Under the pieces are notes generated by a model. The model was not told the DNA's origin, ran no database searches, and saw only the letters and a list, made by a program, of their open reading frames with translations. A stretch of 64,000 nucleotides of DNA. Origin: Oscillospiraceae bacterium (lineage in GTDB: Bacteria; Bacillota; Clostridia; Oscillospirales; Oscillospiraceae). Each line of letters opens with the position of its first letter. The first letter of the stretch is position 1. Below, one piece after another: positions 1-64,000 of this stretch. Both the position numbers and the translations under genes were made by a program. The stretch covers positions 1 through 64,000 of the forward strand of contig JAAWSV010000002.1 of assembly GCA_022801715.1 (NCBI GenBank). Reading direction: 5' to 3'.

Positions 1-117
1 GCATCATCAGCTGCCGACACTGCCGCCGATGCCATGAAAGATGCTGCCGATACTGCAAAAAAAGCCGCTGCGCCTCGGGCTTTGCCCTGCGACGCTCGCT
101 CCGCGAGAGGGATTTGA
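1..117 (+). CDS. 3' end of an Ala/Asp/Lys-rich protein running into repeat R1 (partial)
   Basis: Frame 1 is open from the window edge to a TGA at 115-117. The first 22 residues read as an Ala/Asp/Lys-rich amphipathic repeat (AADTAADAMKDAADTAKKA), like the helical tails of YtxH-type or other low-complexity bacterial proteins. The last 15 or so codons lie inside dispersed repeat R1, so the present C-terminus would be encoded by the repeat. The start lies outside the window and the function is unknown. It could be a fortuitous frame, but the biased composition upstream of the repeat favours a real gene. Confidence 0.45.
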   Translation, partial: ASSAADTAADAMKDAADTAKKAAAPRALPCDARSARGI

Positions 118-230
118 TCCGAAAACGCGGTTTCCGGATCAAATGATTTTCATTGCTTTCGCGGCCTCCGGGCCGCGAAACTCTGCCGAGGGCGATTCGG
201 GCACTGCGCCGTTGGCGCGTGCGGGGTATG
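66..230 (+). repeat. Dispersed structured repeat, copy R1
   Basis: This copy has the shared linkers GCTGCGCCTCG, GACGCTCGCTCCGCGAGAGGG, GAAAACGCGGTTTCC and CTCTGCCGAGGG. Between them lie paired but copy-specific stems: GGGC/GCCC; ATTTGATCC/GGATCAAAT enclosing the GAAAACGCGGTTTC hairpin; TTTCGCGGCC/GGCCGCGAAA; and a final GCGCC-GTT-GGCGC hairpin. Compare R2-R5. It is oriented with the flanking genes. No first hairpin after a stop codon is seen here because the upstream frame runs into the element. Confidence 0.85.
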
Positions 231-374
231 GGAGGCGGGGGAGCGGGGGAGAATGAGAACAAATTGTAAATCCCGGCGGGGGGCTGGAACTTTTTGTGGG
301 GCGGGGCGTCTAAGATGCTGTGTTTGTGGATGAGAAGGCCGGGGAGTGCTTGGTTTTGGAAATGAGGTGGCTTT

Positions 375-1607
375 ATGAGGCGTTGGTTGGTTTGGATGGC
401 GGCGGCTGTGCTGCTGGTGAGCAGTCTGTTCTCCTGTGGGGAGGATTTGACGCCCTCGCCCTATGGGGAGGGGGACTTTGCCCAAGAGGGGGCGGTGCTC
501 TCGGTGGAGCATGAGCAGTATGACAAGAGTGTGGAGAGCTTTAATTATATCGTGGAGAATACCGGGGAGGAGGAGATCTCCTTCGGCGCGGAGTACGCCC
601 TCGAGGTGGAGCGGAACGGCCAGTGGTACGCCCTGCCGCTGGCGGAGAACGCGGGGTGGAACGAGATCGGGTATGTGGCCGCGCCGGGGGAGGTGTGGGA
701 GAACTCCTTCAGCTTTTTGCCCTACCGCTACACCGTCAGCGACGGGCATTACCGGCTGATCAAGGAGATCGGCGGGAAGCGGTACTGCGCCGAGTTCCAG
801 ATCGGCGTCGGGGAGGAGCAGGTGCGCTATGGGTACAGGGATCTGGAGCGCCTGTCCCTCGACCTAAAGGCCGAGGAGATTGACTGTGATCTGCGCATCG
901 ACGCCGCCGGGAGGGCGGATCAGGAGGGCGAGGCGCGGTTACAGGAGTTTTTGGGCCGTGTGTCCGGGGGGAACGGGGACATGCTGCGCATTGTCAGCAC
1001 CGCCGCCGGCGGCAGGCCGGTGATCTATGACGTGATCTTTGAGAACGGCCACTTCCTCCTGCGCAGGGACGACCGGCGCTGCGGCGGGACGATTCAGGAC
1101 CGGCGCTACAGCTTCCTAATCACCGACGGGGAGGCCGTCTACCTCAGCGACCGGGCGGCGCTGTCGGAGGAGCCCTTTGACGGGCGGCGGATCAGCACCG
1201 AGCGGTGGGCACTGCTGCACCGGGACTGGTTTGCTGACTGGGAGGCCGTGGCGTCGCTGGTGGAGGAACTGACGGACAGGCGTCTGGCGGACAGCGTGAC
1301 CCTGGCCCGGTTCTGGTCCGAGGACGGCACCTACTGGGTGGATCTGAGCCGGGAGGGGCTGGATTACACCGTCAGCACCAAGGGCTACGGCATGAGCCGC
1401 ACCATCACGGACTGGGGCGAGGACGGGGAGATCATCGCCGTCCGCTGGGAGTCCCCTACCCAGCTGCGCCTGTTCGGCGGGCCGAGGGGGGCCGGCGAGG
1501 AGGAGCAGATGGGGTGGTACGCGGTCTTTGACGTGGAACAGGAGCAGGTGGTGGTGCAGGGCAGCGCCATGCTGTCTATCGAGCAGACGCAAAACGGCGG
1601 GCAGTAG
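375..1607 (+). CDS. Putative lipoprotein with Ig-like (Big_14-type) and DUF4362-like regions
   Basis: The 410-residue protein begins with a charged N-terminus, a hydrophobic stretch and a lipobox ending in Cys near residue 21 (LFSC), so it is probably a membrane-anchored lipoprotein. Residues about 40-140 (YIVENTGEEEISFG, GYVAAPGEVW, FSFLPYRYTVSDGHYRL) resemble the bacterial Ig-like group-14 domain found in surface proteins of Firmicutes. Residues about 165-255 (MLRIVSTAAGGRPVIYDVIF) recall DUF4362. The C-terminal third is unassigned. A GAGGTGG ribosome site precedes the ATG. It is a single gene between R1 and sipS; family calls are from memory of patterns. Confidence 0.7.
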   Translation: MRRWLVWMAAAVLLVSSLFSCGEDLTPSPYGEGDFAQEGAVLSVEHEQYDKSVESFNYIVENTGEEEISFGAEYALEVERNGQWYALPLAENAGWNEIGYVAAPGEVWENSFSFLPYRYTVSDGHYRLIKEIGGKRYCAEFQIGVGEEQVRYGYRDLERLSLDLKAEEIDCDLRIDAAGRADQEGEARLQEFLGRVSGGNGDMLRIVSTAAGGRPVIYDVIFENGHFLLRRDDRRCGGTIQDRRYSFLITDGEAVYLSDRAALSEEPFDGRRISTERWALLHRDWFADWEAVASLVEELTDRRLADSVTLARFWSEDGTYWVDLSREGLDYTVSTKGYGMSRTITDWGEDGEIIAVRWESPTQLRLFGGPRGAGEEEQMGWYAVFDVEQEQVVVQGSAMLSIEQTQNGGQ

Positions 1608-1623
1608 ATGGTCCGCGGCATAC

Positions 1624-1660
1624 AGGGGGGGCGGTTCCTGCGGCAAAGGACCGCCTCCCG
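1624..1660 (+). terminator. Possible stem-loop terminator after the lipoprotein gene
   Basis: GGCGGT and ACCGCC arms within a G/C-rich imperfect hairpin start 17 bases after the stop, followed by CTATTTTAAG. The T-tract is poor, so termination would be weak. Confidence 0.4.
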
Positions 1661-1671
1661 CTATTTTAAGA

Positions 1672-1700
1672 TTGTAATATGGGGAAACTTGTGGTAAACT
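1672..1700 (+). promoter_or_regulatory. Candidate sigma-A promoter for sipS
   Basis: TTGTAA, a 17-base spacer and TAAACT (4 of 6 matches to the -10 consensus) lie about 50 bases before the sipS start. Weak match but correct spacing. Confidence 0.35.
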
Positions 1701-1750
1701 ATGCTATTGGTGAATGATTACGGATTTGTAATATGAAGGAGTATGGAAAT

Positions 1751-2452
1751 ATGGCTGACGAGGAGAATAAGACCCCGCGGGGGGAGATAGAACAGCCGGA
1801 GGCTTCGGCGGTCCCGGAGCGCGCCAGGGAGGTCCAGGGGGAGACGCCTGAGGAGACCGGTGAGAAGAAAAAGGAGGAGGGAAGCATCCTCTTTGACTGG
1901 GTGCGCTCCCTGCTGGGGGCGGTGCTGATCGTGGTGCTGCTGTTCCTGTTTGTGGCCCAGCTGATCACCGTGCAGGGGCCCTCCATGCAGCACACCCTCT
2001 ATGCCGGGGACAGGGTGCTGGTGCTGCGCGCCGGGCTCTGCGACATTCAGGCCGGGGATGTGGTGATGGTCCACCAGTTCAACGCCCCCTTGAATGAGAC
2101 CATTATCAAGCGGGTCATCGCCGTGGGCGGGCAGACGGTGGACATCGACTTCTACACCGGCACCGTCTATGTGGACGGGGTAGCCATAGAGGAGGGCTAC
2201 ATCGCCGAGCGGACCTACTCCGCCGAGGGGACGGACTTTCCCCTGACGCTGGCGGAGGGAGAGCTGTTTTTAATGGGGGACAACCGCAACCACAGTACCG
2301 ACAGCCGCAGCACCCTCCTGGGGCCGGTGGATGAGCGGTATGTGGTGGGGAAGGCGGTATTCGTTATCTTCCCCGGCCGGTCCGCCCAGTACACCGGGGA
2401 GCTTCCCGGCAGCGGGGAGCGGGATTTCAGCCGCATCGGGCTGATCCGTTGA
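1751..2452 (+). CDS. sipS: Signal peptidase I
   Basis: Type I signal peptidase, which removes signal peptides from exported proteins at the outer face of the membrane. An acidic/basic N-terminal cytoplasmic region of about 45 residues precedes one transmembrane segment (LLGAVLIVVLLFLFVAQL). The catalytic Ser lies in GPSMQHTL, the general-base Lys in ETIIKRVIAVGG, and the conserved MGDNRNHSTDSR box follows. The start at 1751 (MADEEN) is preferred over the ORF-track ATG at 1733 because AAGGAG at 1736-1741 is then 9 bases upstream. First gene of a sipS-rbgA-rnhB-yraN run common in Firmicutes. Confidence 0.93.
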   Translation: MADEENKTPRGEIEQPEASAVPERAREVQGETPEETGEKKKEEGSILFDWVRSLLGAVLIVVLLFLFVAQLITVQGPSMQHTLYAGDRVLVLRAGLCDIQAGDVVMVHQFNAPLNETIIKRVIAVGGQTVDIDFYTGTVYVDGVAIEEGYIAERTYSAEGTDFPLTLAEGELFLMGDNRNHSTDSRSTLLGPVDERYVVGKAVFVIFPGRSAQYTGELPGSGERDFSRIGLIR

Positions 2453-2472
2453 AATCAGATCGAGAGGTATCT

Positions 2473-3327
2473 ATGAATATCCAGTGGTATCCCGGACACA
2501 TGACCAAGACACGGCGGATGGTGGCCGAGCAGATGAAGCACATGGACGCGGTGTGTGAGATTCTTGACGCCCGAATCCCCCTCTCCAGCCGGAACCCGGA
2601 CGTGGAGGAGCTGACGGCGGGGAAGCCCCGCCTTGTGGTGCTCAACCGCGCGGATCAGGCGGACCCGGCGGCCACCAAGCTGTGGCGGGACTATTTTGCC
2701 GGAAAGGGCTGCGCGGTGATCGAGACCAGCGCCAAGGAGGGACGGGGGACGGAGCGCTTCGCCGGCGCCGTCCGGGAACTGCTCCGGGAGAAGCTGGCCG
2801 CCTACGCCCAGCGGGGGCAGGCGGGCCGGGTGGTCCGTGTGATGGTGTTAGGTATCCCCAATGTGGGAAAATCCACCTTCATCAACAGGGTGGCCGGCCG
2901 GAAAACCGCCAAGGCCGAGGACCGGCCCGGCGTCACCCGCGCCAAGCAGTGGGTGGTGGTGGACCGGGGGCTGGAGCTGCTGGACACCCCGGGCATCCTC
3001 TGGCCCAGGTTCGAGGACGAGCAGGTGGGACTCCATCTGGCCTACACCGGGGCGGTGAAGGACGAGGTGATGGACGTAGAGGAGCTCTCCTGCCGCCTGA
3101 TCGCCTATCTGGCGGAGCACTACGGCGAGGCGCTGGTCCAGCGGTATAAGATCGAGATCGGGCCGGAGGACACCGGCTATGAGCTGCTTGAGAAGGCGGG
3201 GAGGAAGCGGGGCTTCGTCCTCCGGGGCGGCGAGATCGACACGGAGCGGATGGCCAAAATCCTCTTGGACGAGTTCCGGGGGGGCAAGCTGGGACGCTTT
3301 ACACTGGAGATGCCGGAGGATGTGTGA
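2473..3327 (+). CDS. rbgA: Ribosome biogenesis GTPase RbgA (YlqF)
   Basis: Circularly permuted GTPase that drives late 50S subunit assembly. Motif order shows the permutation: N-terminal WYPGHM and the G4-type box LNRAD, then G5 (ETSAKEG), then the P-loop GIPNVGKST near residue 130, G2 (GVTR) and G3 (DTPG). The length of 284 residues is normal. The start at 2473 (MNIQWYPGHM) fits a GAGAGG site; the ORF-track start at 2449 adds eight unconserved residues. It lies 20 bases after sipS, consistent with co-transcription. Confidence 0.95.
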   Translation: MNIQWYPGHMTKTRRMVAEQMKHMDAVCEILDARIPLSSRNPDVEELTAGKPRLVVLNRADQADPAATKLWRDYFAGKGCAVIETSAKEGRGTERFAGAVRELLREKLAAYAQRGQAGRVVRVMVLGIPNVGKSTFINRVAGRKTAKAEDRPGVTRAKQWVVVDRGLELLDTPGILWPRFEDEQVGLHLAYTGAVKDEVMDVEELSCRLIAYLAEHYGEALVQRYKIEIGPEDTGYELLEKAGRKRGFVLRGGEIDTERMAKILLDEFRGGKLGRFTLEMPEDV

Positions 3328-3372
3328 GCCGCGGAGGCGGCGGAGAATCGCTTGAAGCGGGGAGGGAGAGAG

Positions 3373-4002
3373 ATGTTAGGCTGGGAGCTGGAGGAGGCCG
3401 CCTACGCGGCGGGGTATGCCGCCGTGTGCGGGGTGGATGAGGCCGGGGCGGGGCCCTTGGCCGGTCCGGTGTACGCCGCCGCGGTGATTTTGCCCAGGGG
3501 GCTGGCGCTGCCCTACCTGAATGACTCCAAGCAGGTGACGCCGAAGCGCCGGGAGGCGCTGTTCGGGCAGATTCAGGAGCAGGCCCTCGCTTGGTCGGTG
3601 GCCTCTGTGGGGCCGGCGGAGATTGATGAGATCGACATTCTCAACGCCCGGATCAAAGCCATGCAGATGGCCGTTGACGGCCTCGGCACGGCGGCGGACT
3701 ACGCCCTTGTTGACGGCAACCGGGACCACGGGAGCCGCTGCGCCCTGCTGACGGCCCACGAGACCGCGGTGAAGGGGGACAGCCGCAGCGTCAGTATCGC
3801 GGCGGCCTCCATCCTGGCCAAGGTCAGCCGGGACCGGTATATGACGGAGGCGGCGGCGCAGTATCCCCAGTACGGCTTTGAGCGGCACAAGGGCTATGGC
3901 ACCAAGGACCACTATGCCGCGCTGGAGGCCCACGGGGCCTGTCCCCTCCACCGCCGGAGCTTTCTGAAGAAGTGGGAGGTTAGGCGTGGGGAGCAGGGAT
4001 GA
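3373..4002 (+). CDS. rnhB: Ribonuclease HII
   Basis: Cleaves RNA in RNA/DNA hybrids and removes misincorporated ribonucleotides. Recognised by GVDEAGAGPLAGPV (catalytic Asp and Glu), DSKQVTPKRRE, ALVDGNR and AAASILAKVSRDRYM. The usual GRG of the DExGRGPLAGPV motif is GAG here: the Arg is replaced by Ala. The start at 3373 follows GGAGGGAGAG; the earlier ATG at 3352 overlaps that site. The 3' end overlaps yraN by 17 bases. 209 residues. Confidence 0.94.
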   Translation: MLGWELEEAAYAAGYAAVCGVDEAGAGPLAGPVYAAAVILPRGLALPYLNDSKQVTPKRREALFGQIQEQALAWSVASVGPAEIDEIDILNARIKAMQMAVDGLGTAADYALVDGNRDHGSRCALLTAHETAVKGDSRSVSIAAASILAKVSRDRYMTEAAAQYPQYGFERHKGYGTKDHYAALEAHGACPLHRRSFLKKWEVRRGEQG

Positions 4003-4339
4003 CATAGGCCGTCATGGCGAGGCCCTGACGGCGGGGTACTTACACCGAAAGGGACGCGTTGTCCTCCAGAGGCGCTACCGCTGCCGGGAGGGGGAGATCG
4101 ACCTGATCGCAAGGGACGGCGGCACCCTCTGCTTTGTGGAGGTCAAGACGCGGACCAATATAGCGATGGGACTGCCCAGAGAGTACGTGGGCCCTCAAAA
4201 GCAGGCGCACCTCCGCGCCGCCGCCGCGCGCTATCTCAGCGAGAAGGGGATCGACTGCCCCGCCCGCTTTGATGTGGCGGAGATCTATATTGATCCGGCG
4301 GGGAAGGGGTATATTCATTATATTGAGAATGCTTTTTAA
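3986..4339 (+). CDS. yraN: UPF0102 family nuclease-like protein YraN
   Basis: 117-residue UPF0102 member with a restriction-endonuclease-like core: GRHGEALTAGYL, GEIDLIARD and CFVEVKTRTN carry the conserved Glu, Asp and EVK residues. It may act in DNA processing, but the function is not established for the family. A GTG start overlaps the rnhB 3' end, with GGGAGGT 5 bases upstream. Its stop TAA overlaps a TTAATTCCTAACTCC box (reverse form of the box repeat). Confidence 0.88.
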   Translation: MGSRDDIGRHGEALTAGYLHRKGRVVLQRRYRCREGEIDLIARDGGTLCFVEVKTRTNIAMGLPREYVGPQKQAHLRAAAARYLSEKGIDCPARFDVAEIYIDPAGKGYIHYIENAF

Positions 4340-4350
4340 TTCCTAACTCC
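4337..4350 (-). repeat. Short TTAGGAAT-type box at the yraN end
   Basis: TAATTCCTAACTCC is the reverse-strand form of the AATTAGGAATGAGGA box seen at 43084, 45057, 49728 and 56799. The yraN stop codon lies inside it. Confidence 0.5.
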
Positions 4351-4382
4351 TATATTTCTTATTAAAAATGGAGGCTGATGTG

Positions 4383-5255
4383 ATGATTCGATCCTATTTT
4401 GACGCGCATTGTGATACGCTCTGGTTTACCCATGCCAAGGGAGGGTCTTTGGAGCGGAGCTCCGGGCATGTGGATCTGGCGCGTCTGCGTGATTATGCGC
4501 CGATGGGACAGGTATTTGCGCTCTATGCCGACAGCGCGGAGCTGGCGGAGGCGGAGCGGTGGCCCTATATTCAGGGGCGGGCGCGGGACTTTATGGCGGC
4601 CAAGGCCGCCCAGCCGGCGCTGATGGAGAACTGCTGCCTCTCTATCGAGGGGGCGGAGCTGATGGACTGCGACATGGCCAAGATAGACACCGTGCGGGAG
4701 TGGGGGGTCCGGTGGGTGAATTTGACGTGGAATCACGCCAACGCCCTGGCCGGGCCGCACACCACGGATCAGGGGCTTACCGAGGCCGGTCGGGACTTTG
4801 TTCGGGCCCTCTGGCAGCGGGGGATGGCGGTGGATGTGTCCCACCTCAGCGACCGGGGGTTCTGGGAGATCATGGAGCTGGGGGAGGGGCCGGTGCTGGC
4901 CAGTCACTCCGACAGCCGTGCCCTGTGCCCCCACAGCAGGAATCTGACGGACGACATGGCCCGGGCCCTCTTTGCGCGGGGCGGGTTCGTGGGGATCAAC
5001 TTCTATGCCGATTTTTTGGGGGAGAATCCGACGGTGGAGACGGTCGCGGACCATATGGAGCACTTTTTGGCCCTGGGCGGGGAGAACGGCCTGGGGCTGG
5101 GCTCCGACTTTGACGGCGGAACGCTGGTCTTTGACGGCGTGGAGCAGGTGCCGGCGCTGTGGACGGCTATGGAGCGGCGGGGGCACCCGGAGACGCTGGT
5201 GGAGAAGGTGGCGTTTGGGAATTTGGCAAGGTTTATGGAGCAGCTTAGGCGTTAG
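4383..5255 (+). CDS. Membrane dipeptidase (renal dipeptidase family, peptidase M19)
   Basis: Zinc-dependent dipeptidase of the amidohydrolase fold. The N-terminal metal motif is FDAHCDTLW, a bridging-Glu region reads SIEGAELMD, VDVSHLSDRGFWE supplies a His, and ASHSDSRALCPHSRN and GLGSDFDGG are typical M19 motifs. 290 residues, with no signal peptide, so probably cytoplasmic and active in peptide turnover. The start at 4383 has TGGAGG 8 bases upstream; the track start at 4368 overlaps that site. It is followed closely by thrC. Confidence 0.88.
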   Translation: MIRSYFDAHCDTLWFTHAKGGSLERSSGHVDLARLRDYAPMGQVFALYADSAELAEAERWPYIQGRARDFMAAKAAQPALMENCCLSIEGAELMDCDMAKIDTVREWGVRWVNLTWNHANALAGPHTTDQGLTEAGRDFVRALWQRGMAVDVSHLSDRGFWEIMELGEGPVLASHSDSRALCPHSRNLTDDMARALFARGGFVGINFYADFLGENPTVETVADHMEHFLALGGENGLGLGSDFDGGTLVFDGVEQVPALWTAMERRGHPETLVEKVAFGNLARFMEQLRR

Positions 5256-5279
5256 GGATTTTTGGGAGGGAGAACCTTT

Positions 5280-6764
5280 ATGAAGTATTTGAGTACAAGG
5301 GATAAGACGCTGCGTTTTTGCGCGGCGGAGGCCATTCAGATGGGACTGAGCCGGGATGGGGGGCTGTTTACGCCGGAGTGCTTCCCTGTGCTGGGGCAGG
5401 AGGAGGTACAGGCCCTTTGCGGGATGGATTACCGGCAGAGGACGGCCTTTGTGATGGGGAAGTTTTTGGATGACTTCTCCCAGGAGGAGCTGCTGGAATT
5501 CGCGGAGTTTGCCTACAGCGGCGCCAAGTATGACCATCCGGCGGCGGCGCCGCTGCGGCAGGTGGGGGGGAGGACCTACTGCCTGGAGCTGTGGCATGGG
5601 CCCACCAGCGCATTTAAGGACATGGCTCTGCAGATGCTGCCCCAGCTCCTCAGCGCCAGCCTGCGGAAAACCGGGGAGCAGCGGACGGCCTGTATTCTGG
5701 TGGCCACCTCCGGGGACACCGGGAAGGCCGCCATGGAGGGGTTTGCCGATGTGCCCCAGACGAAGATCCTGGTGTTCTACCCCGAGCACGGGGTCAGTGA
5801 GATCCAGAAGATCCAGATGGTCACGCAGGAGGGGGAGAATGTGGGCGTCTGCGCCGTGGAGGGGAATTTTGACGATGCCCAGAGCGGCGTGAAGCGGATC
5901 TTCTCCGATGAGGCCATCCGGGAGGAGCTGTCCGGGCGGGGGTACTTCCTGTCCTCCGCCAACTCCATCAACTGGGGGCGGATCCTGCCCCAGGTGGTCT
6001 ACTATGTCTCCGCCTACTGCGATCTGCTGAACGAGGGGGCGGTGAAGCCGGGGGAGCAGGTGAATTACTGTGTGCCCACCGGGAATTTTGGGAATATTTT
6101 GGCCTGCTACTACGCCAGGAAGATGGGGATCCCTGTGGGGAAGCTGATCTGTGCCTCCAACCGCAACGACGTGCTGACGGATTTTATCCGCACCGGCGTC
6201 TACGACAGGAACCGGCCCTTCCACACCACGATGAGCCCCTCCATGGATATCCTGATCTCCAGCAATTTGGAGCGTCTGCTCTTTGACCTCTCCGGGGGGG
6301 ATGATGCCCTTGTGCGGGGGTATATGGAGGAGCTGGGCCGGACCGGGCGCTATGAGATCAGCGCAGAGATGCGGGAGAAGCTCCAGGAGCTGTTTTACGG
6401 CGGGTTCTGCGGCGAGGAGGACACCAAGAGCACCATCGCCGCAGTGTATGCCGACGGCTATCTCATTGACACGCACACCGCCGTGGCGGCCAAGGTGCTG
6501 GAGGACTATCGCCGGGAGACCGGGGACGGGAGGGCGGCTGTCTTTGCCTCCACCGCCAGCCCCTACAAGTTCTGCGACAGCGTCCTCGATGCCATCGGCG
6601 AGACGCCGGCGGCGGACAGTCTGGACCGGCTGGACCAGCTCCAGAGCGTCAGCGGCGTGGAGACGCCGGCGCGGCTGGCCGCCCTGCGGGGGAAGGCCGT
6701 CCGGTTTGACGCGGTGGCCAAGAAGGAGGACATGGAGCAGGTGGTGCTGCGCTTTTTGCGGTGA
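5280..6764 (+). CDS. thrC: Threonine synthase
   Basis: PLP-dependent conversion of O-phosphohomoserine to threonine. The N-terminus MKYLSTRD and SRDGGLFTPE are typical of the long-form enzyme. The PLP lysine lies in HGPTSAFKDMALQMLP and the phosphate-binding loop in ATSGDTGKAAMEGF. NSINWGRILPQ and GNFGNILACYYARKMG are further conserved blocks. 494 residues, normal. The start at 5280 follows GGGAGGGAG; the track's TTG at 5262 lies in that site. No T-box or leader fits in the 24-base gap after the dipeptidase gene. Confidence 0.95.
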   Translation: MKYLSTRDKTLRFCAAEAIQMGLSRDGGLFTPECFPVLGQEEVQALCGMDYRQRTAFVMGKFLDDFSQEELLEFAEFAYSGAKYDHPAAAPLRQVGGRTYCLELWHGPTSAFKDMALQMLPQLLSASLRKTGEQRTACILVATSGDTGKAAMEGFADVPQTKILVFYPEHGVSEIQKIQMVTQEGENVGVCAVEGNFDDAQSGVKRIFSDEAIREELSGRGYFLSSANSINWGRILPQVVYYVSAYCDLLNEGAVKPGEQVNYCVPTGNFGNILACYYARKMGIPVGKLICASNRNDVLTDFIRTGVYDRNRPFHTTMSPSMDILISSNLERLLFDLSGGDDALVRGYMEELGRTGRYEISAEMREKLQELFYGGFCGEEDTKSTIAAVYADGYLIDTHTAVAAKVLEDYRRETGDGRAAVFASTASPYKFCDSVLDAIGETPAADSLDRLDQLQSVSGVETPARLAALRGKAVRFDAVAKKEDMEQVVLRFLR

Positions 6765-6796
6765 GCCACGTTTCAGAGAAGAGGGAGGCGGCGGAG

Positions 6797-7165
6797 ATGG
6801 GCGCGAGGGTTTCCAGAAAGTGGGCGAGAATCTCGCTGTCCTTTGCCATGGCCTCGGCGGCGGTGCTGGTGCTGACAGCGGTGCTGGGGCAGCTGCTGGA
6901 CTTGGGGCCGGCGGGGGCCGGATGGATGATCGGCGGGGTGCTGCTGGCGGGTCTGCTGATGATTTTGGCGGTGGCCGCCCTTTGGAAGCTGCGCTGTCCC
7001 AGCTGCGGGGAGCAGACCGTGCGGCCCCAGTGGGGGCCGGGGCGGCGGCTTTTCTGTCCCCTCTGCGGTGCGCCCCTCGTCTATGACGACGAGGAGGAGG
7101 GCGGAACAGAGCCGCCCCATGAGCATGGGGAGGAGGAGCGGTGGCGCTCCACCTTCCGGGATTGA
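6797..7165 (+). CDS. Small membrane protein with a C-terminal zinc ribbon
   Basis: 122 residues, unrecognised family. Two hydrophobic helices (about 15-35 and 42-65) are followed by a treble CxxC pair: CPSCGEQ and CPLCGAP, 17-18 residues apart, a likely zinc ribbon facing the cytoplasm. The tail is acidic and His/Glu-rich. The start at 6797 is preferred because GGGAGG lies 8 bases upstream; the track ORF begins earlier. It sits between thrC and a metallophosphoesterase gene with short gaps. Confidence 0.7.
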   Translation: MGARVSRKWARISLSFAMASAAVLVLTAVLGQLLDLGPAGAGWMIGGVLLAGLLMILAVAALWKLRCPSCGEQTVRPQWGPGRRLFCPLCGAPLVYDDEEEGGTEPPHEHGEEERWRSTFRD

Positions 7166-7214
7166 GCGGCGGGGGACGGAGCTTAGATGATTTTGACGGA
7201 GAGGGGGGAGGTCC

Positions 7215-7901
7215 TTGGCGCTGTACGCCATCGGGGATCTGCACCTGGGATTGGGCGTGAACAAGCCCATGGATATCTTTGGCCCCGGATGGGAGAACCA
7301 TGTGGAGCGGCTGCGGGAGGGCTTCTCCCCGCTGGGGGAGGAGGATGTCACCGTTTTGTGCGGGGACAGCTCCTGGGGGATGGATCTGCAGCAGAGCCTG
7401 CCGGACTTTCGGTTTATTGACGCCCTGCCGGGGAAAAAGCTCCTGCTCAAGGGCAACCACGACTACTTTTGGAACACCGCCAGCAAGATGGAGCGGTTCT
7501 TTGACGAGCATGGGATCACCACGATTGATATTCTCCACAACAACTGCCGCTTCTACGGGGACTATGCCCTCTGCGGCACCCGGGGGTGGTTCTTCGAGGA
7601 GGAGGCCAAGCCCCACACGGAGAAGATGCTGAAGCGGGAGGTCCTCCGGCTGGAGGCCTCCATGAAGCTCTCGGAGGGGCGTCGGATTCTGGCCTTTCTC
7701 CACTATCCTCCGCTGTACGAGGGCTATCGCTGCCCGGAGATCCTATGGAAGCTGCAGGAGTACGGCGTGGAGCGGTGCTTCTACGGACACCTGCACGGCT
7801 ACGCCCACCGCCGGGCTGTGGAGGGACATAGGGATGGCGTGGATTACGCGCTGGTGGCGGCGGATTACCTGCGCTTCGTCCCAAAAAAAATCTGTGACTA
7901 A
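7215..7901 (+). CDS. Metallophosphoesterase
   Basis: Calcineurin-like phosphoesterase with all metal-binding blocks: AIGDLHLG, CGDSSWGMD, LLKGNHDYFW, FLHYPP and FYGHLHGYAH. 228 residues. The substrate cannot be told from sequence; the compact family of this length in clostridia is usually annotated only as a serine/threonine-phosphatase-like protein. The start is TTG at 7215, with GGGGGGAGG just upstream; the spacing is short, but no other start keeps the GDLHLG motif. Confidence 0.88.
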   Translation: MALYAIGDLHLGLGVNKPMDIFGPGWENHVERLREGFSPLGEEDVTVLCGDSSWGMDLQQSLPDFRFIDALPGKKLLLKGNHDYFWNTASKMERFFDEHGITTIDILHNNCRFYGDYALCGTRGWFFEEEAKPHTEKMLKREVLRLEASMKLSEGRRILAFLHYPPLYEGYRCPEILWKLQEYGVERCFYGHLHGYAHRRAVEGHRDGVDYALVAADYLRFVPKKICD

Positions 7902-7928
7902 AAATTATTTGATTTTTGCAGAAAACAG

Positions 7929-7957
7929 TAGATTTTTTCATATTTATATGCTACAAT
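7929..7957 (+). promoter_or_regulatory. Extended -10 promoter of tig
   Basis: TAGATT, a 17-base spacer and TGCTACAAT, an exact extended -10 (TGn) with a 5 of 6 -10 hexamer, about 50 bases upstream of tig. The surrounding DNA is strikingly A+T-rich compared with its neighbours. Confidence 0.7.
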
Positions 7958-8005
7958 GCAGAATTGCCCGGATTGTGAGGGGCAAGTAAACGGAGGAAAA
8001 GGAAT

Positions 8006-9505
8006 ATGAGTGTTAAGAATTGTGAAAAACTGGAAAAGAATCAGGTTGCCTTGACCGTAGAGGTGGACGCTGCTGCCTTTGACGCCGCCATTGAGAAGGC
8101 CTACCGCAAGGTGCGCCATCAGATCAATGTGCCCGGCTTCCGCAAGGGCAAGGCCCCCCGGAAGATGATCGAGAACCTGTACGGTGTGGAGATCTTCTAC
8201 GACGAGGCTATCAATATCGCAATGCCCGACGCTTATGTGGCCGCTGTGAGCGAGGAGAAGCTGGAGCCCGTGGGCTATCCCGAGGTGGAGCTTCTCAGCG
8301 TGTCCAAGGACGGCTTTTCCTTCAAGGCCACGGTGTATGTGTACCCCGAGGTGACCTTGGGCCAGTACAAGGGGCTCAGCGCCCCCAAGGGCGAGGTGAA
8401 GGTCACGGAGGAGGACATTCAGGAGCGGCTGAACCAGCTGGCTGAGCGGAACACCCGTATGCTGGGCGTGGACCGGCCGGTGGAGAACGGCGATGTGGCC
8501 AATATCGACTTTGAGGGCTTCCTTGACAATAAGCCCTTTGATGGCGGCAAGGGGGAGAACTTCGATCTGGAGATCGGCTCCGGCAGCTTCGTCCCCGGCT
8601 TCGAGGAGCAGCTGGCGGGCATGGCCGCCGGGGAGGAGAAGGACATCGACATCACCTTCCCCGAGGACTATCACGCGGATCTGGCCGGCAAGGCCGTGGT
8701 GTTCCATGTGAAGGTCAACGCCGTGAAGCGCAAGGAGGTCCCCGCGCTGGACGACGAGTTTGCCAAGGATGTGTCCGAGTTTGACACCTTGGAGGAGCTG
8801 AAGAAGGACATCGAGGCCAAGATTGCCGCCGACCGGCAGAACGCCGTGGATCACGCCTTTGAGGAGGCGCTGATGGAGCAGGTGGCCGAGGGCATCCAGT
8901 GCGACGTGCCCCAGCCCATGGTGGATGAGCAGGCCCGGCGGTTCGTGGAGAACCTGAAGATGCAGATCCAGCAGCAGGGCATCCCCTATGAGCAGTATCT
9001 CAAGCTGGCCGGCCTTGACGATGAGTCCGTGATGGCGCAGGCGCAGACCCCGGCCCTGCGTCAGGTGCGTCTGGATCTGGCCTTAGAGGCGCTGGCCAAG
9101 GCCGAGGGCGTGGAGGTCAGCGACGAGGAGATCGAGGCCGAGTATGAGCGGGCCGCCGGCCAGTACGGCATGAAGGCGGAGGATCTGAAGAAGTACATTG
9201 ATCAGGGGACGATTAAGAATCAGCTGGTCAACACCAAGGCTGTGAAGGTGGTGGTGGACAGCGCCATCGCCACCAAGTTTGAGGAGAAGGCGCCGGAGGG
9301 CGAGGAGTCCGCCGAGGGGGAGGAGAAGCCCAAGAAGCGCGCCTCCAAGAAGGCCGCGGAATCCGCGGAGCCCGCCGAGGGGGAGGAGAAGCCCAAGAAG
9401 CGCGCCTCCAAGAAGGCCGCGGAGCCCACCGAGGGGGAGGAGAAGCCCAAGAAGCGCACCACCAAGAAGGCTGCCCCCAAGGACGAGGAGGAGCCCGAGG
9501 AGTAA
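8006..9505 (+). CDS. tig: Trigger factor with a repetitive charged C-terminal tail
   Basis: Ribosome-associated chaperone and peptidyl-prolyl isomerase. The N-terminal ribosome-binding domain has the signature GFRKGKAPRKMIE. The FKBP-type domain is at about 160-245 (VDRPVENGDVANIDFEGFLDNKPFDGG), followed by the helical C-terminal arms. The core ends near residue 425. The last 70 or so residues are a tandem Lys/Glu/Ala repeat, three copies of roughly EGEEKPKKRASKKAAE, not part of the normal fold (usual length about 430). The SD is GGAGGAAAAGG. It precedes clpP-clpX-lon, a protein-quality block. Confidence 0.96.
   Translation: MSVKNCEKLEKNQVALTVEVDAAAFDAAIEKAYRKVRHQINVPGFRKGKAPRKMIENLYGVEIFYDEAINIAMPDAYVAAVSEEKLEPVGYPEVELLSVSKDGFSFKATVYVYPEVTLGQYKGLSAPKGEVKVTEEDIQERLNQLAERNTRMLGVDRPVENGDVANIDFEGFLDNKPFDGGKGENFDLEIGSGSFVPGFEEQLAGMAAGEEKDIDITFPEDYHADLAGKAVVFHVKVNAVKRKEVPALDDEFAKDVSEFDTLEELKKDIEAKIAADRQNAVDHAFEEALMEQVAEGIQCDVPQPMVDEQARRFVENLKMQIQQQGIPYEQYLKLAGLDDESVMAQAQTPALRQVRLDLALEALAKAEGVEVSDEEIEAEYERAAGQYGMKAEDLKKYIDQGTIKNQLVNTKAVKVVVDSAIATKFEEKAPEGEESAEGEEKPKKRASKKAAESAEPAEGEEKPKKRASKKAAEPTEGEEKPKKRTTKKAAPKDEEEPEE
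9310..9475 (+). repeat. In-frame tandem repeat encoding the trigger-factor tail
   Basis: Three near-identical units carrying GAGGAGAAGCCCAAGAAGCG, each about 50 bases, with small in-frame spacer differences. The unit is a multiple of three, so copy-number change would keep the frame. Confidence 0.85.
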
Positions 9506-9831
9506 GCGTACAGCAGCGAGAGGTTTGATCTGAGGGAGGGGGAGTGTGCCCCCTCCCGCAGATTGCTTTTGGAAAGCAATGGGACTTTTGGCGGCGGTGA
9601 GGCGGATTGTGTGGAAGGAACCCCTGTTGGGTTCCTTTCAAGCGCAATTGCTCCCCTGCAGGCGGGCTTGGGGTCCGCGGGCCGGGGGGTGAAGCCCTTG
9701 GGGGCGGGCCTCCCTTGCGGTCCCTGACCGGCGGCGGGCATGGCGCTGTTTGATTTCCCATAAACTGGGTAGAATAGTGCTGTTGTATGTGCAGAGAGGG
9801 GTTCCCTATTTTTTGTCAGGAGGTTTACACT
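9506..9831 (+). other. Structured tig-clpP intergenic region
   Basis: 326 bases with no convincing gene. It contains successive perfect hairpins: GGGAGGGGG/CCCCCTCCC at 9534-9557, ATTGCTTT/AAAGCAAT at 9562-9580 and AAGGAACCC/GGGTTCCTT at 9615-9637, then a G/C-rich stretch with further pairing potential and a possible -10 (TAGAAT, near 9770) before clpP. It lacks the core linkers of the R1-R5 family. None of the hairpins has a T-tract, so this is not an obvious terminator. Confidence 0.6.
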
Positions 9832-10413
9832 ATGAGCTTAGTTCCCTATGTCATCGAACAGACCAACCGGGGTGAGCGGTCCTATGACATCTTCTCCCGC
9901 CTGCTCAATGACCGGATTATCTTTTTAGGCGAGGAGGTCAACGACACCACGGCCAGTCTGGTGGTGGCCCAGCTGCTCCATTTAGAGTCCCAGGACCCGG
10001 ACAAGGACATCCAGCTGTATATCAACAGCCCCGGCGGCTCTGTCACCGCAGGGATGGCCATCTATGACACCATGCAGTATGTCCGCTGCGATGTGTCCAC
10101 CATCTGCGTGGGAATGGCGGCCAGCATGGGGGCCTTCCTTCTGGCGGCGGGGGCCAAGGGCAAGCGGATCGCTCTGCCCAACGCGGAGATCATGATCCAC
10201 CAGCCCTCCGCCGGTACACAGGGCCAGATCACCGATATGGCCATCCATCTCAAGCGTTTGGAGATCATCAAGACACGTATGAACCGCATCCTCTCCGAGA
10301 ATACCGGCAAGCCCATTGAGGTGGTGACGGCGGACTGTGAGCGGGACAACTTTATGAGCGCGGAGGAGGCCATGGCCTATGGCCTCATTGACAAAGTGCT
10401 GGATAAGAGGTAG
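9832..10413 (+). CDS. clpP: ATP-dependent Clp protease proteolytic subunit
   Basis: Self-compartmentalised serine protease that partners with ClpX. The catalytic Ser lies in [14 protein letters not shown] (near residue 98) and the His in MIHQPSAG (near 122). [11 protein letters not shown] and the start [10 protein letters not shown] are also characteristic. 193 residues, normal. The start at 9832 follows AGGAGG; the track ORF extends 15 unconserved codons upstream. clpX begins 6 bases downstream. Confidence 0.97.
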
Positions 10414-10419
10414 ACGCCT

Positions 10420-11709
10420 ATGAGCGAGGAAAATAAGAAGTCCCTGCGCTGCTCCTTCTGCGGCCGCTATGAGGAGCAGGTGAGCCGGATGATCCAGGGA
10501 CCCGGTGTGCGTATCTGTGACAACTGCATCCGGCTTTGTATGAGCATCATTGAGGAGGAGTTTCCCGAGAGTGCCGAGGGGCTGGAGACGCCGGCGGAGG
10601 TGCCCACGCCCCGGGAGATCAAGGAGATCTTGGACCAGTATGTCGTCGGTCAGGACTCCGCCAAGGTGGCGCTGTCGGTGTCGGTGTACAACCACTACAA
10701 GCGCATCTTCTACGGCGGGGACGACGAGGTGGAGCTGCAGAAGAGCAACATCCTGATGGTGGGGCCCACCGGCTCGGGCAAGACGCTCTTTGCCCAGACG
10801 CTGGCCCGGATTCTGAAGGTGCCCTTCGCCATCGCTGACGCCACCACCCTCACAGAGGCCGGCTATGTGGGCGACGACGTGGAGAATATCCTTCTGCGCC
10901 TGCTTCAGGCCGCGGACTACGATGTGGAGCTGGCGGAGCGGGGCATCATCTATGTGGATGAGATCGACAAGATCGCCCGCAAGAGTGAGAATACCTCCAT
11001 CACCCGGGATGTGTCCGGCGAGGGGGTTCAGCAGGCTCTCTTGAAGATTTTAGAGGGCACGGTGGCCAATGTGCCCCCGCAGGGGGGACGCAAGCACCCC
11101 CATCAGGAGTTTATCCAGATCGACACACACAACATCCTTTTTATCTGCGGCGGCGCCTTTGACGGTCTGGAGAAGATCATCGAGAAGCGCCTGGACAAGA
11201 AGGGGATCGGCTTCGGCGCGGAGATCGAGAGCAAGCGGGAGCGGGATGTGGGGAGGCTTCTGAAGGAGGTCCAGCCCCACGATCTGCTGAAGTTCGGCAT
11301 CATCCCCGAGCTGGTGGGCCGCCTGCCGGTGATCGCGCCGCTGGAGTCCCTCGACAGGGGGGATTTGGTGCGGATTCTCACCGAGCCCAAGAACGCTCTG
11401 GTGAAGCAGTACCAGAAGCTGTTCTCCTATGACGAGGTGGAGCTTTGCTTCGACAAGGATGCCCTGGAGGCGGTGGCCGACAAGGCCATCGAGCGCAACA
11501 TCGGCGCCCGCGGGCTGCGGGCGGTGATGGAGGGCCTGCTCACCGAGATTATGTACGACATTCCCTCGGACCCCACGGTGGTGCAGGTCCGGGTGACCGC
11601 CCCCTGTGTCAGGGGGGAGGAGCTGCCGGAGATCCAGCGGGATATGGCCCACACCCATCGGCATATGTCCGCGGAGCAGAGCCGGGAGCGCCATGACTCC
11701 GCCTCGTAA
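10420..11709 (+). CDS. clpX: Clp protease ATP-binding subunit ClpX
   Basis: AAA+ unfoldase feeding ClpP. The N-terminal four-Cys zinc domain (CSFCGR, CDNC) recognises substrates and adaptors. Walker A is GPTGSGKT near residue 117, Walker B is [10 protein letters not shown], and the pore loop is GYVGDDVEN. 429 residues, normal. A GAGG site overlaps the clpP stop region, so translation is probably coupled to clpP. A terminator follows. Confidence 0.97.
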
Positions 11710-11722
11710 GGGGAGGAGGAGA

Positions 11723-11752
11723 AAAAAGAGGCGCCCTCTGACGCCTCTTTTT
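11723..11752 (+). terminator. Terminator after clpX
   Basis: AAAAAGAGGCG and CGCCTCTTTTT pair around an 8-base loop, with a T-tract on the 3' side: a classic intrinsic terminator ending the clpPX unit. Confidence 0.9.
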
Positions 11753-11775
11753 CAACGAATACTTTTTTTGCCTAT

Positions 11776-11801
11776 CTCAGACAGGGCCTGTGCCCTGTGA
11801 G
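11776..11801 (+). promoter_or_regulatory. Leader hairpin before lon
   Basis: CAGGGC/GCCCTG with outer CTCA/TGAG pairing (two-base bulge) sits just ahead of the lon SD (AAAGGAG). It has no T-tract and is not a CIRCE or CtsR-type operator. It may influence lon mRNA stability or translation. Confidence 0.45.
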
Positions 11802-11818
11802 AAAGGAGCATTCTTACC

Positions 11819-14215
11819 ATGGAACAGACCACCTTAAATATTCCCGCCATGGCGCTGCGGGGACTGACGATCTTCCCCAATATGCTCATGAGCCTGGATG
11901 TGGAGCGGGAGGCCTCCATCCGGGCCCTGGAGCGGGCCATGGAGAACGACGAGGAGATCTTTTTGGTCGCCCAGCGGGAGATCGGCACCTTCCTGCCCTC
12001 GGAGGAGGACCTGTATGCCATCGGTACCGTCTCCGCCATCCGGCAGATTCTTCGGATCAGTGAGCGGGCCATCCGGGTTTTGATGGAGGGGAAGAGCCGG
12101 GCCGTGCTCAAGCGGCTGTGGCAGACCACCCCCTATCTCCGGGCCCATGTGGAGCTGCTGCCGGAGCGGAAGCCCCGGATCAGCCGGGATAAGCTGGAGG
12201 CCCTGCTGCGCCAGACCTTCTCCAATGTGCAGGAGTACTGTGAGCTGTCCCCGCGGGGCGGCGACGAGATCCTAAGCGTGGCGGCGGACAGCCGGGACCC
12301 GGGGTATCTGGCCGACTACATCGCCCAGAATCTGATGCTCCGCCATCAGGATAAGCAGCTTATTTTGGAGGAGCTGCGTCCCACCGCCCGTCTGGAGAAG
12401 ATGAATGAGCTCTTGAAGCGGGAGATGGACATCATCAACCTGGAGCAGGAGCTGGAGCGGAAGATCCGCCAGCACGTGGGGGAGGTCCAGCGGGACCACA
12501 TCCTCCGGGAGCAGCTTCAGGTGATCCGCCGGGAGCTGGGGGAGAGCGACGAGGACAACGAGATTGAGGAGTACCGCCAGAAGATTCTGGCCCTGCGGCT
12601 GGAGCGGGAGGCGGAGGAGAAGCTCCTCAAGGAGCTGGGGCGGCTCAGCAAACAGTCCTACAGCAGCGCCGAGGCGTCGGTGCTCCGCAGCTATTTAGAC
12701 ATCTGCCTGGAGGTGCCCTGGAACCACACCACCAGGGAGCGGGTGAATGTGGCCGCCGCCCGGAAGGCGCTGGATCAGGACCACTTCGGCCTGGAGAAGG
12801 TGAAGGAGCGGATTTTGGAGTTCATCGCCGTCAAGCAGATGAATCCGGAGGCCAAGGGGCAGATCCTCTGTTTGGTGGGCCCACCGGGCGTGGGCAAGAC
12901 CTCCATTGCCATCTCCGTGGCCAAGGCGCTGAATCGAAAGCTCAGCCGGCTGAGCCTGGGCGGCGTCCACGACGAGGCGGAGATCCGGGGACACCGCAAG
13001 ACCTACATAGGGGCCATGCCCGGGCGGATCATCGACGCGGTGATCCGCAGCGGGTCCATGAATCCCCTGCTGGTCTTGGACGAGATTGACAAGCTGGGCG
13101 CCGACCACCGGGGGGACCCGGCCTCGGCCCTCCTGGAGGTGCTGGACGCAGAGCAAAATTACGCCTTCCGGGACCACTATTTAGAGATTCCGGTGGATTT
13201 GAGCCGGGTGATGTTCATCACCACCGCCAACACCACCGACACCATCCCGCGGCCTCTGCTGGACCGGATGGAGGTCATTGAGCTCTCCAGCTACACCGAC
13301 GAGGAGAAGCTGCAGATTGCGAAAAACTACCTGCTCCCCAAGCAGATCAAGGAGCACGGGCTCAGCCGCCGTCAGCTCCAGATCAGCGACAGCGGCCTCC
13401 GGGCCCTGCTCTCCGGCTACACGCGGGAGGCCGGTGTCCGCCGGCTGGAGCGCCAGTGCGCCAAGCTGTGCCGAAAGGCCGCCATGCGTCTGGTGGAGGG
13501 CGGTGTAAAGCAGATTCGTTTGACAGAGAAGGACTTGGCTGACTATCTGGGACCCCGGCGGTACCACCCCAGCGGGGAGACCGGCCGGGAGCGGATCGGC
13601 GTGGTCAACGGGCTGGCCTGGACGGAGAACGGCGGGGAGCTGCTGGAGGTGGAGGTCAATGTGATGGAGGGCAGCGGCAAGCTGGAGCTGACGGGAAACC
13701 TGGGGGACGTGATGAAGGAGTCCGTCCACGCGGCCCTCAGCTGTCTGCGCAGCCGGACGGCGCCCCTGGGCATCCAGCCGGACTTCTACAAGACCAAGGA
13801 CATCCATGTCCACTTCCCCGAGGGGGCTGTGCCCAAGGATGGGCCCAGCGCGGGGATTGCCATCACCACCGCCATGCTCTCTGCCCTGACGGAGCGGCGG
13901 GTCCGGCCCTATTTGGCTATGACCGGGGAGGTGACCCTCCGGGGCCGGGTGCTGCCCATCGGCGGGCTGAAGGAGAAAACCATGGCCGCCTACCGCAGCG
14001 GCATCCGCACGGTGATTATCCCGCAGGAGAACCAGCGGGATCTGAGCGAGATCGACCCGGTGGTCCGGGAGGGCCTGCGCTTTGTGTCGGCGGAGACCAT
14101 TGATACCGTGCTGGCGGAGGCCCTGCTCTATCCGGAGCAGGCGGTGGTGAAGGAGGAGCTGAGCCTGTCCTTTCCGGCGGCGGAGAGCGGCGCGGAGACC
14201 GTGCTGCGCCAGTGA
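11819..14215 (+). CDS. lon: ATP-dependent protease Lon
   Basis: Cytosolic AAA+ serine protease. An N-terminal substrate-binding LAN domain (about 1-200) and a coiled-coil stretch (about 200-290) precede the AAA+ module with Walker [10 protein letters not shown] near residue 355. The C-terminal protease domain has its catalytic Ser in PKDGPSAG near 680 and a Lys in [14 protein letters not shown] near 722. 798 residues, typical. It is followed 13 bases later by engB, an arrangement conserved in Firmicutes (lon-ysxC). Confidence 0.97.
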
Positions 14216-14228
14216 CAGAGGAGGGACC

Positions 14229-14828
14229 ATGGGGGTCAATTTTAACAAGACGGAGTTCGTGCTCTCCGCGGTGTCCCGGCAGCACTTTCTGCGGGACGGC
14301 CTGCCCCAGCTGGCCTTCGCCGGCCGGTCCAATGTGGGGAAGAGCTCGGTGATCAACCGGCTGTTGGGCCGGAAGAACTTTGCCCGGGTGGGGGCCGCGC
14401 CGGGGAAAACCAGTCAGATCAACTACTTCCGCATCGACGGGAGGGGGTACTTGGTGGATCTGCCGGGCTACGGCTACGCCAAGGTGTCCAAGGCGGAGCG
14501 GGAGCGGTGGGGGAGGCTCATGGAGGACTACTTCGCCTCGGGACTTGTCACCTGCGGCGTGATGATCGTGGACGCCCGCCACGCCCCTACGGCGGACGAT
14601 GTGACCATGGCCGGCTGGTTCCGGGACACCGGCTGTCCGGTGATCACGGTGGCCAATAAGCTGGATAAGCTGAAGAAGTCCCAGGTGGAGCCCAATCTCT
14701 CCCTTATCCGGGAGCGCCTCGCCATCCCGGAGGAGGCGGAGCTGGTCCCCTTCTCCGCGGAGCGGGGGGACGGGCGGGAGGCGCTGGCTGAGGCGCTGGA
14801 GCGGTTCCTTCCGCAGATGAGCAGATGA
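14229..14828 (+). CDS. engB: Ribosome biogenesis GTP-binding protein EngB (YsxC)
   Basis: Small essential GTPase for 50S assembly. P-loop GRSNVGKSS, the G2 region PGKTSQINYF, G3 VDLPGYGYAK, G4 NKLDKLK and the G5 region PFSAERG are all present. 199 residues, normal. The SD is GAGGAG. Paired with lon and closed by a strong terminator. Confidence 0.96.
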   Translation: MGVNFNKTEFVLSAVSRQHFLRDGLPQLAFAGRSNVGKSSVINRLLGRKNFARVGAAPGKTSQINYFRIDGRGYLVDLPGYGYAKVSKAERERWGRLMEDYFASGLVTCGVMIVDARHAPTADDVTMAGWFRDTGCPVITVANKLDKLKKSQVEPNLSLIRERLAIPEEAELVPFSAERGDGREALAEALERFLPQMSR

Positions 14829-14834
14829 AATGAG

Positions 14835-14879
14835 AAATCCGCCGAAGGTGATGAATCTTCGGCGGATTTTGCTTTTTTG
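14835..14879 (+). terminator. Terminator after engB
   Basis: AAATCCGCCGAAG pairs with CTTCGGCGGATTT around a 9-base loop, followed by TGCTTTTTTG. Strong intrinsic terminator. Confidence 0.93.
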
Positions 14880-15058
14880 TCGCGGTTTTATGATGGATTG
14901 TTTGAGAAAAATCGGCGGCGGGAGAGCGGGGAGAGGGGAATTTGAAACAATTTGAAAAATTTGCAAATATGTACTTTTCAAATGGGAGTTTTTATACTAA
15001 AATAGGAGCGGAACAATGAGAAATGTATGATATGAAATTCTGTAGGAGGAGATTGGCA
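14880..15058 (+). promoter_or_regulatory. A+T-rich promoter region of pyrH
   Basis: About 180 bases, including an A+T-rich stretch with TATACT at 14993-14998 as the likely -10. The -35 is not clear: TGTACT at 17 bases is a poor match. This is the first promoter-like region of the pyrH-to-polC block. No gene is seen here. Confidence 0.45.
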
Positions 15059-15787
15059 ATGGCGGAAGTGATGTACAAGCGGGTGCTGCTGAAGATCAGC
15101 GGGGAGGCCCTGGCCGGGGAGAAGCACTCCGGGCTGGACTTTGATGTGATCAGCAGCGTCTGTGATGTGATTCAGGAGGCGGTGGAGCTGGGAGTGGAGG
15201 TCGGCGTGGTCATCGGCGGCGGCAACTTCTGGCGTGGGCTGAAGGACGGCAACGGCAAGATGGAGCGCACGCGGGCCGACCACATGGGCATGATGGCCAC
15301 GGCCATGAACTGTCTGGCCATGGCGGACGTGCTGGAGCAGAAGGGCGTGGACGTGCGGGTGCAGACCGCCGTGGAGATGCGGGCGGTGGCGGAGCCCTAC
15401 ATCCGCTCCCGGGCCATCCGGCATTTGGAGAAGGGCCGCGTGGTAATCTTCGGCTGCGGCACCGGGAATCCCTACTTCTCCACAGACACCGCGGCGGTGC
15501 TCCGGGCGGCGGAGATCAACGCGGACGTGATCTTGCTGGCGAAGAACATAGACGGCGTCTACAGCGCCGACCCCAACGTGGACAGCAATGCGGTGAAGTA
15601 CGAGAGCATCACCTATGATGACGTGCTGGCCAAGCACCTCCGGGTGATGGACTCCACCGCCACCAGCCTCAGCATGGACAACCGCATTCCCATCCTGGTC
15701 TTTGCGCTGAAGGACCCCAAAAATATCATCCGCGCCCTGAAGGGCGAGAAAATTGGTACGATTGTAAAGGAGGACCCTGCTCTATGA
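15059..15787 (+). CDS. pyrH: Uridylate (UMP) kinase
   Basis: Hexameric amino-acid-kinase-fold UMP kinase of pyrimidine synthesis. Visible motifs: [50 protein letters not shown] and the C-terminal [12 protein letters not shown]. 242 residues. The start at 15059 follows TAGGAGGAG. The 3' end overlaps frr by 4 bases, the standard pyrH-frr pair. Confidence 0.96.
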
Positions 15788-16341
15788 TGAAGGACGAGTA
15801 TAAGGTATTCGAGGATAAGATGAAAAAGACCTTGGATTCTGTGGCCGCGGACTTTGGCGCCGTGCGCGCGGGGCGGGCCAACGCCGCTGTGCTGGACCGG
15901 ATCATGGTCAACTACTACGGCACCCCCACCCCCATCCAGCAGATCGCCTCCATCGGCTCACCGGACCCCCGGTCCCTGGTGATCACCCCGTGGGACGCCT
16001 CGGCGGTGAAGGCCATTGAGAAGGCCATTCAGGAGTCGGATTTGGGCATCAATCCCGCCAATGACGGCAAGTGCCTGCGCCTGCTCTTCCCCCAGCTGAC
16101 AGAGGAGCGCCGCAAGGAGCTTACCAAGCTCATTGCCAAGTACGCCGAGGGCGGCAAGGTGGCCATCCGCAACATCCGCCGGGATGCCATGGACAAGTTC
16201 AAGAAGATGGAGAAGGGCGGCGAGATGACCGAGGACGATCTGAAGATCGCCGAGAAGGACATCCAGAAGCTCACCGACGAGATGATCAAGAAGGTGGATG
16301 AGCTGTACGCGGTGAAGGAGAAGGAGCTTTTGGAGGTATAA
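15784..16341 (+). CDS. frr: Ribosome recycling factor
   Basis: Splits post-termination ribosomes with EF-G. 185 residues, with [45 protein letters not shown] and the Lys/Glu-rich C-terminal helix. Two tandem ATGs; AAAGGAGG supports 15784. Repeat R2 begins 6 bases after the stop codon. Confidence 0.96.
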
Positions 16342-16347
16342 TTTTTC

Positions 16348-16572
16348 GTTTGAAATCTGCGGATTTCAAACAAATTGGGGGTTGCGCTGCGCTCTGCGCC
16401 TCGGACTTTGCCCCGTGGGGGCAAAGTCCTGCGACGCTCGCTTCGCGAGAGGGATTTTTCCCGAAAACGCGGTTTCCGGGAAAAATGATTTTGGATTTTT
16501 TGCGGCGTGCGCGCCGCAAACTCCTGCGGAGGGCTTTGGCTGTGGGCGGGGACCTTGTCCCCGCTCACAGCT
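16348..16572 (+). repeat. Dispersed structured repeat, copy R2
   Basis: It starts 6 bases after the frr stop with GTTTGAAATC/GATTTCAAAC (10 bp). Then come GCGCTGCGCTCTGCGCCTCG, a long stem (GGACTTTGCCCC/GGGGCAAAGTCC), the linker GACGCTCGCTTCGCGAGAGGG, ATTTTTCCC/GGGAAAAAT enclosing GAAAACGCGGTTTCC, TTTGCGGCG/CGCCGCAAA, CTCCTGCGGAGGG and a closing GCTGTG-GCGGGGAC hairpin. It fills most of the frr-uppS gap; nothing else is seen there. Confidence 0.88.
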
Positions 16573-16623
16573 AAGAGTTCGGCGGGGGATAGATCGGGGC
16601 TTTGGCCTCCTCACGGAGGGGTT

Positions 16624-17394
16624 ATGGGAGTTTCTTGGTTTTCTAAAAAAGAGCGGGATGTGGCGGGTCAGGTGGATTTCGACCATTTGCCCCGTCACAT
16701 TGCGATTATACTGGATGGCAACGGCCGCTGGGCCAAAAAGCGGGGGCTGCCCCGCACCGCCGGGCACAAGGTGGGGGCGGAGACCTTCCGTTCTATCGCC
16801 ACCTACTGCCGGGATATCGGCATCGACTATCTGACGGTGTACGCCTTCTCCACGGAGAACTGGAAGCGTCCAAAGGATGAGGTGGACACCATTATGGCCC
16901 TGCTGCGGCAGTATCTGCTGGAGGCCATTGACACCATGGAGCGGGACAACGTGCGTCTCAGTTTTATGGGGGATCTGTCGGTGCTGACAGAGGAGCTGCG
17001 GGGACTGGCCGCTCAGTGCAATGAGATCTCCGGGAGGCTCACCGGCTGCCAGTGCAATATCTGTGTCAACTACGGGGGGCGTGCCGAGCTCGTTCACGCC
17101 GCCCAGCGCTTTGCGAGGGACTGTCTGATGGGGCTGGCGGAGCCCGCCGGGCTGACGGAGGAGGTTTTTGAGGGCTATCTCTATTCCGCCGGTATCCCCA
17201 GCCCGGATCTGCTGATCCGGCCGGGCGGGGAGCAGCGGCTCTCCAACTTCCTCCTTTGGCAGTGCGCCTACAGCGAGTTCTACTACACCGACGTGCTCTG
17301 GCCCGACTTCTCCAAGGAGGAGCTCCACCGGGCCATCGCCGCCTACCAGTGCCGGAACCGGCGCTTTGGCGGGGTATCAGGAGGCGGCGTATGA
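16624..17394 (+). CDS. uppS: Undecaprenyl diphosphate synthase (isoprenyl transferase)
   Basis: cis-Prenyltransferase making the undecaprenyl carrier for cell-wall synthesis. Motifs: IILDGNGRWAKKRGLPRTAGHKVG, YAFSTENWKRP, NYGGRAELVHA and RPGGEQRLSNFLLWQ. 256 residues. The start at 16624 (MGVSWFSKKE) has GGAGGGG upstream; the longer track ORF would translate part of repeat R2. The stop overlaps the cdsA start (ATGA). Confidence 0.96.
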   Translation: MGVSWFSKKERDVAGQVDFDHLPRHIAIILDGNGRWAKKRGLPRTAGHKVGAETFRSIATYCRDIGIDYLTVYAFSTENWKRPKDEVDTIMALLRQYLLEAIDTMERDNVRLSFMGDLSVLTEELRGLAAQCNEISGRLTGCQCNICVNYGGRAELVHAAQRFARDCLMGLAEPAGLTEEVFEGYLYSAGIPSPDLLIRPGGEQRLSNFLLWQCAYSEFYYTDVLWPDFSKEELHRAIAAYQCRNRRFGGVSGGGV

Positions 17395-18188
17395 AATCGA
17401 GAATTTTGGTATCCGTGGTGGGGGTGCCCCTGCTGCTCTATGTGGTGCTCTTTGCCCCGGAGTGGGTGACGGCGGTGGCGCTGGCGATTCTGTCGGGCAT
17501 CGCCGCCGGGGAGCTGCTGGAGTGCGTGGGGCTTTTGAAGGAAAGCCGGTTTTTGAGCCGCATCACCGTCTATGCCGCCGTGTGGACGCCCCTCTGTGCC
17601 GCCTTCCTGCCCCAGTGGCGGGGACTGAGCCTGCTGATCTACTACCTCTTGGCCTTCGCCGTGGCGGTGTATCGGGCGGGGGAGATCAAATTCGCCCAGC
17701 TGATGGCGGCTCTCTTCGGGGGGCTTCTGATCCCCTACTCCTTCAGCGCCTTCCTGCTGGTGGAGGCCGCTGGGCACCGGGGCTATCTGCTGCTGCCCTT
17801 TATCTTCAGCTTCGGCAGCGACACCTGCGCCTTCTTCGCCGGCAACGCCTTCGGCAGGCACAAGCTGGCCCCCAGGGTGAGCCCCCACAAGACCGTGGAG
17901 GGCGCCGTGGGCGGGCTCCTGGGGGACCTGGTGCTGGCGATCGGCTTTGTCTATGTGATGAACCGTTATTTCAGCCAGTCCCTCCACTACGGCGGCATGG
18001 CCGTCATCGGCGTGGTGTGCAGCGCCATCGCCCAGCTGGGGGATCTGACCTTCTCCCTGATCAAGCGGGAGTTCGGCATCAAGGACTACGGCCACATCTT
18101 CTTGGCCCACGGCGGCGTTCTGGACCGCTTCGACAGCGTCCTATTCGTGGCCCCGGCCATGGCCCTGATCCTGCCACACCTGATGTAA
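17391..18188 (+). CDS. cdsA: Phosphatidate cytidylyltransferase
   Basis: Integral membrane enzyme making CDP-diacylglycerol for phospholipid synthesis. Multiple hydrophobic helices; the C-terminal signature is SLIKREFGIKDYGHI with HGGVLDRFDS. 265 residues. The start at 17391 (MKSRILVSVVG) overlaps the uppS stop, with AGGAGG in the uppS 3' end, so translation is coupled. Confidence 0.94.
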   Translation: MKSRILVSVVGVPLLLYVVLFAPEWVTAVALAILSGIAAGELLECVGLLKESRFLSRITVYAAVWTPLCAAFLPQWRGLSLLIYYLLAFAVAVYRAGEIKFAQLMAALFGGLLIPYSFSAFLLVEAAGHRGYLLLPFIFSFGSDTCAFFAGNAFGRHKLAPRVSPHKTVEGAVGGLLGDLVLAIGFVYVMNRYFSQSLHYGGMAVIGVVCSAIAQLGDLTFSLIKREFGIKDYGHIFLAHGGVLDRFDSVLFVAPAMALILPHLM

Positions 18189-18197
18189 CACACCCAG

Positions 18198-18234
18198 CCT
18201 GCGGCGGGCCGATAATATATCGGCCCGCCGCAGG
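18198..18234 (+). repeat. Perfect 16-bp inverted repeat between cdsA and dxr
   Basis: CCTGCGGCGGGCCGAT and its exact complement are separated by AATAT. There is no T-tract after the stem, so it is unlikely to be a simple intrinsic terminator inside this operon. It may be an mRNA-stabilising or attenuating hairpin. Confidence 0.8.
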
Positions 18235-18266
18235 AGTTGCGGGAATCATTTGAAAGGAAGATTGTC

Positions 18267-19415
18267 ATGTCCTCACAAACCATCTCCCTCCTTGGGTCTA
18301 CCGGGTCTATTGGGCGGCAGACGCTGGAGGTGGCGCGGGAGCTGCAGCTGAAGGTAGCCGCTTTGGCTGCCGGGCGCAGTGTCGATTTGATGGAGGCCCA
18401 GGCGCGGGAGTTTTTGCCGGAGCTGGCGGTGCTCTATGATATGGAGGCCGCCGTGGAGCTGGCCCGGCGGCTCAAAGGGCTGCCCGTTCGGGTGGCCTAC
18501 GGCCTGGAGGGGCTGCTGGAGGCGGCGGCGATCGACAGCGCGGATACCGTGGTCACGGCCTTGGTGGGCATGGTTGGCCTTCAGCCTACTCTGGCCGCGA
18601 TTGAGAAGGGGAAGCGGATCGCCCTGGCCAACAAGGAGACCTTGGTCTGCGCCGGGGAGCTGGTGATGGCCCGGGCGGAGGCGCGGGGGGCGGAGATTAT
18701 TCCGGTGGACAGCGAGCACTCCGCCATCTTCCAGTGCCTCCAGGGGTGCCGGGACAGGGGGGAGGTGCGCCGGCTGATTTTGACCTGCTCCGGCGGGCCC
18801 TTCTATGGGAGGCGGTTTGAGGAATTACAGCACGTCACCGCGGCGGAGGCGCTGCGGCATCCCAACTGGTCCATGGGGGCCAAGATCACTGTGGACTGCG
18901 CCACGCTGATGAACAAGGGGCTGGAAATTATCGAGGCCATGCGCCTCTACCGGATGCCCTTGGAGCAGGTGACGGCGGTGATCCACCGGCAGAGCATCGT
19001 CCACTCCTTGGTGGAGTTTCGGGACGGGGCGGTGCTGGCCCAGCTGGGGACGCCGGACATGAAGCTGCCCATCCGCTACGCGCTGACATACCCCAAGCGG
19101 GCGGAGAGCGCCGCGGAGCCGCTGGATTTGCTCGCCTGTCCGCCCCTGACCTTCGCTCTGCCGGACATAGAGGCCTTCCCCTGCCTGCGTCTGGCCATGG
19201 ACAGCGTCCGCGCCGGGGGCACCGCCTGCGCTGCCCTCAACGGGGCCAACGAGGCGGCGGTGGGCCGCTTCCTTCGGGGGGAGATTGGCTTTGGGGACAT
19301 CCCCCGGCTGGTGGAGCGGGCCTTGGAGCGGTGGAGCGGGGGGGATGCCATGTCCCTGGCGGCCATCGTGGAGGCCGACCGGGCCGCCCGTGAGGCGGCT
19401 ATGGAGAACGGATAG
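18267..19415 (+). CDS. dxr: 1-deoxy-D-xylulose 5-phosphate reductoisomerase
   Basis: Second step of the MEP isoprenoid pathway. NADPH-binding LLGSTGSIGRQTLEV at the N-terminus; ALANKETLVCAGE, PVDSEHSAIFQCL, LTCSGGPF and HPNWSMGAKITVDCATLMNKGLE carry the metal and substrate residues. 382 residues. The start at 18267 follows AAAGGAAG. It works with ispG in the same cluster. Confidence 0.96.
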   Translation: MSSQTISLLGSTGSIGRQTLEVARELQLKVAALAAGRSVDLMEAQAREFLPELAVLYDMEAAVELARRLKGLPVRVAYGLEGLLEAAAIDSADTVVTALVGMVGLQPTLAAIEKGKRIALANKETLVCAGELVMARAEARGAEIIPVDSEHSAIFQCLQGCRDRGEVRRLILTCSGGPFYGRRFEELQHVTAAEALRHPNWSMGAKITVDCATLMNKGLEIIEAMRLYRMPLEQVTAVIHRQSIVHSLVEFRDGAVLAQLGTPDMKLPIRYALTYPKRAESAAEPLDLLACPPLTFALPDIEAFPCLRLAMDSVRAGGTACAALNGANEAAVGRFLRGEIGFGDIPRLVERALERWSGGDAMSLAAIVEADRAAREAAMENG

Positions 19416-19488
19416 ACTGATTTCGATCTCTTTTGCGATTTGTGTTTTGATAGGAGAAGTATCCCAATAATAAGGAGATTTTGACCCT

Positions 19489-20565
19489 ATGATGTATATT
19501 CTTGCTGCCATCCTGATCTTCGGTGTGCTGGTGGCCGTCCACGAGGGGGGGCACTTTCTTGCCGCCCGGCTCTGCGGCGTCACGGTCCACGAGTTTGCCA
19601 TCGGCATGGGGCCCATTCTGTGGAAGAGGGAGCCGGAAGAGGGGACGGAGGGGACCCGCTACTCCCTGCGTCTGCTGCCTATCGGCGGGTTCTGCGCCCT
19701 GGAGGGGGAGGAGGAGGCCAGCGATAACCCCCACGCCCTGAATAATCAGGGGATTTTGAAGCAGATTTTCATCTTTGCCGCCGGGGCGGCTATGAACTTT
19801 TTGGTGGGCTTTTTGGTGATCCTGTGTGTCTACTCCAACGCGGAGGCCTTCCGCACGGCGGAGATTACCGGCTTCTATCCCGATTGCCCCCTTCAGGGGG
19901 CCGATGGGCTTCAGGTGGGGGACGTGATCGAGCGGGTGGATGGGCACCGGGTCCTGCTCTACAGTGATGTGGGCCTCTATCTGAGCCGGAGCGGCGGGGG
20001 GAACATGGATCTGGTGGTCCGCCGAAACGGGGAGCGTGTGGTGCTCCGCGACTTCCCCATGGTGACACGGGAGTATACCGGGGAGGACGGGAGCACCTTC
20101 ACCGGCTATGGGCTGTACCTTGGCGGCGTGGAAAAGGCCACGGTGGGCGCCAAGCTCCGGGTGAGCTGGAATTACGCGGTGGACATGGTGCGCCTCATTT
20201 GGATGAGCTTGGGGGATCTTGTCACCGGGAATGCCGGGGTGAAGGACCTGAGCGGTCCGGTGGGCATTGTCTCCGCCATCGGGGAGATGGGGGAGACGAG
20301 CAGAAGCTTGGCGGAGGCCGTGGAGAATATCGCCCTCTTTGGGGCGCTGATCGCGGTGAACTTGGCGGTGATGAACCTGCTGCCCATCCCCGCCCTGGAC
20401 GGGGGGAAGATCTTCTTCCTGCTGATCAACAGCGCGGCGATGCTGGTGTTTCGGCGGAGGATTCCGCCCAAGTACGAGGGCTATATCCACGCGGTGGGCT
20501 TCTTGCTGCTGATGGGGCTGATGCTGGTGGTGACCTTCCAGGACATCTTCCGGCTGGTGAATTAG
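19489..20565 (+). CDS. rseP: Site-2 type intramembrane zinc metalloprotease
   Basis: Membrane protease of the RseP/RasP family, which cleaves transmembrane anchors such as anti-sigma factors. The zinc site HEGGH is near residue 20 in the first helix, the central PDZ domain is near 125-185 (GLQVGDVIERVDGHRV), and the third metal ligand is in LLPIPALDGGK near 300. 358 residues. Tandem ATG starts follow AAGGAG. It sits between dxr and ispG as in many Firmicutes. Confidence 0.94.
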   Translation: MMYILAAILIFGVLVAVHEGGHFLAARLCGVTVHEFAIGMGPILWKREPEEGTEGTRYSLRLLPIGGFCALEGEEEASDNPHALNNQGILKQIFIFAAGAAMNFLVGFLVILCVYSNAEAFRTAEITGFYPDCPLQGADGLQVGDVIERVDGHRVLLYSDVGLYLSRSGGGNMDLVVRRNGERVVLRDFPMVTREYTGEDGSTFTGYGLYLGGVEKATVGAKLRVSWNYAVDMVRLIWMSLGDLVTGNAGVKDLSGPVGIVSAIGEMGETSRSLAEAVENIALFGALIAVNLAVMNLLPIPALDGGKIFFLLINSAAMLVFRRRIPPKYEGYIHAVGFLLLMGLMLVVTFQDIFRLVN

Positions 20566-20575
20566 GGGGAGAGAG

Positions 20576-21613
20576 ATGACAAAGAGATTGATGGTGGGAA
20601 GCGTCCCCTTGGGCGGCGGCGCGGCGGTGAGTATCCAGTCCATGTGCAACACCAAGACGGACGATATAAAGGCCACGGTGGGCCAGATTTTGGCTCTGGA
20701 GGCGGTGGGGTGCGAGATCGTCCGGGTGGCGGTGCCGGATATGGCGGCGGCAGAGGCCGTGGGGGCCATCCGGGCGCGCATCCACATCCCCTTGGTGGCG
20801 GACATCCACTTTGACCACCGCCTGGCGCTGGCCTGTGTCCGGCAGGGGATCGACAAGATCCGCATCAACCCCGGGAACATCGGCGGGGAGGAGAACGTAA
20901 AAGCGGTGGCGGAGGCCTGCGGCAAGGCCGGGGTCCCCATCCGTATCGGCGTCAATGGCGGGTCGCTGGAGAAGCCGCTGCTCCAGAAGTACGGCGGCGT
21001 CACGGCGGAGGCCTTGGTGGAGAGCGCCATGGGCCATGCGGCGCTGCTGGAGCAGTTTGATTTTACCGATATCTGCATCTCCGTGAAGTGCTCCCTGGTG
21101 CCGGTGATGGCGGCGGCCTACCGGCTGCTGTCGGAGCGGTGCGACTATCCCCTGCACCTGGGCGTCACCGAGGCGGGGACGCCGGAGATGGGCGTGGTGA
21201 AGAGCGCCATGGGTATCGGGGGGCTGCTGTGTCTCGGGATTGGGGACACCATTCGGGTGACGCTCACCGCCGATCCGGTGGAGGAGATCGCCGCGGCCAA
21301 GAAGATCCTCATGGCCGCGGGGCTCCGTCAGGAGGGGGTGAATCTTATCGCCTGTCCCACCTGCGGCCGGACCAATATTGATTTGATCCGTCTGACCCAG
21401 GAGGTGGAACGGCGGCTGGATGGCTGCCGAAAGCCCATCACGGTGGCGGTGATGGGGTGCGCGGTGAACGGCCCCGGTGAGGCGTCGGCGGCGGATGTGG
21501 GGATTGCCGGCGGCAAGGGGGAGGGCCTCCTCTTTGCCAAGGGAAAGATCCTCCGCAAGGTGCCGGAGGCGCGGCTGGTGGACGCGCTGATGGAGGAGAT
21601 TGACAGGCTGTGA
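20576..21613 (+). CDS. ispG: 4-hydroxy-3-methylbut-2-enyl diphosphate synthase
   Basis: Fourth-from-last MEP-pathway activity, an iron-sulfur enzyme. VGSVPLGGGAAVSIQSMCNT lies at the N-terminus; the [4Fe-4S] cysteines lie in CPTCGRTNIDL and MGCAVNGPGEA. 345 residues, the short bacterial form lacking the plant-type insert. GGGGGAGAGAG directly precedes the start. Confidence 0.96.
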   Translation: MTKRLMVGSVPLGGGAAVSIQSMCNTKTDDIKATVGQILALEAVGCEIVRVAVPDMAAAEAVGAIRARIHIPLVADIHFDHRLALACVRQGIDKIRINPGNIGGEENVKAVAEACGKAGVPIRIGVNGGSLEKPLLQKYGGVTAEALVESAMGHAALLEQFDFTDICISVKCSLVPVMAAAYRLLSERCDYPLHLGVTEAGTPEMGVVKSAMGIGGLLCLGIGDTIRVTLTADPVEEIAAAKKILMAAGLRQEGVNLIACPTCGRTNIDLIRLTQEVERRLDGCRKPITVAVMGCAVNGPGEASAADVGIAGGKGEGLLFAKGKILRKVPEARLVDALMEEIDRL

Positions 21614-21687
21614 CGGCGCCGGCGCCCGCAGACGGCGGGGGCCGACGAACTTTTACTTATCTATACTGCGATAGGAATGAGCTACAA

Positions 21688-24600
21688 ATGGCAAAGAAGA
21701 TACCTTTTTTTGAACTTTTTAAGAACTTAGAGCTGAGCCGGGGGCTCCACATCGCCCTCAGTGACGCGGAGATCCAGAGCGCGGAGCTCAATCGAAAGGA
21801 CCGGTCCATGGCCCTGGATATGACCACCACCTGTGAGCTGGGGGAGCGGGCCATGGAGGAGCTCCGGCAGGCGGTGGCCGCGGCCTACGGCCTGGAGCGG
21901 GTGACCGTGCGACTCACGGTGGAGGCCCCGGTGCTGGAGACAGTGGCGCCTCCCCCCGGTGTCAAGGAGAAGGGGGAGGTGATCTTCGGCGGACCGGTCC
22001 GGGGAAAAGTGCAGCCCATGGAGGGCCTTAATCCCAAGATGGGGCAGGTCTGTGTGGAGGGACGGGTGTTCTTCTCCGACCTCTATGAGACCCGCCGGCC
22101 GGGGGTGTTCTGCCTGACCTTCGACATGACGGATTTCCAGTGCAGCGTCCGGGTGACCAAGTACCTGCAGAAGCAGGAGAAGGACAGCCTGAAAAAGGAG
22201 ATCAAGCCTGGGATGTGGCTCCGGGTGCAGGGCTTTATCAAGCTCAATCGGGACGGCAGCGATGTGCTGCTGGACCCCAAAGCCATCATGACGGTGAATC
22301 AGGGCCACGAGATGCGTCAGGACACCGCGGAGGTGAAGCGGGTGGAGCTCCATCTCCACACCACCTTCTCCAACATGGATGCCCTCTCCTCCCTGAGCAC
22401 CAAGGCCGGGCCGGAGGGGAATATTGTCAAGCGGGCGGAGGCCTGGGGGCATCCGGCAGTGGCGATCACCGACCACGGCGTGGTCCAGGGGTTCCCCGAC
22501 GCTTGGCACTCCGCTAAGAACATCAAGGTCCTCTACGGCATGGAGGGCTATTTCGTCAACAATTTGGATGACCGCATTGCCGTCCATGGTGACAAGGATT
22601 TTTGCTTTACAGATGAATATGTGGCTTTTGACATTGAGACCACGGGACTTAATGTAAAGCGGGAGGCCATTACAGAGATTGGGGCCGTGGTGATTCGCGG
22701 CGGTGAGATTGTGGATCGGTTCCAGACCTTTGTGGACCCCAACCGGCGGCTGACGCCGGAGATCATCGCCCTCACCGGCATCAGCGATGCGATGCTCAGG
22801 GGGGCGCCCAGCTTGAAGGAGGCGCTGACGGCTTTTTTGGCCTTTGCGGGGGACCGGCCTCTGGCAGCCCACAACGCGGAGTTTGACATCGGATTTATTC
22901 GGGCCGGCTGCGCCAAGGTGGGGCTTTCCTTCGATCCCACCTATGTGGACACGCTGATTTTGGCGCAGAATCTTCTGCCGGAGCTGAGCAAGTACAAGCT
23001 GGATATTGTGGCGGAGCACTTAAAACTCCCCGCCTTCCAGCACCATCGGGCCAGCGACGACGCGGCCACCTGCGGCCTCTTTTTGCCCCCCTTCTTTGAG
23101 AAGCTGCGGGGGATGGGGGTGGAGAGCCTCGCCGGGGTCAACGAGGCCATGCTGAAGCTGCGGCCCATGGGCACCGCCAACCGCCGGCCCCGGCACATTA
23201 TTTTGATTGCCAAGAATCGGGCGGGGCTGAAAAATCTCTATCAGCTGGTGTCCGCCTCCAATTTGAAGTACTTCCGACGGGTGCCGGTGATTCCCAAGAC
23301 GGAGCTGGCGGCCCACCGGGAGGGGCTGATCGTGGGCAGCGCCTGTGAGGCTGGGGAGCTGTTTCAGGCGGTGATAGAGAACAAGGACTGGGCGGAGCTG
23401 AAGCGGATCGCCTCCTTCTACGACTTTTTGGAGATTCAGCCCATCTGCAACAACCTCTTTATGCTGCGGGACGGCAAGGTCCAGAGCGAGGAGGAGCTGC
23501 GGGAGTTTAACCGCACCATCGTGCGCCTGGGGGAGGAGTTGGGGAAGCGGGTCTGCGCCACTGGGGATGTGCACTTTCTGGACCCGGAGGATGAGATTTT
23601 CCGCCACATCCTCCTCGATACGAAGAAGTTCTCCGACTGCGATTCGCCTCTGCCCATCTACTTCAAGACCACCGATGAGATGCTGAAGGAGTTTGCCTAC
23701 TTGGGGAAGGAGAAGGCCTTTGAGGTGGTGGTGACCAACACGCGGGCCATTGCCGACGAGGTGGAGCCACTGGAGCTGCTGCCCAAGGGGAAGCTCTTCC
23801 CGCCCAGGCTGGAGAACTCGGAGCAGGAGCTGAACCAGCTGGTGTGGGACAAGGTCCACGCCCTCTATGGGGAGGACCCGCCTCAGCTGATTGTGGACCG
23901 GCTGAATGTGGAGCTGGGGGGCATTTTGGGGAAGTACGACGTGGTGTACATGTCCGCCCAGAAGCTGGTGCAGCGGTCGCTGGAAAACGGGTATCTGGTG
24001 GGTTCCCGGGGGTCTGTGGGGTCCTCGTTAGTGGCCTATATGTCCGGCATCACCGAGGTCAACGCCCTGCCGCCCCACTACCGCTGTCCCAGGTGCAAGC
24101 ACAATGAGTTCATCTTAGACGGCTCCTATGGCTGCGGGGCGGATATGCCCGACAAGGACTGCCCCGTCTGCGGCACCAAGTATGTGAAGGACGGCTTTGA
24201 CATCCCCTTTGAGACCTTTTTGGGCTACGGCGGCGGCAAGGTGCCGGATATCGACCTGAACTTCTCCGGGGAGTATCAGGCGCGGGCCCACCGCCACGCC
24301 ATCGAGATGTTCGGTGAGAAGCAGGTGTTTCGGGCGGGCACCATCGGTACGGTGGCGGAGAAAACCGCCTATGGCTATGTGATGAAGTACCTCCAGGCCC
24401 GGGGGCTGAATCCCGGCCACGCGGAGGAGAACCGGCTGGCCCTGGGCTGCGTGGGGGTGAAGCGCACCACCGGGCAGCACCCGGGGGGGCTGGTGGTGGT
24501 CCCCGACGATCTGGACGTGGAGGACTTCTGCCCGGTGCAGCACCCGGCGGATGCCGCCGACAGCGATATCATCACCACCCACTTTGAATATCACTGCATG

Positions 24601-25677
24601 GAGGACAACCTCCTGAAGCTGGACATGCTGGGGCACGACGACCCCTCCATGGTCCGTATGCTGGAGGACCTCACCGGCGTCAACGCCAGGGAGATCCCCT
24701 TGGATGATCCGGACACCATGAGCCTCTTTATTACCAGCAAGGCGCTGGGGTTTGAGAATGACGATCTCCTGGGGCCCACCGGGGCGGTGGCGATTCCGGA
24801 GTTCAACACCAAGTTCACCCGTCAGATGCTGATTGACACACAGCCTAAGGATTTTAACACCTTGGTGCGCCTCTCTGGTTTCTCACACGGCACCGATGTG
24901 TGGCTGGGCAACGCCCGGGAGCTGATCTTGGACGGCACCGCCAGCGTTACGGAGACGGTGGGATGCCGGGACGACATCATGCTGTATCTCATCTCCATGG
25001 GGCTGGACCCCAAGATGAGCTTTAAGATCATGGAGTCCGTGCGAAAGGGCAAGGTGAAGAAGGGGGGCTTTGAGGAGGGCTGGGAGGAGGCCATGCGGGA
25101 GCACAAGGTGCCCGGCTGGTACATCGAGTCTCTGGCCAAGATCGGCTATCTGTTCCCCAAGGCCCACGCGGTGGCCTATGTGATGATGGCCTTCCGCATC
25201 GCTTGGTTTAAGGTGCACAGGCCCTTGGCGTTCTATGCCACCTTCTTTACCGTCCGGGCCAAGGCCTTTGACGCGGAGTTCTGCTGCGCGGGGCTGGAGG
25301 CGGTGAAGCGGAAGATCCTCTCCATTCAGAACAACAAGGAGGCCTCCGCCGTGGAGCAGGATTTAGCTACCACGCTGGAGGTGTGCTATGAGTTCTACCG
25401 CCGGGGGTTCCACTTCAAGACCATCGACATCTACCGCTCCGAGGCCATCAGGTTCCTGGTGGACGGGGACGGGCTGATCCCGCCCTTTACCTCCGTCCAC
25501 GGCTTGGGCGAGGCGGCGGCGATGGACACGGTGGAGAAGCGGGCGGGGAAGGAGTTTATCTCCATCGAGGAGTTCTCCATGTGTTGCAACAAGCTCTCCA
25601 AGACGCATATCGAGCAGCTGAAGGCGCTGGGGGCCTTCGCGGGAATGGCGGAGACCAGCCAGATCACACTGTTTTAA
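21688..25677 (+). CDS. polC: DNA polymerase III PolC-type alpha subunit
   Basis: Gram-positive leading-strand replicase with proofreading exonuclease. Order: N-terminal OB-fold region to about 215, PHP domain (VELHLHTTFSNMDA) near 218, DEDD exonuclease (VAFDIETTGLN) inserted near 310, zinc cysteines (CPRCKH, CPVCGTKY) near 800, and the polymerase active-site acidic pair in PDIDLNF near 853. The protein ends in QITLF, a sliding-clamp motif. 1329 residues. The start at 21688 (MAKKIPFF) is conserved, but its SD is weak (AGGA). Confidence 0.96.
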   Translation: MAKKIPFFELFKNLELSRGLHIALSDAEIQSAELNRKDRSMALDMTTTCELGERAMEELRQAVAAAYGLERVTVRLTVEAPVLETVAPPPGVKEKGEVIFGGPVRGKVQPMEGLNPKMGQVCVEGRVFFSDLYETRRPGVFCLTFDMTDFQCSVRVTKYLQKQEKDSLKKEIKPGMWLRVQGFIKLNRDGSDVLLDPKAIMTVNQGHEMRQDTAEVKRVELHLHTTFSNMDALSSLSTKAGPEGNIVKRAEAWGHPAVAITDHGVVQGFPDAWHSAKNIKVLYGMEGYFVNNLDDRIAVHGDKDFCFTDEYVAFDIETTGLNVKREAITEIGAVVIRGGEIVDRFQTFVDPNRRLTPEIIALTGISDAMLRGAPSLKEALTAFLAFAGDRPLAAHNAEFDIGFIRAGCAKVGLSFDPTYVDTLILAQNLLPELSKYKLDIVAEHLKLPAFQHHRASDDAATCGLFLPPFFEKLRGMGVESLAGVNEAMLKLRPMGTANRRPRHIILIAKNRAGLKNLYQLVSASNLKYFRRVPVIPKTELAAHREGLIVGSACEAGELFQAVIENKDWAELKRIASFYDFLEIQPICNNLFMLRDGKVQSEEELREFNRTIVRLGEELGKRVCATGDVHFLDPEDEIFRHILLDTKKFSDCDSPLPIYFKTTDEMLKEFAYLGKEKAFEVVVTNTRAIADEVEPLELLPKGKLFPPRLENSEQELNQLVWDKVHALYGEDPPQLIVDRLNVELGGILGKYDVVYMSAQKLVQRSLENGYLVGSRGSVGSSLVAYMSGITEVNALPPHYRCPRCKHNEFILDGSYGCGADMPDKDCPVCGTKYVKDGFDIPFETFLGYGGGKVPDIDLNFSGEYQARAHRHAIEMFGEKQVFRAGTIGTVAEKTAYGYVMKYLQARGLNPGHAEENRLALGCVGVKRTTGQHPGGLVVVPDDLDVEDFCPVQHPADAADSDIITTHFEYHCMEDNLLKLDMLGHDDPSMVRMLEDLTGVNAREIPLDDPDTMSLFITSKALGFENDDLLGPTGAVAIPEFNTKFTRQMLIDTQPKDFNTLVRLSGFSHGTDVWLGNARELILDGTASVTETVGCRDDIMLYLISMGLDPKMSFKIMESVRKGKVKKGGFEEGWEEAMREHKVPGWYIESLAKIGYLFPKAHAVAYVMMAFRIAWFKVHRPLAFYATFFTVRAKAFDAEFCCAGLEAVKRKILSIQNNKEASAVEQDLATTLEVCYEFYRRGFHFKTIDIYRSEAIRFLVDGDGLIPPFTSVHGLGEAAAMDTVEKRAGKEFISIEEFSMCCNKLSKTHIEQLKALGAFAGMAETSQITLF

Positions 25678-25679
25678 TT

Positions 25680-25937
25680 CGCGTGAAATCTGCAAATTTC
25701 ACGCGAGGGGGGAATAGGGATTTCGTTTGAAATCCTTGGATTTCAAACGAGGATTTGATTTACGGGGAGCTTTTTTTCGGGAAGCGCCGGGGCGATTCCC
25801 GAAAAAAAGGTTCAAACCGAGTGCGGTTTGCAGGGTGTTTTTCCGAAAATGCGGTTTCCGGAAAAACGATTTTAGTTTATTTCGCGCCGCAGGCGCGAAA
25901 CTCTGCCGAGGGCTTTTTGGTTTTGCAGAGCAAAACC
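25680..25937 (+). repeat. Dispersed structured repeat, copy R3 (extended)
   Basis: It starts 2 bases after the polC stop. Hairpins in order: CGCGTGAAAT/ATTTCACGCG; TCGTTTGAAATCC/GGATTTCAAACGA (13 bp, same stem theme as R2); TTTTTTTCGGGAA/TTCCCGAAAAAAA; CAAACCG/CGGTTTG; GTTTTTCC/GGAAAAAC enclosing GAAAATGCGGTTTCC; TTTCGCGCC/GGCGCGAAA; CTCTGCCGAGGG; and GGTTTTGC-AGA-GCAAAACC. This is the longest copy, with two extra 5' hairpins in place of the CTGCGCCTCG module. Confidence 0.86.
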
Positions 25938-25970
25938 ATTTGCTGAAATGATAGAAACGGAGAGGACATC

Positions 25971-26522
25971 ATGAAGCGGATTGGGTTGTGGGGAGGTCTT
26001 TTGGTGCTGGTGCTGCTGCTCACTGCCTGCGTGGGGGAGTATTCCCCGGTGTATGAGGTGGAGTATGATGGCGAAACCTATACGGTTGACAGTGAGAAGC
26101 AGACCATTACCCATGGCGGTACAACAGTTCAGATGGAGTGGAGCAGGACAGGCGGCGGTTCTGAGGTGACCTTCGTCTACCCTGACGGTTCCACCTACCG
26201 GTGGAGACAGAACGACGGATTCGGCGCCGGCGGCGGCAGCGAGGACTATGCCCCGGAGCAGGGCATGGACGCGCAGACTCTGCTGGCGGTGATGGACCAG
26301 CATAGAACGGACAGCCGGAGCCCACGCTGGGGGAGCAATCCGCTGCTGGGGTTGGTGCTGATTGTCTTGGGGGCAGTCAACCTCGTGTTTCCCAAGGAGC
26401 TGTGGTTCCTTCGGTACGGCTGGCGCTATAAGAACGCCGAACCCTCCGAGATGGCGGTCTGGCTGCCCCGGGTCGGCGGCGGCATTGCTGTTCTTGTGGG
26501 GCTGGTTCTGCTGTTCGTCTGA
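25971..26522 (+). CDS. Putative lipoprotein with a DUF6199-like C-terminal membrane region
   Basis: 183 residues. Signal peptide with lipobox LLLTAC (Cys near residue 20), then a short beta-rich domain (YEVEYDGETYTVDSE, VTFVYPDGSTYRW). The C-terminus is a pair of helices around LVFPKELWFLRYGWRYKNAEPS, a pattern found in DUF6199 proteins. Probably a membrane-anchored extracytoplasmic protein of unknown role. The stop is followed by a reversed box repeat and then the flavodiiron promoter. Confidence 0.7.
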   Translation: MKRIGLWGGLLVLVLLLTACVGEYSPVYEVEYDGETYTVDSEKQTITHGGTTVQMEWSRTGGGSEVTFVYPDGSTYRWRQNDGFGAGGGSEDYAPEQGMDAQTLLAVMDQHRTDSRSPRWGSNPLLGLVLIVLGAVNLVFPKELWFLRYGWRYKNAEPSEMAVWLPRVGGGIAVLVGLVLLFV

Positions 26523-26525
26523 GGG

Positions 26526-26536
26526 AAATTCCTAAT
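26526..26536 (-). repeat. Short box repeat (reverse form)
   Basis: AAATTCCTAAT, the reverse of the ATTAGGAATT core, lies 3 bases after the lipoprotein stop. It is a partial match to the family. Confidence 0.35.
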
Positions 26537-26570
26537 GTCTCGTTCCCCACTTCCAATTGAAAAAACGCTC

Positions 26571-26599
26571 TTGACAAAACTACAAAAATACGGTATAAG
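26571..26599 (+). promoter_or_regulatory. Consensus sigma-A promoter of the flavodiiron gene
   Basis: TTGACA, a 17-base spacer and TATAAG lie 40 bases upstream of the start. A perfect -35 with optimal spacing implies high basal expression. No clear operator palindrome overlaps it. Confidence 0.9.
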
Positions 26600-26639
26600 C
26601 TACTCGGATGAATATACCAACGATTGACAGGAGACCAGT

Positions 26640-27803
26640 ATGAAAGACGTGTTTGTAACCGACTCTATCCGCTATGTGGGCGTGGACGACAGGACCATTG
26701 ATCTGTTTGAGAGCCAGTATAAGGTGCCGAACGGGGTGTCCTACAACTCCTATGTGATCTTGGATGACAAGGTGGCCGTTATGGACACCGTGGACCGTCG
26801 GGCCACGGAGGCGTGGCTGGAGAAGCTGGAGGGCGCCCTGCAGGGCCGCCGGCCGGACTATTTGGTGGTCCATCACATGGAGCCCGACCACGCCGCCAAT
26901 ATTCAGACCTTGGCGGAGCGGTACCCCAGTATGCAGATCGTGGGCAACGCCAAGACCTTTACCATGATGCAGCGGTTCTTCACCTTTGACCTCTCCGGCC
27001 GCACGGTGGAGGTGAAGGAGGGGAGCACCCTCTCTTTAGGGAGCCACACGCTGACCTTTGTTATGGCGCCTATGGTCCACTGGCCGGAGGCCATGGTCTC
27101 CTATGAGTCCAGCGAGAAGATCCTCTTCTCCGCCGACGGCTTCGGCAAATTCGGCGCTCTGGATGCCGACGAGCCTTGGGAGGACGAGGCCCGGCGCTAC
27201 TATCTGAACATCGTGGGCAAGTACGGCGCCCAGGTCCAGGCCCTGCTGAAGAAGGCGGCGGCGCTGGACATCGCCATGATCTGTCCCCTCCACGGGCCGG
27301 TGCTGAAGGAGAATTTGGGCCACTACATCGGCCTCTACGACAAGTGGAGCCGGTATGAGCCGGAGATTGAGGGCGTGTTTCTCGCCTATGCCTCCATCCA
27401 CGGCAACACCGCGCAGGCCGCCCGGTTTATGGCCGGGGAGCTGGAGCGCCGGGGGGTGCCGGTGAAGTGCGTCGATGTGTGCCGGGCGGACATGGCCCAG
27501 TGCGTGGCGGACGCCTTTACCTACAGCCGCATGATCTGCGCCGCCTCCAGCTACGACGGGGGGCTGTTCCCGCCGATGGAGGACTTCCTCCACCACCTGC
27601 GCGCCAAGACCTATCGGAACCGGAAGGCAGCCATTGTGGAGAACGGTACCTGGGCTCCCTCCGCCGGTAAGGTGATGGGGGAGATCTTGGGGGCCATGAA
27701 GGATGTGGCCATCTGTGAGAAGCAGGTGACGATTCCCTCGGCGGTGAAGGTGCCCACAGAGGCGGCGCTGCGGGAGCTGCTGGATGCGCTGCTGGCTATG
27801 TGA
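26640..27803 (+). CDS. Flavodiiron protein (FprA-type flavoprotein)
   Basis: Oxygen- and/or NO-reducing flavodiiron protein of anaerobes. The N-terminal metallo-beta-lactamase-like domain carries the diiron ligands in HHMEPDHAAN, MVHWPEAM, FSADGFGKFGAL and CPLHGP. The C-terminal flavodoxin domain has the FMN phosphate loop ASIHGNTAQAA near residue 250. 387 residues, the basic two-domain form. It is a single-gene unit with a consensus promoter and strong terminator, consistent with oxidative protection in an anaerobe. Confidence 0.93.
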   Translation: MKDVFVTDSIRYVGVDDRTIDLFESQYKVPNGVSYNSYVILDDKVAVMDTVDRRATEAWLEKLEGALQGRRPDYLVVHHMEPDHAANIQTLAERYPSMQIVGNAKTFTMMQRFFTFDLSGRTVEVKEGSTLSLGSHTLTFVMAPMVHWPEAMVSYESSEKILFSADGFGKFGALDADEPWEDEARRYYLNIVGKYGAQVQALLKKAAALDIAMICPLHGPVLKENLGHYIGLYDKWSRYEPEIEGVFLAYASIHGNTAQAARFMAGELERRGVPVKCVDVCRADMAQCVADAFTYSRMICAASSYDGGLFPPMEDFLHHLRAKTYRNRKAAIVENGTWAPSAGKVMGEILGAMKDVAICEKQVTIPSAVKVPTEAALRELLDALLAM

Positions 27804-27806
27804 GAT

Positions 27807-27858
27807 GACAAAAAAATGGGACCGCCGGAAGCTGCTTCCGGCGGTCCCGTTTTTTGTC
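27807..27858. terminator. Bidirectional terminator between flavodiiron gene and pot operon
   Basis: GACAAAAAAATGGGACCGCCGGAAG and its near-exact complement surround the CTG loop, with A- and T-tracts on either side. It serves both converging transcripts. Confidence 0.94.
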
Positions 27859-27929
27859 AGATGGGAGATGTGGTCGTATCCTGCTCTATCACAGTATGGG
27901 TAGGGGAGCAAGATGTGCCCCCGACATCA

Positions 27930-29015
27930 TTACTCGATGCCCAGCTGGACCCATAGGTCGCTGTACAGCGCCTGGGTCTCCGAGGGGAGGGCGTTGTAGG
28001 GCTCGCAGCGGGAGAGGACGCCGGCTGGGGCGGCCATGACCTCGTAGAGCATGGGGTCCAGCGGCTCGCCGTTCTTCTCCTCGTAGTAGGCCGGGTACTG
28101 CTCCAGCGCCTCGGCGTTGGGGGAGGCGTACCAGATGAAGTCCATGTTGGCAAGGCTGGACTCCGTCTTGCACAGGAAGTTGATCCAAGCCTCCGCCTCC
28201 TCCTTGTGCTCCGCGTCCTTCAGGACGCACATGGCGTCTACAAACCAGTTGCTGCCCTCCTTGGGCACCACAAAGCGCAGGTCGGAGTTGTTCATATACA
28301 TGGACAGGAAGTCGCCGGCGTAGTAGGTGCAGATGGCGGTCTCGCCGCTCTCCATCTTGTCGTAGAGCTGGTCCATGAAGAAGCCCTGATAGGCCCCGCC
28401 GCTCTTGGCGTCGCTGAGGAGCTGGTAGGCCTCCTCGATCTCCGCCTCGTTGGTGGTGTTCACCGAGTACCCGAGGTAGAGGAGGGCCGCGCCGATGGCG
28501 TCCCGGGGGTTGCCGATCATGCCGATGCTGCCCGCGTACCTGCCGCTGTCGGTGAACAGGACGCCCCAGCTGTCGATCTCCTCCGATACGATGGCGGAGT
28601 TGTAGATGATGCCCAAGGTGCCCCAGGTGTAGGGGACGGAGTACTTGTTCTCAGGGTCATAGGGGAGGTTCTTGTACTGGCTGTCGATGAGGGAGAAGTT
28701 GGGGATGTTGCCGAAGTTCAGCTCGGCCAGCATATCCTCCGCGATCATCTGGGCGATCATGTAGTCCGAGGGAACGATCACGTCGTAGTCCGCGCCGCCC
28801 TGCTTGATGAGGGCGTACATGGTCTCGTTGCTCTCGGCGGTGGCGTAGTTGACGGTGATGCCCGTCTCCTTCTCAAAGGCGGTGATCAGATCCGGGTCGA
28901 TGTTCTCGCCCCAGCCGCAGACGTTCACCACCCGGCCGCTCTTCTTGGCGCAGCCGGTGAGGGAGAGGGTCAGAACCATGGACAGGGTCAGCAGAAAGGC
29001 AAGTGTTTTTTTCAA
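27930..29015 (-). CDS. potD: Spermidine/putrescine ABC transporter substrate-binding lipoprotein
   Basis: Extracytoplasmic polyamine-binding protein. Signal peptide with lipobox LSLTGC; the mature domain shows VNVCGWGENIDPDLI, ADYDVIVPSDYMI and SVPYTWGTLGIIYNS, typical of PotD/PotF. 361 residues. The start is TTG at 29015 with AGGAGG 9 bases upstream. Last gene of potABCD, 45 bases after potC. The exact polyamine cannot be read from sequence. Confidence 0.9.
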   Translation of the reverse strand: MKKTLAFLLTLSMVLTLSLTGCAKKSGRVVNVCGWGENIDPDLITAFEKETGITVNYATAESNETMYALIKQGGADYDVIVPSDYMIAQMIAEDMLAELNFGNIPNFSLIDSQYKNLPYDPENKYSVPYTWGTLGIIYNSAIVSEEIDSWGVLFTDSGRYAGSIGMIGNPRDAIGAALLYLGYSVNTTNEAEIEEAYQLLSDAKSGGAYQGFFMDQLYDKMESGETAICTYYAGDFLSMYMNNSDLRFVVPKEGSNWFVDAMCVLKDAEHKEEAEAWINFLCKTESSLANMDFIWYASPNAEALEQYPAYYEEKNGEPLDPMLYEVMAAPAGVLSRCEPYNALPSETQALYSDLWVQLGIE

Positions 29016-29060
29016 TGAAGGGTTCCTCCTGATAAGTTAAAATATGGGCGGGGTGAGAAT

Positions 29061-29936
29061 TCAGGCCTGCCGGGCCTGCCGGGCCTTCAGCGCCTTCTCC
29101 TGCCGGGCCTCCCGGATGTTGACGATCACCAGCAGGATCAGCACCGTGATAAAGAGCAGGGTGGAGATGGCGTTGATCTTGGGGCTGATGCGCTTTTTGG
29201 TCATGCCGTAGACCACCATGGCCAAGGTGGAGGCGGAGGAGCCGGCGGTGAAGTAGGAGATGACGAAGTCGTCCACGCTCATGGTGAAGGCGATCAGCAT
29301 CCCGGAGACCACACCGGGCTTGATCTCCGGCAGCACCACCTTCCAGAAGGCCTGCATCCACGTACAGCCCAAGTCCTGGGCGGCATCCACCAGGTTCTTG
29401 TCCATCTGCCGGAGCTTGGGCATGATGGAGAGGATCACATAGGGGATGTCGAAGGTGATGTGGGCGATCAGCAGCGTGCCGAAGCCCATATGGAGCTTGA
29501 CCGGCAGGGTGATGAAGCTCTGGGCCCCGTTCAGGTAGGCCGCCACAGGCTGCCAGGCGGCGAAGAAGGCCACAAACAGCAGGCACAGCGACACGCCGGT
29601 GACAATGTCCGCGTTGGTCATGGGGATGCTGTTCACCGTCATCAGAGGGGTGCGCCAACGCTTTTTCATGTTGTAGAACCCCACCGCGGCGAAGAGGCCC
29701 ACCGCCGTGGCTATTAGTGTGGCGATGAGGGACACCAGCAGCGTGGTGCTGAGGGCGTTGATAATATCCCGGTCCTGGAACAGCTCCAGATACCAGCGGA
29801 AGGTGAAGCCCTGCCACACGGTGCGGCTCTTGGAGTCGTTGAAGGAGAACACGATCAGCACGAAGATGGGGGCGTAGAGAAAGAGAAACACCAGCGCCAT
29901 AAAGAGGCGGGAGAGGGGGGAGGTCCTTGTCTTCAT
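29061..29936 (-). CDS. potC: Spermidine/putrescine ABC transporter permease
   Basis: Inner-membrane permease with six predicted helices and the EAA-type loop LVDAAQDLGCTWMQAFWKVVLPEIKPG that contacts the ATPase. 291 residues. It overlaps potB by 4 bases (ATGA), so translation is coupled. The C-terminal tail is basic and Ala/Arg/Gln-rich (KALKARQARQA), beyond the last helix. Confidence 0.92.
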   Translation of the reverse strand: MKTRTSPLSRLFMALVFLFLYAPIFVLIVFSFNDSKSRTVWQGFTFRWYLELFQDRDIINALSTTLLVSLIATLIATAVGLFAAVGFYNMKKRWRTPLMTVNSIPMTNADIVTGVSLCLLFVAFFAAWQPVAAYLNGAQSFITLPVKLHMGFGTLLIAHITFDIPYVILSIMPKLRQMDKNLVDAAQDLGCTWMQAFWKVVLPEIKPGVVSGMLIAFTMSVDDFVISYFTAGSSASTLAMVVYGMTKKRISPKINAISTLLFITVLILLVIVNIREARQEKALKARQARQA

Positions 29937-30883
29937 AGCATCACCGCCTGTTCCTCGCCCTCACCAAAGCGGTTCATCACCGCCATGCAGACGATAACCA
30001 CCACCATCATCACCAAGGAGATGGCGCTGCCCAAGTAGGGGTTGTAAGCCATGCCGGTGAACTGCGTCTCGATGAGATCGCCCAGCAGCAGCTGGTTCTT
30101 GCCGCCTAAGAGCTGGGAGATGGCGAAGGTGGACACCGACGGCACAAATACCATGGTGATCCCCGAGAGCACGCCGGAGAGGCTGAGGGGGAAAACCACC
30201 TTGCGGAACACCCGGAGGGTATCCGCCCCCAAGTCCCGTGCGGCCTCCAGGAGGCTGTTGTCCAGCTTCACGATTACCGAGTAGATGGGCAGCACCATGA
30301 AGGGCAGGTAGTTGTACACCATCCCTAACACCACCGCGCCGGGGGTGTTGATCATGTGGAAGAAGGTCATATCCGTGCTCCGCTTGGCGAACAGGGCAAG
30401 TTGGGTGCCCAGCTCCCCGTTGAGCCAAGCTAAAGGGCCGCTGTTCAGAGCGGCGCATAGGCTGTTCAGTCCGCCGTTGATCAGGTTTCCCAGGTCAATA
30501 ATGCCCACGGCGGCAAAGAGCCGGTTTAAGAGGCCCTTGTCCTCTAAAATGGACATCCAAGAGTAGGTCCGCAGGAGGAAGTTCATCCACATGGGCAGCA
30601 TGATGAGCATCATGGCCACCCGCTGCACGCCGGCGGTCTCACGGGCCAGCACGTAGGCCAAGGGGTAGCCGATGAGCAGGCACAGCAGCGTGGCAATCAG
30701 CGCCAGCTGGAAGGAGCGGGAGAACACCACCGCGTAGTCCTCCATGTGGGCGAAGTTCTCCAAGGTAAAGCCGCCATCGGCGGAGGAGAAGGCGTAGACC
30801 ACCACCAGCACGATGGGGGCTACCACGAAGAGGGCCATCCACACCACGTAGGGAAGGGCAAAGAGGCTCCGTCTATTCCGCAT
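29933..30883 (-). CDS. potB: Spermidine/putrescine ABC transporter permease
   Basis: Partner permease of PotC. Six predicted helices; the EAA loop is [27 protein letters not shown]. 316 residues, longer than E. coli PotB because of an expanded periplasmic loop around residues 125-180. GAGGAGG precedes the start, which overlaps the potA stop by 11 bases. Confidence 0.92.
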
Positions 30884-32072
30884 GGCCCGCCTCCTCCTCG
30901 TCCTCCTCGTCCAAGAGGGTGACGTCGCCGATCTCGTCGTACTCCTCGGAGTAGGAGGAGTAGTCGCCGAACATGCCGGAGTAGGCGCTCTTGTGCATGA
31001 TATGGATGTCGTCGGGGTTCAGCACGATGCCGATGGTCTCCCCCACGTCGTGGAAGTCCGTGGTCTGGATCAGCCACTTGTAGCCCTTGAAGTCCACGAT
31101 GGTATCGTAGTGGACGCCCTTGAAGGTGACGGCGGTAACGGTGCCCTTCAGCTGTCCCTTGTCCACGGGAACAATGTCCACGTCCTCGGGCCGGATGACC
31201 ACGTCCACCGGCTCCATGGGGGCGAAGCCCTTATCTAAGCACTTGAACTTCCGGTTGAAGAACTCCACCACGTAGTCCTCGTGCATCACGCCGTCCAGGA
31301 TGTTGGACTCCCCGATGAAGTCCGCCACGAAGGCGTTCTTGGGCTCGTTATAGATATCCTCGGGGCGGCCGATCTGCTGGATTTTGCCCTGATCCATCAC
31401 CACGATGGTGTCGGACATGGCCAAGGCCTCCTCCTGGTCATGGGTGACATAGATAAAAGTGATCCCCATCTGCTGCTGAATCCGTTTCAGCTCGCTCTGC
31501 ATGTCCTTTCTAAGACGCAGATCCAAGGCGCCCAGAGGCTCGTCCAGAAGCAGTACCTTGGGGCGGTTCACCAGGGCCCGGGCGATGGCCACCCGCTGCT
31601 GCTGTCCGCCGGAGAGCTCGGTGATCCGGCGGTTCTCGAACCCCTTGAGGCTCACCACTGAGAGCATCTCCAGCACCCGCTCCCGGATCTCGCTCTCCGG
31701 GAGCTTGACCTTTCGCTTCACGGGTTTTCCCGCGGCGCTGGTCTCCTCAACCGTCTTGGGAATCCGCAGGCCGAAGGCCACATTCTCAAAGACGTTCAGG
31801 TGGGGGAAGAGGGCGTAGCGCTGAAAAACGGTATTCACCTGCCGCAAATGGGGGGGAATATCATTCATCCTCACCCCGTCGAACAGCACTTCTCCTGCCG
31901 TAGGCGTGGTGAAGCCGCCAATGATGCGCAAGGTGGTCGTCTTGCCGCAGCCACTGGGTCCAAGCAGTGTGAGGAACTCACTATCGTTAATGTACAGATT
32001 GATGTTATCGAGAACCAGCTCGTCGTCAAACGCCATGGAGCATCCCACTAGGCGAATCAACTCTTTGGACAT
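30873..32072 (-). CDS. potA: Spermidine/putrescine ABC transporter ATP-binding protein
   Basis: ATPase of the polyamine importer. Walker [10 protein letters not shown], signature [15 protein letters not shown], Walker [13 protein letters not shown]-loop [11 protein letters not shown] and a C-terminal TOBE regulatory domain ([13 protein letters not shown]). The start at 32072 (MSKELIRLV) has GGGGGAGG upstream; the track's 42 extra codons contain the promoter region. 399 residues, ending in a very acidic tail (LLDEEDEEE) not usual for PotA. Confidence 0.93.
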
Positions 32073-32169
32073 TATCCTCCCCCGTTCTTTTGCTGTATTT
32101 TTTATCTTAGAACATAGAAAATCGCCCGTTTTTCCTGAGTACTTTTCCCCGGGAAAAACAGGCAAGGTA

Positions 32170-32198
32170 AATATATAGGAAATATGGGGAATTGTCAA
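32170..32198 (-). promoter_or_regulatory. potA: Consensus promoter of the potABCD operon
   Basis: On the minus strand, TTGACA, a 17-base spacer and TATATT give a leader of about 90 bases before potA. The leader holds a TTTTCCC-G-GGGAAAA palindrome and an alternative GTTTTTCC/GGAAAAAC pairing. These are mutually exclusive structures whose relevance is untested. Confidence 0.85.
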
Positions 32199-32232
32199 TA
32201 GCGTTGGGGAAATTTTTTAATGAGGAATGAGA

Positions 32233-32281
32233 AATTAGGAATGGATGTGTCCAGCTCCGCCGGACACATCCATTCCTAATT
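32233..32281. repeat. 20-bp perfect inverted repeat built on the box repeat
   Basis: AATTAGGAATGGATGTGTCC and its exact complement flank a 9-base loop. The box TTAGGAAT forms the ends of both arms. On the minus strand the box supplies the TAG stop of the pseudouridine synthase gene. No T-tract follows in that direction. Confidence 0.85.
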
Positions 32282-33238
32282 CTTAGCAAAGTATTTTGCC
32301 GCAAAGGGGACGGTTTCTACTTGGAAGGCCTGGCCGCGGAGGTACTCCAATATCCCGGCTTCGGTGGGGAAGTCGAAGCGGAGGTAGCAGCTGTAGAGGG
32401 CCTGGCGGGTCTCGTTGTAGCGGCGGTTGATTTCACCACGGCCGTATTTGCCGTCGCCCAAGAGGGGGCAGCCGATGTGGGACAGGCTGGCGCGGATCTG
32501 GTGGGTGCGGCCGGTGAGAAGCTCGGCCTCCACCAGGCTCAGCTCCCCGCGGGTCTCTATGGTGCGGTAGAGGGTGATGGCGGTCTTGCCGCCGGGGACG
32601 GGGCGGCGGTGGACCTTTACCTCGTTTTTGGCCTCGTCCTTCAGGAGAAAGCACTCGATGCGGCCCTCGGCCGGGTTGGGGCGGCCTACGGTGACGCAGA
32701 GGTATCGCTTGGTGATCTCGCGGTTTCGGATCTTGTCGTTCAGGATGCGCAGGGCCTCGGCGGTCTTGGCGGCGATGACGATGCCGCCGGTGTTTCGGTC
32801 GATCCGGTTGCAGAGGGCCGGGGTGAAGGCGTTCTCCCAGCGGGGGTTCCACTCCCGCTTCTGGTAGAGGTAGGCGCAGATGTGGTTGATGAGGGTGTTG
32901 ACCTTCTCCGCCTCGTCGGCGTGGACCACCACGCCGGGGCGCTTGTCCAGGAGAAGGATGTGCTCGTCCTCGTACAGGATGGTCAGCTGGGGCTTAAAGA
33001 GGGTGAGAAACAGGTTGTCCTCACGGGGGACGTCGAAAAACTCGTCGTTGATGTAGAGCTGGAGCACGTCCCCGGTCTGGAGGCGCTGGTCCCGCTGGCA
33101 CCGCTGGCCGTTGCATTTGATGCGCTTGATGCGGATATACTTTTGCATCAGGGCAGGGGGGAGCAGGGGCAGGGCCTTGGACACAAACCGGTCCAGCCGC
33201 TGTCCCGCGTCGTTTTTCCCGATGGTCAGCTCTCTCAT
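32276..33238 (-). CDS. RluA-family pseudouridine synthase
   Basis: rRNA/tRNA pseudouridine synthase with an N-terminal S4 RNA-binding domain (AGQRLDRFVSKALP) and a catalytic domain whose Asp lies in NRIDRNTGGIV, a variant of the usual RLDxxTSG. RTHQIRASLSHIG near the C-terminus is the second family motif. 320 residues. The target base is not predictable. It overlaps the upstream cupin gene by 4 bases. Its stop TAG sits in a box repeat. Confidence 0.9.
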   Translation of the reverse strand: MRELTIGKNDAGQRLDRFVSKALPLLPPALMQKYIRIKRIKCNGQRCQRDQRLQTGDVLQLYINDEFFDVPREDNLFLTLFKPQLTILYEDEHILLLDKRPGVVVHADEAEKVNTLINHICAYLYQKREWNPRWENAFTPALCNRIDRNTGGIVIAAKTAEALRILNDKIRNREITKRYLCVTVGRPNPAEGRIECFLLKDEAKNEVKVHRRPVPGGKTAITLYRTIETRGELSLVEAELLTGRTHQIRASLSHIGCPLLGDGKYGRGEINRRYNETRQALYSCYLRFDFPTEAGILEYLRGQAFQVETVPFAAKYFAKN

Positions 33239-33558
33239 AGCCGCTCCTGACGCCGGGTGGAGAGCTTGAAGACCTTGGCCGCGCTGTCCGAGCGGTTCCA
33301 GATGGAGTGGGGGGTCATGCCGTCTACAAACAGGGACTCGTCCTGCTTGACGGTGACCTCCCGGTCCCCCAAGACGACCTGGACCTCACCCTCCGTTACC
33401 AAGAAGATGTGGTCTTCCGGGTGGGTGTGGCTGCCCTCCGGTCCGCCGCCGCCGGGCTGGATGTAGGCCACGGCGCCCCACTGGAGCGTGCCGCCCCCAT
33501 AGAAGAGCTTTTTGGCGGAAAAATTCTTGTGGCCGGGCGGTGTCATAAACGTTTCCAC
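33235..33558 (-). CDS. Small cupin-domain protein
   Basis: 107-residue single cupin: GGGGPEGSHTHPEDHIFLVTEGE gives the first metal-binding motif (HxH...E) and DGMTPHSIWNRSD the second His. The ligand and reaction are unknown. I chose a GTG start at 33558 because AGGGGG lies 8 bases upstream; the ORF-track start at 33645 is a TTG inside the -35 box of this gene's own promoter. First gene of a two-gene unit with the pseudouridine synthase. Confidence 0.8.
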   Translation of the reverse strand: METFMTPPGHKNFSAKKLFYGGGTLQWGAVAYIQPGGGGPEGSHTHPEDHIFLVTEGEVQVVLGDREVTVKQDESLFVDGMTPHSIWNRSDSAAKVFKLSTRRQERL

Positions 33559-33616
33559 GGTGAAGGCCCCCTTTGCTTTTCGCTTCGTTTTGGCGGTCTT
33601 GCCCGCCTGCCGCTCT

Positions 33617-33645
33617 ATTGTAAGCGGAATTTGAAAATTTTGCAA
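33617..33645 (-). promoter_or_regulatory. Promoter of the cupin-pseudouridine synthase unit
   Basis: On the minus strand, TTGCAA, a 17-base spacer and TACAAT. It diverges from the yceD promoter; the two -35 boxes are 19 bases apart. Confidence 0.75.
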
Positions 33646-33664
33646 GAAAAATCGGAAAAAGTAT

Positions 33665-33693
33665 TTGACAACTGGGGAAACATCTACTATAAT
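33665..33693 (+). promoter_or_regulatory. Perfect consensus promoter of yceD-rpmF
   Basis: TTGACA, a 17-base spacer and TATAAT: 12 of 12 consensus bases. It is 27 bases before yceD, leaving a leader of about 20 bases. Strong constitutive expression fits a ribosome-assembly and ribosomal-protein unit. Confidence 0.95.
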
Positions 33694-33720
33694 ACTAATC
33701 GTGTCTTTGCGAGGTGTGCC

Positions 33721-34224
33721 ATGCTTCTAAGTGTAAAAAAGATCATCAACGCCCCCGGAGAGGGACAGGACTTCCTCTTTGAGCTGGACCTGTCCGATGT
33801 GGAATTCGGCGGCTTGTACCCAATCGACCGTCCGGTGGTGGTAACCGGCGGCGTGCGGAACATTGCGGGGATGCTCCTCCTACAGTTCGAGGCCAGCACA
33901 GTGCTGCGTCTGGTATGCGACCGCTGCGCGAAGCCGTTTTCCCGGGAGAAGGCCGTCCGGTGTGAGTATATGCTCTCCGAGGAGGCCGAGGACGAGGAAA
34001 ACGACAACATCGTTTTAATTGAGAACGACGCGGTGGACGTGGGCGATTTGGCCAGGACGGCATTCATTTTGGATATGGACACAAAGAACCTCTGCCAGGA
34101 GGACTGCAAGGGGCTGTGCCCCAGGTGCGGAGCCGATCTCAACCAAGGGAGCTGCGGCTGTCAGAAGAGAGACGTGGACCCCCGATTGGCTGTGCTTGCC
34201 AGGCTCTTGGAAGAGAAGGAATGA
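33721..34224 (+). CDS. yceD: YceD/DUF177 family protein
   Basis: 167 residues. DUF177 proteins affect 23S rRNA accumulation and are usually encoded just before rpmF, as here. Four or more cysteines form a probable zinc site: CDRCAKPF and CQEDCKGLCPRCGADLNQGSCGC. The start at 33721 is fixed by the promoter 27 bases upstream; the longer track ORF would begin upstream of the transcription start. The spacing to rpmF is 35 bases. Confidence 0.9.
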   Translation: MLLSVKKIINAPGEGQDFLFELDLSDVEFGGLYPIDRPVVVTGGVRNIAGMLLLQFEASTVLRLVCDRCAKPFSREKAVRCEYMLSEEAEDEENDNIVLIENDAVDVGDLARTAFILDMDTKNLCQEDCKGLCPRCGADLNQGSCGCQKRDVDPRLAVLARLLEEKE

Positions 34225-34259
34225 AAAAACAAAATCCATTGATATAGGAGGTGTCATAC

Positions 34260-34448
34260 ATGGCAGTCCCCAAGGGTAAAGTCTCCAAGGCAAGACGTGA
34301 CAAGCGCCGCAGCTCCCACTGGAAGCTGGCGGTGCCCGGTCTGGTCAAGTGCCCCAAGTGCGGTGCTATGCGCCTGCCCCATAGAATGTGTCAGGAGTGC
34401 GGTACGTACAATGGCCGTCAGGTCAAGGTTGTTGATGCTGCTGACTAA
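34260..34448 (+). CDS. rpmF: 50S ribosomal protein L32
   Basis: 62 residues, the zinc-binding four-Cys form ([18 protein letters not shown]). [22 protein letters not shown] is the conserved N-terminal half. GGAGG is 8-9 bases before ATG 34260. A strong terminator follows directly. Confidence 0.97.
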
Positions 34449-34483
34449 AAAAGAAGAAGGCCGCAGGGCCTTCTTCTTTTTTT
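34447..34483 (+). terminator. Terminator after rpmF
   Basis: AAAAAAGAAGAAGGCC pairs with GGCCTTCTTCTTTTTTT across a GCAG loop. Strong intrinsic terminator. Confidence 0.94.
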
Positions 34484-35129
34484 GTCGTTGGGGAGGGGGA
34501 GACGGGGGACGGTGTGCCGGGGGCGGCGCGGCCGATGGGGGATATCGGGGGTGCGGTTGGAAGCGGGGAACGGGCCGGTGGGGACACCGGCCCCTGCGGG
34601 CGGGTGGTAGGGGGCGCCTGCGGGGAATCCCTTCACCGCTTTGGGGCGGTTGGCTTTGAGACACGCCTGCGGGCGCACAATACCCGCAAGGGGCACGCCG
34701 CATCCGTAAGCGGCAGAGCCGCCAACAGCTGCGCTGTGTGCGCCCCTACATGCGGTATACCGAAGTATTCCGATTAACGGGGGACGGGCCGGCGGGGACA
34801 TCGGGCCCTGCGGAGGGTGTTTTATTGGGGATTTCCGGAGGACGGACACGGCGCGCCGGGTCGTCGCGCCCTACAAAGATTTACGCAACAACAACATTAC
34901 CGGCAAGTACGGCGGCATTTGCCGCACTATGCCAGCGATTTGGCCTCTAAGTTCCGGAGGCAAGTCGGGCGACGGAGGCAGAGCGGCAGCGGGGGCTTAT
35001 AGCAAGGCTAAAGACGGGGGGATGCTTTCAGGACACCTTTATTTGTGCGGGAGTCACCGCTGCCGCGTCCGAAGCGCCAAGCTGAAAATCAAGCACCAGT
35101 CTGCCGAAACAGCGTCGTAACCTGGGGTT
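34484..35129. other. Non-coding, repeat-rich region (first part)
   Basis: About 650 bases without a credible gene; the short ORFs here have no recognisable motif. It contains a diverged direct repeat (ACGGGCCGGTGGGGACACCG at 34570 and ACGGGCCGGCGGGGACATCG at 34784), local hairpins such as GGGCCGGTG/CACCGGCCC and GCCGC-ATCCGTAA-GCGGC, and G/C-rich decayed-looking sequence. The segment 34870-35110 is less G-rich and has an open frame ending in a TAA at 35118-35120; it could be a remnant gene but matches nothing I know. Confidence 0.5.
34570..34813 (+). repeat. Pair of diverged direct repeats with internal hairpin
   Basis: The unit ACGGGCCGG(T/C)GGGGACA(C/T)CGG(C/G)CCCTGCGG occurs at 34570 and 34784, 214 bases apart. 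The first copy folds into a perfect 9-bp stem; the second has substitutions. Confidence 0.65.
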
Positions 35130-35320
35130 CTTAGGGGGGCGGGCGTAAGGACTGTGCCCCCGGAAGGGGGCTAAAGTCCGCCGGCCCGTCCCCCTAAGCG
35201 CGCTTTTGCTGACTTTTCTCGTGTGAGAAAAGTCAGTCGCCCGGGGGCGAAACCCCCGTCTCCTGTCCCCGCGTGGGGGACGCGCCAAGGCTGAGGCGCC
35301 GCTCGCCGCCTTTTGGAAGT
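35130..35320 (+). ncRNA. Cluster of consecutive hairpins, possible structured RNA
   Basis: It opens with a 69-base three-tier hairpin (35130-35198): a 15-bp stem (CTTAGGGGGGCGGGC paired with GCCCGTCCCCCTAAG, one G-T), an internal loop, GGACT/AGTCC, a second internal loop, then GCCCCC-GGAA-GGGGGC with a GNRA-type tetraloop. Next come CTGACTTTTCTC-GTGT-GAGAAAAGTCAG (12 bp), CGGGGG-CGAAA-CCCCCG and GTCCCC-GCGTG-GGGGAC, then AAGGC/GCCTT. No protein is encoded. Whether it is transcribed is unknown; the strand is assigned by the GNRA loop. Confidence 0.5.
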
Positions 35321-35325
35321 TTCCC

Positions 35326-35354
35326 TTGAATTATTAGGAAAAATTCAGTATACT
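35326..35354 (+). promoter_or_regulatory. Promoter of the DUF512 gene
   Basis: TTGAAT, a 17-base spacer and TATACT. A second -10-like TATAAT lies 19 bases further on, within a direct repeat of GTATACTAT, so two start sites are possible. Confidence 0.65.
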
Positions 35355-35410
35355 ATCTTGCGTATACTATAATAAATAACTCCCCAATGGGAAAATAAAA
35401 AGGAGCACCT

Positions 35411-36715
35411 ATGAGCACCATCATCACCTCCCTTGATCCCCGCTCGCCCGCACAGCGGGCGGGCGTCCGCTGCGGAGAAAAGCTGATCGCCATCAACGGG
35501 CACACTGTCACCGATGTGCTGGACTACCGCTTCTTCGGCTATGATTCCAGTCTGGAGCTGGTGCTGGAGAGTGAGGGGGGACAGCGGCGCACCCTCCGGG
35601 TGAAAAAGAGCGAGGGGGAGGAGCTGGGCCTCAACTTTGACACCTATTTGATGGACAATCCCACCCCCTGCTCCAACCACTGTCTGTTCTGTTTCGTGGA
35701 CCAGATGGCTCCCAATATGCGCTCTACCCTCTATTTTAAGGATGACGACGCCCGGTTGAGCTTTTTGATGGGCAACTATATTACCCTCACCAACCTCTCT
35801 GACCGGGAGACGGCGCGGATTATGGAGCTGCGGATCAGCCCCATCAATGTCTCTGTCCACGCCACGGACCCCAAGCTCCGGTGTACCCTCTTGGGGAACA
35901 AGGACGCCGGGAAAAGTTTGGAGACAATGCGCGCTTTCGGGGCGGCGGGGATTGCCATGAATGGGCAGATCGTGGTCTGTCCGGGGTGGAATGACGGTGA
36001 GCAGCTGCAAAAGACCATGGCGGATATGGAGGAGATGGGCTTCGTCAGCTGTTCCGTGGTTCCGGTGGGGCTCACCAAGTACCGGCAGGGGCTGTGCAAG
36101 CTCCGGCCGGTGGAGCGGTCGGAGGCCCAGACGATCATCGCCATGGTGGAGGAGTTCGGGGCGCAGTGCCTTCGGCGGCACGGGGAGAGGCGGTTTTTCT
36201 GCTCCGATGAGCTGTACTTGAAGGCCGGCCTGCCTCTGCCGGAGGAGGATTTCTATGAGGGCTATGTCCAGCTGGAGAACGGCGTGGGGATGGTCCGCAG
36301 TCTGATGGAGGAGTTTCGCAGCGGTCTGAAGCTGTCGGAGGCGCCGGCGGGGGAGAGACGGGTGGCCTTGGCCACCGGGGTGTCCTGTGCCCCGTTTCTC
36401 CGGGAGCTGCTAAGGGAGCTGACGGCGCGGTATCCGGAGGTGCAGGGGACGGTGTACCCCATCGTCAACGACTTCTTCGGCCACACCATTGATGTGGCGG
36501 GGCTGGTCACCGCCGGGGACTTGATCCGGCAGCTGGCGTCCCATAAAGAGGAGCTGCCGGACAGGCTGCTGCTGCCGGTGAACATGCTGCGCCACGGGGG
36601 GGACGTGTTTTTGGACGACCTCCGCGTGAGCGATGTGGAGGCGGCGCTGGGCGTGAAGGTCCGGGTGGTGGAACAGGACGGATTCGACCTGCTGGACGGG
36701 ATCTTGGAGGAGTAG
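35411..36715 (+). CDS. DUF512 family protein: PDZ plus radical-SAM-like iron-sulfur domain
   Basis: 434 residues. An N-terminal PDZ-like domain (SPAQRAGVRCGEKLIAINGH) precedes a CxxxCxxC cluster (CSNHCLFCF) near residues 87-95, as in radical-SAM proteins, followed by GNYITLTNLSDRE. The C-terminal DUF512 part contains ATGVSCAPFL and VNDFFGHTIDVAGL. The family is widespread in Firmicutes and cyanobacteria; its reaction is not established to my knowledge. It is often encoded next to der, as here with one gene between. The SD is AAGGAG. Confidence 0.88.
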   Translation: MSTIITSLDPRSPAQRAGVRCGEKLIAINGHTVTDVLDYRFFGYDSSLELVLESEGGQRRTLRVKKSEGEELGLNFDTYLMDNPTPCSNHCLFCFVDQMAPNMRSTLYFKDDDARLSFLMGNYITLTNLSDRETARIMELRISPINVSVHATDPKLRCTLLGNKDAGKSLETMRAFGAAGIAMNGQIVVCPGWNDGEQLQKTMADMEEMGFVSCSVVPVGLTKYRQGLCKLRPVERSEAQTIIAMVEEFGAQCLRRHGERRFFCSDELYLKAGLPLPEEDFYEGYVQLENGVGMVRSLMEEFRSGLKLSEAPAGERRVALATGVSCAPFLRELLRELTARYPEVQGTVYPIVNDFFGHTIDVAGLVTAGDLIRQLASHKEELPDRLLLPVNMLRHGGDVFLDDLRVSDVEAALGVKVRVVEQDGFDLLDGILEE

Positions 36716-36732
36716 AGAGGAGAAACAACAAG

Positions 36733-37329
36733 ATGGAAGAGCAAAACCTGCAAGCAGTCATAACTCTGATCAACAAGATCGCCGACGGCGAGTACGCCCC
36801 GCCGGAGCCGGAGGATGTGGCGGAGGTGAACCGCCTCACCGGCCGGGACTGGGAGGCGGAGGACCTGTGGCTGATCTGCTGTGAGTACTGGAGCCACAAC
36901 TCCTTGGAGGAGACGGCCTATCAGTTGATCCACGGGGACCTTCCGGCTGTGCGGGAGACCGATTTGGCCTTCTGGCGCGCCAAGAGCGGCGCGGTGCTGG
37001 ACGCTGCCGCGGTGTACCTCAAATACTGCACCGGCGGCGCTATGAAGGCGTTGGAGGCGCTGCCTCTGGAGGAGATCATGGCCGCTGTGCAGGCTCTCCC
37101 CGGCTGGAAGGCAGAAGATGAAAAGGACCGTCGCTTCGACTGCGAGGAACAGGCGGAATACTGGAGCGATACCCACTTCTGGGTGTTCCCCTATGGCAAG
37201 GATGGGGCTGTGCAGATGGTAAGGCTCTCCTGCCACAATATGAGCGACGAACAGATACAGACTCTGGTGGCGTTAATGGCGCAGTTTGACTGTTCCGAGC
37301 AGTATCGAGAAGATAGAACTATTGATTAA
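36733..37329 (+). CDS. Hypothetical protein upstream of der
   Basis: 198 residues, acidic, rich in Trp and Glu, and no signal peptide or transmembrane helix. I do not recognise the family. Visible features: an N-terminal helical part with [20 protein letters not shown], and a C-terminal mixed region ([16 protein letters not shown]). Codon use matches its neighbours. It lies 17 bases after the DUF512 gene with a GAGGAG site, so it is probably in the same transcript. Probably cytoplasmic. Confidence 0.65.
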
Positions 37330-37350
37330 CCCTCATTAAAGTTCTTTTTG

Positions 37351-37376
37351 ATACTTTTTCTTTCAAGAAAAAGTAT
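37351..37376. repeat. Perfect 12-bp inverted repeat upstream of der
   Basis: ATACTTTTTCTT-TC-AAGAAAAAGTAT lies 22 bases after the preceding stop. The A+T-rich stem with a 2-base loop is a poor RNA terminator but a good DNA palindrome or short transcription-pausing site. Confidence 0.7.
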
Positions 37377-37400
37377 GTATACCTTAAAGGAGTATGTCTC

Positions 37401-38726
37401 ATGCCAAAACCAATTATTGCCATTGTAGGACGGCCCAATGTGGGGAAGTCCCTGCTGTTTAACAAGCTGGTGGGCCGGCGGCTGTCCATTGTGGAGGACA
37501 CTCCCGGCGTCACCCGGGACCGGATCTACGGGGAGAGCGACTGGAACGGCCGGCGGTTCACCCTGATCGACACCGGGGGCATCGAGCCCCGGACCGATGG
37601 GGAGATTCTGTCCTTCATGCGGGAGCAGGCGGAGATCGCCATCCGGCACGCCAATGTGATTGTCTTTCTCACCGACATCAAGACCGGTGTCACCGCCTCG
37701 GATCAGGAGGTGGCCAACCTCCTGCTGCGCAGCGGGAAGCCGGTGGTGTTGGCGGTGAACAAGGTGGATCAGGGGCAGAGCCCGGAGATCTATGAGTTTT
37801 ACAACTTGGGGATGGGGGACCCCATCGCTGTCTCCGCCGTCCACGGCCACGGCACCGGGGATCTTTTGGATGAGTGCGTCAAATACTTTCCCCCCGCCGA
37901 TGCCGACGAGGAGGCGGAGGATGACGCCATTCAGGTGGCTATCATCGGCAAGCCCAATGTGGGGAAGTCCTCTCTGACCAACCGGATTTTGGGGCAGGAG
38001 CGGGTCATTGTCTCCGATGTAGCCGGGACAACCCGGGACGCCATCGACTCCCGGTTTGAGAATGAGCAGGGCAAGTATGTGTTTATTGACACCGCCGGGA
38101 TGCGGAAGAAGGCCAAGGTGGACGAGGCCATTGAGCGCTACAGCGTCCTGCGGGCCCAGATGGCCATTGAGCGGTCTGACGTGTGCCTGATTCTGATTGA
38201 CGCCCAAGAGGGCGTCACCGAGCAGGACACCAAGGTGGCCGGTATGGCCCACGAGGCGGGGAAGGCCAGCATCATTGTGGTGAACAAGTGGGATCTGGTG
38301 GAGAAGGACGGCAAGACCATGGACCGGATGCGGGAGGAGATCCGCCGGGATCTGGGGTATATGACCTACGCCCCCATCCTGTTCATCTCCGCCCTCACCG
38401 GGCAGCGGGTGCCCCGGCTCTTTGAGCTGATCAACTACGTCAACAACCAGGCGGCCACCCGGATCACCACCGGGATGCTGAACAACGTCCTGGCCGACGC
38501 CCAGACACGGGTGCAGCCCCCTACGGACAAGGGGCGGCGGCTGAAGATCTACTATGTCACGCAGGCAGGGGTGAAGCCTCCCCACTTTATCTTCTTCTGC
38601 AACGACGCGCGGTTGTTCCACTTCTCCTACCAGCGGTATCTGGAGAACCAGCTCCGCAGCACCTTCGGGCTGGAGGGGACGCCTATCAGGATCACCATCC
38701 GTCAGAAGGGCGACAAGGAGGGGTAG
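37401..38726 (+). CDS. der: Ribosome biogenesis GTPase Der (EngA)
   Basis: Tandem-GTPase assembly factor for the 50S subunit. First domain: GRPNVGKS near residue 9, DTGG and NKVD. Second domain: GKPNVGKSS near 183, [13 protein letters not shown] and [11 protein letters not shown]-terminal KH-like domain follows (THIS type, [21 protein letters not shown]). 441 residues. The SD is AAAGGAG. plsY begins 2 bases after the stop; der-plsY-gpsA is a conserved order. Confidence 0.96.
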
Positions 38727-38728
38727 AT

Positions 38729-39442
38729 ATGTATGACAAACTGACAGAGCTTTTCCGTCCGATCTACACGTTCATCATGGCGGTGGGCATTGCGCAAAGT
38801 CTGGCATGTTTTGCCGCTGCTGCCGCTGCCGCCTATTTCCTGGGGTGCTTCAACGGGGCGGTGATCGTCTCCAAGTATATCCTCCGCGACGACGTCCGCA
38901 CCCACGGCAGCGGCAACGCGGGGCTGACCAACTTCTACCGTACCTTTGGCGGACCCTTGACCCTGGTGGTCATTCTGTGCGACGTGATCAAGGCGGTTCT
39001 GGCCATATGGATCGGTGTTCTGGCCGTCTATTTCTCCATGGGATTTCTTCCTCAATATGTGATCTATGGCAAGTACTGGGCGGGCCTCTGGTGCCTCCTG
39101 GGCCACATGTTTCCCTGCATGTTCCACTTCAAGGGGGGGAAGGGCATCCTCTCCGGGGGCACCATCGCCATTATGATTGACTGGCGGGTGGCGCTGGTGG
39201 TGTGGGGGGGCTTTATTGTCCTCGCCGTTCTGACCAAATATGTGTCCCTGGGCTCCTGCTGGGCCGGGGCCACCTTCCCCATCGCTACCTTTATGTTCCA
39301 TCCGGGCACCCCGACAGTGGATCCGGTGATTGTGGCGCTGTCGGTGGTGATCGGGGGACTCATTTTGTACATGCACCGGGGGAACATCCGCCGTCTGGTC
39401 ACGGGGACGGAGAATAAGTTCCATCTGAAGAAAAAGACGTAG
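38729..39442 (+). CDS. plsY: Glycerol-3-phosphate acyltransferase PlsY
   Basis: Membrane enzyme transferring acyl groups from acyl-phosphate to glycerol-3-phosphate, the first acylation of phospholipid synthesis. Motif 1 is HGSGNAGLTNFYR, motif 2 FKGGKGILSGG and motif 3 RGNIRRL near the end. About five helices. 237 residues; an N-terminal extension of about 25 residues precedes the first usual helix. Next to gpsA, which makes its substrate. Confidence 0.93.
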   Translation: MYDKLTELFRPIYTFIMAVGIAQSLACFAAAAAAAYFLGCFNGAVIVSKYILRDDVRTHGSGNAGLTNFYRTFGGPLTLVVILCDVIKAVLAIWIGVLAVYFSMGFLPQYVIYGKYWAGLWCLLGHMFPCMFHFKGGKGILSGGTIAIMIDWRVALVVWGGFIVLAVLTKYVSLGSCWAGATFPIATFMFHPGTPTVDPVIVALSVVIGGLILYMHRGNIRRLVTGTENKFHLKKKT

Positions 39443-39456
39443 GGAGGGCTGCGGAG

Positions 39457-40458
39457 ATGAAGATTACCGTCTTAGGCAGCGGGGCTTGGGGCACCGCTTT
39501 GGCGATGGTTCTGGCGGGCAACAGCCACGATGTGACCCTGTGGAGCCACCGGGAGGAGATGACTGAGGCGCTGCGGACCGGGAGGGAGAGCCCCCGGCTG
39601 GGGGGCGTGGCCCTGCCGGAGGGGCTCCAGTACACCAGTGGCCTGGAGACTCTGCCGGAGAGTGAGCTGGTGGTGTTCGCCACGCCTTCCTTCGCTGTCC
39701 GGGAGACTGCCCGGCTGGCCGCTCCCCACCTGCGGGAGGGGGCGGTGCTGGTGTCGGTGACCAAGGGCATTGAGCCGGACACCGGGCTGCGGATGACGCA
39801 GATTATTGATCAGGAGACGGGGCGCAGATGTAAAGTGGTTGCCCTTTCCGGCCCTTCCCACGCAGAGGAGGTGGGACGTCAGCAGCCAACCGGCGTGGTG
39901 GCGGCCTGCGCGGATCTGTCCGCGGCGGAGCTGGTGCAGGAGGCCTTCATGTGCCGCTACTTCCGTGTGTACACCAACACGGATATTTTGGGCGTGGAGC
40001 TGGGCGGGGCGCTGAAAAATGTCATTGCCCTCAGCTGCGGCGTCACCGACGGCATCGGCCTGGGGGACAACATCAAGGCGCTGATGATGACACGGGGCAT
40101 GACGGAGATGGCCCGCTTGGGCGTGGCCCTCGGGGGGCGGTCGGACACCTTTGCCGGGCTCTCCGGCATGGGGGATCTGATTGTCACCTGTACCTCCATG
40201 CACTCCCGGAACCGCCGGGCGGGCATCTTAGTGGGGATGGGGTGCAGCGCGGCGGAGGCCATGGAGCAGGTGGGCGCGGTGGTGGAGGGCTATTACGCCG
40301 CCAAGAGCGCCTGTGAGCTGGCAAAAAAGGCCGGGGTGGAGATGCCCATCTGCCGCGCGGCCCATCAGGTGCTGTACGAGGGGAAGTCGGTGCACCTTGT
40401 GGTGGATGAGCTGATGAACCGGGACCGGAAGCATGAGGTGGACGAGAGCTGGATCTGA
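39457..40458 (+). CDS. gpsA: Glycerol-3-phosphate dehydrogenase (NAD(P)+)
   Basis: Makes sn-glycerol-3-phosphate from dihydroxyacetone phosphate for lipid synthesis. Rossmann loop LGSGAWGTALA, VTKGIEPDTG, SGPSHAEEV, GGALKNVIAL (catalytic Lys) and GLSGMGDLIVTC are all present. 333 residues. The SD is GGGAGGG. Substrate supplier for PlsY immediately upstream. Confidence 0.96.
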   Translation: MKITVLGSGAWGTALAMVLAGNSHDVTLWSHREEMTEALRTGRESPRLGGVALPEGLQYTSGLETLPESELVVFATPSFAVRETARLAAPHLREGAVLVSVTKGIEPDTGLRMTQIIDQETGRRCKVVALSGPSHAEEVGRQQPTGVVAACADLSAAELVQEAFMCRYFRVYTNTDILGVELGGALKNVIALSCGVTDGIGLGDNIKALMMTRGMTEMARLGVALGGRSDTFAGLSGMGDLIVTCTSMHSRNRRAGILVGMGCSAAEAMEQVGAVVEGYYAAKSACELAKKAGVEMPICRAAHQVLYEGKSVHLVVDELMNRDRKHEVDESWI

Positions 40459-40510
40459 GGCCCCACCGATGGATTCCAAGAGCCTTGGAGTACCTTTGCG
40501 ATATGTAAAA

Positions 40511-40537
40511 CAGGGGGACGGCTCTGCCGTCCCCCTG
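40511..40537. repeat. Perfect 12-bp inverted repeat between gpsA and the AraC gene
   Basis: CAGGGGGACGGC-TCT-GCCGTCCCCCTG, 52 bases after gpsA. There is no T-tract, so termination is doubtful; compare 18198-18234. Confidence 0.7.
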
Positions 40538-40619
40538 ACCTCTCCCAATTCGTCCGCCTTCTGCGAGGACAGGCCGCGATGGGGAGGATATACTGGCAAA
40601 AGGAAAGGAGCTGGGAACC

Positions 40620-41465
40620 ATGGACTGGCTGAAGCAATGGAATGAGGCGCTGGACTACTTGGAGGAGCACCTGCTGGAGGAGATCTCCTTGGAGACCCTA
40701 GGGCGCATCGCCTGCTGCGGGGGCTACCACTTTCAGCGGATGTTCTCCTATCTGGCGGGGATGCCCCTGTCGGAGTACGTCCGCCGGCGGCGGATGACCT
40801 TGGCGGCGGCGGAGCTGTGTGGGGGCGCGCGGGTGATCGACACGGCCCTGCGCTACGGCTATGAGTCGCCCACCGCTTTCAACCGGGCCTTCCAGAGTGT
40901 CCACGGCCTGCCGCCCTCCGCTGTCAGGCGGGACGGGGCGGTACTGCGGTCCTATCCCCGTATCCGCTTCCATTTAGTCGTAAAGGGAGATGTGGAGATG
41001 GAATACTATATTGTCACAAGGCCGGCCTTCCGGATCGTGGGTCTGCGCACACCCCTGCCCAAGGAAGCTGAGGAGGGGTTTGCGTTGGTGCCCCAGTGCT
41101 GGGCGGAGGCCGGACCCAGACTGCCGGAGCTGCTGGGGCTGTCCTCGGGGGAGCCGGCGGGGGTCCTGGGTGTGAGCACCTGCCACCGGGAGAGGGACAA
41201 CTACTACTATATCGCCGTGGCCAGCCAGCAGGAGCCGCCGGCGGGGATGTATGCCGAGGAGATCCCCGGCTGTACGTGGGCGGTGTTTCAGGGCCGGGGC
41301 CGTCTGCCGGAGGCCATGCAGGATATGCAGCGGCGGATCGTGGCGGAGTGGCTGCCGGACGCGGGGTACGAGTGGGCCCAGGCGGCGGATGTGGAGGTGT
41401 ATTTGGAGCCACCGGGGCCGGGGGAGACGGCCTTTCAGGTCTGGCTGCCGGTGGTGAGGCGGTAG
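40620..41465 (+). CDS. AraC-family transcriptional regulator with GyrI-like effector domain
   Basis: 281 residues. The N-terminal pair of helix-turn-helix motifs (LETLGRIACCGGYHFQRMFS; DTALRYGYESPTAFNRAFQ) is AraC/Rob-like. Residues about 120-281 form a GyrI-like small-molecule-binding domain (VTRPAFRIVGLRTPLP, CTWAVFQGRG). This Rob/SoxS-like architecture often senses hydrophobic or cationic compounds; the ligand here is unknown. The SD is AAAGGAG. It stands alone between gpsA and rpmB. Confidence 0.9.
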   Translation: MDWLKQWNEALDYLEEHLLEEISLETLGRIACCGGYHFQRMFSYLAGMPLSEYVRRRRMTLAAAELCGGARVIDTALRYGYESPTAFNRAFQSVHGLPPSAVRRDGAVLRSYPRIRFHLVVKGDVEMEYYIVTRPAFRIVGLRTPLPKEAEEGFALVPQCWAEAGPRLPELLGLSSGEPAGVLGVSTCHRERDNYYYIAVASQQEPPAGMYAEEIPGCTWAVFQGRGRLPEAMQDMQRRIVAEWLPDAGYEWAQAADVEVYLEPPGPGETAFQVWLPVVRR

Positions 41466-41534
41466 GTGGGAGCGGGCGGCGCGGGTCCGCTGTCCTTAGC
41501 TGGAAAAATTTTTGGAGATTTTCAAAAATTCTGC

Positions 41535-41563
41535 TTGCAATTTGACAAAAACCATGCTATTAT
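41535..41563 (+). promoter_or_regulatory. Extended -10 promoter of rpmB
   Basis: TTGCAA, a 17-base spacer and TATTAT with TGC directly before it (extended -10). A nearby TTGACA at 41543 has no -10 at proper spacing. Confidence 0.7.
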
Positions 41564-41620
41564 AACCGATGTGGCTCGTATCAAGTGTACGAAAGTATGT
41601 CCGGCAAGGAGGTGCTACGG

Positions 41621-41809
41621 ATGGCTAAGTGTCAGTTCTGCGACAAGGGCGTTACCTTTGGCATTCAAGTTTCCCACTCCCACCGGCGGTCTAACCGGAC
41701 TTGGAAGCCCAACGTCAAGCGCGTGAAGGCAATCGTCGATGGTACCCCCCGCCATGTGTACGTCTGTACCCGGTGCCTGCGCTCCGGGAAAGTGACCCGC
41801 GCGGTCTAA
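41621..41809 (+). CDS. rpmB: 50S ribosomal protein L28
   Basis: 62 residues, the zinc-ribbon form with two Cys pairs (CQFCDKG, CTRCLRSG); VSHSHRRSNRTWKPN is conserved. The start at 41621 follows AAGGAGGTG; the track ORF begins 12 codons too early. Single-gene unit between its own promoter and terminator. Confidence 0.97.
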   Translation: MAKCQFCDKGVTFGIQVSHSHRRSNRTWKPNVKRVKAIVDGTPRHVYVCTRCLRSGKVTRAV

Positions 41810-41818
41810 TGTGTGATG

Positions 41819-41854
41819 AAAAGGACGGTCTCGACAGGAGACCGTCCTTTTTTC
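41819..41854 (+). terminator. Terminator after rpmB
   Basis: AAAAGGACGGTCTC pairs with GAGACCGTCCTTTT, then a T-tract. Strong intrinsic terminator. Confidence 0.94.
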
Positions 41855-41935
41855 TTTGGAGGGTGCGGAGAAGCGGCGGGGCTGGCTTGGGGACACAGCC
41901 TGTGCGGACTTGGCGGGGGCTTTTTCATTGGGCGC

Positions 41936-41964
41936 TTGTATTTGGGCGAGGAATACGGTATAAT
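41936..41964 (+). promoter_or_regulatory. Consensus promoter of hprK
   Basis: TTGTAT, a 17-base spacer and TATAAT. The predicted start site is near 41971, about 180 bases upstream of the hprK ATG. Confidence 0.88.
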
Positions 41965-41984
41965 AGCCGCAGAGCGGCTATTAT
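41960..41984. promoter_or_regulatory. Perfect 11-bp palindrome over the hprK -10 and start site
   Basis: ATAATAGCCGC-AGA-GCGGCTATTAT overlaps five bases of the -10 and is centred on the predicted transcription start. Because initiation would fall within the centre, the transcript would carry only one arm, which favours a protein-binding operator over an RNA hairpin. Confidence 0.65.
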
Positions 41985-42150
41985 CCTTTTATTTGTGCCG
42001 ATATTTCCGCACCCTTTGGAGACGCGAAAAAGGCGGTATATGGTGCGATTTCAGCGCGCTTTCACCGCATCATACCGCTAAGTTGGCAAATCTGTCGCAT
42101 ATTCGCCGGGGTCGGCGATTACTATACTGTTACGCGGGAGGGATCATCCT

Positions 42151-43092
42151 ATGGTCATGGACGAGGTCAAAGGGACCATTAAGCTGAAAAAACTGGTGGA
42201 GCACTTCCAACTGAAGGTGCTCTTAGCCGGCGCGGACTACGAGCAGGCGGAGATCGGTATCAAGGATGTAAACCGGCCGGGGCTCCAGTTTGTGGGGTTC
42301 TTCGACTACTTTGATCCCCGGCGGCTTCAGGTGATCGGTATGGCGGAGACCAAGATGCTGGAGGGGATGACCCACGAGCGCCGGGCGGAGAGCTTTGCCA
42401 GGCTCTTTGACTACGACATCCCCGCCTTGGTGATCTCCCGGGATCTGGACTGCTTCCCCGAGTGCATGGAGATGGCCCGGAAGTACCGGCGCACGCTCCT
42501 CTCCACCAATGACACCACGGTGGTCTTTACCAGCAAGGTCATCGACTACCTCAACCACGAGCTGGCCGCCACGGTGACACGCCATGGTGTGCTCCTCGAC
42601 ATCTACGGGGAGGGGGTCATGATCATCGGCGACAGCGGCATCGGCAAGAGTGAGACCGCCATTGAGCTGGTGAAGCGGGGCCACCGCTTGGTAGCCGACG
42701 ACGCGGTGGACATCCGGAGAGTCTCCAACCAGCTTATCGGCAAGGCGCCGGAGCTGATCCGCCACTATATTGAGCTGCGGGGCATCGGGATTATTGATTT
42801 GCAGCAGCTCTTTGGGATGAGCGCGGTGAAGCTGGAGAGCCAGATCGACTTGGTGGTGGAGATGGAGCCCTGGGTAGAGGGGAAGTTCTATGACCGCTTC
42901 GGTTTGGATGAGCTGAGCATGAATGTGCTGGGAGTGGAGCTGCCCAAGGTGCTGGTTCCCGTGCGGCCGGGGCGGAATCTGGCCTCCATCGTGGAGGTGG
43001 CGGCGATGAACAACCGGCACAAGCGCTACGGCTTTAACTCGGCCCAGCAGCTGGCGGACGCGCTGATGAATCAGGGGAGCGCTGGGAATTAG
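42151..43092 (+). CDS. hprK: HPr kinase/phosphorylase
   Basis: Bifunctional enzyme that phosphorylates or dephosphorylates HPr on a Ser to control carbon catabolite repression in Firmicutes. P-loop GDSGIGKSETA near residue 160, LVADDAVDI, and the family signature ELRGIGIIDLQQLFG near 207. 313 residues. The SD is GGGAGGG. The C-terminus ends in Asn with a TAG contributed by a box repeat (AATTAGGAATGAGGA). Confidence 0.96.
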   Translation: MVMDEVKGTIKLKKLVEHFQLKVLLAGADYEQAEIGIKDVNRPGLQFVGFFDYFDPRRLQVIGMAETKMLEGMTHERRAESFARLFDYDIPALVISRDLDCFPECMEMARKYRRTLLSTNDTTVVFTSKVIDYLNHELAATVTRHGVLLDIYGEGVMIIGDSGIGKSETAIELVKRGHRLVADDAVDIRRVSNQLIGKAPELIRHYIELRGIGIIDLQQLFGMSAVKLESQIDLVVEMEPWVEGKFYDRFGLDELSMNVLGVELPKVLVPVRPGRNLASIVEVAAMNNRHKRYGFNSAQQLADALMNQGSAGN

Positions 43093-43101
43093 GAATGAGG
43101 A
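43084..43101 (+). repeat. Box repeat at the hprK end
   Basis: GGGAATTAGGAATGAGGA; the TAG at 43090-43092 is the hprK stop codon. Confidence 0.75.
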
Positions 43102-43131
43102 GTTTTTGGAAAGGGCTCAGGGAGGTTTACT

Positions 43132-44082
43132 GTGTATACAATAGGGATTGATGTGGGCGGAACCAATCTCAAGGCGGGGCTGGTGGATGGAACCGGGACG
43201 CTGACGGCGGCGGAGAAGATGCCGCTGAGGTGGGTCTCGCCGGAGAAGTTCGCGGAGGATTTGATCGGGCTGGCCCTGACGCTGGTGGAGAAGGCCGGGG
43301 TGCGTCAGGAGGAGATCGGGGCCATTGGAATGGGCTTTCCCGGACAGGTGGATACTAAGGCCGGGACAGTGGTGCGGACGGTGAATATTCCCATCCAGAA
43401 CCTGCCCATTGTGCAGCTGATGCAGGAAAAATGGAATGTGCCGGTGTACTTGGGGAACGACGCGGACTGCGCCGCCCTGGGGGAGTATCAGAATTTTGCC
43501 GCCCAAGGGATGGAGAGCCTGGTGCTGGTGACGCTGGGGACAGGGATCGGCACGGGGCTGATTCTGGACGGGAAGATTGTCCGGGGCGTCAACGGCTGCG
43601 GCGGCGAGGGGGGGCACATGGTCATCGTCAAGGACGGTGTGCCCTGTACCTGCGGCCGCCGGGGCTGCTGGGAGCGGTACGCCTCCGCCAGCGGTTTGAT
43701 CCGCATCACGCGGGAGGTGATGGCAGAGCACAGGGACAGCATCATGTGGACGATTGTCTCCGGCGATCTGGAGCAGGTGGGGGGACGCACTGCCTTTGAG
43801 GCCGCCAAACAAGGCGACGAGGCCGGTAGGCAGGTGGCGGAGCAGTACATCGGCTATCTGGCCGAGGGGCTGACCAATCTGATCAACCTCCTCCAGCCGG
43901 ATGTGGTGTGCATCGGCGGCGGCGTCAGCAATGAGGACGACGCCTACCTCCTCCGGCCCCTGCGGGATCGGGTTGCCCGCATTCGCTTCGACCAGATGGC
44001 GGACCGCCACAGCCTTATTGTCAAGGCCCGCTTGGGCAACGACGCCGGGATGATCGGCGCGGCGCTGCTCAGTGAGGCGTAA
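43132..44082 (+). CDS. glcK: ROK-family glucokinase
   Basis: Phosphorylates glucose with ATP in the cytoplasm. Phosphate-1 loop IGIDVGGTNLKAGLVD; the ROK signature includes GTGIGTGLILDGKI and NGCGGEGGHM with the zinc cysteines CTCGRRGCWE. 316 residues. The GTG start has GGAGG 6 bases upstream. Placement after hprK suggests a carbon-control context. Glucose specificity is inferred from the family subtype. Confidence 0.9.
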   Translation: MYTIGIDVGGTNLKAGLVDGTGTLTAAEKMPLRWVSPEKFAEDLIGLALTLVEKAGVRQEEIGAIGMGFPGQVDTKAGTVVRTVNIPIQNLPIVQLMQEKWNVPVYLGNDADCAALGEYQNFAAQGMESLVLVTLGTGIGTGLILDGKIVRGVNGCGGEGGHMVIVKDGVPCTCGRRGCWERYASASGLIRITREVMAEHRDSIMWTIVSGDLEQVGGRTAFEAAKQGDEAGRQVAEQYIGYLAEGLTNLINLLQPDVVCIGGGVSNEDDAYLLRPLRDRVARIRFDQMADRHSLIVKARLGNDAGMIGAALLSEA

Positions 44083-44133
44083 GGGCGTCTTGAGGCGCGG
44101 ATACATGAACCATAGTCTATAAGGAGGGGTGCT

Positions 44134-45051
44134 ATGCTCTGGTATCAGGACTTTGACCGGGTGAGAGAGGAACAGCTGCCCCAGGTGGAGGTGCGCTGTG
44201 AGGAGCCGATGGCCCCCCACACCACTTTCCGCATCGGCGGGCCGGCCCGCCGGATGGTCCTGCCCGCCACGGCGGAGGAGGCCGTACTGCTGCTGCGCCT
44301 GTCGGAGGAGCGGGGATGGCCGGTGCTGCTGCTGGGAGGTGGGTCCAATCTTCTGGTGGCCGACGAGGGGGTGGACTGTCTGGTGATTGCCACCGCCTCC
44401 CTCCAGCAGATAGCGGTGAATGAGGCGTCCGGCATCGTCACCGCCGGGGCCGGGGTGCGTCTGGCCCGTCTGGCTGTAGCCGCGGCGGATGCTGGGCTGG
44501 GCGGTATAGTGTTCGCCCACGGCATCCCAGGCACAGTGGGCGGGGCGGTGTTCATGAACGCCGGGGCCTATGGCGGCGAGATGGCCCAAGTGGTGGAGTC
44601 CGTGACAGCCTGGCTCCCGGGGAAGGGGCTGTGTACCCTCCATCGGGAGGAACTGGACTTCGGCTACCGCCGCAGCCGCTTCTCCGGCGGCGAGGGCGTG
44701 ATCCTCTCCGCCGTGTTCCGCTTGGAGAAGGGCTGTACCTCGGAGGCGCTGCGCCGGGACATGGAGGAGCTGATCCAGCGCCGCCGCGCCAGCCAGCCCT
44801 TGGAGCTGCCCAGCGCCGGCAGTACCTTCAAGCGACCGGAGGGCTACTACGCCGGCACCTTGATCGACCAGTGCGGTCTGAAGGGGCTGAGCGTCGGCGG
44901 CGCGGCGGTATCGGAGAAGCACGCGGGCTTCGTCGTGAACCGGGGCGGCGCCACCTGCGCCGACGTAACCGCCCTGATCGCGGAGATTCAGCGCCGTGTC
45001 CTTGAGGAGACGGGGGTTGGGCTGGAGACGGAAGTAAGAATTGTCAATTAG
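44134..45051 (+). CDS. murB: UDP-N-acetylenolpyruvoylglucosamine reductase
   Basis: FAD-dependent second step of UDP-MurNAc synthesis for peptidoglycan. TTFRIGGPARRMV, LGGGSNLLVAD, GIPGTVGGAVFMNAGAYGGEM and the catalytic-Ser block PSAGSTFKRP near residue 230 mark a type II enzyme. 305 residues. murB-rapZ-yvcK-whiA is a conserved order. The protein ends in Asn with TAG from a box repeat. Confidence 0.96.
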   Translation: MLWYQDFDRVREEQLPQVEVRCEEPMAPHTTFRIGGPARRMVLPATAEEAVLLLRLSEERGWPVLLLGGGSNLLVADEGVDCLVIATASLQQIAVNEASGIVTAGAGVRLARLAVAAADAGLGGIVFAHGIPGTVGGAVFMNAGAYGGEMAQVVESVTAWLPGKGLCTLHREELDFGYRRSRFSGGEGVILSAVFRLEKGCTSEALRRDMEELIQRRRASQPLELPSAGSTFKRPEGYYAGTLIDQCGLKGLSVGGAAVSEKHAGFVVNRGGATCADVTALIAEIQRRVLEETGVGLETEVRIVN

Positions 45052-45126
45052 GAGTTAGGAATGAGGAATTGCGGTGTCCAACTTTGCGGCCCCCAAAATT
45101 CCTGACGCCTAATTCCTCATTCCTGA
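45049..45126. repeat. Inverted pair of box repeats between murB and rapZ
   Basis: AGGAATGAGGAATT at 45057-45070 and its exact complement AATTCCTCATTCCT at 45111-45124 enclose 40 bases. The murB TAG stop (45049-45051) is in the first box region. The arrangement resembles a tiny inverted-repeat element. Confidence 0.8.
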
Positions 45127-45150
45127 TTTGAAAAATAGAGGGGTGATTTT

Positions 45151-46008
45151 TTGGAGATCCTGATTATCTCCGGGCTGTCCGGCGGGGGGAAGAGTAAGGC
45201 GGCCTCCTTTTTGGAGGATATGGGCTACTATATTGTGGACAATATGCCCGCTGGGATTATTTTGAAGTTTGCCGAGTTCTGTGCCGGGGCCCAGGGCCGC
45301 TATGATCGGGCGGCCTTGGTCTATGATGTGCGGGCCGGGGAGGATTTTCAGGAGTTCTTCCGGGTGCTGGATACCCTGCGGGAGGGGGCGATTACCTGCC
45401 GGCTGCTGTTTTTGGAGGCGTCGGTGGACACCCTGATCAAGCGGTACAAGGAGACCCGGCGTCGGCATCCCCTCTATGATGCGTATGGCTCCATTGAGGA
45501 GGCGGTGCGGGGGGAGATGGCCTTGATGGCCCCCGTGCGGGAGCGGGCGGACTTCGTGATCGACTCCTCCACCTATTCCACCAGCCGCCTCCGGGGGGAG
45601 CTGGCAAGGCTCTTCGGCGGCAGCGCGGCCAAGGTGGACATGACGGTAAACGTGGTGTCCTTCGGGTTTAAGCATGGGCTGCCTATGGAGGCGGATCTGG
45701 TGTTTGATGTGCGGTTTATGCCCAATCCCTACTACATCGATGAGCTTCGGAGCAAGACCGGGCTGGACAGCGAGGTCTACGACTACGTGTTCAGCTTTCG
45801 GCAGACGCGGGATTTTTTTGAGCGGCTCAGTGAGCTGCTGCGCTTTGTGCTGCCCTACTACAGAGAGGAAGGCAAGACGGTGCTGGTAGTGGCGGTGGGC
45901 TGTACCGGCGGGCACCACCGGTCTGTGGCGGTGACACGGGCGCTGGTGGACTTTATCCGGGCCCTGGGGTATCAGGTGACGGAGAATCATAGGGATATGA
46001 CGCGATAA
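45151..46008 (+). CDS. rapZ: RNase adapter RapZ
   Basis: Nucleotide-binding regulator, in enterics an adapter for sRNA decay and in Firmicutes (YvcJ) less defined. P-loop SGLSGGGKS, the GYYIVDNMP block, VSFGFKHGLP and the C-terminal VGCTGGHHRSVAVT. 285 residues. TTG start with AGGGGTG upstream. Repeat R4 begins 2 bases after the stop. Confidence 0.95.
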   Translation: MEILIISGLSGGGKSKAASFLEDMGYYIVDNMPAGIILKFAEFCAGAQGRYDRAALVYDVRAGEDFQEFFRVLDTLREGAITCRLLFLEASVDTLIKRYKETRRRHPLYDAYGSIEEAVRGEMALMAPVRERADFVIDSSTYSTSRLRGELARLFGGSAAKVDMTVNVVSFGFKHGLPMEADLVFDVRFMPNPYYIDELRSKTGLDSEVYDYVFSFRQTRDFFERLSELLRFVLPYYREEGKTVLVVAVGCTGGHHRSVAVTRALVDFIRALGYQVTENHRDMTR

Positions 46009-46009
46009 T

Positions 46010-46200
46010 TCAAAAAAATGCAGGCATTTTTTTGAGCGGGGAATGGCGCTGCGCTCTGCGCCTCGCCTATGCCCCTCCCGTGGGGAGGGACATAGGTTCG
46101 ACGCTCGCTCCGCGTAAAGTATTTTTTCCGAGGACGCGGTCCCCGGAAAAAATGATTTTAGTTCATTTGCGGCGTGCGCGCCACAAACCCTTAGGGTGCG
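46010..46200 (+). repeat. Dispersed structured repeat, copy R4
   Basis: It begins 2 bases after the rapZ stop with TCAAAAAAATG-CAGG-CATTTTTTTGA (11 bp). Then come GCGCTGCGCTCTGCGCCTCG, a copy-specific stem CCTATG/CATAGG with CCCTCCC/GGGAGGG, GACGCTCGCTCCGCG, and ATTTTTTCC/GGAAAAAAT enclosing GAGGACGCGGTCCCC. That inner stem has AA/TT changed to GG/CC relative to R1-R3. It ends with TTTGCGGCG/CGCCACAAA and CCCTTAGGG. Confidence 0.88.
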
Positions 46201-46245
46201 GTTGATTTTGGGGAGTTTGTTCCTGTTTGGGATTGAGGATTTGCT

Positions 46246-47274
46246 ATGAGCTTGGATGCGATGCAGCGGCGCCGGGGGCCTCATGTGGTGGCCATTGGCG
46301 GCGGGACGGGGCTTAGTACGATGCTGCGGGGGCTGAAGACCTACACCGAGAATATTACCGCCATCGTTACCGTGGCCGACGACGGGGGCGGGTCCGGGGT
46401 GCTGCGGCAGGAGCTGGGGATGCTGCCGCCGGGGGATATCCGCAACTGTATGGAGGCGCTGGCCAACGTGGAGCCGCTGATGAGTGAGCTGCTTCACTAC
46501 CGTTTTACCGAGGGGAGCTTGGCTGGGCAGAGCTTTGGAAACCTGTTTCTGGCGGCTATGAATGGGATCTCCCCCTCCTTTGACATGGCGGTGACCCGGA
46601 TGAGCCAAGTGCTGGCCATCACCGGGCGGGTTCTGCCGGTGACTACCGCCGATGTGCAGCTTCGGGCGGAGCTGGAGAGCGGGGCCGCGGTGACGGGGGA
46701 GTCCAAGATCTTTTATGCCAAGAAGCTGGAGGACTGCCGTATCCGCCGGGTGGGGCTGGTGCCGGAGCGGCCCATGGCCCTGCCGGCGGCCTTGGACGCG
46801 ATTCACCACGCGGACCTGCTGGTGCTGGGGCCGGGGAGCCTCTACACCAGCATCATTCCCAACCTGTTGGTGGAGGGGGTGGTCCAAGCCATCCGGGCGG
46901 TGGACTGCCTGAAGGTCTACGTGGCCAACGTGATGACGCAGGAGGGGGAGACCGAGGGGTACACCCTCTCCGACCATATTGAGGCCCTGTTTACCCACGC
47001 CGGCGGCGCGGGGCTGTTCGATCTGTGTTTGGTGAACGACGCTCCGGTGCCGGAGGCAGTGCTCTGCCGTTACGCCGAGGAGGGCGCCGGTCCGGTGGAG
47101 GTGGACAGCGATGTCTGCACTGGCTTAGGCGTGGAGCTGGTGCGCGCCCCGGTGTCCACGGTGCGGGGGGCCTTGGTTCGGCATGATCCGGACCGCTTGG
47201 CCGCCGCGCTGCTGCACCTGCACAACACCAGAAGCGTCCGTCTGGCCGGCGGCGGGTATCGGAAGGAGCGGTGA
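46246..47274 (+). CDS. yvcK: YvcK/CofD-like gluconeogenesis factor
   Basis: UDP-sugar-binding protein needed for growth on gluconeogenic carbon and for correct cell shape in Bacillus. AIGGGTGLSTMLRGLK, VADDGGGSGVLRQE, PPGDIRNCMEALA and GPGSLYTSIIPNLLV are diagnostic. 342 residues. Placed between rapZ and whiA as in most Firmicutes and Actinobacteria. Confidence 0.94.
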   Translation: MSLDAMQRRRGPHVVAIGGGTGLSTMLRGLKTYTENITAIVTVADDGGGSGVLRQELGMLPPGDIRNCMEALANVEPLMSELLHYRFTEGSLAGQSFGNLFLAAMNGISPSFDMAVTRMSQVLAITGRVLPVTTADVQLRAELESGAAVTGESKIFYAKKLEDCRIRRVGLVPERPMALPAALDAIHHADLLVLGPGSLYTSIIPNLLVEGVVQAIRAVDCLKVYVANVMTQEGETEGYTLSDHIEALFTHAGGAGLFDLCLVNDAPVPEAVLCRYAEEGAGPVEVDSDVCTGLGVELVRAPVSTVRGALVRHDPDRLAAALLHLHNTRSVRLAGGGYRKER

Positions 47275-47367
47275 GCGCTGTCCCGCCGCGCTCTGTGCGG
47301 GCTCTGCGGCGCGGACCGGGGGCAGGTGTTGGTATTTGAGAGAGAAACATGTGAGAGGGGGGAGATT

Positions 47368-48264
47368 ATGTCCTTTTCCAGTGATGTGAAAAGCGAGCTG
47401 TGCCGGCTGGGTGTCTCTAAGCTCTGCTGCGCCCGGTCGGAGGCCTATGGAGTGCTGCTGTGCTGCAGCACCTTCACCGCCCGGGAGGTGCGGATCGTCA
47501 CCGAGAGCGCCGACTTTGCCGCCCGGCTGCCCAAGCTCTTTCAACGCTCCTTCGGCGTGGCCTTCGACCGCCTGCCGGAGGCGGAGGAGGGGCGAAAGTT
47601 CGTCTTTCAGATTACCGGACAGGACAAGCTCCACACCATCGTCGATCTCTTGGGCTATGAGGCCCGGCAGAATTTGGTCCTCCACATCAACTTCGCCATG
47701 CTGGAGGAGGACTGCTGCCGGGATGCCTTCCTCCGGGGGGCCTTTCTGGCTGGAGGCAGCGTCACCGACCCGGTGAAGCGCTACCACTTGGAGCTGACCA
47801 CCAGCCACCTCCAGGCCAGCCGGGAGCTGTCGGCCCTGCTGCGGGAGATGGGGTATGAGCCCAGGCAGGTGGTCAGAAGCGGCTACCAGGTGACCTATTT
47901 CAAGAGCAGCCGCCAGATTGAGGAGCTGCTGACCCGTGTGGGGGCGCCCCTCTCGGCCATGGAGCTGATGAACGCCAAGGCGGAGAAGGACCTGCGCAAC
48001 GGCGTCAACCGCCGGGTGAACTGCGAGGCGGCCAACGTGGGCAAGGTGGTGGACGCCGCCTTGGAACAGCTCTCCGCCATCAGCCGCCTCTATGAGCTGG
48101 GCCGTGTGGAGGACCTGCCGGAGAAGCTGAAGGAGACGATCATCCTCCGGGAGACCTACCCGGAGCTGTCCCTCAGCGAGCTGGCGGCGGAGTTTGACCC
48201 GCCTATCAGCAAATCCGCCCTGAGCCACCGCCTGCGTAAGCTCACCGAGCTGGCGCAGCAGTAG
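47368..48264 (+). CDS. whiA: DNA-binding protein WhiA
   Basis: Homing-endonuclease-like N-terminal domain (FSSDVKSELCRL, GAFLAGGSV) and a C-terminal helix-turn-helix (LSELAAEFDPPISKSALSHRLRKL). It influences cell division and chromosome segregation in Firmicutes and sporulation in Streptomyces. 298 residues. The start at 47368 follows GAGGGGGGAG; the track start adds 14 unconserved residues. Confidence 0.95.
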   Translation: MSFSSDVKSELCRLGVSKLCCARSEAYGVLLCCSTFTAREVRIVTESADFAARLPKLFQRSFGVAFDRLPEAEEGRKFVFQITGQDKLHTIVDLLGYEARQNLVLHINFAMLEEDCCRDAFLRGAFLAGGSVTDPVKRYHLELTTSHLQASRELSALLREMGYEPRQVVRSGYQVTYFKSSRQIEELLTRVGAPLSAMELMNAKAEKDLRNGVNRRVNCEAANVGKVVDAALEQLSAISRLYELGRVEDLPEKLKETIILRETYPELSLSELAAEFDPPISKSALSHRLRKLTELAQQ

Positions 48265-48276
48265 GAGAGAGACGCT

Positions 48277-49074
48277 ATGAGGAGGAGGATTGCCCTGCTG
48301 GCGGTGCTGGCCGCCGTTGTTTTATTGATAGCTGTCTATGTGAAGCGGAACACCTTCTCTTACACCAATTTGGTGGATGAGGCCGACCGGATTCAGGCCC
48401 GTGTCCTGCTGGAGGAGGCCGGGGTTTCCCGGGAAAATATAGACGGTCTCTTTTCTTTGATCGAGGCGTTCTACCAAGATCCCTATCCCTATCTGGCGGA
48501 GCAGGGCTTTCAAAGGGCACTGATCCCCCTCTTCTCCTACCGGGATCAGGATGCCTTCGACCACTTTGACCGACAGCCGGACAGCTCTCTGACCTGCCGC
48601 ATGGCGGCGTTTCTGCTTCTGAAGGACAGTATCCGGTTTCCCGATGTCCTTCCAACGGCGCCGGAGGAGAAGGACCCCATGAGCCAGCGGTGTCTCGCGG
48701 CAGAGCAGGATCGCCTCCACTACAATCTGCTCTTTGCCAACGTGGAGGGGCAGGCTGTCCGCTCCTCGGAGGATCTGGCCACCGGGGTGTCGGACTATTG
48801 GAGTGAGGTGGGGATTGATTTTTCAGGCGGTGTAAAGGCAAAACTTTTGACAGTCTATGGCTCCGATGGCGGAGAGATTCAGAACTTCCACACCGCTGTG
48901 GCGATTTCCTCGGGGGAGGAGATCTGGCTGTTGGAGAAGTATGACCCCCTCTACCCCTACCAGCTCTCCCGTTTCACCGGGGAGGCGCAGCTGGTGTGCT
49001 ACCTGCGGCGCCGGGTTTTGGGGTGTCCCTATGCCGCTGTCTTTCAGGGCGGCGAGTGCCTCTGGGTGAAATGA
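48277..49074 (+). CDS. DUF4300-like membrane-anchored protein
   Basis: 265 residues. One N-terminal transmembrane helix (IALLAVLAAVVLLIAVYV) precedes an extracytoplasmic domain containing YTNLVDEADRIQARVLLEEAG, a Cys-Arg-Met-Ala-Ala-Phe block (TCRMAAFLLLKDSI) and a late beta-rich part (IWLLEKYDPLYPYQLSRF). The pattern resembles DUF4300 proteins of Firmicutes, from memory. Role unknown. It lies 12 bases after whiA, so it is likely co-transcribed. Confidence 0.65.
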   Translation: MRRRIALLAVLAAVVLLIAVYVKRNTFSYTNLVDEADRIQARVLLEEAGVSRENIDGLFSLIEAFYQDPYPYLAEQGFQRALIPLFSYRDQDAFDHFDRQPDSSLTCRMAAFLLLKDSIRFPDVLPTAPEEKDPMSQRCLAAEQDRLHYNLLFANVEGQAVRSSEDLATGVSDYWSEVGIDFSGGVKAKLLTVYGSDGGEIQNFHTAVAISSGEEIWLLEKYDPLYPYQLSRFTGEAQLVCYLRRRVLGCPYAAVFQGGECLWVK

Positions 49075-49075
49075 A

Positions 49076-49104
49076 TTGATATCTGTCAATATCTTAGATA
49101 AAAA
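49076..49104 (+). promoter_or_regulatory. Candidate promoter of the C_GCAxxG_C_C gene
   Basis: TTGATA, a 17-base spacer and TAAAAA; the -35 is good and the -10 weak. Confidence 0.4.
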
Positions 49105-49150
49105 GTGACGAAGTCCCGGAGAGAACCGGGGCGGAACAGGAGGAACTACT

Positions 49151-49606
49151 ATGGATCGTGCACAGAGGGCGGTGGCGCTCCACGATAACGGGGCCAACTG
49201 CGGCCAGGCGATTGTCTGCGCCTTCTCGGACATCACCGGACTCAGCGAGGAGATGGGTATGAAGGTCTGCGGTACCTTCGGCGGCGGCTTCCGCTGCGGG
49301 GAGATCTGCGGAGCGGTCAGCGGCGCGGGGGTGATATTGGGGATTCTCTATCCCCATGTGGAGATCCGGGACATGAAGGCCAAGTCCTTCGTCTCCAAGA
49401 AGATGATGGAGTTTGAGCGCCGCTTCTTAGAGCGCTTCCCGGCCCTCTGCTGCCGTGACATCCGTGATCTGCCGGTGAATACGGAGGCCAGCCCCACAGC
49501 CAAGCGGCTGGAGGTGAAGCGCTCCTGCTCGGTGTATATTGCGGCGGCGGCGGAGATTTTGGAGGAAATGATTGCGGAGAGCGGGGAAATGGGGAATGCG
49601 GAATGA
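49151..49606 (+). CDS. C_GCAxxG_C_C family redox-associated protein
   Basis: 151 residues with the family's spaced cysteines: NCGQAIVCAF, FRCGEICGAVSGAGVILG, CCRDI and SCSVY. Such proteins occur widely in anaerobes and are thought to bind a redox cofactor or cluster; no defined reaction is known. The C-terminal tail GEMGNAE arises from GGGGAATGCGGAATG, reminiscent of the box repeats. The SD is AGGAGG. Confidence 0.85.
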   Translation: MDRAQRAVALHDNGANCGQAIVCAFSDITGLSEEMGMKVCGTFGGGFRCGEICGAVSGAGVILGILYPHVEIRDMKAKSFVSKKMMEFERRFLERFPALCCRDIRDLPVNTEASPTAKRLEVKRSCSVYIAAAAEILEEMIAESGEMGNAE

Positions 49607-49727
49607 AGGTTTCCGGATGCGCCGGATGATTTATAATGTGCGCTGTGATCCTTTCGTTCTGTCATTCTTTTGATTCATCTTTGTTTTTATTTAAGACAAG
49701 GATACTTTTCTGTTTTTTCATTTCAAT

Positions 49728-49747
49728 CATTCCTAATTCCTAATTTG
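49728..49747 (-). repeat. Box repeat before dnaE (reverse form)
   Basis: CATTCCTAATTCCTAATTTG, two tandem reversed boxes immediately upstream of the dnaE SD. Confidence 0.7.
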
Positions 49748-49762
49748 AAAGGGGGGCTTTCT

Positions 49763-52700
49763 ATGTCTTTCGTCCACCTCCATGTACATACGGAGTACAG
49801 CCTTCTTGATGGGGCTTGCCGGATTAAAGGGCTGGTGAAGCGGGTCAAGGAGCTGGGGCAGACAGCGGTGGCGATTACGGACCACGGGTGTATGTACGGG
49901 GTTATTGATTTCTACCGGGCCTGTGTGGCCGAGGGAATTAAGCCCATTATTGGCTGCGAGGTCTATATGACGCCCCCCGGGCGGTCCCGCTTGGATAAGA
50001 TACACGAGTTTGATGCCTCCAGCCGGCACTTGGTGCTGCTGTGCAAAAATGAGGAGGGCTATCGGAATCTGAGCTACTTGGTGAGCAAGGGGTACACCGA
50101 GGGGTTCTACATCAAGCCCCGGATTGACATGGAGCTGCTGCGGAAGCACTGCGGGGGGCTTATCGCCCTGTCGGCCTGTCTCGCCGGGGAGATTCCCAAG
50201 CGGATCTTGAACCAAGGCTTCGACAGCGCCAAGGAGTACGCCCTGGAGATGCAGGCGCTCTTCGGGGAGGGGAGCTTCTACTTGGAGCTGCAAAATCACG
50301 GCATTCGGGAGCAGCGGGAGGTAAACCGGGCGTTGCTGCGCCTCCATGAGGAGACGGGCATCCCCTTGGTGTGTACCAACGACTGCCACTACCTGAGCAA
50401 GGAGGATGCGGAGAGCCACGACGTGCTGCTGTGTATCCAGACGGGGAAGACTGTGGACGATGAGAACCGGATGCGCTATGAGCCGCGGAACTTCTATGTC
50501 CGGTCCACCGAGGAGATGGAGAGCCTTTTTGACGGCTACCCGGAGGCGGTGGAGAATACCCAGCGGATTGCCGATCTATGTGAGCTCACCTTCACCTTCG
50601 GCAAGTATCACCTGCCCCAGTTCCCCCTGCCGGAGGGGGAGACGGAGGCCTTCTCCTATCTAAAAAAGCTCTGTGAGGCGGGGTTTCAGCGGCGGTATGG
50701 GGAGGCCCACCCGGAGTATCGGGTACAGCTGGACTATGAGCTGAACATGATAGAGCGGATGGGGTTTACCGACTATTTTTTGATTGTCGCGGACTTTGTG
50801 AACTATGCCCGGGACGTGGATATCCCCGTGGGGCCCGGGCGGGGCAGCGCGGCGGGGAGCATCGTCTCCTACTGCCTATCTATCACCGATGTGGACCCCA
50901 TGCAGTACGGGCTGTACTTCGAGCGGTTTTTGAACCCGGAGCGGGTGAGTATGCCGGATATTGACATGGACTTCGGCGACACCCGGCGGGACGAGGTCTT
51001 TGACTACGTTCAGCGCAAGTACGGCGCGGATCACGTGGCCCACATTGTCACCTTCGGCACCATGGCCGCCCGGGGGGCCATCCGGGACGTGGGTCGGGTG
51101 CTGAATATGCCCTACGCCGACGTGGATGTGGTGGCCAAGCAGGTGCCCAGCGGGCCCAACAACCTGCACATCTCCTTGGCGGAGGCCCTGCGGCTGTCCA
51201 AGCCCCTGAAGGACATGTACGACGGCGACCCCCAGATCAAAAAGCTCATCGACACCGCCCAGTCCTTGGAGGGGATGCCCCGGCACGCCTCCACACACGC
51301 CGCCGGCGTGGTGATCACCAAGGAGCCGGTGGTGAACTATGTGCCCTTGGCCACCAACGACGACACCGTGGTCTGTCAGTACACCATGGTGACGCTGGAG
51401 GAGCTGGGGCTTCTCAAGATGGACTTTTTGGCTCTCAGAAACCTGACGGTGCTGGAGGACGCGGTGCAGATGCTCCGCCGGCGGGAGCCGGACTTCAATC
51501 TGAAGGATATCCCCGAGGATGACAGCGCCGTGTTCGAGATGCTGACGGCGGGGAAGACCAGCGGCGTGTTCCAGATGGAGTCGGCGGGGATGACCGGGGT
51601 CTGTGTGGGCCTCAAGCCCCAGTCCATTGAGGATTTAACCGCTATCGTGGCACTGTACCGGCCGGGGCCTATGGAATCCATCCCCCGGTTCATCGCCTGC
51701 AAGCACGACCCCAAGCTGGTGACCTATAAGCACCCGTCGCTGGAGCCGATTTTATCCATCACTTACGGCTGCATCGTTTATCAGGAGCAGGTGATGCAGA
51801 TTTTCCAGCAGCTGGCGGGGTACTCCTTGGGGCAGGCGGACATGGTGCGCCGGGCCATGAGCAAGAAGAAGGCCAAGGATTTGGAGCGGGAACATGCGGC
51901 CTTCCTCCACGGGGATGCGGACCGGGGGATCACCGGCTGCGTGGCCAACGGCATCCCAGAGGGCGTGGCACAGGCCATCTACAGCGAGATCTATGACTTC
52001 GCCAACTACGCCTTCAACAAAGCCCACGCGGTGAGCTACGCCATCGTGGCCTATCAGACCGCTTGGTTCAAGGTCCACCACCCCCGGGAGTACATGGCGG
52101 CCCTGTTGACCAGTGTGCTGGACAACTCCGACAGGGTGGGCGAGTACATCGCCGAGTGCAAGGAGTGGAACATCGCCCTGCTGCCCCCAGATGTGAACCG
52201 CTCCTCGGACAGCTTCACCGTGGAGGAGGAGGGCATCCGCTTCGGGCTGGTGGCCATTAAGAACATCGGCCGCAGCTTCATCCAGTCGGTGATGAGGGAG
52301 CGGGAGGAGAACGGGCCCTTCCTCAGCTTTCAGGACTTCTGCCAGCGCCTCAGCGGGGCGGACATGAACAAGCGGGCGGTGGAGAATCTGATCCGCGCCG
52401 GGGCCTTCGACAGCTTGGGCGCCCGCCGGTCCCAGCTTATTGCCGTCCACGAGCGGGTGCTGGACAGCATCAGTGACAGCCGGCGGCAGAATCTGGAGGG
52501 GCAGATGGACTTCTTCGGCCTCTCCGGGGAGCCGAGACATACGGAAATCCCCCTGCCGGACATCCCCGAGTACACGGCGGGGGAGCGGATGACCATGGAG
52601 AAGGAGACCACCGGCCTCTATCTCTCCGGCCACCCCATGGACGCCTACCGCGCGGCGGCCCGGAGGATCGGGGCGGTGCCCATTGTCCGCATCCACGAGG

Positions 52701-53257
52701 ACTTCGCCCGGGAGGAGGGGCCACAGCAATTTCAGGACGGACAGAGGGTGACAATTGCCGGTGTGATCACCGCCAGCAAGACCAAGACCACCAAAAATAA
52801 CACCCTCATGGCCTATGTCACCGTGGAGGACGACACCTCCTCCATTGAGCTGCTGTGCTTCAGCCGAACCCTCCAGACCTGCGGGGCCTATCTCCAGACC
52901 AACCAGAGTGTGGTGGTCCGGGGGAAGCTCTCTGTCCGGGACGAGAAGGCGGTACAGCTCCTCTGCGACAGCGCCGGCCCCCTCAGTGAGGACCCCAACG
53001 CCGCGGCTCTGCCGGGGGAGGGGGGCGACCGCCGCCCTCCGGTGGCCGGTGAGACAGTGTATCTACGCCTGAAGAGCGAGTCGGGCCGGGAGTTCCGCTA
53101 CCTGCAGCTTCTGCTGCAGATGTTCCCCGGTCAGACCCCGGTGAAGATTCGCCTCACCGACTCCGGACGCCTCTTGGGCGCCGCCTGCCTCCTCCACGCC
53201 TCCTTGGTGCGGGAGCTGAAGGAGGTCTATGGGGAGGAGAATGTGGTGATCAAGTAG
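49763..53257 (+). CDS. dnaE: DNA polymerase III alpha subunit DnaE
   Basis: Second replicative polymerase of Gram-positives, extending RNA primers before PolC takes over. PHP domain FVHLHVHTEYSLLDGA at residues 2-17; catalytic acidic pair in PDIDMDF near 399; clamp motif QMDFFG near 914; OB-fold (VTIAGVITASKTKTTKNNT) near 996. 1164 residues; no exonuclease insertion. The start at 49763 has AAAGGGGGGC upstream; the track ORF starts 31 codons early, across a box repeat. Confidence 0.97.
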   Translation: MSFVHLHVHTEYSLLDGACRIKGLVKRVKELGQTAVAITDHGCMYGVIDFYRACVAEGIKPIIGCEVYMTPPGRSRLDKIHEFDASSRHLVLLCKNEEGYRNLSYLVSKGYTEGFYIKPRIDMELLRKHCGGLIALSACLAGEIPKRILNQGFDSAKEYALEMQALFGEGSFYLELQNHGIREQREVNRALLRLHEETGIPLVCTNDCHYLSKEDAESHDVLLCIQTGKTVDDENRMRYEPRNFYVRSTEEMESLFDGYPEAVENTQRIADLCELTFTFGKYHLPQFPLPEGETEAFSYLKKLCEAGFQRRYGEAHPEYRVQLDYELNMIERMGFTDYFLIVADFVNYARDVDIPVGPGRGSAAGSIVSYCLSITDVDPMQYGLYFERFLNPERVSMPDIDMDFGDTRRDEVFDYVQRKYGADHVAHIVTFGTMAARGAIRDVGRVLNMPYADVDVVAKQVPSGPNNLHISLAEALRLSKPLKDMYDGDPQIKKLIDTAQSLEGMPRHASTHAAGVVITKEPVVNYVPLATNDDTVVCQYTMVTLEELGLLKMDFLALRNLTVLEDAVQMLRRREPDFNLKDIPEDDSAVFEMLTAGKTSGVFQMESAGMTGVCVGLKPQSIEDLTAIVALYRPGPMESIPRFIACKHDPKLVTYKHPSLEPILSITYGCIVYQEQVMQIFQQLAGYSLGQADMVRRAMSKKKAKDLEREHAAFLHGDADRGITGCVANGIPEGVAQAIYSEIYDFANYAFNKAHAVSYAIVAYQTAWFKVHHPREYMAALLTSVLDNSDRVGEYIAECKEWNIALLPPDVNRSSDSFTVEEEGIRFGLVAIKNIGRSFIQSVMREREENGPFLSFQDFCQRLSGADMNKRAVENLIRAGAFDSLGARRSQLIAVHERVLDSISDSRRQNLEGQMDFFGLSGEPRHTEIPLPDIPEYTAGERMTMEKETTGLYLSGHPMDAYRAAARRIGAVPIVRIHEDFAREEGPQQFQDGQRVTIAGVITASKTKTTKNNTLMAYVTVEDDTSSIELLCFSRTLQTCGAYLQTNQSVVVRGKLSVRDEKAVQLLCDSAGPLSEDPNAAALPGEGGDRRPPVAGETVYLRLKSESGREFRYLQLLLQMFPGQTPVKIRLTDSGRLLGAACLLHASLVRELKEVYGEENVVIK

Positions 53258-53259
53258 CA

Positions 53260-53312
53260 GAAAACAGAAAGCAGGGACCGGAGCTTTGCTCCGGTCCCTG
53301 CTTTCTGTTTTC
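53260..53312. terminator. Bidirectional terminator between dnaE and the DUF4364 gene
   Basis: A 25-bp perfect stem beginning GAAAACAGAAAGCAGGGACC with a TTT loop. A-rich and T-rich ends allow termination of both converging genes. Confidence 0.95.
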
Positions 53313-53838
53313 AATCAAACTCGTATAATGCGCTGATAATTTTGGAGTACAGGGTCTCCGCGTCCTTGCGGAACCGCTTTTGCAGCTCCTTGGCCATGGC
53401 CTCCTTTGTTACCAGCAGCTCCAGCTTCATCACGCTCTCCTGCTCGTCGCTGAGGGAGAGGGTCACGGTATAGCTCCCCGAGGGGCGCTGGGTGATCTCA
53501 GCCCCAATCAGGGCGTTCCGGCGCAGGTGCTGGTTATAGACGGCGATGTTCTTCTCCGCCTGCATCCGCACGGAGTAGGGGAGGCTGTCCTCGGTGGCGG
53601 CGCTGTTGGATCGGCCCTTATCAGTGATGGCGTAGCGCCCCTCAGTGAGACGCAGGTGTTCCGTGCGTACCAAGTCGGCCATACACTGGGAGAAGTCGAA
53701 GTAGTCCACCCCCTCGTCGCACATGGAGAGCTCCTGAAGCGCCTCAAAGGGGACGCTCTCGGAGAGGCGGGCGGCGATGTAGAGGATCAGAAATTTGATT
53801 TCCAGCTTGTCGCTGATAAAACCGCCAAATTGGGGCAT
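53311..53838 (-). CDS. DUF4364 family protein
   Basis: 175 residues. DKLEIKFLILYI, CDEGVDYFDFSQCMADLV and EHLRLTEGRYAITDKG fit DUF4364, a clostridial family with a winged-helix-like N-terminal part, so a regulatory role is possible but unproven. The start at 53838 (MPQFGGF) has AAAAGGAGGGA upstream; the track ORF adds 35 codons that overlap the promoter. Convergent with dnaE. Confidence 0.85.
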   Translation of the reverse strand: MPQFGGFISDKLEIKFLILYIAARLSESVPFEALQELSMCDEGVDYFDFSQCMADLVRTEHLRLTEGRYAITDKGRSNSAATEDSLPYSVRMQAEKNIAVYNQHLRRNALIGAEITQRPSGSYTVTLSLSDEQESVMKLELLVTKEAMAKELQKRFRKDAETLYSKIISALYEFD

Positions 53839-53881
53839 AGGGGTCCCTCCTTTTGAGATGTGGATGGAAAAACATAAGTAT

Positions 53882-53910
53882 AGTATACCGCTTTTGGCCT
53901 TTTTTGTACA
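53882..53910 (-). promoter_or_regulatory. Promoter of the DUF4364 gene
   Basis: Minus strand: TGTACA, a 17-base spacer and TATACT, 44 bases before the start codon. Confidence 0.6.
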
Positions 53911-53997
53911 GAGGGAGTTTTCACCCTTATCGTTTGAAGGCATACACTGGAATGAAAGAGCACATCTTTCAACAAGTACTTAATAGGAGGTTTTCCC

Positions 53998-54855
53998 ATG
54001 GCCGATAAGATTTTACCCGGCCCCATCAGCAAATGCGCTGACTATAAAGAGGCTGTTTGCATCCATACCAAGAAGATCTACGACTCCTGCCGCGACAAGG
54101 ACTGCATCGAGGATCTGCGCTTCTATCCCACGGCGGCGGGGCAGGAGGTGCTCAACCGCGCCATGAACGTCAAGGGGGATAAGGCGGAACTGCTTTACAC
54201 CTTTATCGACGTGGAGCCTGTGGCCTTCAACCGGGGCTTCTTCACCGTGGATATGCGCTTCTTCTACCGGGTGACCCTGTGCGCCTATGTGGGGTGCCCA
54301 CGGCCGGTGGAGGTAGAGGGCCTGTGCGTCTTTGACAAGCGGGTGATCCTCTTCGGCAGCGAGGGCAGCGCCAAAATTTTCTCCTCCAAGGTCCGCGTGG
54401 ACGGCTTGGACCGCCAGCTCTTGGAGCAGAGCAACATGCCCATCGCCGTTGTGGAGGCTGTGGACCCCATGATCTTGGATGCCAAGCTCCTGGAGTGCTG
54501 CGACAGCCGCTGCTGTGACTGTGATATCTGCGAGCTTCCGCCCTGCGTGTGCCAGTGCTTTAACTGCGATCTCACCATGGGCGACGACTGCCGTCGGGTC
54601 TTTATCACCTTGGGCCAGTTCTCTATCGTCCGCTTGGAGCGGGACAGCCAGCTGCTGATTCCCGTGCTGGATTACTGCCTGCCCAACAAGGAGTGCACCG
54701 GCGGTGGCAGCGTCAACAGCTGCACCTACGAGGACCCCTGCGAGCTCTTCAGCACCATCGCCTTCCCCGTGGGCGAGTTCTTCCCGCCCAACACGGTGGA
54801 CCCCTGCTGCTGCTGTGGCAGCGACACCAAGCCCGGCTGCGGCTGCGGCCGGTAG
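53998..54855 (+). CDS. Cysteine-rich clostridial protein of unknown function
   Basis: 285 residues with 28 cysteines (about 10%). The N-terminal part (ISKCADYKEAVCIHTKKIYDSCRDKDC) and central mixed domain are followed by a dense stretch CCDSRCCDCDICELPPC and a CCCCG...GCGCGR tail. No signal peptide or membrane helix. Proteins with this N-terminus recur in spore-forming clostridia; a spore-coat or metal-binding role is an inference from composition and the nearby spoIIIA operon. The SD is AGGAGG. Monocistronic with its own terminator. Confidence 0.8.
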   Translation: MADKILPGPISKCADYKEAVCIHTKKIYDSCRDKDCIEDLRFYPTAAGQEVLNRAMNVKGDKAELLYTFIDVEPVAFNRGFFTVDMRFFYRVTLCAYVGCPRPVEVEGLCVFDKRVILFGSEGSAKIFSSKVRVDGLDRQLLEQSNMPIAVVEAVDPMILDAKLLECCDSRCCDCDICELPPCVCQCFNCDLTMGDDCRRVFITLGQFSIVRLERDSQLLIPVLDYCLPNKECTGGGSVNSCTYEDPCELFSTIAFPVGEFFPPNTVDPCCCCGSDTKPGCGCGR

Positions 54856-54863
54856 GATCAAGC

Positions 54864-54895
54864 AAAAAGCTGTGCGCTCTGCGCACAGCTTTTTT
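54864..54895 (+). terminator. Terminator after the cysteine-rich gene
   Basis: AAAAAGCTGTGCG pairs with CGCACAGCTTTTT around a short loop, followed by T's. Confidence 0.93.
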
Positions 54896-54939
54896 ATGCC
54901 GCCGGACACCGGTCCGACCAACTGGAACCTGTAAAAATG

Positions 54940-55308
54940 TCAGGGAACTTGGGACAATTTTTCGACGGCCTCCTCTTGGGAGGCGGTGAAGAAGAAGTTT
55001 GTCCCTTGGTTGGACTCATAGATAAAATCGTGCAGGGGTTTGCTGGTATAGTGGGAGAAGTCGCCGTAGATGGCGACCTTGATGTGGTAGTTGATCCACT
55101 TCTGGAGGATCTCCCCGGCCAAGCCGGTGCTGAGAATGAAGAACGTCTCGTCAAACAGCCCCTTGCTCAGGACCAGCCGCGTGGCCCCGGTCTCGTACTT
55201 AACCGTCATGGCCAGATCAAGGGCGGACTGTACGTCTGTAATCATGGTTTCGTCACTGGAAATGACTGCAATATCCTTTCCGTGGCAGTGTAAAAGCTCT
55301 ATATTCAT
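54940..55308 (-). CDS. DUF4180 family protein
   Basis: 122 residues. DVQSALDLAMTVKYETGATRLVLSK and TGLAGEILQKWINYHIKVAIYGDFSHYTSKPLHDFIYESN match DUF4180, a small cytoplasmic family of unknown function found in scattered Firmicutes and Proteobacteria. GAGGAG is positioned before the ATG. Monocistronic with a near-consensus promoter. Confidence 0.88.
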   Translation of the reverse strand: MNIELLHCHGKDIAVISSDETMITDVQSALDLAMTVKYETGATRLVLSKGLFDETFFILSTGLAGEILQKWINYHIKVAIYGDFSHYTSKPLHDFIYESNQGTNFFFTASQEEAVEKLSQVP

Positions 55309-55355
55309 CTATTTTCTCCTCTCGTGATGGCAGTACAAATTCTCATTGATGGGGT

Positions 55356-55384
55356 ATCATAGCACATACCGTCCGCTTTGTCAA
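55356..55384 (-). promoter_or_regulatory. Promoter of the DUF4180 gene
   Basis: Minus strand: TTGACA, a 17-base spacer and TATGAT preceded by TGC (extended -10). Strong. Confidence 0.88.
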
Positions 55385-55451
55385 ATTTCCGCCGGCAAGC
55401 ATATAGTGCAACAGGGCAGGGCCTGCCGGGTCGGGAGAGTGTGAGGTATCT

Positions 55452-55757
55452 ATGATTGATCTTACCCCTATTATCAATTCCGTCATCGCGCTGGCGGCGG
55501 CGCTGATCGCCTACTATGTCATACCTTGGCTCCGCCGGCACACCACGGAGAAGGAGCGGGAGGAGCTGCTGCGCTGGGTCAACATAGCCGTCAAGGCCGC
55601 GGAGCAGGTCCAGAAGCAGACCGATGGTCCGGGGCGGAAGTCCTACGTACAGTCTTTTTTGCAGTCCAAGGGCTTTGATATCAATGACGCCGCCGTGGAC
55701 GCGGCCATCGAGGCCGCTGTTCTGGAGATGAACCAAGTAATCAAGGGACAGAAATGA
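55452..55757 (+). CDS. Phage holin-like protein (LLH family)
   Basis: 101 residues: a single N-terminal hydrophobic helix (IINSVIALAAALIAYYVIPWL), an acidic/basic coiled segment (EKEREELLRWVNIAVKAAEQV) and a C-terminal DAAVDAAIEAAVLEM, the arrangement of the LLH holin family. No endolysin, tail or other phage gene is nearby, so it is an orphan, either domesticated or misnamed by homology. It lies just upstream of spoIIIA behind a GTGAGGT site. Confidence 0.75.
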   Translation: MIDLTPIINSVIALAAALIAYYVIPWLRRHTTEKEREELLRWVNIAVKAAEQVQKQTDGPGRKSYVQSFLQSKGFDINDAAVDAAIEAAVLEMNQVIKGQK

Positions 55758-55760
55758 TAA

Positions 55761-55796
55761 AGGGGACGCCGTGCAGAGTGCTGTGCGGCGTCCCCT
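55761..55796 (+). terminator. Hairpin after the holin-like gene
   Basis: AGGGGACGCCG pairs with CGGCGTCCCCT, with inner CAG/CTG pairing. The T-tract is absent (CTAAG follows), so this is a possible terminator or separating hairpin before spoIIIA. Confidence 0.55.
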
Positions 55797-55884
55797 CTAA
55801 GAAGATGTACCGATAGATAAGGGCATCTTCTCAGAAAACCCGTCATACTGCCGGACAACCCCTCATAGAGTAGGAGCAGAACAA

Positions 55885-56802
55885 ATGGGACAAGGGGGCA
55901 TGACCATGGACACTTATGCCGTTGGCCGCTACCGGGAGGCCTGCGCGCTGCTGCCGGAGGGGCTGCGTGCCGAGGCACTGGCTCTGCCGGTGCCGGTGCA
56001 GGGGACAGCAGAGGAGCTCAGGCTGCGGACAGGCTCCCCGCTCACCTGCGCCACGCCCTCAGGGGAGCGTCCGGCGGGAAAACGGGCTGTCTCCCCGTGG
56101 GACCTGGAGCAGGTGCTGGATGTGGTGACGGGTTACTCCCGCTATACCGCTGCCGAGACCCTGCGTCAGGGCTACCTCACCGCAAGGGGGGGCTTCCGGG
56201 TGGGCCTGTGCGGCAGCGCGGTGGTGGAGGACGGGGAGGTGCGGACGCTCACCGCCTTTTCCTCTCTCTCCATCCGGATTCCCCGGGAGCAGGTCGGGGT
56301 TGCCCTGCCCCTGCTGAAGCAGCTGACGGAGGACGGCCGGCCCTGCAGCACCCTGATCTTAGGACCGCCGGGGGAGGGCAAGACCACCCTCCTGCGGGAC
56401 CTGATCCGCCTGCTCTCCGACCGCATAGGCCTGCGGGTGGCCCTGGCCGACGAGCGGGGGGAGATCGCGGCCATGTACCGGGGCACGCCTCAGCTCCAAG
56501 TGGGCCGCCACACCGACGTAATGGATGCCTGCCCCAAGGCCTTGGCCATCCCGGCCCTGCTGCGGGCCATGAACCCGCAGGTCATCGCCGTGGATGAGGT
56601 GGCCCTCCCCGCGGACGTAGAGGCGATGGAGCGGGCCTCCCACACCGGCACAGCCCTTCTGGCCACCGTCCATGCCCGCACCCCCGACGACCTCCGCCGC
56701 CGCCCGCTCCTATCCTCCATGATGGAGCTGGGCATCTTCCAGAGGACTGTCACCATTGAGCGGGTGGAGGGCGGGAGAAGGTACCGGGTGGAGACGGGTT
56801 AG
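55885..56802 (+). CDS. spoIIIAA: Stage III sporulation protein AA
   Basis: Cytoplasmic ATPase of the SpoIIIA-SpoIIQ channel linking mother cell and forespore. AEELRLRTG, GYSRYTAAETLRQGYLTARGGFRVGLCG, Walker A LGPPGEGKTT near residue 157, and DERGEIAAMYRG. 305 residues from 55885 (GGAG site upstream); a start at 55906 (MDTYAV) with AGGGGG is also possible. The stop TAG is supplied by a box repeat. First gene of the operon, likely sigma-E controlled by family precedent. Confidence 0.95.
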   Translation: MGQGGMTMDTYAVGRYREACALLPEGLRAEALALPVPVQGTAEELRLRTGSPLTCATPSGERPAGKRAVSPWDLEQVLDVVTGYSRYTAAETLRQGYLTARGGFRVGLCGSAVVEDGEVRTLTAFSSLSIRIPREQVGVALPLLKQLTEDGRPCSTLILGPPGEGKTTLLRDLIRLLSDRIGLRVALADERGEIAAMYRGTPQLQVGRHTDVMDACPKALAIPALLRAMNPQVIAVDEVALPADVEAMERASHTGTALLATVHARTPDDLRRRPLLSSMMELGIFQRTVTIERVEGGRRYRVETG

Positions 56803-56812
56803 GAATGAGGAG
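56799..56812 (+). repeat. Box repeat at the spoIIIAA end
   Basis: TTAGGAATGAGGAG; the TAG is the spoIIIAA stop and the GGAG helps form the SD of spoIIIAB. Confidence 0.65.
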
Positions 56813-56823
56813 AGGGTGGTTTC

Positions 56824-57303
56824 ATGAAGCTTATTGGCGCTTTTCTTCTCCTCCTCTCTGCGCTGGCGCTGCGGCAGGCGCTGCTGCGGCGGCAGGGGGA
56901 GGGGATTGCGGCGGGGGAGGAGCTCTGTCGGGCGCTGGATCGGCTGCATCAAGGGATTTATCGGCTGCGACGGCCCCTGCCGGAGCTGGTGGCGCGGTGT
57001 CGGGAGGAGGCGGTGCTTACGGCCTCCTTCTGGAGGGCGGTGGAGGCGGGGCTTCAGGCGCGGCGGCCCTTTGAAGCGGTGTGGGAGGCGGCGCTGGCGC
57101 TGCTGCCTGAGCCCTATGGGACGCTGATGGCCCCGGCGGCGCTGGCCCTGACGGCGGGGGAGCGGGAGGATCTGCTACATTTGACAAGGGAGGAAGTGTA
57201 CCGCGCCGTCCAAGAGGGACGGCGGCAGCAAGGGGAGCGGGGACGGCTGGTGACCGCACTGTGCCTCTCCGGCGCGCTGCTGGTAATTGTGGTACTGCTG
57301 TGA
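56824..57303 (+). CDS. spoIIIAB: Stage III sporulation protein AB
   Basis: 159-residue membrane protein with helices at both ends (LIGAFLLLLSALALRQALL; ALCLSGALLVIVVLL) and a helical middle, related to GspF-type platform proteins. Identification rests on position and topology plus the LCRALDRLHQGIYRLRRPLPEL block. Slightly shorter than the Bacillus protein (171). Confidence 0.88.
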   Translation: MKLIGAFLLLLSALALRQALLRRQGEGIAAGEELCRALDRLHQGIYRLRRPLPELVARCREEAVLTASFWRAVEAGLQARRPFEAVWEAALALLPEPYGTLMAPAALALTAGEREDLLHLTREEVYRAVQEGRRQQGERGRLVTALCLSGALLVIVVLL

Positions 57304-57304
57304 T

Positions 57305-57499
57305 ATGGATATTGATCTGGTATTTAAGATTGCGGCTATTGGCATCATTGTGGCGGTGCTGAATCAGCTGCTGATCCGCTCGGGACGGGAGGAGCAGGCG
57401 CTGATGACCACCTTGGCCGGGCTTGTGGTGGTGTTGATGATTCTGGTACAGGAGATCAGCAATCTGTTTTCGCTGATTAAGACCCTATTTCAGTTTTAA
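57305..57499 (+). CDS. spoIIIAC: Stage III sporulation protein AC
   Basis: 64-residue, two-helix membrane protein (VFKIAAIGIIVAVLNQLLIRSGREEQA then MTTLAGLVVVLMILV). The start at 57305 (MDIDLVF) is one base after the spoIIIAB stop; the track ORF begins six codons early inside spoIIIAB. Confidence 0.92.
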   Translation: MDIDLVFKIAAIGIIVAVLNQLLIRSGREEQALMTTLAGLVVVLMILVQEISNLFSLIKTLFQF

Positions 57500-57591
57500 T
57501 CCTCGGTTGAAGCCCGTTTCGTTGGGTTCCCTGCGGCTGAAGGGAAGCTGACGGGAAAGACCAAAATTTTACGGGAAGTTATGATACGCTT

Positions 57592-57987
57592 ATGGAACTG
57601 ATAGCTAAGACCGCGGTGATCTGTATTGTGGTATCCCTGACGGCGCTGCTGCTGCAAAGGGATACGCCGGAGCTGGCGCTGCTTCTGACGCTGGGGGCGG
57701 TGACGGTGGTGATGCTCTTCGCCCTCTCCTTCTATGAGGAGGTCCAAGCCATCTTTGCCGCCGTCTGGCAGCAATCCGGGCTGGATGGGGCGCTGTTTGC
57801 GCCGATTTTGAAGATCATCGCCATCTCCTTGGTGACCCGGCTGGGCGCCGACGTGTGCAAGGACAGCGGACAGGGGGCCTTGGCCTCCTTGGTGGACATG
57901 GCCGGTGTGTTCTGCGCCCTTTTGACCGCGGAGCCCCTGTTCTCCCAAGCCTTGGGGATTCTGACACAACTGGGGGGATGGGGATGA
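57592..57987 (+). CDS. spoIIIAD: Stage III sporulation protein AD
   Basis: 131-residue membrane protein with about four helices; ILKIIAISLVTRLGADVCKDSGQGALASLVDMAG is characteristic. A 92-base gap after spoIIIAC contains a TTCCCT/AGGGAA hairpin but no gene. It overlaps spoIIIAE by 4 bases. Confidence 0.93.
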   Translation: MELIAKTAVICIVVSLTALLLQRDTPELALLLTLGAVTVVMLFALSFYEEVQAIFAAVWQQSGLDGALFAPILKIIAISLVTRLGADVCKDSGQGALASLVDMAGVFCALLTAEPLFSQALGILTQLGGWG

Positions 57988-59045
57988 GGCGGGGGCTTTG
58001 TGTGCTTCTTCTGGTGTGGCTCTGCATGGGACAGGCTTGGGCTGTGGAGCTGCCGGGGGAGCTTTTGGACAGCGTCCCGCCCTCGGCGGCGGAGATCGGC
58101 GCGGCGGAGGGCTGGGAGCAGGGGAGCCGGAATCTGGCGGCCTTGATCCAGGACAGCTTCCTCCAGCTCCTGCGGAAGGGGCTGAAAGGGGTGGTGTCGC
58201 TGCTGCTGGTGGTGGTGCTCTGCGGCTTGGCGGAGACGATGCTGGCGGGGGTAAAGGGCCGGGAGGGGTTCTCCTGTCTGGACTTGGCGGCAGCGGCAGC
58301 GGTGGCTATGGTGGCGGCGGGCAACTTTACCCACCTGATGGGGCTGGGGCAGAGGACAGTACTGGAGCTGGACCAGTTCTCCAAGGTGCTTTTGCCCACC
58401 ATCGCCGCGGCCACCGCCTCCATGGGGATGGTGGGCAGCGCGGCAGTGCGGCAGATGGCCACCATGTTCTTCTGCGATATCCTCCTTACCGCCATCGACC
58501 GCTTGGTGCTGCCGCTGATTCAGCTGTACATAGCGGCCCTGTGCGCCGGCAGTATGCTTCGGGATGGGCGGCTGGACGCGGTGGCTGAGGCCATCAAGAA
58601 GGTGGTCACTTGGACACTCAGCGGCATTGTGATGGTTTTTACCCTCTACCTCTCCATTGCTGGGGCGGTGAGCGGTACGGCGGACGGCGCGGCGGCGAAG
58701 GTGGTGAAGAAGGCCATTGCCGCGGCGGTGCCGGTGGTGGGGAATATCGTCTCCGGTGCGGCGGACACGGTGATGGCCGGTGCGGGGGTGCTGAAAAACA
58801 CCATTGGCGTCTTTGGCGTGCTGGTGGTGCTGGCCGCCTGCGTGCTGCCCTTTTTGCAGATCGCGGTGCAGTACCTCCTCTACAAGGCGGCGGCGCTGGT
58901 CGCCGGAACGGTGGGTTCCCGGAATGTGGTGAAGCTGATTGACGGTCTGGGCGGGGCCTTTGGGCTGCTGCTGGGGGCGGTGGGCAGCTGTGCGCTGCTG
59001 CTGCTGATCTCCCTGATCTCCTCACTGATGGTGGTGATTCCATGA
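57984..59045 (+). CDS. spoIIIAE: Stage III sporulation protein AE
   Basis: 353-residue polytopic membrane protein with an N-terminal signal-like segment (GLCVLLLVWLCMGQAWA) and about seven helices. Largest integral component of the SpoIIIA complex. The start at 57984 overlaps the spoIIIAD stop (ATGA); an ATG two codons earlier (57978) is also possible. Confidence 0.93.
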   Translation: MRRGLCVLLLVWLCMGQAWAVELPGELLDSVPPSAAEIGAAEGWEQGSRNLAALIQDSFLQLLRKGLKGVVSLLLVVVLCGLAETMLAGVKGREGFSCLDLAAAAAVAMVAAGNFTHLMGLGQRTVLELDQFSKVLLPTIAAATASMGMVGSAAVRQMATMFFCDILLTAIDRLVLPLIQLYIAALCAGSMLRDGRLDAVAEAIKKVVTWTLSGIVMVFTLYLSIAGAVSGTADGAAAKVVKKAIAAAVPVVGNIVSGAADTVMAGAGVLKNTIGVFGVLVVLAACVLPFLQIAVQYLLYKAAALVAGTVGSRNVVKLIDGLGGAFGLLLGAVGSCALLLLISLISSLMVVIP

Positions 59046-59512
59046 TGGACGCGGTGCGCATGTGGCTTTTGGGGGTGACGGTGACCTCCTTCCTCCTCTC
59101 TTTGGCGGAGACGCTGGTGACGCAGGAGGGGGTGCGGCGGGTGCTGCGCCTCAGCGGCGGGGTATTGCTGATTTTGGTGATGGTCCGGCCCCTGCTGGGC
59201 CTTGTGGGGGAGGTGCCGGCCTTCTCCTTCTCCCAGTACGCGGAGGAGGCGGAGGCTTTAGAGGAAAATTTTGAGCAGAGGCAGGAGGAGACACTCTCCG
59301 CGCTCATAGCCGAGGAGGCAGCCGCATATATATCGGACAAGGCGGAGGAGTTAGGTGTCCCCTGCGGCGTTACCGTGGCGGTAGGCGTGGAGGACGGTGT
59401 GCCCCTGCCCAAGGCCGTGGAGATGACCATTCCCTACCACGCCGGACTGAGCCAGTGGCTGGAGAGGGAGCTGAAAATCGGGGAGGAAAACCAATTATGG
59501 CAAGAGAAGTAG
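59042..59512 (+). CDS. spoIIIAF: Stage III sporulation protein AF
   Basis: 156 residues: two N-terminal helices (WLLGVTVTSFLLSLAETL; LLILVMVRPLLGL) and a small extracytoplasmic ring-building-like domain. Shorter than Bacillus SpoIIIAF (about 206), as usual in clostridia. ATGA overlap with spoIIIAE and 16-base overlap with spoIIIAG. Confidence 0.88.
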   Translation: MMDAVRMWLLGVTVTSFLLSLAETLVTQEGVRRVLRLSGGVLLILVMVRPLLGLVGEVPAFSFSQYAEEAEALEENFEQRQEETLSALIAEEAAAYISDKAEELGVPCGVTVAVGVEDGVPLPKAVEMTIPYHAGLSQWLERELKIGEENQLWQEK

Positions 59513-60045
59513 AGGGAAAGCGGACGGCGCCGGGGGCGCTGGCGCTGCTGTCAAAATATAAGTACGTGATGATTGTCCTGCTGGCCGGGATCGTCTGCTT
59601 GGCGTGGCCCTCCAAGGACCAGGCGGCGCCGGGGATTGAGGCACCGTCGGCGGTGCCGGCGTCAGAGCGGCAGGAGATTCTGCAGCTCCAGCAGGAGATG
59701 GAGGACATCTTGGGCAAGATGCAGGGCGTGGGGGAGCTGCGGCTGATGCTGACGCTGGACCAAGGGAGCTCCAAGGCCCTGGCGCAGGATGCCAGTCTCA
59801 ACTACAGCGGCACGCCCGCCGCGCCGGAGGACTACAGCCGCAGCGCCTCCACCGTGGTGGTCTCCAAGAGCGGCAGCGGCGAGAGCGTGGTGGTCCTTCA
59901 CGAGACCTACCCCCAGTTCCGCGGGGCGCTGGTGGTGTGTCAGGGCGGGGGGGACCCGGCGGTCCGATTGGCGGTTATCGAGGCGGTGTCCGCGCTGACG
60001 GGCCTCGGTTCCGATAAGATTTCAGTGGTGAAATGGCAATCATAG
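59497..60045 (+). CDS. spoIIIAG: Stage III sporulation protein AG
   Basis: 182 residues: one transmembrane helix (YVMIVLLAGIVCLAW), a Pro/Ala linker, a coiled segment (ERQEILQLQQEMEDILGKMQGVGELRLMLTL) and a C-terminal ring-forming domain ending SVVKWQS. Forms the large periplasmic ring of the feeding-tube channel in Bacillus. The start at 59497 follows GGGGAGG. Confidence 0.92.
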   Translation: MAREVEGKRTAPGALALLSKYKYVMIVLLAGIVCLAWPSKDQAAPGIEAPSAVPASERQEILQLQQEMEDILGKMQGVGELRLMLTLDQGSSKALAQDASLNYSGTPAAPEDYSRSASTVVVSKSGSGESVVVLHETYPQFRGALVVCQGGGDPAVRLAVIEAVSALTGLGSDKISVVKWQS

Positions 60046-60058
60046 GGAGGAAGCAGCA

Positions 60059-60640
60059 ATGAAACAGATTTGGAAGCGGAATATCGTAGCGGCCACCGTA
60101 CTCTTGTTCGTCTGCGGGGCGGTGTACCTCAACTGGAAGTACGCCAGCAGCGTGGCTGATCCGGCGGCGGACCAGTCCGGGAAGGTGCTGGGGCAGTCCA
60201 CCTTAGTCAGCGGTGACAACGGCGGCGAGACGGGAACAGAGGGGGAGAACATAGACACCGAGGGCGACAGCGCCAGTACATCCGGCGACTACTTCGCCAC
60301 CGCCCGCCTCACCCGTCAGCAGGCCCGTGACAACGCCATCGCCCTGCTCCGGGAGGCGGCGGAGAGCGAGAGCGCCGACAAGGAGGTAGCCAACGAGGCC
60401 GCGGCCGCCATCCAAGTGCTGGCCGGCTACGCCGTGGCCGAGGCCCAGATTGAGAATTTGGTCACCGCCAAGGGCTACCCCCAGTGTGTGGCCTTTATGG
60501 GGGACAGCAGCATCAGTGTGGTGGTCTCCCCCGCGGGCGAGACGGGGCTGGAGGCCGCCGATGTGGCCCGGATCACGGACATTGTGCTCAATGAGACCGA
60601 TTATACCGCCGGACAGATCACAATATTGGAGGCGGAGTGA
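60059..60640 (+). CDS. spoIIIAH: Stage III sporulation protein AH
   Basis: 193 residues: an N-terminal helix (IVAATVLLFVCGAVYLNW), an acidic linker of about 50 residues, and a C-terminal YscJ/FliF-like ring domain (ARLTRQQARDNAIALLREAA). It binds forespore SpoIIQ in Bacillus. Last gene of the operon; the SD is GGGAGG. Confidence 0.94.
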   Translation: MKQIWKRNIVAATVLLFVCGAVYLNWKYASSVADPAADQSGKVLGQSTLVSGDNGGETGTEGENIDTEGDSASTSGDYFATARLTRQQARDNAIALLREAAESESADKEVANEAAAAIQVLAGYAVAEAQIENLVTAKGYPQCVAFMGDSSISVVVSPAGETGLEAADVARITDIVLNETDYTAGQITILEAE

Positions 60641-60895
60641 TACAGGAAATGCGGGGACTTTTTGAGGGGACGGGGAGGGGACCTCTCCCCTAAGAGGTCC
60701 AAGTCCAGCGTGATCCACGGAGTATTTTCCGATATACGGCCGGGGAAGGGATGGGCGGGAGAAATTCATTTTCTTTGATTTCTTCCGTCCTTCCCTTGCT
60801 ATTTTCCGGCGGGTATGGTATACTACCAAAAAATTGACGGGTAAAATCCTCCGGGGGCCGGGGGATGCCGATTTCATGAAAAAGGAGCGTCGCCG
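60641..60895 (+). other. spoIIIAH-asp23 intergenic region
   Basis: 257 bases without a gene. It contains GGACCTCT-CCCCTA-AGAGGTCC at 60679-60700, enclosed by GGACTT/AAGTCC, a likely end-of-operon structure, then an A+T-rich promoter region. Confidence 0.55.
60796..60824 (+). promoter_or_regulatory. Promoter of the asp23-like/nusB unit
   Basis: TTGCTA, a 17-base spacer and TATACT. A small TGGTA-TAC-TACCA palindrome covers the -10. Confidence 0.8.
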
Positions 60896-60897
60896 CT

Positions 60898-61242
60898 ATG
60901 AATGAGAGCAGCAAGGACTACGTGGTCCATCCGGAGGAGATGGGCGCCATCCATATCTCCGAGGAGGTACTCAGCGCCATCGCCGCCTCCGCCGCCGCCG
61001 AGATCGACGGGGTGGCCGGGCTGATGAACGCCGGCAAGAAGGGGGCCTCCCGGGGGGTGAAGATCACCATCGGCGAGGAGAAGACCGTGGTGGATATCTA
61101 CCTGATGGTCAACTACGGCCAGCCCATCCCCGAGGTGGCCGAGAAGGTGCAGAACGCGGTGGTCTCCTCCATGGAGGCCATGGCCGGCTTCGGCGTGCAG
61201 GAGGTCAACGTGCACGTGGGCGGCGTTAGCTTTGCCAAGTGA
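60898..61242 (+). CDS. Asp23/Gls24 family protein
   Basis: 114-residue Asp23 (DUF322) protein: GAIHISEEVLSAIAASAAAEIDGVAGL, VDIYLMVNYGQPIPEVAEKVQNAV and EVNVHVGGVSF. In Bacillus the equivalent gene (yqhY) lies beside nusB and its protein is linked to fatty-acid/acetyl-CoA carboxylase homeostasis. Here it precedes nusB by 49 bases. Confidence 0.93.
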   Translation: MNESSKDYVVHPEEMGAIHISEEVLSAIAASAAAEIDGVAGLMNAGKKGASRGVKITIGEEKTVVDIYLMVNYGQPIPEVAEKVQNAVVSSMEAMAGFGVQEVNVHVGGVSFAK

Positions 61243-61291
61243 CCATTCCGCAGAGAGACGACAAAAGATAAAGGAAACATAGGTAAGAGGT

Positions 61292-61744
61292 ATGGTCAGA
61301 AGCACTGCCAGAGAGATTGCCGTCCATCTGTCCTACGAGCTCAGCTTCGCCGGTGTGCCGGCGGATGAGGTGCTGGAGCGCCACCTGTCGGCGGAGAATT
61401 TTGCCTCCCTGGCCGGTGAGGACGAGGTGTACCAAGAGACGCCCAAGGGCAAGCAGCGGGAGTATATCACCCGCTTGGTCACAGGCGTGGACCAGCACGC
61501 TTTTGAGCTGGACAGCTATATTGAGAAGTACGCCAAGGGCTGGCGCTTCGCCCGAATGCCCTTGGTGGCCACGGCCATCATGCGGGTGGCTATGTATGAG
61601 ATGCTCTACATGGAGGATATCCCCACCGGCGTGGCGATCAACGAGGCGGTGGAGCTGTGCAAGAAGTACGAGAGCGACGAGGTGGTCAAGTTCGTCAACG
61701 GACTTCTTGGCACCTTCGCCAAGGAAGAAATCAAATCCACTTAG
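61292..61744 (+). CDS. nusB: Transcription antitermination factor NusB
   Basis: 150-residue helical RNA-binding protein that assembles the rRNA antitermination complex. ARMPLVATAIMRVAMYEMLYMEDIPTGVAINEAVELCKKY and FVNGLLGTFAKE are diagnostic. The first hairpin of repeat R5 overlaps its stop codon. Confidence 0.95.
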   Translation: MVRSTAREIAVHLSYELSFAGVPADEVLERHLSAENFASLAGEDEVYQETPKGKQREYITRLVTGVDQHAFELDSYIEKYAKGWRFARMPLVATAIMRVAMYEMLYMEDIPTGVAINEAVELCKKYESDEVVKFVNGLLGTFAKEEIKST

Positions 61745-61935
61745 AGAAGGCACCGCCTTTCTAAGCGGAGAGGGGACCAAGCCCAGCGCGGCTTGCCGCA
61801 GTGTTGAGAAAATGTGCCGCCGGTTCATTTTCAGCGCAGACCCCGACAGCTGTGCTGGCGGGGTCGTACTGGGTAAAGCAGTACGATGGTATTTGCGCAG
61901 TCGGCGCAAACTCGGCGAGGGTTTCGGGGCCTGCG
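61740..61935 (+). repeat. Dispersed structured repeat, copy R5 (divergent)
   Basis: First hairpin CTTAGAGAAGGC-ACC-GCCTTTCTAAG overlaps the nusB stop. More hairpins follow: CAAGCC/GGCTTG, GAAAATG/CATTTTC, GACCCCG/CGGGGTC and TCGTACTG/CAGTACGA. It ends with the family core TTTGCGC-AGTCG-GCGCAAA-CTCGGCGAGGG. The 5' modules differ from R1-R4, but their number and the 3' core match. Confidence 0.72.
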
Positions 61936-61960
61936 GAGCGTACATGGTGCGCTCTTTTTT
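61936..61960 (+). terminator. Terminator at the end of R5, before xseA
   Basis: GAGCGTAC-ATG-GTGCGCTC followed by six T's. In this copy the last hairpin looks like a true intrinsic terminator. Confidence 0.75.
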
Positions 61961-61989
61961 CTTAGGGTATCGAGAGGGGGACAGGCTTT

Positions 61990-63195
61990 ATGGAGCGGCA
62001 TATCTACTCCGTATCGGAGGTAAACCAGCTGATCAAGTCCATGCTGGACAGGGAGCCCCAGCTGGGGGAGATCTTCCTCCGGGGGGAGATCTCCAACTAC
62101 AAGCTCTATCCCTCCGGCCACCACTACTTCACGCTGAAGGACGCGGAGGGGGCCATCCGCTGCGTCATATTCAAGGGGCAGGCCCTCCGCCTGCGCTTTC
62201 GGCCGGAGAACGGCATGAAGGTCATCGCCTTCGGCCGGATTACGGTGTTTCCCCGGGACGGGGTCTACCAGCTCTATTGCAGTGATCTCACCGCCGACGG
62301 GGTGGGGGACCTGCATATTGCCTTCGAGCAGCTCAAGGAGAAGCTCTACCGGGAGGGTCTTTTCGACAGTGCCCACAAGAAGCCCCTGCCGAAGTACCCC
62401 CAGCGCATCGCCATTATCACCAGTGCCGCCGGCGCCGCCGTCCACGATATGATCCGCATTCTCCGCCGGCGCTACCCCTTGGCCAAGGTGCTGCTGCTCC
62501 CCGTCCGGGTCCAGGGGCCGGAGGCCCCGCCGGAGATCGTGGGGGCCATCCGTTACGCCAACCGCTACCAGGTGGGGGACGTGATCATCACCGGCCGGGG
62601 GGGCGGATCCATTGAGGACCTGTGGGCCTTCAACGACGAGCGGGTGGCCCGGGCTATCTATGAGTCCGAAATCCCGATCATCTCCGCTGTGGGCCACGAG
62701 CCGGATGTGACCATTGCCGACTTCGTGGCGGATGTCCGGGCGGCTACCCCCTCTCACGCGGCGGAGATCGCCGTGCCGGACCAAGAGGAGCTGCGAGAAC
62801 GTCTGCTCTCCGCCCAAGGACGTATGGTGCAGGGGGAGGAGCGGCGTCTGGGCCTCCTCCGCACCCGGCTTACCGCCCTGTCGGAGAAGCGGGTCCTGCG
62901 GGATCCCATGGCCTTTTTGCAGGAGAAGCGGATGATCTTGGACTACGTTCAGCGGGCTTTGGCGGATCGGGGCGGGGCGATTTTGAGTGAGCCCAAGCGC
63001 CGCTTGGGAGCCCTCTCCGCCGCCTTGGACGCCATGAGCCCCTTGGCGGTGCTGGGCCGGGGCTACGCCATGCCCCAGCGGGAGGACGGCAGCGTCCTCC
63101 GCTCCGCCGCCGACGTATCGGCGGGGGACAAGCTCACGGTCACTATGGGGGACGGCGCTATCGACTGCCGGGTAGAGGAGGTAAGAACGCTGTGA
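61990..63195 (+). CDS. xseA: Exodeoxyribonuclease VII large subunit
   Basis: Single-strand exonuclease with XseB. N-terminal OB-fold (YSVSEVNQLIKSMLDREPQLGEIFLRGEISN), then the catalytic region with PKYPQRIAIITSAAGAAVHD and ITGRGGGSIEDLWAFNDE, and a helical C-terminal part. 401 residues. GTGA overlap with xseB. Confidence 0.96.
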   Translation: MERHIYSVSEVNQLIKSMLDREPQLGEIFLRGEISNYKLYPSGHHYFTLKDAEGAIRCVIFKGQALRLRFRPENGMKVIAFGRITVFPRDGVYQLYCSDLTADGVGDLHIAFEQLKEKLYREGLFDSAHKKPLPKYPQRIAIITSAAGAAVHDMIRILRRRYPLAKVLLLPVRVQGPEAPPEIVGAIRYANRYQVGDVIITGRGGGSIEDLWAFNDERVARAIYESEIPIISAVGHEPDVTIADFVADVRAATPSHAAEIAVPDQEELRERLLSAQGRMVQGEERRLGLLRTRLTALSEKRVLRDPMAFLQEKRMILDYVQRALADRGGAILSEPKRRLGALSAALDAMSPLAVLGRGYAMPQREDGSVLRSAADVSAGDKLTVTMGDGAIDCRVEEVRTL

Positions 63196-63431
63196 AAAAA
63201 AGTGAGAATAAGAGGTCCTTTGAGGAGAATATTGCCCGTTTGGAGGAGATTGTGGCCCTGCTGGAGAAGGGGGACGCCCCCCTCAGCGACTCCCTGTCCC
63301 TGTTTCAGGAGGGGACGGGGCTGGTGGCCGTGTGCAATACCATGCTCAGTGAGGCGGAGCAGCAGGTGGTGAAGCTCCAGAAGGGTCCGGAGGGCGCCCC
63401 CGTTGAGCTGCCCTTCGCCGGGGAGGAGTGA
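63192..63431 (+). CDS. xseB: Exodeoxyribonuclease VII small subunit
   Basis: 79-residue helical hairpin subunit; FEENIARLEEIVALLEKGDAPLSDSLSLFQEG is the family signature. GTG start overlapping the xseA stop, SD GAGGAGG within xseA. Confidence 0.95.
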   Translation: MKKSENKRSFEENIARLEEIVALLEKGDAPLSDSLSLFQEGTGLVAVCNTMLSEAEQQVVKLQKGPEGAPVELPFAGEE

Positions 63432-63435
63432 CCCC

Positions 63436-63876
63436 ATGATGCCCTATCGCCACACGGTACAGTACTATGAGACCGATAAGATGGGCATTACCCACCACTC
63501 CAACTACATCCGCTGGATGGAGGAGGCCCGGGTGGCCATGCTGGAGGAGATGGGCTGGGGCTATGACCGGCTGGAGTCCTTGGGTGTGGGATCCCCGGTG
63601 ATCGGCCTGCACTGCGAGTATAAGCACCCGACCACCTTCCGGGACGAGGTGGAGATCACCGCAGAGGTGCTGGAGTACCGGGGGGTCCATCTGGTGGTGT
63701 CCTACCAGATGCGCCGGTGCTCCGATGGGGAGACCGTGCTCACCGGCACCTCCCGTCACTGCTTTGTGGGGACAGATGGGAGGCTCCTGCGCCTGCGCCG
63801 GGTTTTGCCGGCGTTTGACGAGGCCCTGCGGGCGATGGTACCGCCGTCCCCGGCGAAGGGGACGGCGCAGAAGTAG
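63436..63876 (+). CDS. Acyl-CoA thioesterase (4HBT hotdog family)
   Basis: 146 residues with the hotdog active-site block ETDKMGITHHSNYIRWMEEAR and YRGVHLVVSYQM. Likely a YbgC-like acyl-CoA thioesterase; substrate unknown. It lies 4 bases after xseB and in front of the probable prenyl synthetase gene, an insertion into the usual xseB-ispA order. The start at 63436 has GGGGAGGAG upstream; the next codon is also ATG. Confidence 0.87.
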   Translation: MMPYRHTVQYYETDKMGITHHSNYIRWMEEARVAMLEEMGWGYDRLESLGVGSPVIGLHCEYKHPTTFRDEVEITAEVLEYRGVHLVVSYQMRRCSDGETVLTGTSRHCFVGTDGRLLRLRRVLPAFDEALRAMVPPSPAKGTAQK

Positions 63877-63921
63877 AGACAGAATCTGCCGGGAATCGGC
63901 AGGCGGGAAAGGGGAGAGGAT

Positions 63922-64000
63922 ATGTACGAGGAGACCTATCAGACCTATCTGACGGAGATTGAGGGGTTTTTACAGGGGCTGTTTCTCACAAAAGCGCCCT
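63922..64000 (+). CDS. ispA: Start of a probable polyprenyl (farnesyl) diphosphate synthase, partial
   Basis: Only 26 codons are inside the window (MYEETYQTYLTEIEGFLQGL). The helical N-terminus YxxYLxxIExxL and the position after xseAB fit IspA, which would use products of the MEP genes dxr and ispG found upstream. The SD is GGGGAGAGG. Truncated by the window end; the call rests mainly on context. Confidence 0.5.
   Translation, partial: MYEETYQTYLTEIEGFLQGLFLTKAP

Follow-up and report, generated by a model that had tools for sequence, protein, structure and literature searches.

The run of hairpins between rpmF and the DUF512 gene makes up the 3' third of a dispersed repeat of ~375 bp, located at positions ~34891-35265 of the window (the whole 64,000-nucleotide stretch of Oscillospiraceae DNA that was analysed). 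We regard it as nearly certain that this feature is a dispersed palindromic repeat. The explanation we favour, with a probability of about 0.62, is that it represents one copy of a non-autonomous repeat of the REPIN/BIME/MITE style, in a one-tailed form, which a trans-acting enzyme once spread and which is now kept and shuffled mainly by recombination and gene conversion. For the narrower proposal that dispersal proceeded via an enzyme recognising the folded tail, we would give about even odds.

The hairpins are the 3' part of a repeat present in 40 copies

A preliminary description of this region listed a 69-base three-tier stem with a GGAA loop, a 12-bp stem with a GTGT loop and two 6-bp G/C stems. 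All of these stems are present, and the predicted folding energy of the region is -120.2 kcal/mol versus -91.9 +/- 4.7 for shuffled sequences (z = -6.0); the minus strand gives z = -5.6. The gap of roughly 1 kb in which the hairpins were said to lie is borne out, with rpmF stopping at 34448 and the DUF512 gene starting at 35411. These two genes are co-oriented, and the gene downstream of the hairpins matches DUF512/radical SAM. The region contains a pair of short ORFs of 86 and 63 aa, which overlap each other; neither matches a Pfam family. What had been described is the 3' part of one copy, because the element begins ~240 bp further to the left (~34891). The features of the locus are as follows.

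34480 to 34890, no strand assigned: other dispersed G+C-rich modules (GGGGACGGGCCGG.., GCGGGCGCACAATGTGCGCCCCTACA) left of the head, from the alignment of copies
34891 to 35119, plus strand: head of the repeat, ~230 bp; conserved block in the 40-copy alignment, found only in G000 and G001 among the 40 genomes searched
35130 to 35198, plus strand: three-tier hairpin (hairpin 1), 69 nt, tiers of 15 + 5 + 6 bp, loop GGAA
35203 to 35208, plus strand: CTTTTG tag, unpaired, included in the tail pattern that crosses phyla
35209 to 35236, plus strand: hairpin 2 of the tail, NNNACTTTT...AAAAGTNNN, 12 bp, loop GTGT; pattern match and compensatory change
35237 to 35258, plus strand: TCGCC of the tail and hairpin 3 (CGGGGG-CGAAA-CCCCCG); alignment of copies, helix 6 95.5% paired
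35265 to 35281, plus strand: last 6-bp G/C stem (arms 35265-35270/35276-35281), outside the conserved end

The outer arms of hairpin 1 (35130-35144/35184-35198) form 15 pairs, one of them G.T, and enclose the middle arms (35149-35153/35175-35179, 5 bp) and the inner arms (35156-35161/35166-35171, 6 bp) with the GGAA loop at 35162-35165. The arms of hairpin 2 are 35209-35220/35225-35236, and those of the G/C-type hairpin 3 are 35242-35247/35253-35258 (6 bp).

We used window positions 34870-35345 as a query against the window's own genome, a 2.77-Mb draft that is 93% complete (G000). This search recognised 40 copies, 72-84% identical to the window copy and distributed over many contigs, often at contig ends. 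The block conserved across the aligned copies runs from ~34891 to ~35260-35265, with most copies ending near 35260, and the order of its parts is head, three-tier hairpin and tail (CTTTTG tag, hairpin 2 and hairpin 3). Nearly all G000 copies, including the one in the window, are one-tailed. Among the 40 genomes searched, the whole element was present in two, G000 and its closest relative G001, which has at least 17 copies; no full element was detected in the 38 other related genomes. At the position of the last stem, other copies have a different G+C-rich palindrome (CGCGCCG..CGGCGCG). Past hairpin 3 the copies diverge, and some bear another chain of hairpins. An alternative 3' chain (GGGAAAGGATGTGTGAAGGAAAACC..GGTTTTCCTTC.. 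plus more hairpins) was seen within or after hairpin 2, downstream of hairpin 1, in L021, L022, L012, L026 and L030, and several copies bearing it sit at contig ends. To the left of the head, positions 34779-34795 are a perfect 17-nt complement of part of the hairpin-1 3' arm (35178-35194), as if the arm had been copied from the module.

The preliminary description had left open whether the hairpins were a non-coding RNA or belonged to a repeat family. The latter is upheld by the 40 copies and their retained pairing, while a dedicated single-copy ncRNA gene is not supported, because the site is not conserved, Rfam gives no match and the GNRA-type loop is not conserved. The Rfam scan that had been proposed as a check returned no family for the window at the gathering threshold; at a permissive threshold, five copies gave only weak microRNA/CsrC scores, which we take as chance. 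A search of the window for tRNA and tmRNA genes found none.

Base pairing is conserved among the copies and in tails of other bacteria

The structure of the window was imposed on 31 copies from the two closest genomes (G000 and G001). In this alignment, 86% of the cells pair, and 11 base pairs show changes on both sides. The number of double-change cells is 75, versus 28.8 in shuffled alignments, and none of 500 shuffles reached 75. Support is unevenly distributed over hairpin 1: its inner two tiers are 98-99% paired, with double changes, and its outer tier is 66% paired, most copies retaining just CTTAGG/CCTAAG and several inner pairs of this tier forming in five or six of the 31 copies. The GGAA loop is present in few copies. 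The full 15-bp outer stem and the GGAA loop characterise a minority subfamily, and neither is conserved across the copies. Hairpin 2 (helix 5) shows compensatory change among copies of the window family, and the RNAalifold consensus gave weaker support for the head.

The tail was also analysed in other bacteria. Forty-two distinct 45-nt tails contain 44 double-change cells versus 8.7 after shuffling, a value not reached in any of 500 shuffles. Three NNN pairs covary in these tails (GTT/AAC, GGT/ACC, CTT/AAG, CCT/AGG, GTG/CAC, GAT/ATC, TAT/ATA and TGT/ACA). The search pattern already contained the ACTTTT/AAAAGT core, so the invariance of this core is no evidence. Conservation of pairing in relatives, which had been suggested as a check, is seen as compensatory changes both among copies of the two closest genomes and in other bacteria. 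The tail stem has 22 G.T and no A.C mismatches in the 42 tails, although many of these share ancestry and do not represent 22 independent events. Folding of the outward strand in single-stranded form, either as RNA or as DNA, would be expected to leave such an asymmetry. In the window's own family the excess of G.T is absent, hairpin 2 having six A.C and no G.T.

The CTTTTG tail is found in distantly related bacteria

The terminal module of the wider family is CTTTTG-NNNACTTTT..AAAAGTNNN-TCGCC. The tail pattern has one match in the window, at hairpin 2, versus 0.00 expected. For the searches within the genus and across genera we used the pattern CTTTTGNNNACTTTTN{4,16}AAAAGT. This pattern occurs 21 times in G000 and 2-49 times in nine of the ten other genomes of the genus, compared with at most one match per genome for the control. 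Of the 66 genera sampled, 12 contain it, and the control gave practically no matches. CTTTTG was included in the pattern for the cross-phylum search. In the genome collection, the longer pattern matched at least 118 stretches, whereas by our own estimate ~0.1 chance match is expected. Among the matches listed are Xanthomonas, Pseudomonas, Aeromonas, Cupriavidus, Polaromonas, Acidovorax, Aggregatibacter, Halothiobacillaceae, Desulfuromonadales, Clostridia and others. Tails are also present in Paraburkholderia, in which several chromids have ~40 copies each, and a replicon of Ilyobacter polytropus, a relative of Fusobacterium, contains six. Tails also occur in 23 plasmid records, and 22 of these are non-mobilizable and for the most part large replicons. 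The phages searched contain no match to the element, and E. coli searched with the tail consensus contains none either.

A search of the open-access literature by sequence and by keyword, with subscription literature outside its scope, returned no description of the CTTTTG tail, and we provisionally regard the tail family as undescribed. With somewhat less than even confidence, we propose that a single tail superfamily crossing phyla constitutes a third large class of bacterial dispersed palindromes beside the GTAG and CGTC classes, with lineage-specific structured heads, of which TwoAYGGAY would be one, and with its own putative mobilising enzyme that would read the folded outward strand. If this is true, a hairpin-tailed repeat common to Firmicutes and Proteobacteria, at tens of copies per genome, would have remained unnamed so far on account of heads that are different in each lineage. 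It would also help to account for assembly breaks and spurious small ORFs in such genomes, and would provide a concrete search for a new mobilising enzyme.

Outward-facing tails cap near-palindromes

Neighbouring tails less than 1.5 kb apart face outward in 18 cases and inward in six (p = 0.023). The outward tails often cap both ends of near-palindromes of 0.5-0.9 kb, the heads of which are lineage-specific. Within the genus, the near-palindromes between outward tails measure 530-920 nt, some being only partly paired along their length, and one in an Acidovorax MAG measures 697 nt with a folding energy of -594 kcal/mol. At three wide-spaced outward-tail loci, for which the ORF listing alone was consulted, no obvious transposase was recognised as an autonomous partner.

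In the genus relatives G004 and G007, further nested palindromes (CCTTCCCCC..GGGGGAAGG) lie inside outward tail pairs (L227-L234), which suggests that palindromes were inserted into the centres of palindromes. Two insertion sequences apparently lie within tail-pair regions of Paraburkholderia: an IS256-family element in strain MBA4 (L215:22958-24875) and an IS5-family element in strain F2 (L218:4600-6300).

Possible mobility and turnover of the repeat

Comparisons of orthologous sites show that the repeat differs in presence and in form between related genomes. At a site whose flanks are 95% identical, the whole composite takes up 575 bp in G001, compared with 39 bp in G000. No clear target-site duplication was found at this site; a 39-bp scar remains, and deletion is as possible as insertion. 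At another site in G001, the tail is retained and the head is missing. The compared region of P. caribensis contains tail pairs ~500 bp apart, and the 100 kb of P. phymatum that were compared have no tails, including at two or more intergenic sites orthologous to P. caribensis pair sites. The element between rpmF and the DUF512 gene is at a site common to G000 and G001. In the other genomes of the genus that were read, the region downstream of rpmF contains no element, and a terminator and other sequence are present instead.

Eleven orthologous copies were compared, of which six are 87-98% identical and five are 67-84% identical, with flanks of ~90-97% identity; two copies at one site may thus be as different from each other as unrelated copies are. 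Copies that differ by this much beside such similar flanks have therefore probably been replaced or converted in place. Within G000, no pair of copies is more than 90% identical in the aligned core, and spreading in this genome therefore looks old.

According to the explanation that we favour, an enzyme acting in trans would recognise the folded tail in a single strand and would thus spread the repeat, as for REPINs and MITEs. Spreading in the host species would mostly be old, and the copies would now be retained and shuffled mainly by recombination and gene conversion. Copies lying 3' of genes and oriented with transcription would be tolerated. In the genomes analysed, we found no tail-linked mobilising gene.

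A RAYT was considered as the mobiliser. The Y1 (RAYT-type) transposase model PF01797 has no match in G000. It does have a few in G001, G006 and G010, but tails are absent from their vicinity, and on these grounds a RAYT was rejected as the mobiliser.

The repeat as a possible structured RNA element

A rather unlikely but better-surviving alternative is that the repeat is a multi-copy structured RNA or 3'-UTR element. According to this alternative, transcription of the gene lying upstream would continue into the copies, and the RNA, once folded, would stabilise the ends of mRNAs, prevent read-through or titrate a protein that binds RNA, for instance CsrA. The wobble asymmetry described above would fit RNA as well as single-stranded DNA. 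Moreover, the head faces the 3' end of a same-strand gene in 23 of 30 G000 copies (p = 0.005, with heuristic gene calls); this is compatible with copies being tolerated behind genes, with an effect at the RNA level or with a bias in replication strand.

Annotated RNA families overlap tail-bearing elements of other bacteria. In several gammaproteobacterial loci, the Rfam family TwoAYGGAY (RF01731), with scores of 45-60 bits, is located directly 5' of a same-strand tail, the gaps ranging from -2 to 87 nt; some matches end at the first bases of the tail.

L114:4857-5024, L168:107-274, L140:220-387, L173:416-583 and L079:601-768, same strand as the tail: TwoAYGGAY plus tail (Rfam)
L139, L102, L129, L084 and L077, same strand as the tail: further TwoAYGGAY plus tail loci (Rfam)
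L111:4504-4604, minus strand: AaHKsRNA22 (RF02902) of Aggregatibacter, ending 14 nt before a tail

Because AaHKsRNA22 ends 14 nt ahead of the tail, the tail-bearing element overlaps an annotated sRNA. TwoAYGGAY is listed among probable RNAs, with gut metagenomes, gammaproteobacteria and Clostridiales as its sources (PMC2864571), and binding to CsrA has been proposed for it (PMC4333381). It is sometimes present in both halves of an outward pair, and has the look of a head belonging to a dispersed palindrome; if the proposal made above for the tail family is true, a listed RNA family would be recast as part of such a palindrome. G000 has four CsrA homologues and G001 six, an unusual number; two or none were found in the other members of the genus that were searched. 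Together, the wobble asymmetry, the co-orientation with genes and the overlap with annotated RNA families point towards possible RNA-level effects of the repeat.

Several observations stand against this alternative. The window and its copies have no Rfam match, and the RF01731 model in particular matched neither the window nor, with permissive filters, five copies. The G.T excess is missing from the window family, and the sites of the repeat are not conserved between species. A single transcript of an outward pair would hold just one tail in the folding orientation. As for CsrA, the GGA of the head is often AGA in the alignment of copies, and G004 and G007 have 48-49 tails and no CsrA that we could find. 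A search for TwoAYGGAY in the order of the window's host gave matches in none of 147 genomes, which is a weak result, as few candidates were scored per genome and the control was unmatched everywhere.

A CsrA sponge was considered separately for the window family. It was rejected on the unconserved GGA of the head and on the tail-rich relatives in which no CsrA was found.

Comparison with known repeat classes

Less probable still is that the repeat is a REPIN or BIME of the RAYT-mobilised GTAG class, or of the CGTC class, and differs only in being longer. REPINs, which consist of two REPs in inverted orientation, owe their mobility to RAYTs (PMC3116915). Many REPs belong to one of two classes, tagged by GTAG or by CGTC, and no transposase is linked to the CGTC class (PMC3733652). 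Our repeat resembles these in that it is extragenic, is present in high copy number and consists of palindromic units, with a predicted fold as single-stranded DNA or mRNA and no autonomy. The arrangement typical of REPINs, two inverted hairpin units ending one replicative unit, is seen in relatives and in Proteobacteria, whereas the G000 copies are nearly all one-tailed. However, its units and spacers are several-fold longer, with 320-740 bp between tails compared with ~70-110 bp between REPIN units. The tail hairpin is not adjoined by a GTAG or CGTC tag but by CTTTTG. REPINs are tied to a RAYT gene, which this genome lacks and which in relatives has no tails nearby, and one CTTTTG tail sequence spans a much wider phylogeny. 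By its tag and the lack of a RAYT gene, the window repeat does not qualify as a member of the REP/RAYT group.

It is very improbable that the hairpins serve to terminate transcription or to regulate the rpmF-DUF512 region in cis. They are strong and lie between two co-oriented genes, but rpmF is already served by a terminator at 34443-34486 and the hairpins are not followed by a T-run. Moreover, the element is not behind rpmF in the other genomes of the genus that were read, yet is present at 40 unrelated sites.

With MITEs (long terminal inverted repeats), the dispersed repeat shares non-autonomy, inverted repeats (in relatives), copy number and presence or absence between related genomes; it differs in that each CTTTTG end is a double hairpin, the window form is one-ended and the one near-empty site shows no clear target-site duplication. 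In several gammaproteobacterial loci, TwoAYGGAY holds the position of the head immediately 5' of the CTTTTG tail and on the same strand, but the window head does not match it, and the existing description of the family is that of a candidate RNA rather than of a piece of a dispersed palindrome. CGTC repeats are likewise dispersed palindromic units, often paired, with an unpaired tag at one end and no associated transposase. Their stem is 8-9 bp with a loop of 4-5 nt, in contrast to the CTTTTG tail with its stem of 12-15 bp, second hairpin and long head. CGTC does follow hairpin 3, a stem of 5-6 bp, in the G000 copies, but not in those of relatives.
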